Shown here piece after piece: positions 1-40,050 of a stretch of DNA of 40,050 nt. A program made the position numbers and the translations under genes. A model generated the notes under the pieces. The model was not told where the DNA came from, did not search any database, and saw only the letters and a list, made by a program, of their open reading frames with translations. The stretch spans positions 1 to 40,050 of the IMG/VR virus record IMGVR_UViG_3300031167_000010. The stretch is one strand, 5' to 3'. The stretch comes from a virus. Position 1 is the first letter of the stretch. Each line of letters opens with the position of its first letter.

Positions 1-175
1 TGATTAAATTCATTATTCCTTTTTTTGTGTCTGAAGCATAAAGAGTTTTAATTTTTTTTTCATTTTCTAAAACAGTTACCCATTCCCTTTGAATTTTAGA
101 TACAAAATATAATTTATCTAAAAATTCAATTTCATAATTTTGTCCTTCCAACCTTATGCTATTATAAGTTTTCAT
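1..175 (-). CDS. hypothetical protein, 3' end cut off by the window edge
   Basis: An open frame starts at the ATG at 175 (MKTYNSIRLEG...) and runs off the left edge after 58 codons without a stop. The visible part is mixed alpha/beta-like with no recognised motif. It overlaps the end of the gene upstream by 14 bases, as is usual for the tightly packed small genes here. It is the last visible member of the unit served by the promoter at about 1.36-1.43 kb. Function unknown. Confidence 0.5.
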   Translation of the reverse strand, partial: MKTYNSIRLEGQNYEIEFLDKLYFVSKIQREWVTVLENEKKIKTLYASDTKKGIMNLI

Positions 176-344
176 ATTCTAATATTTTTTCTTTTATTTC
201 CTCTTCTTCTTTTGCTAATATTTTAAACGCTTGAAATCCTATTCCCTGCATTTTTTGCAATTTAACAATTAAATTTAATTGAATGTTTAATTCTTTTATT
301 TTATCCCTGTTTATCTTTAATATATTCATAAATTTCATTTTCAT
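162..344 (-). CDS. hypothetical small charged protein
   Basis: A 60-residue Lys/Glu/Ile-rich protein, probably mostly helical, with a heptad-like middle (NIQLNLIVKLQKM) that could form a short coiled coil. It overlaps the genes on both sides (44 bases with the upstream one, 14 with the downstream one), so it may be translationally coupled. I do not recognise the family. The long upstream overlap makes the exact start uncertain; MKFMNILK two codons in is an alternative. Confidence 0.45.
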   Translation of the reverse strand: MKMKFMNILKINRDKIKELNIQLNLIVKLQKMQGIGFQAFKILAKEEEEIKEKILEYENL

Positions 345-513
345 TTAAATCTTCAAATCTTTCTGCAATATCTTTTGCTATTAAAATTAATTTTACAAAA
401 CCATCAATTTCTCTCCTACTCATATCTTTTAATTCTTCATCTTGAATTGCTTCATTACAATCATCTAAATCATTTGAAGTGTTTTCAAATCTACAATATG
501 CCATATTTCCCAT
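301..513 (-). CDS. hypothetical small acidic protein (MAYCRFENT-type start)
   Basis: A 70-residue acidic protein. A second ATG three codons in, at 504, gives MAYCRFENTSNDLDDC, which to me looks like the natural start of a small protein type seen in Bacteroidota phages and hosts, so the first three residues may not be translated. It is rich in Asp/Glu with a C-terminal helix (IAERFEDLNENEIYEYI). It has no membrane segment and no catalytic motif I recognise. It sits in a run of short genes downstream of the promoter near 1.4 kb. Confidence 0.55.
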   Translation of the reverse strand: MGNMAYCRFENTSNDLDDCNEAIQDEELKDMSRREIDGFVKLILIAKDIAERFEDLNENEIYEYIKDKQG

Positions 514-544
514 AATTTTCTGTTTTTTTGTTTGTTTTTATTTT

Positions 545-763
545 TTAATTATTTCTATTTTCTCTAAATATTCTGTTTAAATTATTATTTTTATAGGTAT
601 AAAAAGAACGACTTTTCAAACCTTCACAATCAAATGCTTTTATCACAAATTTATTAAATCCTAATTGTTCATATTCATCAACAAAAACATTTAATTCGTT
701 AATATTATCAAGGTTTTCAAATCTTCTTTTTATTCCTTTAAATGCTTTAATTGAAAAATACAT
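545..763 (-). CDS. hypothetical protein, 72 aa
   Basis: A 72-residue protein starting MYFSIKAFKG, basic and aromatic. The pattern (short beta start, FVDEYEQLGFNKFVIKAFD centre, SFYTYKNNN end) suggests a small alpha/beta fold. The leader before the ATG is A-rich (CTAAAAACTAAAAATAAAAACT), like the neighbouring genes, which supports the start. No recognised family; role unknown. Confidence 0.5.
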   Translation of the reverse strand: MYFSIKAFKGIKRRFENLDNINELNVFVDEYEQLGFNKFVIKAFDCEGLKSRSFYTYKNNNLNRIFRENRNN

Positions 764-845
764 AGTTTTTATTTTTAGTTTTTAGTTATTATTTTTTTTT
801 GTTTGTTGTTTGTTTTTAAAATGGGAACTTTCATTCCCTTTTTTT

Positions 846-1043
846 TTATGCTTGAAATTGAACTAATAGTTTTAAACTCGTATTTCGTAATCTTGTCCAA
901 TAATCAATAGATTTTGCTTCTAAACTATCTTCTCCATTTTTTTTTGCTATAAAATAATGACCTCTATCTTTTCTTAATTTTAATTGTTTATTTGATTTTT
1001 CAATTTGATTATTTAATATTTTTGTTATTTCTGAATTTTTCAT
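846..1043 (-). CDS. hypothetical basic protein, 65 aa
   Basis: A 65-residue, strongly basic, probably helical protein (many Lys/Arg, KSNKQLKLRKDRGHY in the middle). Charge alone would fit nucleic-acid binding, but no domain is visible. The ATG follows an A-rich leader (CTAAAAACTAAAAATT) like its neighbours. It is the second gene after the promoter at 1.36-1.43 kb. Confidence 0.5.
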   Translation of the reverse strand: MKNSEITKILNNQIEKSNKQLKLRKDRGHYFIAKKNGEDSLEAKSIDYWTRLRNTSLKLLVQFQA

Positions 1044-1089
1044 AATTTTTAGTTTTTAGTTATTGTTTGTTTTTTAGTGAAATTATATT

Positions 1090-1311
1090 TTATACTCTGT
1101 TTATTAAAACTTTAAATTCTAATAAATCAATACTACCTATATAAAATTCTATTATTTTGTGTAAAGTATCTTTATTAATTTCTTTTACTTTTTCTTCATT
1201 TTCTTCAATATAATCAGAATAACTTAATGTTATAATCATACATTTATTTTCTGTTGTCAAGTTTTGTAAAACTTCTTCTGCTTTGTTTAAATTGTAGTTT
1301 GAATTTTTCAT
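1090..1311 (-). CDS. hypothetical protein, first gene after promoter P1
   Basis: A 73-residue protein, MKNSNYNLNKAEEV to the stop at 1090. The frame is open upstream to 1452, but I place the start at 1311. The ATG there directly follows the AAAAACAAACAAA leader used by many genes in this window, and the longer version would read through the promoter/operator at 1361-1376. Acidic N-terminal half, hydrophobic C-terminus (IEFYIGSIDLLEFKVLI). No recognised family. Confidence 0.55.
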   Translation of the reverse strand: MKNSNYNLNKAEEVLQNLTTENKCMIITLSYSDYIEENEEKVKEINKDTLHKIIEFYIGSIDLLEFKVLINRV

Positions 1312-1358
1312 TTTGTTTGTTTTTTGTTTGTTTGTTTTATAAGAATTATCTCTTACTA

Positions 1359-1430
1359 CAATATAAGTACTTATATCTGTTATTCCTAATGATTTATCAA
1401 TTATCTTTTTAATTTTAACATTTATTAACA
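1359..1430 (-). promoter_or_regulatory. promoter/operator P1 (palindrome class)
   Basis: Read on the minus strand: TTA, 21 bases, then TATATTG as the -7 box at 1365-1359, about 48 bases before the start at 1311. A perfect 16-bp palindrome ATATAAGTACTTATAT (1361-1376) covers the -7 box. Upstream at 1404-1430 lies a block with two TGTTAA hexamers 10 bp apart followed by AATTAAAAAGA. The palindrome and block recur at the same 43-bp offset at 6.16, 35.59 and 39.46 kb. The promoter assignment follows the Bacteroidota TTG/TAnnTTTG consensus; the operator role is inferred. Confidence 0.7.
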
Positions 1431-1472
1431 TATTTTCACTTAAAACCTTCATTTTGTTAAGAAATTAGAAAT

Positions 1473-2102
1473 TTAAACATAGATTCCAATCAACTTATTG
1501 AACATTTCACGCATTATTTCAGAATTTTTAAAGTTATAACTATCAAAATTTTTAATTAATGATTTTACTATTGTTAATTTATCTGAAATTTCTTTATTCA
1601 TTAAACCTAGATATTTGTATTTGTGTTGAAGTTTAGTATCTATTTTTTCAGCATAATTTAAACCGTACCTTTCAATAAGACCTTTGTAGTAACCTGTATG
1701 CCTACTTCCCATTCTTGCTGAATCCCTGTTACAACCTCTTCTTTGAGAGTGTATGTTGTTTAAATTATATCTTAATGTTGCGTTAGAACCTACTGCAATG
1801 TAATGTCCTGCGTCTATGTGGTCTAATGGTTTATTACAGTCAATGCAATTTACATATCCAAATTTCTTATCTATCATTTTAGATAATTTATTTATTTCAG
1901 CTTGAAGTTTTGCCTTCTCTTCTTTTGGGTGCGTGATATATCTATTTTTTCTTTTTTCTTCTGTTACGAGTTTCTTTTTTTTCTTTTTTTGTTTATCTAA
2001 TAAAAACATAGCTTTTGAGGTTTGACAATCAATTTTTTTGCACCATTTATTATTGAATTGATATTGCTCATATTTATCTCCACACGTTTTACATTTTGGC
2101 AT
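1473..2102 (-). CDS. ninG: NinG/Rap-like recombination protein
   Basis: A 209-residue protein resembling phage lambda NinG (Rap), a structure-specific endonuclease that cuts branched DNA such as Holliday junctions. The N-terminal 35 residues carry a Cys pair zinc-ribbon-like region (CKTCG at 4-8, then CKKIDC). A Lys-rich helical linker follows. The conserved core is at about residues 84-145: CIDCNKPLDHIDAGHY, then NNIHSQRRGCNRDSARMG and a TGYYKGLIERYG stretch. These Cys/His/Asn motifs are the NinG signature (HNH-like). It lies downstream of the DnaC-like loader, as ninG lies near replication genes in lambdoid phages, and away from the ERF/exonuclease set at 36-37.7 kb. It probably resolves recombination or replication intermediates before packaging. 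Confidence 0.88.
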   Translation of the reverse strand: MPKCKTCGDKYEQYQFNNKWCKKIDCQTSKAMFLLDKQKKKKKKLVTEEKRKNRYITHPKEEKAKLQAEINKLSKMIDKKFGYVNCIDCNKPLDHIDAGHYIAVGSNATLRYNLNNIHSQRRGCNRDSARMGSRHTGYYKGLIERYGLNYAEKIDTKLQHKYKYLGLMNKEISDKLTIVKSLIKNFDSYNFKNSEIMREMFNKLIGIYV

Positions 2103-2112
2103 AATTTTTTTT

Positions 2113-2382
2113 TTAATCTTTTTCCCAATTATTTTTATCTTGAAGTGTTATATACATTTCAAATAAATTGTTTTTTGAAGCTGATGCTATTGAAGATTTT
2201 TTTATTTCTTTTCCTAATCTTAAAATTTCAAAATCAATTTTAAAAATGTTTAATTCAGCAGTTTTTTTAACATTTCTATATTTTATGTGATTTCCATTTA
2301 ATTTTATAGGTAGTCCTTCCATTCTTTCAATATACCATTTTTTTAATTCAGAATACTTGCAATTTCTTTTTAATTTTTCCAT
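2113..2382 (-). CDS. hypothetical basic protein, 89 aa
   Basis: An 89-residue Lys/Asn-rich basic protein starting MEKLKRNCKYSELKKWY, predicted mainly helical with a C-terminal NLFEMYITLQDKNNWE. No recognised domain. It sits directly before ninG (10-base gap) and its start overlaps the 3' end of the 33-residue membrane ORF upstream, so it is probably in the same transcript as the replication genes. Confidence 0.5.
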   Translation of the reverse strand: MEKLKRNCKYSELKKWYIERMEGLPIKLNGNHIKYRNVKKTAELNIFKIDFEILRLGKEIKKSSIASASKNNLFEMYITLQDKNNWEKD

Positions 2383-2471
2383 TTGTCTAAGAATTCACTA
2401 GCTACACAACAGACTATGATAATCAATATCCATAATCCAATCAACTTTGTTATTTGTTTAAAACCTTCCAT
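2370..2471 (-). CDS. putative 33-residue single-span membrane peptide
   Basis: A short frame, MEGFKQITKL... to the stop at 2370, encoding 33 residues with one strongly hydrophobic segment at about residues 10-25 (IGLWILIIIVCCVA) flanked by Lys and Asp/Lys. It fills the gap between two genes exactly: its ATG is 4 bases after the preceding stop and its end overlaps the next start by 13 bases. That fit supports a real gene, although it is very short. No known function. Confidence 0.4.
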   Translation of the reverse strand: MEGFKQITKLIGLWILIIIVCCVASEFLDKWKN

Positions 2472-2474
2472 AAT

Positions 2475-2786
2475 CTAAAGGTATGATATTTCAGTTGATA
2501 AACTAAAAAGTATTTCTCCTTTAGTTTCAATCTTTCTTTTTATTTCATTTTTAATTGCAGTTTGTAAATCTTGAATTCTGTTATATTTTCTATAATCTAA
2601 ACCTGCTCTAGTTCTAGTCCAAAGGTTTGCACCAAAAGAAGAAATTTTACAATCAATTTCATTTCTAAAACTTTTCAATAAAACGTGAAAAACGAAAGGC
2701 CTATCTGAAAGATGAATTAATATTTGATAATCATTATTATATAATTTCTCTAAAGTAACTTCTAAATCTTTTATGTTTTTTTTCAT
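2475..2786 (-). CDS. hypothetical protein, 103 aa
   Basis: A 103-residue protein starting MKKNIKDLEVTLEKLY, with an AAAAAAAACAAATG leader. The centre (YQILIHLSDRPFVFHVLLKSF) is beta-rich and the second half helical and basic. I recognise no catalytic motif. It lies between the DnaC-like loader and small genes leading to ninG, so a replication-associated accessory role is possible but not shown. Confidence 0.5.
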   Translation of the reverse strand: MKKNIKDLEVTLEKLYNNDYQILIHLSDRPFVFHVLLKSFRNEIDCKISSFGANLWTRTRAGLDYRKYNRIQDLQTAIKNEIKRKIETKGEILFSLSTEISYL

Positions 2787-2801
2787 TTGTTTTTTTTTTA
2801 A

Positions 2802-3509
2802 TTATTTTCTATAATCTTTTGAATCCATTTTAGAACCTAGTGTTATCACGTTAAACATTTCATTCATTCGTGATTCAATTCTTCCACCGTAAATATCACA
2901 TATTTGCGTTCTAGTAAGGTTTGTCGTGATATGAGTAATACATCCATCTTTTAATCCTTTATACCTTTCAGATATGATATGTGCCATTATACAAATTTTA
3001 TTTCCATAATCCATTACTGTAGTTTCTTCCTCTCCTAAATCATCAAAGATTTTTTCCATCTTATCTCTTTTATTTGCAAACTTTTTTATTCCTTCAAATC
3101 TTTCAACTTTACCATTATACGCATCTACTTTTATAAATTTCATATTCATATCTGTACAAGATAAGAAACCAACATTTAAACATATTTTTTGATATGCTTT
3201 CATCATTTGAGTTTTTCCTGTGCCAAAATTACCACATAACCAAATCCCTTTATTTAATGAGAAATTATTATTCTTTTCAAATTCCGGTTCTTTATTAATA
3301 TACATACATAGCAAATTAATAGTGTTTTCTGTTTCTGAATCTAAGATTAAACCCTGTTTTCCATAAGAACTTTTCAAATGTAAGTCATTTAATATTTTAA
3401 CAAAAACCTGTCTTACAATTTTTTTATCATACTTTGTTTTAGTTAAAATCTTGCCTTCCTGCTTTTGTTGTTGTTGCTCTATTGTCTTTAATATTCCCTT
3501 TAAATTCAT
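2802..3509 (-). CDS. DnaC/IstB-like AAA+ ATPase, putative helicase loader
   Basis: A 235-residue AAA+ ATPase of the DnaC/IstB type. Walker A is GNFGTGKT at residues 93-100 and Walker B is IFDDLGEE at about 154-161. A sensor-like THITTNLT stretch and an IYGGRIESRM arginine-finger region at about 208-217 complete the family pattern. Such proteins load the replicative helicase onto phage DNA using ATP. The preceding gene is a replisome-organizer-like protein, the usual partner, and overlaps it by 71 bases. No helicase gene is seen in the window, so it probably loads the host helicase or one encoded outside. The N-terminus is Gln/Lys-rich (EQQQQKQEGK) and could be a flexible arm. Start taken as the only ATG that keeps the full domain. 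Confidence 0.85.
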   Translation of the reverse strand: MNLKGILKTIEQQQQKQEGKILTKTKYDKKIVRQVFVKILNDLHLKSSYGKQGLILDSETENTINLLCMYINKEPEFEKNNNFSLNKGIWLCGNFGTGKTQMMKAYQKICLNVGFLSCTDMNMKFIKVDAYNGKVERFEGIKKFANKRDKMEKIFDDLGEEETTVMDYGNKICIMAHIISERYKGLKDGCITHITTNLTRTQICDIYGGRIESRMNEMFNVITLGSKMDSKDYRK

Positions 3510-4140
3510 ACGTTTTTTTATTTTTTTTCCAAGTTCCTAATCTTCTTCCTATGCTAAATGATGTTTGTTTCTCAAATCTCATTTTTTTATCTAAATCTCC
3601 GTGTTCTGTCCAATATGAATAAAATTCATTTAAAACGGAAACATCAAATTTATCTTTATGCTTTGCTAAGTTTTCTTTGAAAACTGTTTTACGTTCTGAT
3701 AATGTTTTCGTTTTCTTTATTACATTATCTACTATTATATTATCTACTATTATCTTTATATTATCTTTATCTTCTCTAGTTGCTAAAGGGTTGCTTAAGC
3801 TATGCTTATTTTCGGCAATCTGTTTTTTCCTTAATGCTCCTTTTTTACCTGCATCTGATAACCTTTTCTTTCTAATTGAAAATTCAGATAATTGTTCATC
3901 AAGAAAAGTGATAGTTAAATTATTATCATCTTCTTTTATTAATCCAATTTCTAACAATTCATTAACCCTGTTTGTTCTTAATTTTTTTTCTGCTTGTATT
4001 ATATCAACGCATCCATCTTTGTGCCAATAGTAGGCACATAAATTTACGAATATCCCTTGAAGTTCATAATCCTCTAAAGTAATATCTCCATTTAACCATT
4101 CAGATGTGAAGAATTTAAAATATGGTAATTCTTTACTCAT
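3439..4140 (-). CDS. putative replisome organizer / replication initiation protein (winged-helix)
   Basis: A 233-residue protein. The N-terminal about 95 residues look like the winged-helix region of phage replication proteins of the DnaD/DUF1376 kind: YFKFFTSEWLNGDITLEDYELQGIFVNL, then NRVNELLEIGLIKEDDN and an FLDEQLSEFSIRKKR helix. A Lys/Ser-rich basic linker (AGKKGALRKK) follows, then a C-terminal helical part with FYSYWTEHGD. It immediately precedes, and overlaps by 71 bases, the DnaC-like loader. That is the classic origin-binding protein plus loader pair. Family assignment rests on motif shape and context, so the product name is an inference. Confidence 0.65.
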   Translation of the reverse strand: MSKELPYFKFFTSEWLNGDITLEDYELQGIFVNLCAYYWHKDGCVDIIQAEKKLRTNRVNELLEIGLIKEDDNNLTITFLDEQLSEFSIRKKRLSDAGKKGALRKKQIAENKHSLSNPLATREDKDNIKIIVDNIIVDNVIKKTKTLSERKTVFKENLAKHKDKFDVSVLNEFYSYWTEHGDLDKKMRFEKQTSFSIGRRLGTWKKNKKTYEFKGNIKDNRATTTKAGRQDFN

Positions 4141-4330
4141 AATTGTTCATTTTAGATTGTTTAATTATACATTTTTGTTCGTTGATTATTTCTATTTTAA
4201 ATTCTAATAAAGAATCATTTAATTTAATCCTACTATCTAATTCTTTTAATAAATAGTTTAAATTTAATTTCAAATCTTCTTTATCGGAATACTCAATAGA
4301 TAACTCTATTCTTTTCAAATTCTGTTCCAT
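4133..4330 (-). CDS. hypothetical protein, first gene after promoter P5
   Basis: A 65-residue charged protein (MEQNLKRIELSIEYS...) of predicted beta-alpha-beta character, with a C-terminal Lys/Asn tail. It starts 21 bases downstream of the -7 box at 4351-4359 and overlaps the replisome-organizer start by 8 bases. It is therefore likely the leader gene of the replication operon. The ATG follows an AAACAAAAACAA leader. No recognised family. Confidence 0.5.
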   Translation of the reverse strand: MEQNLKRIELSIEYSDKEDLKLNLNYLLKELDSRIKLNDSLLEFKIEIINEQKCIIKQSKMNNYE

Positions 4331-4350
4331 TGTTTTTGTTTTTGTTTGCT

Positions 4351-4383
4351 GTAAATATAAATAGTTATATCTGTTAAAACTAA
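4351..4383 (-). promoter_or_regulatory. promoter P5 (replication operon)
   Basis: On the minus strand: TTA at 4383-4381, 21 bases, then TATATTTAC at 4359-4351. The spacer contains AACAGATATAA as in the other family members. The palindrome is imperfect here (ATATAACTATTTATAT: two matching 6-bp arms, mismatched centre), and the upstream TGTTAA block is absent. It lies between the winged-helix gene ending at 4402 and the gene starting at 4330, so it should drive the organizer, loader and ninG genes. Confidence 0.65.
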
Positions 4384-4401
4384 TTTTTTAGGAGATTTAA
4401 T

Positions 4402-4839
4402 TTAATAACAATTATTTTCAACCTGTTCTTGATGAATCATATCTACTGTTTTAAATCCCATTAAGCTAGTAAACGAATCAGCTTTTTTAAGCCATATAAC
4501 GTACTTTTCTTTCCTTCTTAACAAAACTATCGCTTCAATTTCTAAAGTGTCTAAAACATACTGATAAACACTATAGGTCGTTCCTTCTGTTTCAACTTGT
4601 CCAACAACCTTTATCAAACCTTCATCATTTAACTCAGATAATCTTGAAGTTAATGTTTGATGAGCCATTCCCAACCTCCTTCTTAATTGATAAGTGCTTA
4701 TTCCTTTTTTTAATGAATCTAAATATGTTCCATTATATTCAGATGTATTATCTTTTATTTCTTTTAATACTTTTTCAGAATAACTTTTAAATTTTCCGTT
4801 TTCAATATTTTCTATCCAAGTCTTTACTTTTGCTTTCAT
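4402..4839 (-). CDS. winged-helix DNA-binding protein
   Basis: A 145-residue protein with an HTH/winged-helix region at about residues 45-95: a first helix around YLDSLKKGISTYQLRRRLGM, a recognition helix AHQTLTSRLSELNDEGLIKVVG, then a two-strand wing with GTTYSVYQYV. This is the layout of MarR/ArsR-like regulators and of host-range or replication control proteins. The C-terminal 50 residues include a hydrophobic LEIEAIVLLRR strand. It is the last gene before promoter P5. It could be a regulator of the adjacent operon, but its target cannot be read from the sequence. Confidence 0.6.
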   Translation of the reverse strand: MKAKVKTWIENIENGKFKSYSEKVLKEIKDNTSEYNGTYLDSLKKGISTYQLRRRLGMAHQTLTSRLSELNDEGLIKVVGQVETEGTTYSVYQYVLDTLEIEAIVLLRRKEKYVIWLKKADSFTSLMGFKTVDMIHQEQVENNCY

Positions 4840-4850
4840 AATTTTTGTTT

Positions 4851-5183
4851 TTATATTAATTGATTTTTAAGGTTATTTGTTTCTCTAAGTACTGCATCTT
4901 TACTCCACCTATCTAAAGTGTCCCAAGCGTGAGCAGTATCAAAACCAACTATCCAATCTCCTTCTGTTCCTATTGGAAATTCTTCCCATTTCAAATCATC
5001 AACAGAACTTGAAAATGTTAATCCTCCATTAACTTCTAAATTCGGTAATAATTCGTGAATTTCGCTATAACTTTTTCCGTGTAATTTATGTCCTTTAGGA
5101 ATAACTACATATCCATTTCCCCAACCGAAATCCATAAAACTTTCTCTGTTTAACCAAGTATTCTCTTTTACAAATGTTTTCAT
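4851..5183 (-). CDS. hypothetical protein with GWGNGYVVIPKGH motif
   Basis: A 110-residue soluble protein with features that look conserved: GWGNGYVVIPKGHKLHGKSY at about 20-39, EVNGGLTFS, WIVGFDTAHAWDTLDRW, and a short C-terminal helix. Multiple Trp, Gly and His residues suggest a compact globular fold, possibly enzymatic. I have the impression of similar proteins in many phages and mobile elements without a known function, but I cannot confirm that here. The start follows the usual A-rich leader (AACAAACAAAAAAAT). Confidence 0.6.
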   Translation of the reverse strand: MKTFVKENTWLNRESFMDFGWGNGYVVIPKGHKLHGKSYSEIHELLPNLEVNGGLTFSSSVDDLKWEEFPIGTEGDWIVGFDTAHAWDTLDRWSKDAVLRETNNLKNQLI

Positions 5184-5216
5184 AATTTTTATTTTTTTGT
5201 TTGTTTTTTTTGTTTA

Positions 5217-5519
5217 TTATATTATATAAATATTTTTTTTAAATAATTTTTGAAGTTTCATTTTTTTAACTCCATTTTTATCTAGCATAAATATAATTTC
5301 TTTATGTTTGAAAATTTTCTTCATTTCTTTATCAATTTCAGAATTCAAATAACTACCTATATAAATAATATCTTCATTTTTATATAAATAATAATCAAAA
5401 TTTACATCAGCAAACAACCTTATTAAATGTCCATTTTTTAAGACTAAAGATTTTTGTTTTGCAAAATCTATTGCTTCTTTAATTGTTCTCCCATTTCTGT
5501 ATATTTGTGTATCTTTCAT
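5217..5519 (-). CDS. hypothetical protein, 100 aa
   Basis: A 100-residue basic protein starting MKDTQIYRNGRTIKEAIDFA. The N-terminal part looks alpha/beta and the last 25 residues are Lys-rich (DKNGVKKMKLQKLFKK). The leader AAAAAACAAACAAAATG is the window's standard initiation sequence, which makes the start secure. No domain recognised. Confidence 0.55.
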   Translation of the reverse strand: MKDTQIYRNGRTIKEAIDFAKQKSLVLKNGHLIRLFADVNFDYYLYKNEDIIYIGSYLNSEIDKEMKKIFKHKEIIFMLDKNGVKKMKLQKLFKKNIYII

Positions 5520-5544
5520 TTTGTTTGTTTTTTGTTTAAATTTT

Positions 5545-5895
5545 TTATTTTTCTTCTAATTTATCTTTTAAATCTTCAATAGTTTCAATATCTAATTCAC
5601 TTACTAATTCTAAACCATAAATTTCAATCAATGAATTTACTACTGTTTCACTATTAATATCCATTGTGAAACTTCCAAAGTTATCATTATGCCATTGTTT
5701 TACAATTTCAATAGCTTCAAAACAGGTTAAATCGTGTTCTTTTAGCCATTCACTACAGTTGTAATATCCTATCAAATAATGGTCTTGCGTAAATGCTAAA
5801 TGATATAAATCATTTATGTTGTCATTTGTTAAAACTCCTTCATTAATATAATCTAATAAATGGTTTTGTAATTCTGTTTTAATTGTATTTTTCAT
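5545..5895 (-). CDS. hypothetical acidic protein, 116 aa
   Basis: I place the start at 5895 (MKNTIKTELQNHLLDY), right after AAAAACAAACAAG. The frame is open to 5967, but the extra 24 codons are low-complexity KIKTKIKTK read from the leader, and they overlap the upstream 58-residue gene. The protein is acidic and mixed helical with HLAFTQDHYLIGYYNCSEWLKEH in the middle, and ends DLKDKLEEK. It resembles small uncharacterised proteins of Bacteroidota mobile elements, though I cannot name the family. Confidence 0.6.
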   Translation of the reverse strand: MKNTIKTELQNHLLDYINEGVLTNDNINDLYHLAFTQDHYLIGYYNCSEWLKEHDLTCFEAIEIVKQWHNDNFGSFTMDINSETVVNSLIEIYGLELVSELDIETIEDLKDKLEEK

Positions 5896-5935
5896 CTTGT
5901 TTGTTTTTATTTTAGTTTTTATTTTAGTTTTTATT

Positions 5936-6112
5936 TTATGAATTTGCCCATTGATTAATTTTAGCAATTACAAAATTTGTATTATTTTGTCCCATTGAAC
6001 GTGCGAAAGAAATTAAATCTTCAATAGTTTCATCTTTTTCTAAACACCCTTCGGCTATCATATAAATTAATGCTTTTTCTAATGTTTCACTTTTAATATT
6101 ATAATTATTCAT
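5936..6112 (-). CDS. hypothetical protein, 58 aa, first gene after promoter P2
   Basis: A 58-residue frame, MNNYNIKSETLEKALIYM... ending QWANS at the stop at 5936. It starts with the A-rich leader AACAAAAACAAATAAA, 44 bases after the -7 box of promoter P2, so it is the first gene of that unit. Mostly helical and amphipathic. No known family. Confidence 0.55.
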   Translation of the reverse strand: MNNYNIKSETLEKALIYMIAEGCLEKDETIEDLISFARSMGQNNTNFVIAKINQWANS

Positions 6113-6153
6113 TTTATTTGTTTTTGTTTGTTATATAAGAATTATCTCTTACC

Positions 6154-6226
6154 TTAATATAAGTACTTATACTTGGTATTCCTAATTATTTACTACTTTT
6201 CTTTTTAATTTTAACATATTTTAACA
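6154..6226 (-). promoter_or_regulatory. promoter/operator P2 (palindrome class)
   Basis: Minus strand: TTA at 6185-6183, 21 bases, TATATT at 6161-6156. The ATATAAGTACTTATA core lies at 6157-6172 with one mismatch to the 16-bp palindrome of the other copies. The upstream block of two TGTTAA hexamers 10 bp apart is at 6200-6226, at the same 43-bp offset as the other three copies. It lies between the lysis cassette and the small-gene cluster, so it restarts transcription after the late operon. Confidence 0.68.
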
Positions 6227-6246
6227 AATAAGCGAGTAAAACCTTG

Positions 6247-6618
6247 TTAATTCGTTAAAAACATAGATAAAAGCATAATTCCAAGCGTTCCTAAACCTCC
6301 TATAATGAATGCAGAATTTCGTTTTTTCTTCATTTTTACGAAATTATTTTGTGATATTAGTAGTTTGTTATTGGTTTCAACCATTAACGAATCAGAATAA
6401 ACTATATAATTTTTTTGATTTTTGATTATTGAATCTTTGGTTACAATAATTAAATCCTTTAAAGGTTCATTAATTAAACATTCTAAACATTTAATATCTT
6501 GTTTTATTGAATAATGAATACAATTTTCACCGTGGATTAAGCACGTTTCTTGTGCTATCACGTTCATTGATTGACATATTGACAATATCAATGCTATTCT
6601 TAATAATTGCTTTTTCAT
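6247..6618 (-). CDS. putative outer spanin-like lysis protein (signal sequence, overlapping partner)
   Basis: A 123-residue protein with an N-terminal signal-like segment (MKKQLLRIALILSICQSMNVIA), a Cys-containing middle (CLIHGENC, CLECL) and a C-terminal hydrophobic helix (FIIGGLGTLGIMLLSMFL, about 105-122). Its first 92 bases overlap out of frame with the 3' end of the preceding 90-residue membrane protein, as in Rz/Rz1 spanin pairs. A Cys follows LSI in the signal segment, but the residue before it is Ile, a poor lipobox, so lipidation is doubtful. The C-terminal membrane helix is also unlike classical Rz1. It ends the lysis cassette. Spanin function is inferred from architecture and position only. 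Confidence 0.5.
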   Translation of the reverse strand: MKKQLLRIALILSICQSMNVIAQETCLIHGENCIHYSIKQDIKCLECLINEPLKDLIIVTKDSIIKNQKNYIVYSDSLMVETNNKLLISQNNFVKMKKKRNSAFIIGGLGTLGIMLLSMFLTN

Positions 6619-6799
6619 AAAAATTGATTTTAGTGTTTAAATTAATTATTTCATCTTGCATTTTAATTTTATCTTTTTGATAATTAATTAATGATTCTGA
6701 ATTTACACTAGAATTATCCATTAATCTTTCAACTAATATTATAACATATATAGCAAAAATTATTATTAAAATGTTTTTAATGGTTAAAAATTCCTTCAT
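6527..6799 (-). CDS. putative inner-membrane spanin-like protein (Rz-like)
   Basis: A 90-residue protein: a short cytoplasmic N-terminus, one membrane span at about 8-24 (IKNILIIIFAIYVIILV), then a periplasmic part of about 60 residues with coiled-coil character (LINYQKDKIKMQDEIINLNTKINFYEKAI). This is the layout of an Rz-type inner spanin. It follows the putative endolysin gene without a gap and overlaps the next, exported protein by 92 bases in another frame. Known Rz proteins are longer, and sequence similarity cannot be checked here, so the call rests on topology and synteny. Confidence 0.5.
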   Translation of the reverse strand: MKEFLTIKNILIIIFAIYVIILVERLMDNSSVNSESLINYQKDKIKMQDEIINLNTKINFYEKAIIKNSIDIVNMSINERDSTRNVLNPR

Positions 6800-7414
6800 T
6801 TAAAATTCATTTATCAAACAGTAACTCACAGACCTTTGTTCTCCACTATTATGAAGCAATCTGAAATTATCCATTTGTTCTAGATATTCTTCCCTGTCGT
6901 TTATAACTTGACAACCTGCAGACCAATTACCGATAAACCATTTTAAAATTCTTAAACTTTTTTTACTAAAATCATAAGTATTTGTATGATAATTTATTCC
7001 GTACCAACCGGAAATCGGTTTTCCTATTTCTTCAGCTTTTTCGTTTAAATTACCATCTCTAAAAACAATTACTTTTGCTCCTCTTTGACGCAATGAAGGC
7101 ATTCGTCCTCTGTGCATTCCATACTGCCAAACATCATAATACCATTCGTCTGCTTTTAAAATTGCTGAACCGTACTTATTAAATGATTTAAAACCTCCTT
7201 TTAATTGCTTACCTCCGGAATTAGTTGTTCCGGTTAAAACTCTAACAAATTCCCTTCCTACAAATTCATAAAATTTGTCGTCAAAAGTATCATATAAATC
7301 AGCCTTGCTTCTAACACCAATAATCCAATGACCACTAGGAATTTTCTTAAATCCTTCTAAACTTTGAACTTTAAAAAGTAATTCTTTATCTGTATAATTT
7401 CTTACTGAAGTCAT
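6800..7414 (-). CDS. putative lysis enzyme with YkuD-like (L,D-transpeptidase-fold) active site
   Basis: 204 residues from the ATG at 7414 (MTSVRNYTDKEL). An upstream in-frame ATG at 7438 lies inside the holin-like gene and is less likely. The C-terminal half contains GWYGINYHTNTYD followed about 25 residues later by IGNWSAGCQVIND. A His followed by a Ser-x-Gly-Cys motif is the arrangement of L,D-transpeptidase/YkuD active sites (HxH...S-x-GC), with Cys as nucleophile. Phages of Bacteroidota often carry such a protein at the endolysin position. Context is strong: a small two-helix membrane protein just upstream and spanin-like genes just downstream. It probably cuts or remodels peptidoglycan cross-links. 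There is no signal peptide, so release would need the holin. The exact bond is unknown. Confidence 0.65.
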   Translation of the reverse strand: MTSVRNYTDKELLFKVQSLEGFKKIPSGHWIIGVRSKADLYDTFDDKFYEFVGREFVRVLTGTTNSGGKQLKGGFKSFNKYGSAILKADEWYYDVWQYGMHRGRMPSLRQRGAKVIVFRDGNLNEKAEEIGKPISGWYGINYHTNTYDFSKKSLRILKWFIGNWSAGCQVINDREEYLEQMDNFRLLHNSGEQRSVSYCLINEF

Positions 7415-7418
7415 ATTT

Positions 7419-7595
7419 TTATTCTTTAGGTAAACCAATTAAACTATCTTTGCTCCTAAGAAGTAAAGCACCCATTCCAAAGAATCCGGCCATATCTTCA
7501 ATCGTACTCCCTTTGTGTACCATATAAGCTGAATAAATGATTAAACTTGTCCCTAAAATTGTAGTGAACCAATTCTTTACTAATCTATTTTTCAT
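7419..7595 (-). CDS. small holin-like membrane protein, 58 aa
   Basis: A 58-residue frame (MKNRLVKNWFTTIL... ending GLPKE) with two short hydrophobic segments, TTILGTSLIIYSAYMV (about 11-26) and MAGFFGMGALLL (about 36-47), joined by a polar turn and ending with charged residues. Its ATG overlaps the upstream stop (ATGA at 7595-7592) and it ends 4 bases before the lysis enzyme start. Size, two-helix hairpin and position next to the enzyme are typical of a class II holin or a small antiholin. No sequence family recognised. Confidence 0.6.
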   Translation of the reverse strand: MKNRLVKNWFTTILGTSLIIYSAYMVHKGSTIEDMAGFFGMGALLLRSKDSLIGLPKE

Positions 7596-7903
7596 AATTG
7601 TAATTTTTGTATTTCTTTTACTATTCTCAATTCCATTTGTGCCATTAAAGTTTGCAAAGTATTATGACTTTCTCTTACGTCCATTTGAAGTGAGGTAAGT
7701 TCGCTTTTTAAAATATCTACTCGCTTATGGATAACAATATTCATTTCTTTTTTACTTTCTTTAATATCATTAATTTCTTTCTGTTGTGAAATATCTTTTG
7801 AAACCAAAACATCAATCGAACTTTTTAATTTCACATACGCACCGATTGCTCCTATTGCACCGGAAGAAATTGAAATAACTACATCTAAACCTATTGAATC
7901 CAT
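7592..7903 (-). CDS. membrane-anchored coiled-coil protein of the lysis cassette (holin-like)
   Basis: A 103-residue protein with one N-terminal hydrophobic segment (VVISISSGAIGAIGAYV, about 8-24) followed by a long charged helix with heptad pattern (DILKSELTSLQMDVRESHNTLQTLMAQMELRIVKEI). It lies between the tail-fibre gene and the 58-residue holin-like gene, overlapping the latter by 4 bases. The topology (single span plus cytoplasmic or periplasmic coiled coil) is seen in some phage holins and hemolysin XhlA-like proteins. That resemblance is structural only. Confidence 0.5.
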   Translation of the reverse strand: MDSIGLDVVISISSGAIGAIGAYVKLKSSIDVLVSKDISQQKEINDIKESKKEMNIVIHKRVDILKSELTSLQMDVRESHNTLQTLMAQMELRIVKEIQKLQL

Positions 7904-7928
7904 TTTTATAATACTATTTTAAATTAAG

Positions 7929-10900
7929 CTAATACAATACAACTACAAAATTAGAACCATTTGCAAATTCAAAAACTGCTGATTTTTTTCTTGAATCTGT
8001 TTTTATAGATATTATTTCTGTTGATACATCTCTACCACCGTTTAAAGATAGTAATATTTTACTAGCATCTTTTCCATCTTTTCCATTTTTTCCATTTGAA
8101 CCTGTATTTCCTGTTGCACCTTGACTTCCTGTATTTCCTTTAACACCTTGCGAACCATTAGCACCATTCGTACCTGCATTTCCTTTCGCACCTGTTGAGC
8201 CTGTATCTCCTTTTAACCCTTGAACACCTTGACTTCCTGCGTTTCCTTTTGCTCCATTCGTTCCGTTAATTCCTGCTGAACCGTTTGAACCTGTCGCACC
8301 TGTCGAACCTTTTAATCCTTGAATTCCTTGAATTCCATTAGAACCTTTTGAACCTGTTGCTCCTGCAGAACCGGTTGAACCTTTCGCACCTGTCGTTCCA
8401 TTCGTACCTGCATCTCCTTTTACACCTTGCGAACCATTCGTTCCTGTCGCTCCTTTTGAACCATTCGTACCATTAGTTCCGGTATCTCCTTTTGCTCCGT
8501 TAGAACCGTTTAAACCGGCATTACCTTTAACACCTTGCGAACCATTTGAACCTGCATTTCCTTTTGCTCCGGTTAATCCTGTTGCACCTCTCGAACCATT
8601 TAAACCATCACTTCCTGCGTTTCCTTTAACACCTTGCGAACCTGTATTTCCGGTCGTACCTTTTGTTCCGGTTAATCCATTCGTACCATTAGTTCCTGCA
8701 TTTCCCTTTGAACCTGTTGCTCCGATATTTCCGGTTAATCCCTTATCGCCTTTTGCACCGTTTGTTCCGTTAGAACCTGCATTTCCTGTTGCACCTGTTG
8801 AACCTGTTGCTCCACGAGAACCATTAATTCCATCTGAACCTGTATCTCCTTTGACACCTTGCGAACCTGCATTTCCTGTAACTCCTTTTGCACCGTTTAA
8901 ACCGTTTGTTCCATTTGAACCTGCATTTCCTTTAATTCCTTGAATTCCCTGTGAACCATTAGCACCATTAGTTCCTGCATTTCCTTTCTCGCCTTTTAAA
9001 CCATTAATCCCATCATTTCCGACATCTCCTTTGACACCTTGAATTCCATTTAAACCTGTATTCCCTTTTGCTCCGTTCGTTCCTGCTGAACCTTTTGAAC
9101 CTGTTGCTCCGACACTTCCTGTTAAACCTGTATTTCCTTTAACACCTTGCGAACCATTTGTTCCGGCATTTCCTTTTGTTCCTGTTAATCCAACATCTCC
9201 TTTTAAACCTTTCGCACCTGTTAATCCAATGTTTCCTTGAATTCCATCACTTCCAATATCTCCTTTGACACCTTGACTTCCTGTATTTCCTGTAGCACCT
9301 TTTGAACCATTAGCACCATTAGTTCCTGCGTTTCCTTTTGCACCGTTTGTTCCGTTAGAACCTGCATTTCCTTTTAACCCTTGTGAGCCTGTATTTCCTG
9401 TAGCACCTTGATTTCCAACATCTCCTTTTATTCCGGAAGAACCTGTTGCACCATTTGTTCCATTAACACCTGCTGAACCTTTTGCTCCATCAATTCCTTT
9501 ATCGCCTTTTGCACCGTTTAAACCTGTATCTCCTTTTGAACCTGTTAAACCTTTTGCTCCATCATTTCCTTTTAATCCTTGACTTCCAATATCTCCTTTA
9601 ACACCTTGAATTCCATTCGCACCTGTTAATCCAATGTTTCCTTTTGCACCTTGTATTCCGGTATTTCCTGTCGCACCTGTCGAACCGTTTAAACCATTTG
9701 AACCATCAATTCCGGCATTTCCTTTTGCTCCGGTTAATCCTTTATCTCCTTGAATTCCTTGAATACCTTTTACACCTTGATTTCCAACATCTCCTTTTGC
9801 TCCAACTGAACCTGTATTTCCTTTTGCACCAACATCTCCTTTTACACCAATATTTCCTGTCGCACCAATATTTCCTTTATCTCCTTGAATTCCCTGCGAA
9901 CCGGTTAATCCAATATCTCCTTTTATTCCGGAATCTCCTTTAATTCCTTGTGAGCCGACAGAACCTTTTGCACCTACTGAACCTTCAGAACCAACATCTC
10001 CTTTTATCCCTTGAATACCTGCTGAACCTTTATTTCCTTCATCTCCTTTATTTCCTTCATCTCCTTTTAATCCGTTAGAACCTGTTAAACCAATATCTCC
10101 TTTAATCCCTTGAATTCCTTTTGAACCTTCATCTCCTTTCAATCCTTGTGAACCTGTATTTCCAACATTACCTTTTAATCCTTGAATTCCGGAATCTCCC
10201 TTTGAACCTGTATCTCCTTTTGAACCAATATTTCCTTTTAATCCAATTACACCTTGAATTCCTTGAACTCCAATATCTCCTTTTGAACCTGTTAAACCAA
10301 CATCTCCTTTTGAACCTGTTAATCCAATGTTCCCTTGAATTCCAATATCTCCTTTAATCCCTTGTGAACCGGTAAAACCTTTTGCTCCAATATCTCCTTT
10401 AATCCCTTGTGAGCCTTCAGCACCAATATTTCCTTTTAATCCTTGAATTCCTTGTGAACCTGTTGCTCCAATATCTCCTTTTAAACCTGTATTTCCTGTT
10501 GCACCTTTTTCTCCGGAATCTCCCTTTATTCCTTGAATTCCAATATCTCCTTTCAGTCCTTGAACTCCTTGAATTCCTGTATCTCCTTTTATTCCGGAAT
10601 CTCCTTTTTCTCCAACATTTCCTTGAATTCCTTTTGAACCTGTATCTCCTTTTAAACCTGTTGAACCTGTCGAACCTGTATTTCCTTTGATACCCTGTAT
10701 TCCATTTTCTCCATTTGTTCCATTAGAACCGTTTAAACCGGCATCTCCTTGAACTCCTTGCAATCCTTGAACACCTTGTTCTCCTTTAACACCTTGAATT
10801 CCTTGGTCGCCTTTCTCTCCTTGTTTTCCTTCTGCTCCTTCAGTTTCTCCCAAATATCTATTTAGATATTCATTAAAAATAGTTATGTTTTCATATTTTT

Positions 10901-11180
10901 CTCCATCTTCTTTTACAATAGAAACGAAATTAAAAACTGTTATTTTTGTTTTAGAATCAGATTCATTTATTGGTATAAAATTCCAATCCTGCATTGCTCC
11001 TAATTTTATAAATTCAGTTCCTTTATAACCTATGAATGGAAGATTTGAGAAAAACGAAAAATTCCCATCTGAATCCATTAAGTGCATTGCATTTTTAGAA
11101 CAAATTTTTATAAATATGTTTTGGCTTTTTGAATCTTTTGCAATTAGCCAATTATCTTTAATGTATATTTTTGTCGCCAT
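7929..11180 (-). CDS. collagen-like tail fibre protein
   Basis: A 1083-residue protein in three parts. Residues 1-114 form a globular N-terminal region with no recognised motif, presumably the part that joins the tail. Residues 115-1038 are 308 consecutive Gly-X-Y triplets with no break in register. Residues 1039-1083 are a C-terminal beta-rich cap ending FEFANGSNFVVVLY. Such repeats form a collagen triple helix, giving a thin trimeric fibre. The repeat contains no proline. Its first half is rich in Ile, Gln, Asp and Lys (GIKGD, GIQG) and its second half in Asn, Ser, Thr and Ala (GTNGTNGAKGNAG). It is the last structural gene before the lysis cassette, where receptor-binding fibres usually lie, so adsorption to the host surface is the likely role. 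Repeated DNA makes length variation by recombination likely. Confidence 0.9.
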   Translation of the reverse strand: MATKIYIKDNWLIAKDSKSQNIFIKICSKNAMHLMDSDGNFSFFSNLPFIGYKGTEFIKLGAMQDWNFIPINESDSKTKITVFNFVSIVKEDGEKYENITIFNEYLNRYLGETEGAEGKQGEKGDQGIQGVKGEQGVQGLQGVQGDAGLNGSNGTNGENGIQGIKGNTGSTGSTGLKGDTGSKGIQGNVGEKGDSGIKGDTGIQGVQGLKGDIGIQGIKGDSGEKGATGNTGLKGDIGATGSQGIQGLKGNIGAEGSQGIKGDIGAKGFTGSQGIKGDIGIQGNIGLTGSKGDVGLTGSKGDIGVQGIQGVIGLKGNIGSKGDTGSKGDSGIQGLKGNVGNTGSQGLKGDEGSKGIQGIKGDIGLTGSNGLKGDEGNKGDEGNKGSAGIQGIKGDVGSEGSVGAKGSVGSQGIKGDSGIKGDIGLTGSQGIQGDKGNIGATGNIGVKGDVGAKGNTGSVGAKGDVGNQGVKGIQGIQGDKGLTGAKGNAGIDGSNGLNGSTGATGNTGIQGAKGNIGLTGANGIQGVKGDIGSQGLKGNDGAKGLTGSKGDTGLNGAKGDKGIDGAKGSAGVNGTNGATGSSGIKGDVGNQGATGNTGSQGLKGNAGSNGTNGAKGNAGTNGANGSKGATGNTGSQGVKGDIGSDGIQGNIGLTGAKGLKGDVGLTGTKGNAGTNGSQGVKGNTGLTGSVGATGSKGSAGTNGAKGNTGLNGIQGVKGDVGNDGINGLKGEKGNAGTNGANGSQGIQGIKGNAGSNGTNGLNGAKGVTGNAGSQGVKGDTGSDGINGSRGATGSTGATGNAGSNGTNGAKGDKGLTGNIGATGSKGNAGTNGTNGLTGTKGTTGNTGSQGVKGNAGSDGLNGSRGATGLTGAKGNAGSNGSQGVKGNAGLNGSNGAKGDTGTNGTNGSKGATGTNGSQGVKGDAGTNGTTGAKGSTGSAGATGSKGSNGIQGIQGLKGSTGATGSNGSAGINGTNGAKGNAGSQGVQGLKGDTGSTGAKGNAGTNGANGSQGVKGNTGSQGATGNTGSNGKNGKDGKDASKILLSLNGGRDVSTEIISIKTDSRKKSAVFEFANGSNFVVVLY

Positions 11181-11182
11181 TT

Positions 11183-12052
11183 TTAGTCTTGATTATAATA
11201 TGATTTATCTAATTTTCTTCTATCTCCAAAAGTTGCCGTTAACCAAGCTAATCTACTTCTATCAATATATTCAATTTCCGGAGATTCATTAACAACAACC
11301 GGAACGTCAAATAAATTGTAGTCGTGATTACTTGCGTTATGGTCTGAAATAAATAATATATCTTCATTTAAAAAATGAAAATCTAACAACCTTCTTGATA
11401 TTTGTATCTCAATTACATCAGTTCTTAATTTGTATTGATTTACATTTTCTCTAGTTACCTTTTCAACTTTTCTTCCCTTAGTAATTAAATTATTTATTTC
11501 AGTATTTGGTTCTCTGTTACCAAAAAAACCATTAAATCTAATGCTATCTTTGTGATTTGAATTAGTGAAGTCAATTAATTCTTTTTGAAAATAACTATTT
11601 GGCTCACTCCAAACTCTAACCGTTCCTTCAGCATTTTTAATTGAGTAATTTTTTAATTCATATTCTCCATAAACAAAACTTCCAATAACTCCACTTATAG
11701 TGAATTCAACTGAAATAGTATATTTTCCTGCTCCATATATATTTAAATACTGTTGCCAATCGAATACGAACCCCTTTACGAGATTATCTTGTGGATATGA
11801 ACCTAGTTCCCCTAAATTAGATAAAACTGTCGCATTTCCACACTTAACTATCTTAAATTGAATCAAATCAGATTGACTTGATAATTTTATTGCTAATCCT
11901 GTTATATCATTTTTATATTTAGCATTGTCAGTTTCACTTGCCAACTTCAAAAGAGGTTCACAACAAACTTCCTTGCAACCTAATCTAGATTCTTCATCAA
12001 ATCCATTTGGGAAATTTATAATATCAAAACAAACTTTATTCCTGTAATTCAT
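11183..12052 (-). CDS. tail-tip structural protein, unknown family
   Basis: A 289-residue protein with a Cys cluster near the start (GCKEVCCEPLLKL at about 25-37) and a predominantly beta-strand middle (GKYTISVEFTISGVIGSFVYGEYELKNY). It is followed by VWSEPNSYFQKELIDF and a C-terminal region with ISRRLLDFHFLNEDILFISDHNA. It sits between the 1062-residue tail protein and the collagen fibre gene, 15 and 2 bases away, so it is most likely part of the tail tip or a fibre connector. I do not recognise a named family. Confidence 0.55.
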   Translation of the reverse strand: MNYRNKVCFDIINFPNGFDEESRLGCKEVCCEPLLKLASETDNAKYKNDITGLAIKLSSQSDLIQFKIVKCGNATVLSNLGELGSYPQDNLVKGFVFDWQQYLNIYGAGKYTISVEFTISGVIGSFVYGEYELKNYSIKNAEGTVRVWSEPNSYFQKELIDFTNSNHKDSIRFNGFFGNREPNTEINNLITKGRKVEKVTRENVNQYKLRTDVIEIQISRRLLDFHFLNEDILFISDHNASNHDYNLFDVPVVVNESPEIEYIDRSRLAWLTATFGDRRKLDKSYYNQD

Positions 12053-12067
12053 AATTCTTTACTTTTT

Positions 12068-15000
12068 TTAAAACATTTGATAAAATGTGTTACAATTATC
12101 CTCAATCCAAGTTGGACTGTTTACTCTATTACCTCCAAAAATAACATCTTCAGATTTGAATCCTGTATGAAAATATAATTTGAATCTATCTACTTTATCT
12201 AAATAATTTGCATCTACAAAATTTGCCGTTTCATCAGTACCATTAACTCCATTCATTCTTTGAAAAATCTCTTCTGAAAGTCCTATATTATTTCCCCACG
12301 TTAAAGCAATAAATCCTCCATTTAATTTTCTGTCTATAAAATGAGTTAATGAATCTTCAGTATATTTTGAAAAAAACCTGTTATCTGTTGGATTTACTTG
12401 CCAAAGCATATTGTGAACGTTGTATTCTTGTTTTGTGTCATCATTTCCAATTCCAATTCTGTTTCTTGTTGTTGCTCCCATAGTAACTGTATCTGCAAAA
12501 ACTGAAACAGATAATAGATTTAATTTGCTTTCTACTCCTCCATTAACTATTGGGTGGAAATGATTTATACCATCACATAAATGAGCAGGTCTATTGCTTA
12601 CAGTATCTTTTAAAACTACTCCTCCAATAACTATCGGAGGTTGATTTATATGAAATGTTTGAATAGCATTATTATCATTAATATCATTTGCTTGATTGTA
12701 TCTTATAACTATAAAAGCATCTCCTTCAACTGCAAAATTTCTTAAAGTTTCTTCATCTAAAACATATTCAATTCCAACTAATATTGAATAAATATCTAAT
12801 TCTGCATCATCAATGCTTCTTCTAACTCGTATTAATGCTCCTGCATAATTTTGTCTTAATAATCTAGCGTCTGAATAAGCAACCAAACCTTCATTATCTT
12901 GTAATAACCATTCCCAAGCAGGAATTGGAACATCTTTTGAATAAATCCTAGCAGAAACGCAAATTTTATTTGATGCTATTAAGCTAGTATCTACTAAAGT
13001 TTTTAATACTGCTACATTAACTGAAGATTGTAAATTTAATTTACTTTGTCCGGAAATTGGTTTTAAAGGGTTATTTGAAATTCCTCCCTGTGCCAATACA
13101 GAACTAATTACCCATCTATTTCCTGCTTCATAATCTTCAATCGTGATTTCTGCCCACGGATGCGTGAATATTCCTGTTGACCAAGTTAAAGTTGCCGTTA
13201 ATTCGTGAAGTTCATTATCTACAAAATTAGTAGGGAATGTTCCATTTGATAAAACTTCTATTCCCCAATTTGTTGTTACATTAACATCATCTTCATAAGG
13301 TCTAATTCCTATTTCTTCATAGTTAAAATCATCTACTCCATTCAACCTAGTGTAGTAAGCTATTCGGATAATCCAATCTCCGGAATTACTAAATCTTTGC
13401 CAATTTTTATTAAATCCATCAAATGCAAATTCTGAAGTACTGAAAAAATCATTATTCACATTTGACTGCTCCAACCAATATTGCCACCTTGCTAAATATC
13501 CATAATTTAATCTAATACCATATTTTCCGGCTACATCTATATTCGTTTTTCTAACTAATTGAATGATATTTCTATCTGAAGTTGGTGGTAAATTAAAACC
13601 TCTATTTATTACAAAATTTGGTTGAAATTGGCCATTTATATTTTGAACATTGGCAAAGCTAAAAAAGTTATCCTCTAAAGTGAACTCTTCTTCAGTTACC
13701 GTATTAAAAGCAAACATTCTTGTTCTAACTCCTTCATAAGCTACATTATCCAAAAGTAAAAAATCAGATTGATATAAAACATCATCTTCAGTTGTTGTTT
13801 GTGGTTTTGGAGTGTCAATGATAACACCTGCGTGGTCTAATAGTCTTTCACTAACAACATTTGGAATTTGAACACCTAAAATTGGAGCGTCAATATTATC
13901 ATCATTAAATAACTGTAAAGAAACTCTTTTACTGTTTATCGTTCCATCTGTTAAAACATCTCCCAAACTTATCCAAAGAGTAGATAATCTACCTCCATTT
14001 GGAACTCCTGCGAATAATGTAGTGGCTAATGAATTTGGTGTGATTGTTCCTTCCACCGTTAAAACTGTTCCGGATAATGAAAATTTAACATCTGAAATAT
14101 CCCATCTTGCTCCATTGCTATCTTCCATTCCTAAAAAAGCACCACTTGAAACACCATTTGCAATAAAGTCATTTTCCGGAACTATTGCTAATAAATTTTC
14201 TCCTAAATTTGTCAAGGCCTTATTTTGATAATAAGAACCATCAATAGGTCGCCAAATTAATCCTATTCTATATCTGCTTGTTGAGTTATTTTGATTCGGT
14301 GCTTCTACAGTTGCCGTGAATTTAGAAACACCACTATTATTCAATCCTTGAATAGCATTGCCTAAATTATCTTCCCACGTTATTCCTGTACTATTATATA
14401 AACTTACTCCACCATTTAAATTTTCATTATATCCTCCGGTATTTGATTCAGTATTATCACTTGTTCCTTCAGAAATTCCATTTGGATTACCGTATTGAGC
14501 AAATGCACTTATTTTAAAAATAGGTGCTACACAATCAGCATTATTATAATAATTTGGTTCTGTAAATCCATCTTTTATAATTCCCCATTGTAAAAATTTC
14601 CATTGTATTTTATACTGTTTCCAACCCTGTGCTTCGCTTGAAACATAAGTTAACTCTGCTCTAGCAATTAAACTTCCGGATTTGCTAATTAATTGAACCA
14701 TAGGAACAGTCGAACCAATAGTTAAACTTGAAGCATATTCATATTCAAACCTACTCAATTCTCCATCTATTAAAGAATCTAACATATTTGAACCGTTCGG
14801 AGTTAAATTAAATTGAAAACTAACTGAATCCGGTGCTTTATCTACATAAGCTAAAATTCCACTAACATAATTATCTTGTGGAAATTGTTGTCCATTACTA
14901 AATGGATAAACCGTGCCTAGATATGTGTATTTGAGTTCATCAGCAAAAAATACCGTACTTCCTGTCGTATATAAAACTGTTGTCGTAAACAAAACAACAA

Positions 15001-15256
15001 AAGGAACTCCACTTAAATATAAAGTATATTCTATTATTAAAGTATTACCTGCAATAAATCCCCATTCAGAAGCCGTTCCGTTCTGAAGCGTTATTGAAAA
15101 ATCTCCTGCAGTATTATTGTAAGTAAATTTATTTGAAACTCCACTTCCAATACTAAATCTATTTCTAAAAGTTGTTTCTCCATTAACCCAATCTCCTGCA
15201 TTTGCATACAATCCTTGAAGTCCATTATATTTTTCTGATGTGATACTAAGTGGCAT
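12068..15256 (-). CDS. large tail-tip / baseplate structural protein
   Basis: A 1062-residue protein of predicted beta-sandwich repeats: alternating hydrophobic strands, many Asn/Thr/Ser, few Cys, no signal peptide, no coiled coil. Several segments start with similar strand patterns such as VSFQFNLTPNGSNM and FTATVEAPNQNNS, which suggests tandem Ig-like or carbohydrate-binding-like modules. It follows the tape measure, hub-like protein and a small linker gene and precedes the tail-tip and fibre genes. By synteny it is a baseplate or central tail-tip protein. It may contribute to surface glycan binding, but no catalytic motif is visible. Confidence 0.6.
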   Translation of the reverse strand: MPLSITSEKYNGLQGLYANAGDWVNGETTFRNRFSIGSGVSNKFTYNNTAGDFSITLQNGTASEWGFIAGNTLIIEYTLYLSGVPFVVLFTTTVLYTTGSTVFFADELKYTYLGTVYPFSNGQQFPQDNYVSGILAYVDKAPDSVSFQFNLTPNGSNMLDSLIDGELSRFEYEYASSLTIGSTVPMVQLISKSGSLIARAELTYVSSEAQGWKQYKIQWKFLQWGIIKDGFTEPNYYNNADCVAPIFKISAFAQYGNPNGISEGTSDNTESNTGGYNENLNGGVSLYNSTGITWEDNLGNAIQGLNNSGVSKFTATVEAPNQNNSTSRYRIGLIWRPIDGSYYQNKALTNLGENLLAIVPENDFIANGVSSGAFLGMEDSNGARWDISDVKFSLSGTVLTVEGTITPNSLATTLFAGVPNGGRLSTLWISLGDVLTDGTINSKRVSLQLFNDDNIDAPILGVQIPNVVSERLLDHAGVIIDTPKPQTTTEDDVLYQSDFLLLDNVAYEGVRTRMFAFNTVTEEEFTLEDNFFSFANVQNINGQFQPNFVINRGFNLPPTSDRNIIQLVRKTNIDVAGKYGIRLNYGYLARWQYWLEQSNVNNDFFSTSEFAFDGFNKNWQRFSNSGDWIIRIAYYTRLNGVDDFNYEEIGIRPYEDDVNVTTNWGIEVLSNGTFPTNFVDNELHELTATLTWSTGIFTHPWAEITIEDYEAGNRWVISSVLAQGGISNNPLKPISGQSKLNLQSSVNVAVLKTLVDTSLIASNKICVSARIYSKDVPIPAWEWLLQDNEGLVAYSDARLLRQNYAGALIRVRRSIDDAELDIYSILVGIEYVLDEETLRNFAVEGDAFIVIRYNQANDINDNNAIQTFHINQPPIVIGGVVLKDTVSNRPAHLCDGINHFHPIVNGGVESKLNLLSVSVFADTVTMGATTRNRIGIGNDDTKQEYNVHNMLWQVNPTDNRFFSKYTEDSLTHFIDRKLNGGFIALTWGNNIGLSEEIFQRMNGVNGTDETANFVDANYLDKVDRFKLYFHTGFKSEDVIFGGNRVNSPTWIEDNCNTFYQMF

Positions 15257-15464
15257 AATTTTTTATATTTTGAGTTAAATTTTCTAATTTTGATGACATT
15301 TTTTTAAATTCAGCTTTAGTTGTAGATTTTCTTGCTTCATCTAAAAGTTCTAATTGAACAGGTGTCATTTCAGCCATCACTTTTTCTGTCATTTGCTCGT
15401 TAACTAATTCCATTGTTTTACCTATCCCCTTAAATAAATCAATTATACTTTCTTTATTATCCAT
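15246..15464 (-). CDS. small helical tail-region protein, 72 aa
   Basis: A 72-residue, helical protein (MDNKESIIDLFKGIGKTMELVNEQ...) with a Met/Glu-rich amphipathic first half and KAEFKKMSSKLENLTQNI at the end. It overlaps both neighbours, by 8 bases upstream and 11 downstream, inside the tail operon. Possibly a minor tail component or assembly factor. No family recognised. Confidence 0.5.
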   Translation of the reverse strand: MDNKESIIDLFKGIGKTMELVNEQMTEKVMAEMTPVQLELLDEARKSTTKAEFKKMSSKLENLTQNIKNYAT

Positions 15465-17184
15465 CTATTAATATTGTTTTTGTGTTAAACCCTTCATCTG
15501 AAAGGATTGCATAAGTTATTTCGGCAGTTTTTGATTCGTTAATCCATTCAAAGGTAAGAATTTCTAGTGATATTCCGTTTTGGTCTGTAACAAAATTATT
15601 TTCCAATAGTGTTAAAAACTGTTGAGTAGAAAATGCTATTGTTTCATTATAAATTCTTTTAAAATTCTGTTTTACTTGATTTATAACGTGGTAATTATTG
15701 TATAATGCATTTGCTCCGATTATACCTCTATAATTTACAGGTTGCTTCCCTCCTGTTTGGTAAATTAGTTTTGTTTTCGTGAAAAATGCTTGTCCAACCA
15801 TCATTACTCCAACTCTTCCTTTTACTTTTGCTTCTAGTGATGCGTTCCCACCAATAAAATTTATTAAATTGTCTGCTCTTTTTACGAATGGAATACAGGC
15901 TTCTTCTACATAAGAAAGTTCATCTTTTCTTGTGCCAAACGAAAACGGAATTGGAATGTCAACTAAACCTTTTATAGAAACCAAATCTAAATTTGAATAT
16001 GAAACCGGTTCTGTAGAATATTCGCAATCTGTATCATTTAAAATGTTCATAGTGTGCCAATCTGAAATGTCATATTGGTAGTGCATATAATATCTTTTCC
16101 AAGAATCTGCTAAATTAAAACTCCATTGATTTTCTCTATTACTTTGTAAATTTAAAGTATTGTTTATCGTAACTCCACTATTCAGAACCCAATAATCTCT
16201 TCTTTCAAAAATTAAATTATTTCCTACTATTCTGAATTTAGCATTAAACATCATTTCTAATGCATCAACCAACCTTCCAAAAGTATTGACAGAATCTCGT
16301 GCCGTTGGATAACCCTTATTGAAATAACCTGTAGTTAATGTGAATAATTTTGTCAATATATTTTCTTTATCCTTTTTTAATGGAACACCAACTATTGCTA
16401 ATTCAGACATATTTTGAATAATACTACTTTGAAAAGTTAAACCAAATTTAGCACTACTTTTTTTCATTAATTCTAAAACTGTTACTCCTTTAAATTTTCT
16501 AATTGGTGGGAATATCAATTCTATTATTTGTTTAGTCATATCAATTAAAGCAACAATTAAAGCAATTACATAAATAACCCTAGCAATTCCTAACAAAACT
16601 GCTCCAATTATTGCTCCGGTATTGTATGAAGGTGGAATGCCTATATTTGGAACTGTTGCTCTAGTTATTTCATCAATGCTTTTTGCTATATCTCTTATTC
16701 CTTCAATTAATGCTTTTGTGAGAGTATATGTCGTAATTAATAACATTATCAAAACTTCCATTTGATTATCCTTCACTATTAGATACGGAACATCTATTAA
16801 CGAAAATGGAGTTTCTTTATTTACCAATTCAAATGATGTTCCATTTGCTTGTTGCTTGAACCAATCTATCGCCTTCCTTCTTTTAATAGTTACCTCAATA
16901 GAAGAATCTCCTTTTCCACTCATTATTGGATTTTCAGTCAAATCAATATAATAATCTAAAGAAAAAGTTCCTACCATAAATGTATATGGTATTCCTTCAA
17001 ATACTCCAAATTGAGAAACGTGGTCTAAAACTAATTTTTTAGCTAAATTATCTAAAATTATAGAATCAGTATTCAATTCAGCTTCTTTAGTTTCTCCACT
17101 CCAATCTAGTTTTAAACCTATATCATCTCCGTTTTTAGGCCTAATTTCAATCCCATTAATAAAATGTCTACTTTCTAAGTTCAT
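15457..17184 (-). CDS. tail hub-like protein with internal hydrophobic segments
   Basis: A 575-residue protein directly after the tape measure (4-base overlap), the place of the distal tail or hub protein in siphoviruses. The first 130 residues look like a beta domain with DWSGETKEAELNTDSI. Residues about 140-230 are unusual for a virion protein: two or three hydrophobic stretches (VLIMLLITTYTLTKALI, GAIIGAVLLGIARVIYVIALIVALI). The rest is alpha/beta (TVLELMKKSSAKFGLTF, KRYYMHYQYDISDWH). The hydrophobic part could insert into the host membrane at DNA entry. Hub identity is inferred from position. Confidence 0.6.
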   Translation of the reverse strand: MNLESRHFINGIEIRPKNGDDIGLKLDWSGETKEAELNTDSIILDNLAKKLVLDHVSQFGVFEGIPYTFMVGTFSLDYYIDLTENPIMSGKGDSSIEVTIKRRKAIDWFKQQANGTSFELVNKETPFSLIDVPYLIVKDNQMEVLIMLLITTYTLTKALIEGIRDIAKSIDEITRATVPNIGIPPSYNTGAIIGAVLLGIARVIYVIALIVALIDMTKQIIELIFPPIRKFKGVTVLELMKKSSAKFGLTFQSSIIQNMSELAIVGVPLKKDKENILTKLFTLTTGYFNKGYPTARDSVNTFGRLVDALEMMFNAKFRIVGNNLIFERRDYWVLNSGVTINNTLNLQSNRENQWSFNLADSWKRYYMHYQYDISDWHTMNILNDTDCEYSTEPVSYSNLDLVSIKGLVDIPIPFSFGTRKDELSYVEEACIPFVKRADNLINFIGGNASLEAKVKGRVGVMMVGQAFFTKTKLIYQTGGKQPVNYRGIIGANALYNNYHVINQVKQNFKRIYNETIAFSTQQFLTLLENNFVTDQNGISLEILTFEWINESKTAEITYAILSDEGFNTKTILIDG

Positions 17185-20100
17185 ATCCTTACTTTATATG
17201 TGCTAATCGTTCTGTTTCCTGCCTTTTTACGGCTTTCCACGATACTCATAGCCGTTTGTGTTATTGCTCCCATTTCAACGCTTGTAACCTCCTTATTTAG
17301 AATGGTCTTATTTACTGCATCTAATTTATTTCCAACATTTAATAATTCTTCAACAACTAATTGAGATTCCCAACTGTTTCCAACTTGACTATTATTTGAT
17401 AAATTGCCAAATCTGTTTTGTTCTACAATGTTTGCGACTTGGTCGTTTGTATAATTACCGATTTTATTGTTTTGTTTGGCCGTTAAAACACGTTCATTAT
17501 TATGAAGTAAAGCAATTCTACCTCCATTTGAATCTAATCCGTTTGAAACTGTTCCTGTATCTTCAGTTCCTTCATAAAAACTACCTATTCCGGATATAAA
17601 TTGGTCTAACACTTCTTTACTAGCAATAGCATTTCCTAATGCTTCCCCACTTGGTTGACCTGCATCAATATTTGCAATATAAGATTTAAGAACTGCCGAC
17701 ACCATCAATATCTGTTGCTTACGTTTTTCTTCTTGTTCTTTTTTCATTTCTGCTTCAGCAATTAACCTGTTCTCTTCAGCTAATGAATCTTTAGCTTCTA
17801 TGTTACCATTTATTGCTAATTGCTTTAAAAAATCGGCTTGTTTTTGATGAGCAGACATTTCTTCATTTAATTTAGCAATTCTTTCATCTGCTTTTTTAAT
17901 AAATAAATCTGTCATTGCAGAAATTGAATCCTGTCTTAATTTAGCCATTGTTTTATCTCCTTCTATTTCTTTTTTTATTTCATCTTGTACTTTTTCTTCA
18001 TCTCTTTTTCTTTTTTTATTTTCTAAAGCAATCTCCATTTCTGTAATTTCTTCAGCCATTTCCGGATATAATTTTTTGTACTCTGCTATTTTTTCTTTTA
18101 ATTGTTCTATTTGAAAATCTAACATTCGTTCCTCAATTTCTTCTTGTGAAGCATTACTTTTTAATAATGTTAAAAGTTTTTCATTTTCCAACCTAGTATA
18201 TTCATCATTCATTCGGTTTCTAGCTTCCAAATTATGCTTTTCTACTCTTTTTTCTTCTCCTATTCTTATATCAGAAATAGCTTTTTCTGATTTAGTTATT
18301 ATTTCTAATTTTTTCTCTTCGGATAAACCTGTTACACTAACATCAAATTCTGCTTTCTTTTTTATCAATTTTATTTTTTCTTCATCAATCTCTTTTTTTA
18401 GATTTTCAATTTCTTCATAGTTTTCATAAATATCAGCAACCTTATTCAACTCAATTTGTTTTTCTGTAATGCTATTTTTTATAATTGATAAAACATTATT
18501 CTGTCTTAACTTTTCTCTTTTTTCTTCATATTTTTTAAGAATATTTCCTTTTTCAACTTGAAGTAAATCTAATTGAATTTTTTCCCATTCTATAAATTCT
18601 TTTTCATTTGTTTTTTTCTTTTTAGTATCTTCAATTAATCTTTGGAATTTTAAATCTGTAGCTTTTATTTCTCTGTTTTCAGCTTCAGCCATTAATTTCA
18701 CTTTACCATCTTCAATCTTACGAAGTAAACTCGTTATTTCTTCTTTATCATTATCCGGTTCATCTTTATCTCCACCTCCATCTTCATCTATTTTGTGTTG
18801 GATAACCAAAGCCTTTTCAGCTAGTATTTTTAATTCTTTATTTGCTTTATCTATAATACTTTTATAATGAGATATGTCTTTTGCTAAATCTAAATCTCCC
18901 ACAACAGTACCTCTTCCTCTTCCTGTATGATTAGCAATTTTAGTTATTCGGTCTTGAATTGCTTGTAACTTTTCTTCAGCATCTAAAACAGTATTCACTA
19001 AATCCGTAATTTCAGCATCTTTTCTTTTTAATGCTATTTTTGTTTTCTGTTTTGCAATATAATCTCCTATTGATACATTTAATTGGTCTTGGAATTTCTT
19101 TTCATCTTTTATGTTTTGAATCGTTGTCCCATACTTATCATTAATTTTTTTAATTAATTTTATTCTTTCTTTTGAACCGGCATTTGTTAAAGATAATTGA
19201 GTAGTTAATGAAATGAATCCGGCCGTTTTATCAGCTAAAGATTTAGTGTCGGCATCTTGTTCTTCTTTAAGTTTTTTATTTGTTTCAGCCATCTTTTCAG
19301 TTGCTTTTTCGGCATCTGTCATTTCATCTGAAAATAACTTTAACGCTATGATAACACCTGCTAAAATAGAAGCTAACAATATAAATGGATTGGCTTTCAT
19401 TGCCAAATTTAAAAGTTTCCACGCTTTAGCCGTTTTATCTATTAATGAATACATTCCAAAAACAGTTGCTAAAACAGTAAATCCTTTTACCAAAATCTCT
19501 AAATTATCTGCCAAAAATACTATTGCATCTTTTAACATTCCGAAAGTTCCTGTTCCTTCTTCAAATTTTAAAACCAAACCTTCCCACGCTGATTGAAGTA
19601 ATTTAATAGCACCACCTAAAGTATCTCTTTGAGTATCTGCCATCTTTTGTGATGCTCCATCGGCATCTAATAATTTAGTCGTTAAACCATCAATAGCATT
19701 TTCATTGTTTGCCAAAATAACCCCTATTGTTGCACCTCTAGTTCCAAACAAATCCATTGACGTTGCAGTTTGGTCTGTAGAGTTTTTAACTTTGTCCATT
19801 GCTTCTGCAAATGTCAAACCGTGCTTATTTGCCTGTAAGAACATATTTCTTAAACCTGTTCCGGCCGTACCTGCATCAAGACCTCTATCTGTTAAAGTTC
19901 CCAACATTGCAGTCGTTCTTTCTAAACTAACTTCAGCCAAATTTGCCACAGGAGCAACGGTTGACATCGCTTGTGAAAATTTAGACATATCTAAAGATGA
20001 TGATGTAAAAGATTTAGCCATCACATCAGTAACTCTTTTCGTTTCTGAAACATCTAAATTAAAACCTCTCATAGTTGCACCTACTACAGATGCAGTTTCT

Positions 20101-20981
20101 CCCAATTCCGAACCTGTTGCTTCAGCCAATGCTAAAGTTGCAGTTGTCATTCCTTCAATATCCCCTTCAGAAAAACCTAATTTTGCTAGTTCTAAATGTA
20201 AAGATGCAACTTGTGAAGCCGTGAAAGTTGTTGTTGAACCTAATAACTTTGCTTGATTTGTTAATGCTTCCATTTCATCTGTACTTTTTCCCAATACAGA
20301 AGCCAAATTTGCTTGTGATTGGTCAAAATCTTTAACGATATTAAAAGCACCTTTAAGCAAAGTGAAAACTCCTAAACTTATCCCTAAATTTTCTAATGTA
20401 TTCCTTAATTTATTAACAGCAACTCCATAATTCCCTACATTTAATCTTTGTTTCTTCATAGCGTCTCCACTATCCTTAATTCTTGAATTATTTTTATCTA
20501 ATTGAGCGTTAATTTTTTTTAATGATGAAATTCCTTTTTTAGTATCTAAATTTAATTTCGCTCTTTCGGCTCTTAGTTTTCTATTTGATAAAGCTAATTT
20601 CTGAAGTGTACCAAGATTTTTTTGTTGCGTTCTGCTAAGTTTTGCCTGTGATTCTATTGTTGTTTTTATAGCTTTGTTTTCATCTCTTTGAAGTTGAGAT
20701 AATTTAGCTTTGTGATGTAATAATTGTTTATCAATTTGAAGTTTTGCTTTTGAATTAGCATTTGATTTTCTTTGCAATTCATTAAAATCCTTCATTCCTT
20801 TTGTAGTCTTAGGATTAGATTTTGGTAAATCTTTTTTAATATTTGTTGCGTTTGTTTTTAAGGCTTTCACGGATTTAGTAAGTAAGTCAATTTGAATTTT
20901 GGCTTCTTTTGCTCCATCTGTTACATTTGCGAATATATCTTTTGGTGCTATATCTGATTTATTAATTTTTTTACTAGCCAT
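17181..20981 (-). CDS. tail tape measure protein
   Basis: A 1266-residue protein that sets tail length and is ejected ahead of the DNA. Residues about 1-190 are Lys-rich coiled coil. Residues about 210-470 match the TP901-type tape-measure core: LASVLGKSTDEMEALTNQAK, LGSTTTFTASQVASLHLELA, MRGFNLDVSETKRVTDVMAK, GTAGTGLRNMFLQANKHG. A hydrophobic region at about 495-550 (VLATVFGMYSLI, FILLASILAGVIIALKLF) may cross the host inner membrane. A long Glu/Lys coiled coil spans about 570-1090. The C-terminal 170 residues hold a Gly/Asn-rich part with LHNNERVLTAKQNNKIG, common near tape-measure ends. At about 0.15 nm per residue the tail would be near 190 nm, an estimate only. Confidence 0.93.
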   Translation of the reverse strand: MASKKINKSDIAPKDIFANVTDGAKEAKIQIDLLTKSVKALKTNATNIKKDLPKSNPKTTKGMKDFNELQRKSNANSKAKLQIDKQLLHHKAKLSQLQRDENKAIKTTIESQAKLSRTQQKNLGTLQKLALSNRKLRAERAKLNLDTKKGISSLKKINAQLDKNNSRIKDSGDAMKKQRLNVGNYGVAVNKLRNTLENLGISLGVFTLLKGAFNIVKDFDQSQANLASVLGKSTDEMEALTNQAKLLGSTTTFTASQVASLHLELAKLGFSEGDIEGMTTATLALAEATGSELGETASVVGATMRGFNLDVSETKRVTDVMAKSFTSSSLDMSKFSQAMSTVAPVANLAEVSLERTTAMLGTLTDRGLDAGTAGTGLRNMFLQANKHGLTFAEAMDKVKNSTDQTATSMDLFGTRGATIGVILANNENAIDGLTTKLLDADGASQKMADTQRDTLGGAIKLLQSAWEGLVLKFEEGTGTFGMLKDAIVFLADNLEILVKGFTVLATVFGMYSLIDKTAKAWKLLNLAMKANPFILLASILAGVIIALKLFSDEMTDAEKATEKMAETNKKLKEEQDADTKSLADKTAGFISLTTQLSLTNAGSKERIKLIKKINDKYGTTIQNIKDEKKFQDQLNVSIGDYIAKQKTKIALKRKDAEITDLVNTVLDAEEKLQAIQDRITKIANHTGRGRGTVVGDLDLAKDISHYKSIIDKANKELKILAEKALVIQHKIDEDGGGDKDEPDNDKEEITSLLRKIEDGKVKLMAEAENREIKATDLKFQRLIEDTKKKKTNEKEFIEWEKIQLDLLQVEKGNILKKYEEKREKLRQNNVLSIIKNSITEKQIELNKVADIYENYEEIENLKKEIDEEKIKLIKKKAEFDVSVTGLSEEKKLEIITKSEKAISDIRIGEEKRVEKHNLEARNRMNDEYTRLENEKLLTLLKSNASQEEIEERMLDFQIEQLKEKIAEYKKLYPEMAEEITEMEIALENKKRKRDEEKVQDEIKKEIEGDKTMAKLRQDSISAMTDLFIKKADERIAKLNEEMSAHQKQADFLKQLAINGNIEAKDSLAEENRLIAEAEMKKEQEEKRKQQILMVSAVLKSYIANIDAGQPSGEALGNAIASKEVLDQFISGIGSFYEGTEDTGTVSNGLDSNGGRIALLHNNERVLTAKQNNKIGNYTNDQVANIVEQNRFGNLSNNSQVGNSWESQLVVEELLNVGNKLDAVNKTILNKEVTSVEMGAITQTAMSIVESRKKAGNRTISTYKVRI

Positions 20982-21049
20982 ATCTTTTCTTTTCTTATTT
21001 TATCTTTATCTTAATCTTATCTAGTTGTTGAAGGGTGGTTTAAACCTTG

Positions 21050-21514
21050 CTATTTGTTTGCTTTAACCCTTGCTTCTTGCTCCCTTTCAAATTCTCTTAC
21101 TATTTTGTAAAATTTATTTGCCGTAATTTCTTTTTCATTTATTCTAAACCCCAACCATTTTTCTAAATGAATAATTAAACCATCTAAATCTCCACCGTTT
21201 TCATTTTTTAATAAACTTTCTATTTCTAATTTTAACCTATTAAGTTCATTTAATAAAAATCTATCTCCACCAATAACAAAATCGCATTGAAGATTTGCTA
21301 TTTTTCTTTGGATTTCAAGAATTTCAGATTGTTTTTTATCTATCCCAAATTCATTTATATAGCTATCATTTATCCTTTCTTGTGCTTTTATATCTTCTTC
21401 TTTACTTCCTGTCTTAATATTCTTTCTAGTGAATTCTAAATTACCTGCTTGGACTTCCCACCAATTAAACAGAATTATATCTTTTATACTATTGTAATAA
21501 TTTTTCTCTGACAT
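21050..21514 (-). CDS. putative tail assembly chaperone
   Basis: A 154-residue, mostly helical protein directly before the tape measure gene, where siphoviruses place tail assembly chaperones. It has coiled-coil-like helices (ILEIQRKIANLQCDF, LLNELNRLKLEIESLL) and a C-terminal LEKWLGFRINEKEITANKFYKIVREFE. Its start overlaps the preceding 147-residue gene by 26 bases in a different frame, reminiscent of G/GT gene pairs. However, I see no convincing slippery heptamer, and it has its own ATG. Assignment by position only. Confidence 0.45.
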   Translation of the reverse strand: MSEKNYYNSIKDIILFNWWEVQAGNLEFTRKNIKTGSKEEDIKAQERINDSYINEFGIDKKQSEILEIQRKIANLQCDFVIGGDRFLLNELNRLKLEIESLLKNENGGDLDGLIIHLEKWLGFRINEKEITANKFYKIVREFEREQEARVKANK

Positions 21515-21932
21515 ATTTATTGTAGTTTTCTTCTAAATAATCGTATAAAAATAATTTGTTTTCTTCTGTTAATCCTAAAATATCTAAACCGAAACTTTCT
21601 GTTAAAGGTATGTCATATTTACTAGAATCATCAGCTTTTATGATAAATCCTGTTGCCGTAACTTTTACTTTAAATGATTTATAAAAATCTCCGGTATCTT
21701 TTAAAGTTATATTTGAGGTTTTTTGCCCCTTCATACTTTTTCTAGCTACAGTATATGAAGAATAATCTCCTAAAGTTTCGCTTAAAGAATCTATTCCATC
21801 TTCATATAGTTGGTCTTGGGTGTTTAACCTTATAATTTCATCTTTTAATTCTTCATCAATGACAAAAAACCACGCTTCTTTCTCGTTTAAAGTTTTTACT
21901 TTTCTTAAAATGTCATCAATTACTCCCCACAT
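21489..21932 (-). CDS. minor tail protein or tail-assembly protein
   Basis: A 147-residue protein between the tail tube genes and the chaperone-like gene. It contains a beta segment with FYKSFKVKVTATGFIIKADDSSKYDIPL, similar in pattern to HK97 gp10-like connector or tail proteins (LxxTGxLxxSIxxxxxxxG). It ends in a helix with FLYDYLEENYNKYVREKL. It begins just after the terminator-like hairpin at 21945-21977. Family not certain; a structural role is supported by context. Confidence 0.45.
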   Translation of the reverse strand: MWGVIDDILRKVKTLNEKEAWFFVIDEELKDEIIRLNTQDQLYEDGIDSLSETLGDYSSYTVARKSMKGQKTSNITLKDTGDFYKSFKVKVTATGFIIKADDSSKYDIPLTESFGLDILGLTEENKLFLYDYLEENYNKYVREKLLQ

Positions 21933-21942
21933 AATTTCTTAA

Positions 21943-21977
21943 AAAAGAAAAGGGATTCGTCATAAACAAATCCCTTT
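21943..21977 (-). terminator. hairpin terminator after the 66-residue gene
   Basis: On the minus strand a 9-bp perfect stem (AAAGGGATT / AATCCCTTT; arms 21969-21977 and 21949-21957) with an 11-base loop is followed by a run of T interrupted by one C (21948-21941). A second 9-bp inverted repeat (AATTGATTA / TAATCAATT, 21987-22009) overlaps the stop of the gene just upstream. It lies inside the tail operon, so it probably attenuates: more of the tail tube protein upstream than of the tape measure downstream. Confidence 0.6.
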
Positions 21978-21999
21978 CCAATAAATAATTGATTAATTT

Positions 22000-22200
22000 T
22001 TAATCAATTTTTGTACTCTTTTTTTTAGGCTTCTTTGAAGAATCATATTTCGGTACGCTAAATCCGTTTGCTTGTTTCCAAGCGTTACGAATTTGGTTTA
22101 CTTTATGACCTCCTTTTAAATCCTTTACTGCTTGGTTTTCAGTTACGCTTTTCAACCAATCAGCATTGAATCTATCTTCGCCCAAATACATAATTTCCAT
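22000..22200 (-). CDS. small basic protein between tail genes, 66 aa
   Basis: A 66-residue basic protein with a Lys-rich tail (SSKKPKKKSTKID), 4 bases after the tail tube gene. The middle (LKGGHKVNQIRNAWKQANGF) is helical. It is similar in size and tail composition to the 76-residue protein next to the capsid gene. Possibly a minor virion protein. No recognised family. Its stop lies in an inverted repeat, followed by a terminator-like hairpin. Confidence 0.5.
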   Translation of the reverse strand: MEIMYLGEDRFNADWLKSVTENQAVKDLKGGHKVNQIRNAWKQANGFSVPKYDSSKKPKKKSTKID

Positions 22201-22204
22201 TATG

Positions 22205-23143
22205 CTATAATCCTACAAAAGTACCATTCGCTATATCGTAACCTGTAGCATCTGAAACGGTAATTTTATAATTTTCTCCGGCCGTTGTTGCAGAAGTTGT
22301 TATCGTATAAGTTCCATTTGGATTTTCAACTGAACCTGTAGATATATCCCCTGCAGGATTGTCTGTATTTTCAACTGTAATGTTAACCCAAGATAAACCA
22401 ACAATATGCTCTCTAGCACCTGCCGAGCCGAAACCTGTTACAACTTCTGTCTTTACTGTTGTAGAACTTAATGGAGTAACTATTTGATTTCCACTAATAT
22501 TTCCTCTTAAAGTATTTGCAGAATATCCTAATTCCTCTGAAGTAATTGCATAAGAATTTTCCTCACATTCTGAATTATTCAAATCCCAAGAAATCATTGC
22601 TTTTTGAGTTGTTGTATCAGAAGCGTATTCTTTGTATGAATCATAAGTTTCAGTCGCCATTTCATAACCTCTGATTACTGTATCTAACTCATTATCTTTA
22701 ATTCCCCAAATTGAACCACCTACATCAGTAAGATAAAAATCAACATCAGAACAACCTATTTTCTTTAATTCTCTAAGCATTTGATGAACTGCATCTTTGC
22801 CCCAAGTTTCAAATTTGAATGTTCTTACTCCACCAACTCCTGCAATTTTGTACTTTCTTGTACTTGGTGCAGTTTCATAAACAGTTTCCGTTCTTTCAAA
22901 AGTAATGTTTTCACATCTTGGAAAAGGGTAAATTCTGCTTAATAATTGAGTAGAAGTTGCTATCAAATCTTTAATATCTGCCCCTAAAGTTGCAGAAGCT
23001 AAATCAATAGTATTTCTAGTTCCATTTTCTTTGTATCTAGGTACAATGATTGGAAAGGCTAATGCCTTCATTTCTATAACGCAATCCGGTCTACCTAAAT
23101 TCGGCATCGTTGGATTACCACACGAACATATATTTTGTCCCAT
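22205..23143 (-). CDS. putative major tail (tube) protein with C-terminal Ig-like domain
   Basis: A 312-residue, beta-rich protein. The N-terminal 200 residues include FERTETVYETAPSTRKYKI and ISWDLNNSECEENSY. The last about 75 residues (VGLSWVNITVENTDNPAG to VSDATGYDIANG) look like an Ig-like or Big-type beta-sandwich as found on tail tube proteins. Position supports it: after head-tail joining genes and before chaperone and tape-measure genes. There is a Cys pair at the start (CSCGNP) and a C-terminal TTSATTAGENYKITVSDATG stretch typical of such domains. Identity is inferred from order and fold. Confidence 0.6.
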   Translation of the reverse strand: MGQNICSCGNPTMPNLGRPDCVIEMKALAFPIIVPRYKENGTRNTIDLASATLGADIKDLIATSTQLLSRIYPFPRCENITFERTETVYETAPSTRKYKIAGVGGVRTFKFETWGKDAVHQMLRELKKIGCSDVDFYLTDVGGSIWGIKDNELDTVIRGYEMATETYDSYKEYASDTTTQKAMISWDLNNSECEENSYAITSEELGYSANTLRGNISGNQIVTPLSSTTVKTEVVTGFGSAGAREHIVGLSWVNITVENTDNPAGDISTGSVENPNGTYTITTSATTAGENYKITVSDATGYDIANGTFVGL

Positions 23144-23172
23144 TTTTTTTAATTTTTAATATTAATTAATAC

Positions 23173-23865
23173 TTATTTTTTACAACATATTGAATTATCA
23201 TACATTTCTAAGGTTATTGATAAATCTATTCCACTCAAATCTTCCTTTATGATTGTTCTATCACTTCCTTTATTGGTTATTTCTACCCCAAATCTAGGTC
23301 TTGGTCGTCTTGTAAATCCATTCAATCTTTTAAATGAATAATTATCCTCTATCACTTTTATAAACGAGTTAGAAAGGTTTTCCATTGGCTTAATAACCAA
23401 ATCATTATGCTTGTCGTTCGTCCAAGTTGGAGTATTTGCCCAATCCATAAAAAATATCCTTGCCGTGTAACTTGCTACAAGTGATGAATCTAAAGGTAGG
23501 TTATCCATTTCATAAGAAACAAGTAACCAAATAAACGGTGTCTTGCTCATTGTTCTTTGATTAACTACCAAATATTCATTGTTTGTGCTTGATGGTGTTC
23601 CGTGTAAGAATAAAATACTAGGAGCAACAACAATTTCACTATCAAACGGCTCTGCTTGATTATACGGTTCTACATCAATCCACTCATTGAATGAAAAATC
23701 AGTTACCTTATATTCAAGTCCTGCTCCATCTTTTACAATTTTTCCAATAGTAATGTGCATTGTATTACATAGGTAAATTCTATTACCTACAAAGGATTGA
23801 ACAGATATATTCAAATCTATACCATTAACAATCTCTTTTACTATGTCAACCAAATTATTATTCAT
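23173..23865 (-). CDS. putative head-tail joining / tail completion protein
   Basis: A 230-residue protein between the connector-like gene and the major tail protein. Its start codon lies one base after the stop of the connector gene upstream. Beta-rich, with aromatic positions such as PFIWLLVSYEMDNLPL and ARIFFMDWANTPTWTND, and a basic RRPRPRFGVEI stretch near the C-terminus. Tail terminator proteins that cap the tail at the neck occupy this position. The sequence alone does not show the family. Confidence 0.45.
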   Translation of the reverse strand: MNNNLVDIVKEIVNGIDLNISVQSFVGNRIYLCNTMHITIGKIVKDGAGLEYKVTDFSFNEWIDVEPYNQAEPFDSEIVVAPSILFLHGTPSSTNNEYLVVNQRTMSKTPFIWLLVSYEMDNLPLDSSLVASYTARIFFMDWANTPTWTNDKHNDLVIKPMENLSNSFIKVIEDNYSFKRLNGFTRRPRPRFGVEITNKGSDRTIIKEDLSGIDLSITLEMYDNSICCKK

Positions 23866-24381
23866 CTAAATTGTACTTGCGAAACTTTGTTTAACTCCTT
23901 TATATTCCGGAAAATCTGTTTTATTAAAAATGCTCATATAATATTGGATTGTCTGAAAAGTGTCAATACCTTGATTATATCTTGATGTTATATCGTGCTG
24001 AATAGCACTTACTGATTGAGTGTTTTCTCCCAAAACTAATTCAAGTCCTACGGTAGAAACTCTACTAACTAAATCTCTAACAAATAGATAATAAACTATA
24101 TCTTTCAACATCTCTTTAATCCCTTCTGATTGAATCAAAACATAAGTGTTCTGAAACAAAAAAGAATTATAAACCTCTAAAAAACGAGCAGAAATTGGAA
24201 CTCCTGTTACGGAATCCCAATCTGCTACAAACAAATCATATAATTCTTTACCAAACAATCTTGGCAAGTATTCACTTTCAACTGAATCAATATATCTCCC
24301 TAAATCAATTTCTTGAACAGGATTTAACGCAATTTTAGTTCTACCGTACTCAAAATCATTTATGTTTAAAATCATACCCAT
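23866..24381 (-). CDS. putative head-tail connector (adaptor) protein
   Basis: A 171-residue helical protein downstream of the capsid and small basic protein genes. It resembles gp6-like adaptor proteins of Bacteroidota phages in its pattern: an N-terminal IDLGRYIDSVESEYLPRLFGKELYD, a long central helix, IVYYLFVRDLVSRVSTVG, then a C-terminal tail. Such proteins form a ring under the portal. The call rests on helical content, length and gene order; no catalytic motif is expected. Confidence 0.55.
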   Translation of the reverse strand: MGMILNINDFEYGRTKIALNPVQEIDLGRYIDSVESEYLPRLFGKELYDLFVADWDSVTGVPISARFLEVYNSFLFQNTYVLIQSEGIKEMLKDIVYYLFVRDLVSRVSTVGLELVLGENTQSVSAIQHDITSRYNQGIDTFQTIQYYMSIFNKTDFPEYKGVKQSFASTI

Positions 24382-24402
24382 ATCTTAACCTTTTTTTTGT
24401 AT

Positions 24403-24633
24403 TTACTTATATGCTACAACTTTGTGAGTAACACACGCTTTAGCAGTTGTTTCGTTCATCACGATAACATCTCCTTTTTTGTATGTTCCAAACTTGATTG
24501 CCTTAACGATTACTTCAACCGTTCCATCTTTAGACACTTTCGCTTTTTTCTTAGCAGGTGCTTTCTTAACCGTTGCCGATTTAGTACCTACTTCTTTAGC
24601 GATAATTGCCTTTTTTTCGTCTTTGTTTGCCAT
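24403..24633 (-). CDS. small Lys/Ala-rich protein next to the capsid gene
   Basis: I place the start at 24633 (MANKDEKKAIIAKEV), 4 bases after the capsid gene stop. An ATG further upstream would run inside the capsid gene. The 76-residue protein has a basic Ala/Lys-rich N-terminus (VKKAPAKKKAKV) and a C-terminal beta domain (GTVEVIVKAIKFGTYKKGDVIVM). That tail domain resembles small head fibre or decoration proteins and also KOW/SH3-like folds. A DNA- or capsid-binding accessory virion protein is plausible. Confidence 0.55.
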   Translation of the reverse strand: MANKDEKKAIIAKEVGTKSATVKKAPAKKKAKVSKDGTVEVIVKAIKFGTYKKGDVIVMNETTAKACVTHKVVAYK

Positions 24634-24637
24634 ATCC

Positions 24638-25978
24638 TTATGCTTTAGTAATTGCAGATTTAATTGTTGCAATATCATCATAGATAAATGCTTGTTCATC
24701 TAATTTTTTCACATAAGCGTGGAATCTTGATTCTCCTACGATAGTAAATTTATTAGTGATAAATTGGTCATTGATAAATCCAATTCTTACAGTATATCCA
24801 ACGTAATTAGAAACATTGTATTTAGACATATCAGCTACAAAGATTTTTCCTGCAGGAATATCTTCCATTGGGATAATTGTAACACCACCAATAACAACTC
24901 TATTCATTAATGAAGCCATAGGATATAATGGTAAACCGTTTAAATCTTTTGCAGAAACTAATTCTGTATAAAAATCTACCGGATTAATCATTACTACATT
25001 TGCCATATAGTTCATTTCATCTTGATAGTTGTGAGTTGTATATATATCAGTAATACAAGCATTCACAACGTCCATAAAGTTTGTGTTCTCAACTGCTAGA
25101 GCCATTCCTCCTGCACTAAAAACTCTACCGTATAAAGTTGCTCCTTTACATTCTTCTCCTGTTCCTGTTCCGAATAATAAACCTTTTTGACGTTTTAAAT
25201 CGTGCTTTGCTCTTAAAAAATTAGTAGCAATAGATTGTAAATTTGGAATATCTTTTACTGATTCTTCAGTTAAGATTTCGTGAGAAGCTATCTTGCAAGG
25301 TTCAGCATATCTCGTTTCAACTTTAAAGTCAATTTGAGGTTTAACTGCTCCTTCGGCCACAAAACCATAATCTCCATCTTTAGGAGTTGTTTCTGTATAA
25401 GCATAAACGGCTTGATTTGTATTGAATAAACTAACAATAGAATCAATAATTACACTTCTGAAATTCACGTTTGATGGTGGTGCAGTTTGAACTCCCATTA
25501 ATGCAGGAATTCCATCCGGATTAGTTGCTGAACCTGTAGTTAAATCTGCAACTGCTTTCACTTCCATTTCAATAAAACCGTGTCCTGCATTTTTAATTGA
25601 AGTAATTTTTTCAATATTATCAGAAATAAATGCTTTAACCTGTGAAGTAGCATTTTGAACAAAACCTTGTCCACCACTTTTTAAATTATCAAGCATTTTT
25701 GTAATTGCTAAACCTTGTTTAGAAACTGCTTCAGTTAATGCTTTGTTTTCTCTTGCACGAACTATTTCTAATTCTTTTTTCATTGAAATGATTTCTTCTT
25801 TAGAAACCTTAGTATTTACATCTTCCTCAATAGATTTGATGAAGGCTTCTTGCCCTAAAGTATGCTCTTTTAAAAGAACTACTTTTTCTTGTGGCGACTT
25901 TGCTTCAAATACTTCATTTGAGATACCTTTGTTCTCAATAAATAAAGCGAAAGTCATAAATTTTAATGTGTTTGACAT
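24638..25978 (-). CDS. HK97-fold major capsid protein
   Basis: A 446-residue protein. The first about 125 residues are helical and charged with a coiled coil (ELEIVRARENKALTEAVSK), as in the scaffold-like delta domain that the prohead protease removes. The rest is the HK97 capsid fold: VNFRSVIIDSIVSLF, EGAVKPQIDFKVETRYAEPCKIASHEILTEESV, LLFGTGTGEECKGATLYGR, NVVMINPVDFYTEL, GVTIIPMEDIPAGKIFVADMSKY. The portal and protease genes lie just upstream in the same operon. Confidence 0.92.
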   Translation of the reverse strand: MSNTLKFMTFALFIENKGISNEVFEAKSPQEKVVLLKEHTLGQEAFIKSIEEDVNTKVSKEEIISMKKELEIVRARENKALTEAVSKQGLAITKMLDNLKSGGQGFVQNATSQVKAFISDNIEKITSIKNAGHGFIEMEVKAVADLTTGSATNPDGIPALMGVQTAPPSNVNFRSVIIDSIVSLFNTNQAVYAYTETTPKDGDYGFVAEGAVKPQIDFKVETRYAEPCKIASHEILTEESVKDIPNLQSIATNFLRAKHDLKRQKGLLFGTGTGEECKGATLYGRVFSAGGMALAVENTNFMDVVNACITDIYTTHNYQDEMNYMANVVMINPVDFYTELVSAKDLNGLPLYPMASLMNRVVIGGVTIIPMEDIPAGKIFVADMSKYNVSNYVGYTVRIGFINDQFITNKFTIVGESRFHAYVKKLDEQAFIYDDIATIKSAITKA

Positions 25979-25995
25979 TTTTTTTTTTTTAATGA

Positions 25996-26811
25996 TTAAT
26001 AATAATGGATTGAACTCTTGTCCTTATCCTTTTCCTCTTCAAGAGTGTCTTTCAACGGCTCTATTAAATGAGTGCTTTTAAGCGACTCAATATCTTCAAC
26101 GGCAATAGTAGGTGTCAATTCGTTAGAACCTTCTAAAACGGCACTTATTTCGATTAATTTCGCCTCTTTTACTGCCCAAAAGAAACCCTCTTCTTCTGCT
26201 TTACTTTGATTTCCTAATTTTCCAATAAACTCTTCCCATACCTTGAACTCCTCTACATAGTCAGAATCATTAATTGCTAAGTCCATTTTCACATAGTACA
26301 TTCCGACACTATGTTGGTCTATTGTTCCGGATTTATATTCTGCAAATATTTGGCTATTCATAGACTTTTTAATATCTGAATCCATCATTAACGAAATAGT
26401 GCTACCCACCTTGTCAACATTTAAATCAGTCCATTTAACCTGTTCTTCATAAACCTTTGCAGGAGTTCCAACTTTGGCAGTTAGTTTGTATTCGTGGTCG
26501 TGCAAATGCCAAACCTTTCCTTCACGTTCTTTTAATGATTTTCCAAACGTATTTCCAACGTGAACATCTCCGTGAGAATCTAACCAATTATAAGTATTTC
26601 CAATTACTGTTCTTCTGATTATCGTATCAGTATCATTTTTTGAAGATGTAATTAAATTTTTATTAACATTTAATTTATCTGTACCAAAATTTGGAGTATT
26701 AACATACATCTTTTTAGATGCTTTTTTCATTTCAAATAATTCCTTTTTATTTGTATGGAGGTACTCAAATAAATCTTTTTTTGTAGCAAATTGCTTTCCT
26801 TCTATATTCAT
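25996..26811 (-). CDS. prohead protease (HK97 caudovirus type)
   Basis: A 271-residue protein that cleaves the capsid delta domain during maturation. Motifs of the family are seen: LDSHGDVHVGNTFGKSL, a catalytic-type His in WHLHDHEYKL, a Ser in TIDQHSVGMYYVK, and the C-terminal IEISAVLEGSNELT strand. The last about 40 residues are acidic (LKDTLEEEKDKDK), probably removed or used in assembly. It lies between portal and capsid genes, its usual place. Its ATG overlaps by 4 bases the stop of a 29-codon frame. Confidence 0.88.
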   Translation of the reverse strand: MNIEGKQFATKKDLFEYLHTNKKELFEMKKASKKMYVNTPNFGTDKLNVNKNLITSSKNDTDTIIRRTVIGNTYNWLDSHGDVHVGNTFGKSLKEREGKVWHLHDHEYKLTAKVGTPAKVYEEQVKWTDLNVDKVGSTISLMMDSDIKKSMNSQIFAEYKSGTIDQHSVGMYYVKMDLAINDSDYVEEFKVWEEFIGKLGNQSKAEEEGFFWAVKEAKLIEISAVLEGSNELTPTIAVEDIESLKSTHLIEPLKDTLEEEKDKDKSSIHYY

Positions 26812-26897
26812 TTCTTTACAGGTGTTTGGTTCTTTACTATTTTCAATTTAGCTTCTTTAATCTTCTGTACTTGTTCTTTAGTTAGTTTAATTTTCAT
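26808..26897 (-). CDS. possible 29-residue basic micro-protein
   Basis: A frame of 29 codons (MKIKLTKEQVQKIKEAK...) that begins 11 bases inside the portal gene and whose TGA overlaps the protease ATG in an ATGA. It fills the 75-base gap between portal and protease exactly. The product would be a Lys-rich helix. It may be a real peptide or simply serve translational coupling of the protease. Evidence is positional only. Confidence 0.35.
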   Translation of the reverse strand: MKIKLTKEQVQKIKEAKLKIVKNQTPVKK

Positions 26898-28164
26898 TGC
26901 TTCCTATTGTTACACTTGCATTAGATTGTCCTGCTAATTCATTTCCTCCTGTTGGTAAACCTTCTAATCTAACTAAATCCCTCACTTCATCTTTAGTCAT
27001 ATTCTCCATTATCTTAGTAGAAACATTTGTCTGAGCATTGTTTAATCCTTGTGCAATTTCGTTTGTAGATGCTTTGATTTCTTCTATTGAAGTTAAATCT
27101 ACTTCTATTTTTTCATCAATACCTAATTGCATAGATAACCACCTTGACAACTCCTTGTCAACCTTGTTCGCTAATGGAATATAAACATCTGTATAAGCAG
27201 TTTTTTTGGCCGTTTCAATGTTGTTAAAAGTGCTAGTTTCATTATCGTTAAACAACTGACTAGGCATACCAAAAACACCACAAAGAAGTCTTAATGACGC
27301 TAATATACCTTCTAACAATTTTAAATCAGTAGGGGACATTCCTGTCTGCAAGTACCTTACTCTACTTGCAGTAACATTAATCTTATTGTAATTTTCTGAA
27401 CCTCCTGCAGTTTTATCAAAAGTATCTTGTAGCCTTTCTCTTTCCGGTTCTAGCATTGGAGTGTCTGAATCAGTAGTTAAAAGACCAATAATTCCTCTAC
27501 TTTTAAAGATAGAAGCGTCTGCTTTTAATTTCTCCATTGACGACCTTACAACTATCCAAGCTGATTGAAGTGGGGATAAACCGTATTTTATACCAATACC
27601 ATCAATATTCACTACATTTGATGTCTTTATATGTAAAATTTCATCTGTTTCATAAGGAACTACTCTACCATTCGGCAAGGTATATTGATAATTGATTATT
27701 AAATTAGTTTTTTCACTTACTTTTATAGATAATTTTTGTGTCATTAAGATTTCTAATTCAACTCCAAAACCTCCTTCTCCTTTGATTATTCTGATGAAAA
27801 CATTCCCTGTAAGCAATAATAATTCATTAATTTTTTCTCTAAATTCAATTTCATCATCATCTTCATTAGGACTTTTTAATAAATCTAAAATCTTAGAGTT
27901 TTCAATCTCTTCCCCTTCTTCATTATACATTACTCTTTTGATTGAAGCACTAGAAAATGCTATCTTTTTTACAATCATATAAACCAATGGATTTTCCCCA
28001 TAAGATTTAGTGTATTTAGCAAATCCACCACCTGTTCCCAACCAATATGAAAAAAACGAATCAATAAGATTAAAATTATCACTAGATTGAGAATTCAAGT
28101 CATTGTGAGTAATACTCTTTGAAGTGATAGAGTTTAATGCTTTTTTTACTATGTTTTCAATCAT
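26887..28164 (-). CDS. portal protein (HK97 family)
   Basis: A 425-residue HK97-type portal, the dodecameric ring through which DNA is packaged and released. Features: an N-terminal YGENPLVYMIVKKIAFSSAS, GNVFIRIIKGEGGFG, LPNGRVVPYETDEILHIK, the stretch GIGIKYGLSPLQSAW, and FGMPSQLFNDNETSTFNNIE near the C-terminal third, a typical portal signature. Length is normal for the family. It follows the large terminase after a 67-base gap and precedes protease and capsid genes. Confidence 0.92.
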   Translation of the reverse strand: MIENIVKKALNSITSKSITHNDLNSQSSDNFNLIDSFFSYWLGTGGGFAKYTKSYGENPLVYMIVKKIAFSSASIKRVMYNEEGEEIENSKILDLLKSPNEDDDEIEFREKINELLLLTGNVFIRIIKGEGGFGVELEILMTQKLSIKVSEKTNLIINYQYTLPNGRVVPYETDEILHIKTSNVVNIDGIGIKYGLSPLQSAWIVVRSSMEKLKADASIFKSRGIIGLLTTDSDTPMLEPERERLQDTFDKTAGGSENYNKINVTASRVRYLQTGMSPTDLKLLEGILASLRLLCGVFGMPSQLFNDNETSTFNNIETAKKTAYTDVYIPLANKVDKELSRWLSMQLGIDEKIEVDLTSIEEIKASTNEIAQGLNNAQTNVSTKIMENMTKDEVRDLVRLEGLPTGGNELAGQSNASVTIGSNEN

Positions 28165-28231
28165 ATTTATAAATAAAAGTTACTAAGATTTAACAAATAT
28201 AGAAATAAATTGTCTTATTCTAGGTTTTTAA

Positions 28232-29413
28232 TTATAAAAATGTTATAAGGGGATAACGAATTGAATCACAAGCGTGATTGTGATTGTCTACCGGAATATC
28301 TAAGATTGTTTCAGTTCTTTCGTCAATCTTGAATTTATAGTTATTAAATTCATTTTTAATGTTTTGACTATCTTTATGAACGTGGATATTATATTGGTTT
28401 ACCTTTCTAATGCCATCTAAAATTGAACCACTTCCTTTCTTAGTTTTCATAGCAGGTAGACCGGCCTTTTGTAGCGTAATTATACTTCTTGGCTCTGAAG
28501 TATCACAAACAATATATGTTTTTTGCTCTTTTAATAAAGGTTCTGCCTTTAAAATATTTATTACATCTTGGAAATCATCAATTTCACTTCCATAAAGAAC
28601 CTCTTTAACGTACAAATCATTATCTGATATAATTAATTTTATACAAACTAAAGGGTCATTAAATCCCCAATCTAATCCATAAAAACAATAATCATATCCT
28701 TCCGGTTCTTCATCATACTCGTCCCACTTATGGAATATAATTTCTTTACCTTTATAAACTTCCCCCTTGCCATAAATAGTCCATTTACGCTCATCAGTTG
28801 TTCCCTGTAAATCATTGTACTCTGTTGGTTCATAAGATTCAATCTTGCTTACCTGTGGAGCAGTTAAAAAAGGATTATCAAGATATGACGACCTAAATTC
28901 TGCAACATTATCTCTTTGGTCTAATTTATAAACGTATGAATCCGGTTCAGAAGGGTTACAATCTAATATCCAAAACTCCCTGCATCTTTGTTCTAAATTG
29001 TCAAATGTAACTTTTGGAATATTAATTGCTTCATTAATAAAGAATATATCACAGGCCAAGCCGTGAACCCTCATTGCATCATCTTTCATACCGATAAAAA
29101 TAATTGTATTACCGTTAAATCTTACCGACATTTCTTGCTTATTGAAGTGCATTGTAGGGAACATTTTTGGCATTCCATTGTATCCATAACAAAGTGCTTT
29201 AAAATCCTTTAAAATGGTTCTACGAAGGTTTACTAGGCTATCTCTACCTATTACAATCTCTTTCCCTGTATGTTGCATACAGTAAAGCAGAATCCATTGG
29301 ATAGCAGAAACAGTTTTTGACGACCTTGTTCCACCAACCAACACAACACCACGAAAATTATCTTTGTAGGCATTGTCTATTCTTGCTAAATTAATCGTTC
29401 CCTCTATTTGCAT
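28232..29413 (-). CDS. terL: terminase large subunit
   Basis: A 393-residue packaging motor and nuclease of the PBSX/phage terminase type. Walker A is GGTRSSKT at residues 27-34. Walker B is IFFINEA at 123-129 with Glu as catalytic residue. A coupling motif WILDCNPSEP follows at about 148-157. The nuclease domain shows Asp residues at 248 (YGLDWGF), 304 (VCDTSEPRS) and near the C-terminus (NHACDSIRY). It overlaps the small subunit by 23 bases. The gene order right after the base-modification genes suggests that modified DNA is packaged. Confidence 0.95.
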   Translation of the reverse strand: MQIEGTINLARIDNAYKDNFRGVVLVGGTRSSKTVSAIQWILLYCMQHTGKEIVIGRDSLVNLRRTILKDFKALCYGYNGMPKMFPTMHFNKQEMSVRFNGNTIIFIGMKDDAMRVHGLACDIFFINEAINIPKVTFDNLEQRCREFWILDCNPSEPDSYVYKLDQRDNVAEFRSSYLDNPFLTAPQVSKIESYEPTEYNDLQGTTDERKWTIYGKGEVYKGKEIIFHKWDEYDEEPEGYDYCFYGLDWGFNDPLVCIKLIISDNDLYVKEVLYGSEIDDFQDVINILKAEPLLKEQKTYIVCDTSEPRSIITLQKAGLPAMKTKKGSGSILDGIRKVNQYNIHVHKDSQNIKNEFNNYKFKIDERTETILDIPVDNHNHACDSIRYPLITFL

Positions 29414-29753
29414 CTTTTGGCATTACAATTCTAACTTCAACAGGTTCTCTATCTGATATATGTTCTGTTTGAATTCTTTCCATATAACCTCTATGCTTTC
29501 CTTTAGTTTTTAGATAGAAAATTGTTGCCACGGTATTTCCTTTTCCTATTTGTTTGTAGAGTTGACTTTCTGCAAAGTCTATTGCTATATTTTGTATATC
29601 ATCAACATCTCTAGCAAATTTCTTATCATCTTTTAACCACTTATAAAATTGAGTTCTACCGATACCAACCTTTAAACAAGCAGTCGTTACAACACCAAGA
29701 GATTTCTCTAATGCTTCAATTATAGCTTTTTTATGTTGTTCGGTTTTGTTCAT
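29391..29753 (-). CDS. terS: terminase small subunit
   Basis: A 120-residue protein with an N-terminal helix-turn-helix (ALEKSLGVVTTACLKVGIGRTQFYKWLKDD, about 14-43), which binds the packaging site, followed by a helical oligomerisation part (DFAESQLYKQIGKGNTVATIFYLKTKG) and a charged tail that would contact TerL. This is the usual layout of small terminases. Its start overlaps the FolE-fusion stop in an ATGA, so its translation is likely coupled to that of the modification genes. Confidence 0.85.
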   Translation of the reverse strand: MNKTEQHKKAIIEALEKSLGVVTTACLKVGIGRTQFYKWLKDDKKFARDVDDIQNIAIDFAESQLYKQIGKGNTVATIFYLKTKGKHRGYMERIQTEHISDREPVEVRIVMPKDANRGND

Positions 29754-30580
29754 TTGATTGAGTTTAAAAATTCCATTCTAACTGAAACATCAGTCTTGAA
29801 TACTCCCATTAATTTTGTGGTGGTGGTGTGAGTGTTGTGCTTTTTAACACCACGCATTTCCATACACATGTGCTTTGCCGTTAATTGTACTGCAATCCCT
29901 TTAGGTTCTAATTCTTTCCAAAGGAATTCAGCAACTTGCATTGTAATTCTTTCTTGATTTTGTAACCTTCTTGAAAATGTTTCTAATGTTCTAGCTAATT
30001 TAGATAATCCTACTATTCTTTTATTCGGAATATATGCAATAGTTCCTTCTCCAAAGAATGGTGCAATATGGTGTTCACATAATGAGTGAAAAGGAATATT
30101 TGTTTGGACAATCATTTCGTCATATCCTTCTCCTTCAAATGTTGTGCAATTCCATTTAGGTGGGTTTAAAAATTCTTGAAAAAACTTAATGAATCTTTTA
30201 GGTGTTTCTTTTAATCCTTCCCTGTTTGCATCTTCTCCAAAGTACTGTAAAATTCTACGCACGTTATCTTCAATATTTCCTTCTTCATTTTCCCACGGAA
30301 ATACAAGCCATTCTCCTTTCAATTCAATTCTTTTATCAATTAAGGCAATGAAAGGTTTATCACTAAGTAATGAATATCTATCCATAGTCGCTCCACTATC
30401 AATTAAGTCATCTATAATCACATCAGCTTCTTCAATGGTATCTACTGCGTTCCCTGTCATTCCTGCAACTATTTGTCCCCCTCTAGGAACTCCAAAATAT
30501 TTAGTCGTTTTCGGTAGGTGTTCAGTTGCTTCTTTTAATCTGTGGTAAACCTGTTCCCAATTTATATTCGTTTTTATCAT
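29750..30580 (-). CDS. folE: fusion: phosphoribosyltransferase-like domain + GTP cyclohydrolase I (FolE)
   Basis: 276 residues from the ATG at 30580, which overlaps the queE stop (ATGA). Residues 1 to about 98 look like a short type I phosphoribosyltransferase: VPRGGQIVAG at 31-40 and the PRPP-loop pattern VIIDDLIDSGAT at 54-65. Residues about 102-276 are GTP cyclohydrolase I, complete with the zinc and active-site residues Cys168, His170-His171 (SLCEHH) and Cys239 (KHMCMEMRG). FolE turns GTP into dihydroneopterin triphosphate, the first step towards preQ0. The PRTase part is much shorter than the usual about 150 residues but keeps the key loop. It could recycle purine base to nucleotide or bind nucleotides as a regulator. 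The gene overlaps terS by 4 bases. I know of no standard protein with this fusion. Confidence 0.9.
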   Translation of the reverse strand: MIKTNINWEQVYHRLKEATEHLPKTTKYFGVPRGGQIVAGMTGNAVDTIEEADVIIDDLIDSGATMDRYSLLSDKPFIALIDKRIELKGEWLVFPWENEEGNIEDNVRRILQYFGEDANREGLKETPKRFIKFFQEFLNPPKWNCTTFEGEGYDEMIVQTNIPFHSLCEHHIAPFFGEGTIAYIPNKRIVGLSKLARTLETFSRRLQNQERITMQVAEFLWKELEPKGIAVQLTAKHMCMEMRGVKKHNTHTTTTKLMGVFKTDVSVRMEFLNSIK

Positions 30581-31308
30581 ACCCCTGTTTTTTTGTTCCA
30601 TATTTCAATATGCATTCTAGTTGTGAAATTTAGATAGTTTCTTTTTGCTAAATTTACTACATTTAATTTATTTTCGTTCAATAACTTTTGATTTTCTCCG
30701 GAAGGCATTAAGTAAATTTTCTTCTTATCAATTATTGGTAAATATTTATTTTCTATTTCTTTCCAATCCTTTTTTGAACTTACTACGAATTTAAAAATAG
30801 TGTTTTGTTCATTTAAAGTTTTAATCACGTTCGGTATAAAAGCAACATTATCTTCCATTCCGGAATTAGATAATTTAGGACTACAGTTCCAAAGATTAAT
30901 TGATTCAAGCAATTCTTGTTTGGGCAGGATTGTTCCATTTGTTTCTACTTCAAAAAACACATCACTTTTAATTTCTTTTTTTATGTATTCAATAAATCCA
31001 ATAATGCTAGTTTGTTGCATTAACGGTTCTCCACCTGTAAGAATAACGTGAGCGTCATTTTTAATTGCTTCAATACAATCTTGTGGCAAAATATCTTTAT
31101 ACTCTTTGCTTTGTGCTTTCATCCATACTTCTATACTATCACATCTCCATTCTGCATCATTATGAAGTTCTCCATCAAATTGAGTTCCCATTCCTCCACA
31201 CATTAAATTGCAACCTCCTAGTCTTACAAATACACTTGGAATCCCTATTGTTTTTCCTTCCCCTTGGACTGAATAGAAAACCTCACTTATCGCTAATTTT
31301 TGTTTCAT
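30577..31308 (-). CDS. queE: 7-carboxy-7-deazaguanine synthase QueE
   Basis: 243 residues from the ATG at 31308 (MKQKLAISE), one base after the queD stop. Upstream ATGs would read into queD. QueE is a radical SAM enzyme that makes 7-carboxy-7-deazaguanine from carboxytetrahydropterin. The N-terminus has the FYSVQGEGKTIGIPSVFVRLGG stretch. The cluster cysteines are Cys33, Cys37 and Cys56, a CX3CX18C spacing in place of the usual CX3CX2C: an insert of about 16 residues (GGMGTQFDGELHNDAE) separates the second and third Cys. TGGEP at 91-95 is the SAM-binding motif and VETNGT follows. Length is normal. Confidence 0.92.
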   Translation of the reverse strand: MKQKLAISEVFYSVQGEGKTIGIPSVFVRLGGCNLMCGGMGTQFDGELHNDAEWRCDSIEVWMKAQSKEYKDILPQDCIEAIKNDAHVILTGGEPLMQQTSIIGFIEYIKKEIKSDVFFEVETNGTILPKQELLESINLWNCSPKLSNSGMEDNVAFIPNVIKTLNEQNTIFKFVVSSKKDWKEIENKYLPIIDKKKIYLMPSGENQKLLNENKLNVVNLAKRNYLNFTTRMHIEIWNKKTGV

Positions 31309-31309
31309 A

Positions 31310-31747
31310 TTACTTTTCATAAATTCCCGAATTTTTACTATTTTCAAAACATTCTACCTTTATAACGTGGCATCTTCCACTATCTGTTTTTTTTAGTGTT
31401 TCATTAAATTTGTTAAAAACAAGTTCTGCCAAACTTTCACAACCCATTTTGTCTAGTATTACTAATTTACAAACTTCAGAAGCCGATTGAAAGAAATCTA
31501 AATAAGGGTCGTCTTTTTCTAGCAAAAGAGTGTGGTCAAACATACTGTTCATCCATTCTTTTAAACCGTTATGCTTAAAACCTCCAAAATCAACTATCCA
31601 ATTCATATCATCTAGTTTATCAGCAGAAAACCATACTTTAAAAGATAAAGCATAACCGTGCAAAAGTTGGCAATGACTATGTTTTGCTTTATGTTGTCTT
31701 AATGCAACGGAGTAATTATCGAATACTTTAGTTGAGATATGCTTCAT
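31310..31747 (-). CDS. queD: 6-carboxy-5,6,7,8-tetrahydropterin synthase QueD
   Basis: A 145-residue member of the PTPS/QueD family, which converts dihydroneopterin triphosphate to carboxytetrahydropterin. Active-site residues visible: Cys26 and His30 in HCQLLHGYAL, Asp71-His72 (MFDHTLLL), and Glu132 (VECFEN). The classical HGH zinc motif is HGY here (His30-Gly31-Tyr32), so one zinc ligand must come from elsewhere, perhaps the nearby His-rich RQHKAKHSH. I believe several phage QueD proteins share the HGY form. The start overlaps the queC stop (ATGA at 31747-31744). Confidence 0.9.
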   Translation of the reverse strand: MKHISTKVFDNYSVALRQHKAKHSHCQLLHGYALSFKVWFSADKLDDMNWIVDFGGFKHNGLKEWMNSMFDHTLLLEKDDPYLDFFQSASEVCKLVILDKMGCESLAELVFNKFNETLKKTDSGRCHVIKVECFENSKNSGIYEK

Positions 31748-32931
31748 TTTAAGTAAATTGTTTCATCTGTTATTCCTGCTCTTTTAAATGCTTTTTTTCT
31801 CATATAACAAGGAGAACACTCTCCACAATGATGTTCATTAGCATTATAGCAAGACCAACTTAATTCTATTGGACTATTCCATTTTTTACCAAACTCCACG
31901 ATTTCTTTTTTCATTAAACCACCTAATGGAGTTTTCACTTCTAGTTTATAGCCGTTATTTACTGCTCCATAAAGAAGATTATTAAAATCAATTATAAATT
32001 GTTCTTCGTTGTCCGGATATGCTCCGGATTCTTCTAAATTACTACCTAGATATATATATCCGTATTGATTTGCTTCTGCATATCCTGTAGCTATTGATAG
32101 CATTATTAAATTACGAGCATAAACCCAATCTAAAGCATATTCAACCCCTTCTTTTCCGGATTTAATTTCTTCATCCTTAAATAGTGTTGAGTTACCTTTA
32201 AACTTAGTATAATCTAAATCTAGTATGTCGTATTTTAACTTTTCTTTTTTTGCTATTGATTTTATAGCATCAATTTCCTTTTCAGTAGCCTTACAACCAT
32301 AATTAAAATGGAGCAATAATATACTATCGTGATTTTCTTTAGCATATCCAATTAAGGAAGTACTATCTAATCCACCGGAACAAACAACCAATGCTCTATT
32401 CGGTTGAAATCTTTGAATTAAGCGACTTTCTTTTGTTTTCAATGATAATATACTATAAGGCTTCATTCTTACAGCATTCTCCCCTAAATGGTGCTTTAAA
32501 GAGGAGAAATAGACCTGTCCGTTCTCTTCTAATGTAAAAATCGGTTTATAATTACACGCTAATATAATATCATCTTTTGTAGCTATTGCTATTGCGTAAG
32601 AACCTTTTACTTTTTCTAGTGATTTTTTTAGAGTGTCAAGGTTTGTTATATCAAGAACTTTTGTTAAAATATAACTATCAATTTCATTTGAATCATTTCC
32701 TAGTTCTAAGTCGTTTGAAATTGTCCCATTATGAACTAATTTAAAATCCCTTCCAAATGGTTGATTTCTTTCAACAGAAGATAATTCGTTTGTAGGTGTT
32801 GCTCTGTGGTTTGCAATCCATATATCTCCAATTTGACATAATCCGGAAAAATCTCTTCCTCTATCTTTTGCTTTCTGATATATAGATAATGCTTTTTCGT
32901 CAAAGTTTGTACCTCCTAATATTGAACACAT
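31744..32931 (-). CDS. queC: Gat-QueC fusion: glutamine amidotransferase + 7-cyano-7-deazaguanine synthase
   Basis: A 395-residue two-domain protein. Residues 1 to about 175 form a class II (Ntn) glutamine amidotransferase: Met1 precedes the nucleophile Cys2 (MCSILGG), with HRATPTNE at 42-49 and HNGTISND at 67-74. Residues about 178-395 are QueC: PP-loop SGGLDST at 185-191, then the zinc site Cys361, Cys369, Cys372 and Cys375 (CGECSPC). QueC makes preQ0 from CDG with ATP and ammonia. In Gat-QueC proteins of crenarchaea, and in phage 9g, the fused amidotransferase is linked to converting preQ0 to archaeosine, so dG+ in DNA is the expected product. It lies in the modification operon between dpdA (5-base gap) and queD (overlap). 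Confidence 0.95.
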   Translation of the reverse strand: MCSILGGTNFDEKALSIYQKAKDRGRDFSGLCQIGDIWIANHRATPTNELSSVERNQPFGRDFKLVHNGTISNDLELGNDSNEIDSYILTKVLDITNLDTLKKSLEKVKGSYAIAIATKDDIILACNYKPIFTLEENGQVYFSSLKHHLGENAVRMKPYSILSLKTKESRLIQRFQPNRALVVCSGGLDSTSLIGYAKENHDSILLLHFNYGCKATEKEIDAIKSIAKKEKLKYDILDLDYTKFKGNSTLFKDEEIKSGKEGVEYALDWVYARNLIMLSIATGYAEANQYGYIYLGSNLEESGAYPDNEEQFIIDFNNLLYGAVNNGYKLEVKTPLGGLMKKEIVEFGKKWNSPIELSWSCYNANEHHCGECSPCYMRKKAFKRAGITDETIYLK

Positions 32932-32936
32932 AATTT

Positions 32937-33680
32937 TTATATTATAATTTTATTTTCCATTGATTTACTAAACTTTACCCACTCCCCAAAATTATGATGT
33001 CCTAGTTGAAGTTGATTTTTTATTCTCCCCTTTTTTTTGGTGTCAAGTGTTTTAATTTCTTTTCCGTTGAACCATACTAAAGTCTTATATCTATTTCCTG
33101 CTAACCAACTGCTTGAATCAACTGAATAAAATGGTACTTTTTTTAGTGTTTTCATTCCTGTAATTCCAAGACCGTGAACTTTACAGTTTTGATTCCTTGC
33201 GTCCATTACAAATTTATAAAATGTTTCAGTATCTCCCCAAGCAACATCTTTCCCTGCAATTCCGAGTGAAACATAATCATAATCTTTTATCATTCCATTC
33301 CAATCATCTAACCCTCTTTTCATATGAAAAACAGGTATTGACTGCTTTCCTGTTTTACTTTCAATTTTTCTTCTTAATTGTTTAACCTTTTCATATCCGA
33401 ATATTGAATCAACGTCCATTTCAAAAAACAGGTCAATCTTATTGTTATTTATATATTCAATATATTCGTCTGTAAATTTATCAATGTCAACTTTCTTTTT
33501 TGTTTTTGCCATCATAAAAGTGAAAGCACCACTATCTAAAAGAAATCTATCATATCTTGGAATTGTTTGTTCTCTTATTAAATGTTTTTTAGCATAGAAG
33601 AATGAATCCAATTTGTTAAATTTATAGTCAACTTTTTCAAATATTTCTTCGTATGATTCTCCTGCTAAATATACTTTCAT
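32937..33680 (-). CDS. dpdA: DpdA-like DNA guanine transglycosylase (phage type)
   Basis: A 247-residue protein of the tRNA-guanine transglycosylase superfamily, phage DpdA type, which swaps guanine in DNA for a 7-deazaguanine base. RFLLDSGAFTFM at 46-56 matches the TGT active site (TDSGGFQ) with Asp49. LFFEMDVDSIFG follows at 85-95, IPVFHM at 115-120, VSLGIAGK at 137-144, HGLGITG at 169-175 and the family stretch SVDSSSWLAGN at 186-196 with Asp188, a candidate nucleophile. The TGT zinc site (CxCxxC) is absent and the protein is much shorter than tRNA TGTs, as expected for DpdA. It overlaps the ParB-like gene by 4 bases and is followed by all preQ0 genes. Confidence 0.9.
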   Translation of the reverse strand: MKVYLAGESYEEIFEKVDYKFNKLDSFFYAKKHLIREQTIPRYDRFLLDSGAFTFMMAKTKKKVDIDKFTDEYIEYINNNKIDLFFEMDVDSIFGYEKVKQLRRKIESKTGKQSIPVFHMKRGLDDWNGMIKDYDYVSLGIAGKDVAWGDTETFYKFVMDARNQNCKVHGLGITGMKTLKKVPFYSVDSSSWLAGNRYKTLVWFNGKEIKTLDTKKKGRIKNQLQLGHHNFGEWVKFSKSMENKIII

Positions 33681-34243
33681 AATTCAAGTGCTTTCCAAAT
33701 AATATCTTCTCTACTACCATCTAATGAATTTAGTTTTGAATTTATGATTTCAAAATCATCTGAAGAATACTCCAAAACTATTTTATTTTTTGATTCTTTT
33801 TCTATAATATCATCCTCAAAAAATTCTCCCAAATCTACTTCACTTGTGCTAAATGTTTCTAATCCCCATTCATCTAATTCTTCTTGCTCCCATTCATTTC
33901 CTAAAATATCATAATCCCATTGACCGAAACCAACATTATCCTTAATTAAAAATTGTTTTGTTTGTTCTAAACTTAGGTCTTTAACAACGATTACAGGTAT
34001 TTTTTTTAACCCTGCAGATTGACACGCTCGGTATCTCATATTTCCCCCTAAAATGACACCGTTTTCGTTTACAACGATTGGTCTAATGCTTAACATTTGA
34101 GGAAATTCTTTTACTGACTTTACTAATTTATTAAATTTTTCATCTTTTATGAATCTAGGATTTTGTGGCAAACCTTTGATTTGACCTGTATTCAATGAAA
34201 TATCATTAATATCTAATATTTCTATTTTTGGATTTTTGTCCAT
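33677..34243 (-). CDS. ParB/Srx-like N-terminal domain protein, probable DNA-modification partner
   Basis: A 188-residue protein with a ParB/sulfiredoxin-type domain: SIRPIVVNENGVILGGNMRYRACQ at about 52-75 with GGNMRYRA (66-73) as the nucleotide-binding motif, followed by KKIPVIVV and LSLEQTKQFLIKDNVGFGQWD. This domain, with the same FGQWDYDILGNEWE continuation, is common next to phage DNA methyltransferases, where it appears to act with the modifying enzyme. Here no methyltransferase follows; dpdA does, with a 4-base overlap. It is the first gene after promoter P7. A role in helping DpdA choose or reach its DNA sites is inferred. Confidence 0.75.
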   Translation of the reverse strand: MDKNPKIEILDINDISLNTGQIKGLPQNPRFIKDEKFNKLVKSVKEFPQMLSIRPIVVNENGVILGGNMRYRACQSAGLKKIPVIVVKDLSLEQTKQFLIKDNVGFGQWDYDILGNEWEQEELDEWGLETFSTSEVDLGEFFEDDIIEKESKNKIVLEYSSDDFEIINSKLNSLDGSREDIIWKALEL

Positions 34244-34274
34244 TTTGTTTTAGTTTTTGTTTGTTAATACTGTT

Positions 34275-34305
34275 GTAAATATAACTATATTATCTTAATA
34301 TCCAA
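34275..34305 (-). promoter_or_regulatory. promoter P7 (modification/structural operon)
   Basis: Minus strand: TTTG, 19 bases, TATATTTAC at 34283-34275, about 32 bases before the ParB-like start. The -33 TTG (34305-34303) is the canonical form and the spacing is the textbook N19 for Bacteroidota. The left arm of the palindrome is degenerate and the upstream TGTTAA block is missing, so this promoter may escape the control acting on P1-P4. It overlaps the end of the 75-residue gene upstream. It should drive everything from the ParB-like gene to the lysis cassette. Confidence 0.68.
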
Positions 34306-34522
34306 ATATTAATTTAATCAAATAACGCAAGATTACTACTGTTGCTATTCTTGTGATTGAAAAGACTATAGATTTATTATTCAACCAATCATTTAAACTT
34401 TTGTGTTCAGACTGTGGCATTATTACAAACATTAATCTGTCTGCAACCCATAAACTATATGCAAATGGTAACATCATTAATCCTAGAATTAATACTGCTT
34501 TTTTCTTTAATTGTTCTTTCAT
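34295..34522 (-). CDS. small membrane protein, 75 aa
   Basis: A 75-residue protein with two hydrophobic segments: AVLILGLMMLPFAYSLWVA (about 9-27) and IVFSITRIATVVILRYLIKLIF (about 52-73). Basic N-terminus (MKEQLKKK), so both ends may be cytoplasmic. It begins after the strong terminator at 34557-34585 and ends in promoter P7. It may be a membrane-targeted host-takeover or superinfection-exclusion protein. No recognised family. Confidence 0.5.
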   Translation of the reverse strand: MKEQLKKKAVLILGLMMLPFAYSLWVADRLMFVIMPQSEHKSLNDWLNNKSIVFSITRIATVVILRYLIKLIFGY

Positions 34523-34556
34523 ATTATTTTATTTTATTTTATTTGATTTTGTCTTT

Positions 34557-34585
34557 AAAAACAAGGAGGGAACAACCCCTCCTTG
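34557..34585 (-). terminator. strong intrinsic terminator
   Basis: A perfect 9-bp GC-rich stem (CAAGGAGGG / CCCTCCTTG; 34562-34570 and 34577-34585) with a 6-base loop, followed on the minus strand by TTTTT. The stem is by far the most GC-rich block in its surroundings. It ends the transcript that contains the 125-residue gene and separates it from the 75-residue membrane gene. Confidence 0.8.
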
Positions 34586-34672
34586 CTAAACAAACAAAAA
34601 CATAGAAACAGAATTGAAACTATATTAAGTAATACAAACCTAATCATTTTTTTCTGCTTTATGTTTATATTT

Positions 34673-35050
34673 TTATTTCTTTAAATTTCTTTTAGCTTTT
34701 TTTTTAGCATTATTTTTTAATAATCTATCTAATTTTTTATTGGCAGGGTGGTTATTTTCATTCATTGAATAAAAGAAATTCCTAGACCTTTGTTCTATAA
34801 ATTCCCCTGCTCTATTATCGTTTCTTGCGTTAATATTTTGCTTGACAAGTTTACTATCTAGGTAGAAATTAAACACTACAAATCTTTCATAAAATTTCCT
34901 ACTGATTTCTATTAATGCTAACTCTTCACTATTGCTTGAACTACTTCCTGTTCTTGTTACTTGTTTGACATTATCCTTTCCTCCCCAACTCGGAGATTTA
35001 GAATATCCACAACTCGTAACTTCATTCCATATTGGTTTTGCGTAACTCAT
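34673..35050 (-). CDS. hypothetical protein, 125 aa, Lys-rich C-terminus
   Basis: A 125-residue protein starting MSYAKPIWNEVTSCGYSKSP, with a Ser-rich linker (TGSSSSNSEE), a helical centre (ISRKFYERFVVFNFYLDSKLV) and a C-terminal basic tail (NNAKKKAKRNLKK). The first half has Trp/Cys/Gly motifs that look like a small surface or DNA-binding protein type seen in Bacteroidota phages. Not assignable to a named family. It is the last gene before the terminator at 34.56 kb. Confidence 0.5.
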   Translation of the reverse strand: MSYAKPIWNEVTSCGYSKSPSWGGKDNVKQVTRTGSSSSNSEELALIEISRKFYERFVVFNFYLDSKLVKQNINARNDNRAGEFIEQRSRNFFYSMNENNHPANKKLDRLLKNNAKKKAKRNLKK

Positions 35051-35071
35051 AATTCTGTTTTTTGTTTGTTT

Positions 35072-35305
35072 TTAAACTACTTTATTTTTTTCTTTATTCC
35101 AAGTTCCATAGGCTCTTGTTACAGGTTCTCCCTCGTGCATTGATAAGTAAAACATAACCGGCATTCCACCTTTGCAATCTCTTAAGTTATGGATAGTTTT
35201 ATATTCAATACTATTTTTATTGTATTCTATTCCTAAAACTTCCTCATTCCTTTTTAACTTATCATTAATTTCTTTCCTAGATTTTCCTTCTATATATAAT
35301 TTCAT
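35072..35305 (-). CDS. hypothetical protein, 77 aa
   Basis: A 77-residue protein (MKLYIEGKSRKEINDKLKR...) that starts with a helix and continues with beta segments (GGMPVMFYLSMHEGEPVTRAYGTWN). The ATG follows the standard leader AAAAACAAACAAA. It lies in the small operon from promoter P3. No known family. Confidence 0.5.
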   Translation of the reverse strand: MKLYIEGKSRKEINDKLKRNEEVLGIEYNKNSIEYKTIHNLRDCKGGMPVMFYLSMHEGEPVTRAYGTWNKEKNKVV

Positions 35306-35316
35306 TTTGTTTGTTT

Positions 35317-35535
35317 TTAATCTGTTAAAACTACTTGAACATTATATCTTTGGTAAACGATAAACCCATTAATATTATCTTTTGGAACAAACTTATTGTC
35401 AACTAATAATCTAACAATTCTTGCTTTATACTTTCCTTGAAGATTTAATAATTTTCCATCTACTGTAATTGAATAAAAATCTTCAACATCTAACATTCTT
35501 TCAATCACTTTTAATACTCTAATTCCTTTTTTCAT
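35317..35535 (-). CDS. hypothetical protein, first gene after promoter P3
   Basis: 72 residues from the ATG at 35535 (MKKGIRVLKVIERML), preceded by AACAAAAACAAACAAA. A longer frame open to 35580 would translate the leader itself (KQTKTNK) and is unlikely. The protein is beta-rich and basic (FYSITVDGKLLNLQGKYKARIV, FIVYQRYNVQVVL). Function unknown. Confidence 0.5.
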   Translation of the reverse strand: MKKGIRVLKVIERMLDVEDFYSITVDGKLLNLQGKYKARIVRLLVDNKFVPKDNINGFIVYQRYNVQVVLTD

Positions 35536-35584
35536 TTTGTTTGTTTTTGTTTGTTTTAGTTTGGTTAACATTAACCTCACACTA

Positions 35585-35656
35585 CAATATAAGTACTTAT
35601 ATCTGTTATTCCTAATTTTAAAGCAACTATCTTTTTAATTTTAACATTTTTTAACA
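35585..35656 (-). promoter_or_regulatory. promoter/operator P3 (palindrome class)
   Basis: Minus strand TTA-N21-TATATT with the perfect 16-bp palindrome ATATAAGTACTTATAT at 35587-35602 and the upstream double-TGTTAA block at 35630-35656, at the same 43-bp offset as in P1, P2 and P4. It lies just downstream of the HTH regulator gene and its two terminators, and about 50 bases upstream of the next start. The regulator may therefore act on this site. Confidence 0.7.
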
Positions 35657-35696
35657 AATAAATAGGTTTTTCAACTAAAAAGTTTAAATTTTGAAT

Positions 35697-35728
35697 AAAA
35701 AAAACCACCTAAAATTAATTAAATGGTT
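35697..35728 (-). terminator. second terminator after the HTH gene
   Basis: In the minus-strand transcript a 10-pair stem can form between 35703-35712 and 35719-35728 (AACCA...TGGTT plus two G-U pairs), followed by a run of U at 35704-35697. The G-U pairs exist only in this direction (they would be C-A mismatches on the other strand), which supports a minus-strand terminator. Confidence 0.6.
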
Positions 35729-35754
35729 AAAAAGCGTCTTATTCGCTATAAGAC
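35729..35754 (-). terminator. first terminator after the HTH gene
   Basis: A perfect 7-bp stem (GTCTTAT / ATAAGAC; 35736-35742 and 35748-35754) with a 5-base loop, followed on the minus strand by GC and TTTTT at 35733-35729. It directly follows the HTH gene and stands in tandem with the hairpin at 35697-35728. Two terminators in a row isolate the regulator transcript from promoter P3. Confidence 0.65.
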
Positions 35755-35790
35755 ATTAAAATGTTTATCCCAACATTAACTTTTAATTTA

Positions 35791-35997
35791 TTAACTATTT
35801 TTTCCTATCTGAATAAGTGTATCAAATCTGAAATTCTTTTTGTCATTAATGTATCTAAGCATTTGTAAAGGGTGGATTCCTACTTCTTTTGCAAAACCTG
35901 TTGGAGTTGAATTTGTGTCCATTAGATGCTTTTCAATAACTTTTCTAACTGCTTTATCTAAATGTCTTAAATCTTTAATGTTATCTATCTTTATCAT
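35791..35997 (-). CDS. small helix-turn-helix regulator, candidate repressor
   Basis: A 68-residue protein, almost entirely an XRE-like HTH domain: helix DKAVRKVIEKHLM, then STPTGFAKEVGIHPLQMLRYINDKK with the turn at GIHP, then a final helix FDTLIQIGK. It has no sensor or dimerisation domain, so it would resemble a Cro-type or antitoxin-like regulator. It is framed by a terminator upstream (36019-36042) and two downstream, as a separate unit. It is the only stand-alone HTH protein near the palindromic operators, which makes it the best candidate for their ligand. This is an inference. Confidence 0.7.
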   Translation of the reverse strand: MIKIDNIKDLRHLDKAVRKVIEKHLMDTNSTPTGFAKEVGIHPLQMLRYINDKKNFRFDTLIQIGKNS

Positions 35998-36013
35998 TCT
36001 TGATTATTGTTTT

Positions 36014-36042
36014 AAAACGGCCTAGCGTTAATTCACTAGGCC
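36014..36042 (-). terminator. intrinsic terminator after the SSB-like gene
   Basis: A perfect 7-bp GC-containing stem (GGCCTAG / CTAGGCC; 36019-36025 and 36036-36042) with a 10-base loop, followed on the minus strand by G and TTTT. It lies between the recombination operon and the HTH gene start at 35997. The short T run suggests partial read-through, which could supply the HTH gene. Confidence 0.65.
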
Positions 36043-36103
36043 ATTAATTTAATTACTTCCACAAGTTTTCTTGTCTTTCAAACTCGTAATTTTGTGCTTC
36101 TGT

Positions 36104-36445
36104 TCAAAAAGGTAAATCATCCGGCTCTCCATCTTGACCTGTATCTTGACCTGTTTCTTGTTCTCCTTGCTTTTCAATTTTCCAACCATTTAATGATAAA
36201 AAATATCTATCCTCTCCCTGTGGACTTGTCCATAATCTACCTCCTAGATTTACTGAAATTTCAACATCATCTCCTATTGAATAATTATCTACTAAAGAAC
36301 AACCATCTTGCGTGAATTGAACTAATAATTTTTGAGGATATTTGTCATCTTCAGTTTCTATAACTATTTCTCTTTTTGAAAAAGTATCTGTTATTTGTAC
36401 CATTTCGTTCAATACTATTATTCTTCCTTCTACCTTGTCTATCAT
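36104..36445 (-). CDS. SSB-like DUF3127 protein
   Basis: A 113-residue OB-fold-like protein of the DUF3127 type common in Bacteroidota: GRIIVLNEMVQITDTFSKREIVIETED, then LLVQFTQDGCSLVDNYSIGDDVEISVNLGGRLW and GEDRYFLSLNGWKIEK. It ends in an acidic tail with DDLPF, the same kind of terminal motif by which SSB proteins recruit partners. It is the third gene of the recombination set, one base after the exonuclease. It most likely binds single-stranded DNA made during recombination. Confidence 0.8.
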   Translation of the reverse strand: MIDKVEGRIIVLNEMVQITDTFSKREIVIETEDDKYPQKLLVQFTQDGCSLVDNYSIGDDVEISVNLGGRLWTSPQGEDRYFLSLNGWKIEKQGEQETGQDTGQDGEPDDLPF

Positions 36446-36446
36446 T

Positions 36447-37100
36447 TTATTTTATTTTAAATTTTGCTTTTAATTCATTCCAATATAATCTACAACCTTT
36501 TACTCTTTGGATTATTTGTTGCTCTTTTTCTAAATCTCTAATATATGAAATTGTTGTAACTCTTAAATCTATAGGCAAATGACTTGAAATATGGATTTCT
36601 TCATTTTCCCACGCAGGAATTAATTCTTCCGGAGTATCCATTAAACAATAATCTAAATAAAACTCGTCTTTATTCCATAACATCATATATCCCCTTCCCT
36701 GCCATTCATAAACGGTGCTTTTAGCATCTTCTTCAAATAACGGAAATGTAACCTTACTCCAAGGACATTTCGTATCTCTAATTTTATTTTCAAAAGATAC
36801 ATCACAAGTTCCTTTTATAAATCCATTTGTTCTTTCCTCTTCATTTTTTTCGTATGGTTCATTATAAAGTTCAGAAATTAATTCAATGGCTTGTTCTTCC
36901 ATTATATTTCCTTTATCAAATTTTGGACTTTTTATGATATTTTTATATTCTAAATATGTTTCTTTAAAGGCATTTTTTACATAAGTTTTTGCTCCTACCG
37001 ATAATTCAATTTTTTTAGGAGATGCCATCACACTACTCAAAGCAGAACATCTAACTATAAACTCTCCTGCTTCATTCAAATAATTATTTTTCTTTGACAT
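36447..37100 (-). CDS. YqaJ/lambda-exonuclease-like PD-(D/E)XK nuclease
   Basis: A 217-residue nuclease. A Glu helix with GNIMEEQAIELISELY (64-79), Asp100 in GTCDVSF, the D-T-K triad (RDTKCPW, Asp109 and Lys111), and a glutamine in YEWQGRGYMML (Gln134) form the PD-(D/E)XK pattern of YqaJ and lambda exonuclease. Such enzymes resect DNA 5'-3' to give strands for annealing. It overlaps the ERF gene by 17 bases and is followed by the SSB-like gene, so the three form a Red-type recombination unit. Confidence 0.82.
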   Translation of the reverse strand: MSKKNNYLNEAGEFIVRCSALSSVMASPKKIELSVGAKTYVKNAFKETYLEYKNIIKSPKFDKGNIMEEQAIELISELYNEPYEKNEEERTNGFIKGTCDVSFENKIRDTKCPWSKVTFPLFEEDAKSTVYEWQGRGYMMLWNKDEFYLDYCLMDTPEELIPAWENEEIHISSHLPIDLRVTTISYIRDLEKEQQIIQRVKGCRLYWNELKAKFKIK

Positions 37101-37740
37101 CTTCTTTTATTTTCATTTCTAATTCATCTAATAATTGAAATTGCTCTTCAGTTAACTCAAAAGTAACTTTCATTGCGTCCCCACTATATTTTCCTATTTT
37201 TATTTGTCCCATAGCATTATCAAATCTAGTTTTATCTAATTTCGCTTTATTAACGACTAACGACTTTTTAACCGTTTTAACGGCTTTATTTATATCGTTC
37301 GAGTGAGTTGTATCAGAATCATCTATTGCTCCTGTAGGGACTAGGAATGCGTACAATAGGGCGTATTTTAATGCGTATGTAGTGGCCTTTCCTGCTCCTT
37401 TATCTTGTGAATCTACTCCTTGTCCATATCCACTCAATTCTATTGATTCCCCACTACTATGAATTAACTTGTATGTAACTAGCACCTCCGTGAAAACAGA
37501 CTGTTTTTGTTTCACTCCATAATTATCTGTAACTTCCCAACGGTTTATTTCTGTTTTCGGTTCAATTTTTATAGGTAGAATTATTAATCCATTTTCCCTC
37601 ATTGAAGTACCTATAATTTTTTTTACTTCTTTATCCGGAACACCTTTGTACTGCATTTTACCTGTTCCAACTTGCATAGATTTTTCTATACCTTTGACAT
37701 CTTCCATTACTGCAAGAATCGCTTCTGTTAATTTAGTCAT
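37084..37740 (-). CDS. erf: ERF-family single-strand annealing protein
   Basis: A 218-residue protein with the ERF superfamily core: MQYKGVPDKEVKKII at about 29-43, FTEVLVTYKLIHSSGESIELSGYGQGVDSQDKGAGKATTYALKYALLYAFLVPTG at about 83-137. GVDSQDKGAGKA with YALKYAL is diagnostic. ERF anneals complementary single strands in phage recombination. The C-terminal about 70 residues are charged and helical, and may bind partners. It is the first gene after promoter P6, coupled to the exonuclease by a 17-base overlap. Confidence 0.9.
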   Translation of the reverse strand: MTKLTEAILAVMEDVKGIEKSMQVGTGKMQYKGVPDKEVKKIIGTSMRENGLIILPIKIEPKTEINRWEVTDNYGVKQKQSVFTEVLVTYKLIHSSGESIELSGYGQGVDSQDKGAGKATTYALKYALLYAFLVPTGAIDDSDTTHSNDINKAVKTVKKSLVVNKAKLDKTRFDNAMGQIKIGKYSGDAMKVTFELTEEQFQLLDELEMKIKEDVKEK

Positions 37741-37761
37741 TTGTTTTGTTTTTTATATTTA

Positions 37762-37793
37762 CAAATATAACTATTTATATCTGTTTATCCTAA
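37762..37793 (-). promoter_or_regulatory. promoter P6 (recombination operon)
   Basis: Minus strand: TTA at 37793-37791, 21 bases, TATATTTG at 37769-37762, a perfect match to the TAnnTTTG box. The palindrome arms are exact (ATATAA...TTATAT) with a different centre (ATAG), and the upstream TGTTAA block is missing. It lies 21 bases before the erf start. It appears to drive erf, exonuclease and SSB-like genes down to the terminator at 36.02 kb. Confidence 0.72.
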
Positions 37794-37806
37794 CTTCTTA
37801 ATGCTT

Positions 37807-38046
37807 TTAAAAATTATCCCAACACCAAATCGGTGTCTTTTCTCCCACATACGCTCCACTCACATTAAAAGTGAAATACTCTAAGGCTTCTAATTCTGTT
37901 AATTCTTTTTCTAATATTTTAAGGCATTTAGAAACTGAATAAATTAATCTCATTTCATTCTCTTCTAACCCTATTATCGCAGAATCAAAAGAATCAGCCG
38001 TTAATAGTTTTTCTCCAATATATCTATCTAATATTTTTTCTAACAT
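37807..38046 (-). CDS. hypothetical acidic protein, 79 aa
   Basis: A 79-residue acidic, helical protein (MLEKILDRYIGEKLLTADSFD...) ending VSGAYVGEKTPIWCWDNF. It is the last gene before promoter P6. Glu-rich helices could form a small bundle. No motif or family recognised. Confidence 0.5.
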   Translation of the reverse strand: MLEKILDRYIGEKLLTADSFDSAIIGLEENEMRLIYSVSKCLKILEKELTELEALEYFTFNVSGAYVGEKTPIWCWDNF

Positions 38047-38058
38047 AATTTATTTTTT

Positions 38059-38379
38059 TTATAATCTTCCTTCATTATACCATTTAATATAATCCAATGC
38101 AATAACTTTTGTAATTTCAAAAGCATTTAGATATTTCCCATTATAAAATCTATCTTGGGATTTATTATAATATAATTCTGAATGCTCCTTTGTTCCATAA
38201 CTTCCACTTTGGATTGTTACTTTATAATTTTTCATTATCACGGTTGTTCCAAACCTATCTCTATCATAAGATGCAACGCTTCTTATTTTTTCAATCACTT
38301 CCATTAATTCATTCCAAGAAATTTCTTTATATTTATTTCCTGTGAAATAGCTAAATATTTTATTTTCTGTTTTGTTCAT
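38059..38379 (-). CDS. hypothetical protein, 106 aa
   Basis: A 106-residue protein with helical start (FSYFTGNKYKEISWNELMEVIEKIRS), a beta middle (TTVIMKNYKVTIQSGSYGTKEHSELY) and a C-terminal helix (AFEITKVIALDYIKWYNEG). The alternation suggests a small alpha/beta protein. Two-base gap to the Cys-rich gene upstream. Function unknown. Confidence 0.5.
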   Translation of the reverse strand: MNKTENKIFSYFTGNKYKEISWNELMEVIEKIRSVASYDRDRFGTTVIMKNYKVTIQSGSYGTKEHSELYYNKSQDRFYNGKYLNAFEITKVIALDYIKWYNEGRL

Positions 38380-38381
38380 TT

Positions 38382-38678
38382 TTATCCTCTTTTTAAATTT
38401 TTATTAAAATTTTCATATTCATACATTTCAAAACCACTTCCATCACAATTATCACAAGACACATCTTTAACACAACCTCCACAACATTCGTTAGATTGAT
38501 TATTACAATCCATTTCTTCAACCGTACCTTTTCCATCACAACAATCACAATCTCCTTCAAACATATCATCTTCGTCTAAATCCACTACTTCAAAATGCTT
38601 ATTTTCTACCAATAACTTTCCATTTTCAAATAATTGTTTTCCTGCTTTTTTGTAATCTTCTTCACTTATATATTTCAT
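38382..38678 (-). CDS. Cys-rich protein with DnaJ-type zinc motifs
   Basis: A 98-residue protein. Residues about 1-42 are acidic and helical. The second half holds eleven cysteines with two CxxCxGxG motifs, CDCCDGKG (about 44-51) and CDNCDGSG (about 76-83), separated by a Cys cluster (CNNQSNECCGGC). This is the DnaJ/HSP40 zinc-finger pattern, here without J domain or substrate domain. Small phage proteins of this kind are widespread and may bind zinc or act as chaperone-like partners. Its target is unknown. Confidence 0.6.
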   Translation of the reverse strand: MKYISEEDYKKAGKQLFENGKLLVENKHFEVVDLDEDDMFEGDCDCCDGKGTVEEMDCNNQSNECCGGCVKDVSCDNCDGSGFEMYEYENFNKNLKRG

Positions 38679-38681
38679 ATC

Positions 38682-38858
38682 TTAAACTTTTTTTCTTAAT
38701 AATTTATAAATCTCATCTAACAATTCTCCATCTGTCATATCTTCTTTGTTTGGTTCTAATATTTCAGTAATTGAATTTATTACTTCCATCATTCCCATTC
38801 CGTATGATATTTCTTGGTGGTTTCCAACCCTTATTAATTCTTTTGCTTTTTGTTTCAT
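38682..38858 (-). CDS. hypothetical protein, 58 aa
   Basis: A 58-residue frame (MKQKAKELIRVGNHQEISYG...) ending DEIYKLLRKKV at the stop at 38682. It fits exactly between the Cys-rich gene (3-base gap) and a 42-codon frame, and looks like a helical, balanced-charge protein (NSITEILEPNKEDMTDGELLDEI). Evidence is fit and codon pattern; no family. Confidence 0.45.
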   Translation of the reverse strand: MKQKAKELIRVGNHQEISYGMGMMEVINSITEILEPNKEDMTDGELLDEIYKLLRKKV

Positions 38859-38861
38859 AAT

Positions 38862-38990
38862 TTATGAATTTAATAATTTTTCTTTTTGTTTAATAATCTC
38901 TTTAATTGCTTTAAAATCTCTTTTGCAAATTGCAATAAAATGTTTATTTTCTAATATTTCTAATTGTTCTAATTTAGTTAATGTTTTCAT
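38862..38990 (-). CDS. hypothetical micro-protein, 42 aa
   Basis: A 42-residue basic, helical frame (MKTLTKLEQLEILENKHFIA...IKQKEKLLNS) preceded by AAAAAAACAAATG, the common leader type. It fills the gap between the genes on either side without overlap (3 bases to the next). Probably real but unproven. Confidence 0.4.
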   Translation of the reverse strand: MKTLTKLEQLEILENKHFIAICKRDFKAIKEIIKQKEKLLNS

Positions 38991-39003
38991 TTGTTTTTTT
39001 ATT

Positions 39004-39186
39004 TTAATTATTATGATTTATCCTTCTTCCTTCTTCAATTATATTTTCTGTTTCTGAATTGCTTAATTCATAATGTTCTGAAAATAAATTTGTAGATAAA
39101 TAATTATTATACCAATCTAAATACATTTCTTCTTTTTGTTTATTTGTGTATTTTTTCATTTTGTTTGTTTTTAATTCGTTTTTCAT
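39004..39186 (-). CDS. hypothetical small acidic protein with two possible starts
   Basis: The frame gives 60 residues from 39186 or 51 from 39159. Both ATGs are preceded by the same AAACAAACAAA leader, a tandem duplication of the start region, so either or both may be used. The protein (MKKYTNKQKEEMYLDWYNNYL...) is acidic and helical, ending EEGRRINHNN. Unknown function. Confidence 0.5.
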   Translation of the reverse strand: MKNELKTNKMKKYTNKQKEEMYLDWYNNYLSTNLFSEHYELSNSETENIIEEGRRINHNN

Positions 39187-39225
39187 TTTGTTTGTTTTTT
39201 AGTTATTGTTTTTTAAAATTTTCAA

Positions 39226-39411
39226 TTATATGTAAACCTCTCCACTCCACATATAATGCTGAACTTCAGCAATAGCTTCTTCATAATTATCAGTTACTAC
39301 TGTTATATTCTCATCTTTATGAGTTTCACTATCTACAAAAGTAAATTCAATTTTACCATAATCTTTAATTGTTTCTTCTATCTGTCTTTTTGCGTTAAAT
39401 GTAATTTCCAT
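39226..39411 (-). CDS. hypothetical acidic protein, first gene after promoter P4
   Basis: A 61-residue acidic protein (MEITFNAKRQIEETIKDYGKIEF...) with alternating beta and helix segments and a YEEAIAEVQHYMWSGEVYI end. It is the first gene of the unit driven by P4 (about 50 bases of leader). No recognised family. Confidence 0.55.
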   Translation of the reverse strand: MEITFNAKRQIEETIKDYGKIEFTFVDSETHKDENITVVTDNYEEAIAEVQHYMWSGEVYI

Positions 39412-39458
39412 AATATTTGTTTTTGTTTTTGTTTGTTTGTATATTTTATCTCTTACCT

Positions 39459-39530
39459 TAATATAAGTACTTATATCTGTTATTCCTAATTTTTAAACAC
39501 TTTTCTTTTTAATTTTAACATTTATTAACA
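39459..39530 (-). promoter_or_regulatory. promoter/operator P4 (palindrome class)
   Basis: Minus strand TTA-N21-TATATT with the perfect palindrome ATATAAGTACTTATAT at 39461-39476 and the double-TGTTAA block at 39504-39530. Spacing is identical to P1-P3. The sequence from the palindrome to the block is nearly the same as in P1. It follows a terminator and faces the small-gene cluster at 39.4-37.8 kb. Confidence 0.7.
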
Positions 39531-39544
39531 TTTGAGTTATTTCC

Positions 39545-39575
39545 AAAAAAAAACTACTTAATTAATTAAGTAGTT
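39545..39575 (-). terminator. terminator with 24-bp perfect palindrome
   Basis: AACTACTTAATTAATTAAGTAGTT at 39552-39575 would be a perfect 24-bp palindrome; here its arms are AACTACTTAATT and AATTAAGTAGTT. On the minus strand it is followed by a T run (39551-39545). It ends whatever transcript arrives from the right and lies just before promoter P4. Confidence 0.65.
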
Positions 39576-39676
39576 AAAACTAAACCTATCCAACTCATCA
39601 CAAAAACAATATAATTCGTGTGGAGTGTTCCACGCTCTTGCCTTTGTTGGTGGTTATACTTGTTTTTTTTATTATT

Positions 39677-39789
39677 AAAACTCTTACAATTCTAATTAAT
39701 AATTCTCAATCGTTTTTGACTAATTATTAATCCAAAGACTTTTGAACCCTATGAAAAGTTTGAATGCTTTGTTTGATTGTAAGAGTTTT
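39677..39789. repeat. three-way-junction inverted-repeat element
   Basis: No gene is seen in 39477-39803 (327 bases). Besides P4 and its terminator, this part holds a nested set of inverted repeats. A 14-bp perfect outer stem (AAAACTCTTACAAT at 39677-39690 against 39776-39789) encloses two inner hairpins. The first is a 10-bp perfect stem (39695-39704 with 39722-39731, 17-base loop). The second pairs CAAA and CTTTT (39733-39743) with AAAAGTTTG (39754-39762), leaving a 2-base bulge. The layout is a three-way junction in either DNA or RNA. It could be a replication origin, a regulatory RNA or a protein-binding site. A short GTGGA/TCCAC hairpin lies further left, near 39620-39633. Confidence 0.5.
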
Positions 39790-39803
39790 TAAATTCTTCA
39801 ATC

Positions 39804-40019
39804 TTAAAAATTATTATAAAAAAACCAATCTTCCAAAGTGTAATTATCTTTTATTGATAAACTTGTTTCATCAAAAAACCTGTATTCTGTTTTTTTTATA
39901 AAATCATCTACATCTATTGAAATGTCAGATATTTTTTCTAGTAAATCATTTATACTATATAAATTTACTTCTTCAAAAACACCTTCTTTTTCTATTATAA
40001 TTGTTCTGCTTAAATCCAT
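39804..40019 (-). CDS. hypothetical acidic protein, 71 aa
   Basis: A 71-residue acidic protein (MDLSRTIIIEKEGVFEEV...) with a beta-rich start and an acidic centre (KISDISIDVDDFIKKTE), ending LEDWFFYNNF. It is the first gene of the window in the direction of transcription; its own promoter would lie outside. No recognised family. Confidence 0.5.
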   Translation of the reverse strand: MDLSRTIIIEKEGVFEEVNLYSINDLLEKISDISIDVDDFIKKTEYRFFDETSLSIKDNYTLEDWFFYNNF

Positions 40020-40050
40020 TATTCTGTTACCAATTTTCTGTATTTTATAT

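Follow-up and report, generated by a model that had tools for sequence, protein, structure and literature searches.

The cassette and its gene calls

The DNA analysed here, referred to as the window, spans an entire IMG/VR virus record of 40,050 bp. From 34243 to 29750 it carries six co-directional minus-strand genes encoding, in this order, a ParB-like protein, DpdA, Gat-QueC, QueD, QueE and FolE (Table 1). Adjoining genes of this cassette overlap by 4–38 nt or are separated by a 5-nt gap, and folE in turn overlaps the terminase small subunit gene by 4 nt, which bears out the description in a first-pass annotation of a gene run leading into the terminases. Profiles, catalytic residues and predicted structure likewise confirmed, on the minus strand and at the positions listed here, the five enzymes FolE, QueD, QueE, Gat-QueC and DpdA named in that annotation, whose inventory had missed an XGPRT-like domain on FolE and the ParB/DpdB-like gene. 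Dozens of IMG/VR contigs carry this gene set as well, for the most part with the order unchanged and the terminases alongside, and this recurrence excludes chance as the origin of the cassette. Comparison of the window DNA with phage genomes gave matches that were all short and confined to Gat-QueC and folE, and kinship was therefore traced at the protein level.

Table 1 Features of the deazaguanine cassette and the adjoining terminase genes
Feature	Position	Strand	Evidence
ParB_N-domain protein, 188 aa	33677..34243	-	PF02195 1.1e-9; phrog_17622 8e-30; phrog_620 1e-26
DpdA, DNA-guanine transglycosylase, short form, 247 aa	32937..33680	-	phrog_887 2e-50
Gat-QueC, class II glutamine amidotransferase fused to QueC, 395 aa	31744..32931	-	PF06508 6e-56; PF13537 3e-6; phrog_10428 2e-90
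QueD, 6-carboxytetrahydropterin synthase family	31310..31747	-	PF01242 4.6e-15; phrog_2389 7.7e-33
QueE, radical SAM	30577..31347	-	phrog_2076 1.1e-56
Fusion ORF: putative mini-XGPRT (N-terminal) and FolE (C-terminal)	29750..30601	-	PF01227 7e-64 on residues 110-282
Putative mini-XGPRT domain, residues 8-107	30281..30580	-	Profile, AF2 model, Foldseek, residue conservation
FolE (GTP cyclohydrolase I) domain, residues 110-283	29750..30274	-	TIGR00063
Terminase small subunit (context)	29391..29753	-	phrog_309 4.6e-7; phrog_4044 4e-5
Terminase large subunit (context)	28232..29413	-	PF04466 2.9e-15; phrog_2 1.4e-34

FolE scored 198.7 bits against TIGR00063, above the curated equivalog cut-off of 181.6, and the likelier start of its ORF is the ATG at 30580 (residue 8), preferred because of an ATGA overlap with QueE and because the matches of many relatives begin there. 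QueE matched the NCBIfam QueE models below their cut-offs (TIGR03963, 79 bits); its cysteine spacing is CX3C-X18-C, and its start is uncertain between TTG 31347, ATG 31320 and ATG 31308. Gat-QueC, which scored 152.6 bits against TIGR00364 (cut-off 150.3) and is ~41% identical to the Gat-QueC of phage 9g, carries the features of its family, namely an N-terminal nucleophile cysteine, the PP-loop SGGxDS and zinc cysteines; in alignment with the 9g and PaMx25 proteins, Cys2, R43, N68/G69, SGGxDS, YPDN and the Cys-rich zinc motif are invariant. Profile searches found no QueF gene in the window, in agreement with the earlier statement that QueF is absent and Gat-QueC present. Weak QueF matches inside FolE were rejected as a known T-fold similarity.

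The DpdA model (AF2, pLDDT 88.9) has a TGT-like fold; of its 13 PDB matches at E ≤ 1e-3, the majority, with all of the top six among them, are tRNA-guanine transglycosylases. D49, S50, G51, D89, H169, D188, S189 and W192 are invariant in 48 relatives, and these 48 sequences thus retain the catalytic aspartates and histidine of 9g-type DpdA (D49, D89, H169, D188); the histidine reported for 9g-type DpdA is absent in DpdA2. An HGLG stretch, matched by eye, corresponds to HGFG of 9g. Directly upstream of dpdA, with a 4-nt overlap, lies the ParB-like gene, which we found in 61 of 82 loci with DpdA and FolE, truncated contigs being included in the 82. Its ParB domain and conserved position beside dpdA identify it as a putative DpdB-like partner of DpdA. 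Bacterial DpdB is described as a ParB-superfamily protein (PMC12839542, PMC6392294), and bacterial Dpd systems similarly place a transglycosylase beside such a protein, but no restriction genes were seen in the window and its ParB-like protein is short. PADLOC, which may or may not include a DpdB model, returned no DpdB match for this protein.

The N-terminal domain of the FolE ORF

Residues 8–107 of the ORF annotated as FolE are predicted to form a miniature xanthine/guanine phosphoribosyltransferase (mini-XGPRT). A domain profile searched against the PDB matched XGPRT (6e-5) with the PRPP loop, lysine and C-terminal tryptophan aligned, and the AF2 model (pLDDT 95.9) has a type I PRTase fold nearest XGPRT, its top Foldseek matches all being XGPRT-type and led by E. 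coli XGPRT 4jls (E 3.4e-5, prob 1.00, TMq 0.71). With E. coli XGPRT (Gpt; PDB 4jls, 1a95) the domain shares the fold, the PRPP loop (D64-D65-L-I-D68-S69-G-A-T72), the base-contact lysine and tryptophan (candidates K90 and W98) and the C-terminal W..PW; unlike it, the domain has only ~100 aa and no flexible-loop segment, and in phages it mostly forms part of a fusion with GTP cyclohydrolase I. Pfam returned no phosphoribosyltransferase family for the window's own domain, with PF00156 detected in 16 of 63 relatives, and the identification therefore draws on profile, fold and residues.

An alignment of 127 sequences shows no variation at the two aspartates and the threonine of the PRPP loop; at the base Asp position, 124 sequences have D and 3 have E, while Trp and Lys occupy their base-contact positions in 126 and 116, respectively. 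The domain is under purifying selection, with dN/dS mostly 0.04–0.1. Between the PPi loop and the PRPP loop, the cassette phosphoribosyltransferases lack the segment that in XGPRT carries the flexible catalytic loop; their PRGG and DD lie 21–31 residues apart, compared with a clearly longer distance in cellular homologues. With this loop missing, the domain resembles a miniature XGPRT and is not classed as a full member of that family, and the cassette proteins could be weak enzymes or PRPP/GMP sensors.

Relatives of the fusion ORF align over its full length. When 2.9 million viral contigs were scanned with a diverged free-standing copy as the query, 23 viral loci were recovered, and in all 23 the domain lay in a deazaguanine cassette beside pathway genes; most were FolE fusions, with free-standing copies in L100/L114, L115, L117 and L135. 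Further free-standing copies occur in L096 and L102. Confident domain matches in the phage collection fell inside FolE genes or abutted them, and DpdA was present in every lineage examined (PMC7472734 among the sources). Scans that used the L101 and PaMx25 domains as queries recovered hardly anything but those queries. The computed association with the cassette is not absolute, because no que genes lie near two copies of the fusion on Chloroflexota chromosomes, and the domain is dispensable, since phage 9g and the Gat-QueC relatives L088, L090 and L095 have FolE without it. We found no earlier mention of an XGPRT–FolE fusion in the literature searched, a search without a 2024 review and without Cui et al. 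2023, which reportedly describes further phage deazaguanine derivatives.

Known relatives and the predicted modified base

The closest known systems include the dG+ cassette of Enterobacteria phage 9g (Queuovirinae, Nonagvirus), in which FolE, QueD, QueE, Gat-QueC and DpdA are also clustered. The genes that define the 9g dG+ group (Hutinet et al. 2019) are found together in the window: FolE, QueD, QueE, QueC and a 9g-type DpdA in one genome, with Gat-QueC as the amidotransferase (Gat-QueC, ArcS or QueF-L in the group). Unlike the window, 9g has a 204-aa FolE without an XGPRT domain, a DpdA of 317 rather than 247 aa, and a cluster adjoining the replicative clamp and polymerase rather than the terminases; the ~11 kb of 9g examined include no annotated ParB-like gene. 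The Nipunavirus cassettes of Pseudomonas phages PaMx25, NP1 and Quinobequin-P09 share with the window both Gat-QueC and the XGPRT–FolE fusion, which is ~48% identical to that of the window over the XGPRT part; their gene order (QueE-GatQueC-QueD-FolE-DpdA), their position beside clamp and polymerase, and the lack of an annotated ParB-like gene in the stretch examined set them apart. Nipunavirus annotations miss the fusion, and PaMx25_38 was rejected as a separate upstream gene because it is a hypothetical ORF annotated in the wrong frame over the fusion.

The first-pass annotation had predicted dG+ or dPreQ0 as the product and an encoded route from GTP to the modified base and into DNA. All pathway genes of this route were called, and of the two candidate nucleosides, either of which is a prediction, dG+ is our best guess because Gat-QueC matches that of 9g, whose Gat-QueC and DpdA put dG+ into plasmid DNA (PMC6884629). 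This call is strengthened by the DpdA tree, in which the window protein falls in a five-row clade of Gat-QueC loci only (SH-aLRT 100), separate from the QueC-only clades. Across 40 related loci, we observed that tailoring genes (QueC, +QueF, QueD-like, +glycosyltransferase) were swapped along with DpdA and not with the other genes; DpdA subfamily therefore predicts product. The 110-aa QueD-like protein may be a QueD paralogue, to which hhalign points weakly (probability 30%).

We regard it as unlikely that the packaged product is instead dPreQ0, with Gat-QueC just supplying glutamine ammonia for preQ0, or a dPreQ0/dG+ mixture. The 9g Gat-QueC does perform the QueC step as well, and gene-content predictions have failed before, Streptococcus phage Dp-1 having made dPreQ1 (Table 2 in PMC6884629), but in a queC-deletion strain 9g Gat-QueC gave dG+ as the only product detected (Table 1 in PMC6884629), and the Gat-QueC-specific DpdA clade of the window argues in the same direction. 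Because the precursor pathway is common to both, the genes might also boost host tRNA queuosine and leave phage DNA alone; a transglycosylase of the DpdA/phrog_887 type rather than TGT, the ParB/DpdB-like partner and the absence of QueF make this highly improbable.

A possible guanine-salvage step

We consider it somewhat probable that the window combines a 9g-type 7-deazaguanine DNA-modification cassette, whose product is probably dG+, with a guanine-salvage step. In this scheme, FolE, QueD and QueE would convert GTP to CDG, and Gat-QueC, using glutamine, would take CDG to preQ0 and then, probably, to the archaeosine base, which DpdA, aided by the ParB/DpdB-like protein, would exchange for guanines in phage DNA. 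Each exchange would free one guanine, from which mini-XGPRT, with PRPP, would form GMP; host kinases would then restore GTP, on which the FolE half of the fusion acts, and removal of guanine would pull the reversible DpdA exchange forward. In 6-oxopurine phosphoribosyltransferases the catalytic Asp acts on N7, an atom missing from 7-deazaguanines, and mini-XGPRT should thus take guanine and spare the product. Computation supports the gene identities, folds and conserved residues, the link of mini-XGPRT to such cassettes and the joint transfer of DpdA and tailoring genes; we infer enzymatic activity, guanine as substrate and its recycling, like dG+ itself. The earlier proposal of dependence on host GTP and glutamine only was wrong in detail: from established chemistry, SAM is required by QueE and ATP by QueC, and PRPP would be required by the extra domain. 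The accompanying idea that the modification blocks restriction derives from work on phages 9g and CAjan (PMC6884629).

The missing flexible-loop segment, the opportunity that fusion to FolE offers for regulation in cis, and the absence of the domain from some relatives would all suit an ordinary dG+ cassette in which the N-terminal domain is catalytically dead or a regulatory PRPP/GMP-sensing module tuning FolE. We think this unlikely, as the PRPP-loop and base-contact residues, the catalytic Asp among them, have all been retained, and free-standing copies at several cassette positions are unsuited to a purely cis-acting regulator. General purine salvage, feeding GTP to FolE from xanthine, hypoxanthine or guanine of degraded host nucleic acid independently of DpdA, agrees with the XGPRT-type fold and residues and with the consumption of GTP by FolE, and would give the same sequence picture as recycling of DpdA-released guanine; it is quite unlikely given that the near viral relatives sit in deazaguanine cassettes and not among general nucleotide-metabolism genes.

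As a dG+ cassette, the gene set adds one more example to a known kind; the fused mini-XGPRT appears to have been overlooked until now. Extending the salvage proposal beyond the window, we suggest, more tentatively, that mini-XGPRT, fused or free, may be an unrecognised part of many phage 7-deazaguanine cassettes, recycling the guanine expelled by DpdA to GTP and driving the exchange, and that DpdA subfamilies may be product-specific and move with their tailoring genes as one unit. No discussion of the fate of DpdA-released guanine was found in the literature examined, and we estimate that ~25% replacement in 100 progeny of this genome would release roughly 3e5 guanines, which in a cell of 1 fL amounts to ~0.5 mM. 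Phages could bear this loss if the enzyme that opens the pathway were fused to one for salvage, and mini-XGPRT offers a way to test guanine recycling. The pairing of DpdA subfamilies with tailoring genes yields a rule by which the transglycosylase of a phage predicts its modified base, and suggests that what DpdA recognises is either the finished base or the enzyme that makes it.

Gene content and the predicted base

The run of FolE, QueD, QueE, Gat-QueC and DpdA genes leading into the terminases, which the first-pass annotation had described, was borne out: on the minus strand, reading from 34243 to 29750, a ParB-like gene, dpdA, gat-queC, queD, queE and folE are spaced by overlaps of 4–38 nt or a 5-nt gap and are followed by both terminase genes. 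The window, an entire IMG/VR record of 40,050 bp with a GC content of 29.5%, also encodes portal, capsid and tape-measure proteins along with recombination and single-strand-binding proteins, which marks the virus as a tailed phage. One further 1083-aa product, mostly collagen-like triple-helix repeats (PF01391, five stretches), is probably a tail-fibre type protein, around whose gene GC is raised (42% vs 29% overall).

FolE and QueC scored above curated cut-offs; QueD and QueE strongly matched phage-specific families, yet fell under the NCBIfam equivalog cut-offs. DpdA had no Pfam match and a strong PHROG match, eight of its residues (three aspartates and one histidine among them) are invariant among 48 relatives, and its predicted fold (pLDDT 88.9) best matches tRNA-guanine transglycosylases among solved structures. 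In an alignment with phages 9g and PaMx25, Gat-QueC shows conservation of Cys2 and the amidotransferase motifs, of the ATP loop and YPDN motif, and of the zinc cysteines. The cluster cysteines of QueE are spaced CX3C-X18-C, with 18 residues between the second and third, whereas some relatives have CX3C-X6-C or similar and 9g has CX3CX2C.

Such cassettes and the dG+ idea are already known from 9g, R7M, Vid5 and others, as are DpdB-like ParB partners. Gat-QueC and DpdA of 9g produce dG+ in plasmid DNA, including in a queC-deletion host (PMC6884629). Because the window carries the same pair and, as the first-pass annotation had stated, lacks QueF, we infer that dG+ is the best prediction for its product; we put it no more firmly since gene content can mislead on product, as it did for Streptococcus phage Dp-1 (PMC6884629).

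Locations of features in the window and in compared loci
Location	Feature
Window 7929-11180	Collagen-like repeat protein
Window 29750-30601	FolE ORF
Window 30577-31347	QueE
L006:3129-4154	Glycosyltransferase
L013:5794-6774	Glycosyltransferase
L037:5323-6501	Glycosyltransferase
L049:1846-2805	Glycosyltransferase
L003:646-981	QueD-like protein
L002:1958-2395	Miniature QueC-like protein
L009:4585-5019	Miniature QueC-like protein
L061:2006-2425	DUF6884/YaaA-like protein
L105:7953-8843	Chloroflexota fusion
L107:3050-3970	Chloroflexota fusion

DpdA and the exchangeable tailoring genes

Among close relatives, the slot flanking dpdA takes six gene contents: QueC alone, QueC with QueF, a short QueC that lacks the zinc motif, Gat-QueC, a 110-aa QueD-like protein (QDL) with no QueC present, and QDL with a glycosyltransferase. 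QDL and QueC-type genes never co-occurred across 80 loci (32 vs 46, with 2 having neither). Tailoring labels required 6 changes on the DpdA tree (minimum 5; 40 loci with all genes) vs 13 on ParB, 16 on QueD, 20 on QueE, 16 on FolE and 16 on TerS, and in a larger set 15 on DpdA vs 30 on FolE; these were quick trees with some long branches, in which totals are surer than single placements. Adjacency alone does not explain this coupling, because ParB lies as near dpdA as the tailoring genes do. In FolE the window is closest to a short-QueC locus (91%) and in DpdA to Gat-QueC loci (66%, clade support 100); as these nearest loci differ, it appears to combine a shared FolE/QueE backbone with a Gat-QueC and DpdA unit.

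Fourteen related cassettes lack QueC and pair QDL with a group 1 glycosyltransferase, whose best members match PF00534. They could possibly yield a glycosylated deazaguanine in DNA, of which we know of no description. QDL itself is weakly QueD-like, carries an HRHxF motif and has an SCE stretch that is conserved; it is a candidate maker of a base other than preQ0, for example via CDG decarboxylation. Miniature QueC-like proteins of ~142 aa, found in otherwise complete cassettes, keep the ATP loop and lack the C-terminal zinc-cysteine motif. In one cassette a DUF6884/YaaA-like protein lies between FolE and QueC (PF21818, 6e-35; PF03883, weak), which suggests dADG as a putative product because PF03883 is the DpdC family (DpdC: PMC12839542).

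A predicted phosphoribosyltransferase domain fused to FolE

The ORF assigned to FolE at first pass retains that identity at the curated cut-off, but its first 107 residues are not FolE. A single-sequence search with these residues gave a weak match to purine phosphoribosyltransferase, and a profile of 63 relatives matched xanthine-guanine phosphoribosyltransferases (XGPRTs) at 6e-5, aligning across the N-terminal helix, PPi loop, PRPP loop and C-terminal end. The domain's predicted structure is confident (pLDDT 95.9), and XGPRT-type purine enzymes account for all 13 of its PDB matches at E ≤ 1e-3. Across 127 sequences, both aspartates and the threonine of the PRPP loop are invariant, the catalytic Asp position holds D in 124 and E in 3, and the XGPRT base-contact positions almost always hold Lys and Trp; residue roles here follow XGPRT/HGPRT. 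The flexible-loop segment of XGPRT is absent from all cassette copies. Values of dN/dS are mostly 0.04–0.1, near FolE's own, and are rough, with several pairs near synonymous saturation. Between L034 and L044, synonymous divergence within this one gene differs between the XGPRT part (0.59) and the FolE part (0.25), which suggests recombination at the domain border. In the literature searched, which covered part of the key papers, we found no phage FolE described as carrying a phosphoribosyltransferase domain.

Distribution and possible guanine salvage

Confident matches in the phage collection were FolE fusions from two sources, Queuovirinae and a ~42-kb Stenotrophomonas/Pseudomonas/Variovorax phage group, none annotated as a phosphoribosyltransferase. 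DpdA was found in every phage lineage examined among those with the fusion (for MMDA13, from PMC7472734). When L100, a diverged copy that stands free of FolE, served as query against viral sequences, the scan returned 23 loci, all 23 adjoining deazaguanine genes, most as FolE fusions and the others free-standing at varied cassette positions; this query is itself a cassette copy, and remoter non-cassette homologues lie outside its reach. A profile search of 84,980 cellular genomes found ten loci, comprising five ordinary-size cellular enzymes with the loop, two Chloroflexota chromosomal fusions with no que genes nearby, and three loci adjoining que genes. The Chloroflexota fusions neighbour cyclophilin-like and enoyl-CoA hydratase-like genes, and the FolE of L107 may be altered, since its zinc motif reads CENH in place of CEHH.

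Two observations count against an essential role for the domain: it lacks the loop, and 9g, L088, L090 and L095 do without it altogether. In 6-oxopurine phosphoribosyltransferases the catalytic Asp acts on N7, so 7-deaza products would be disfavoured as substrates. DpdA-type exchange releases one free guanine per modified base, which the domain, with its guanine/xanthine-enzyme residues, could convert to GMP. We hypothesize that passage of this GMP to GTP, from which the fusion partner FolE starts, would be the simplest link between the domain and its partner.
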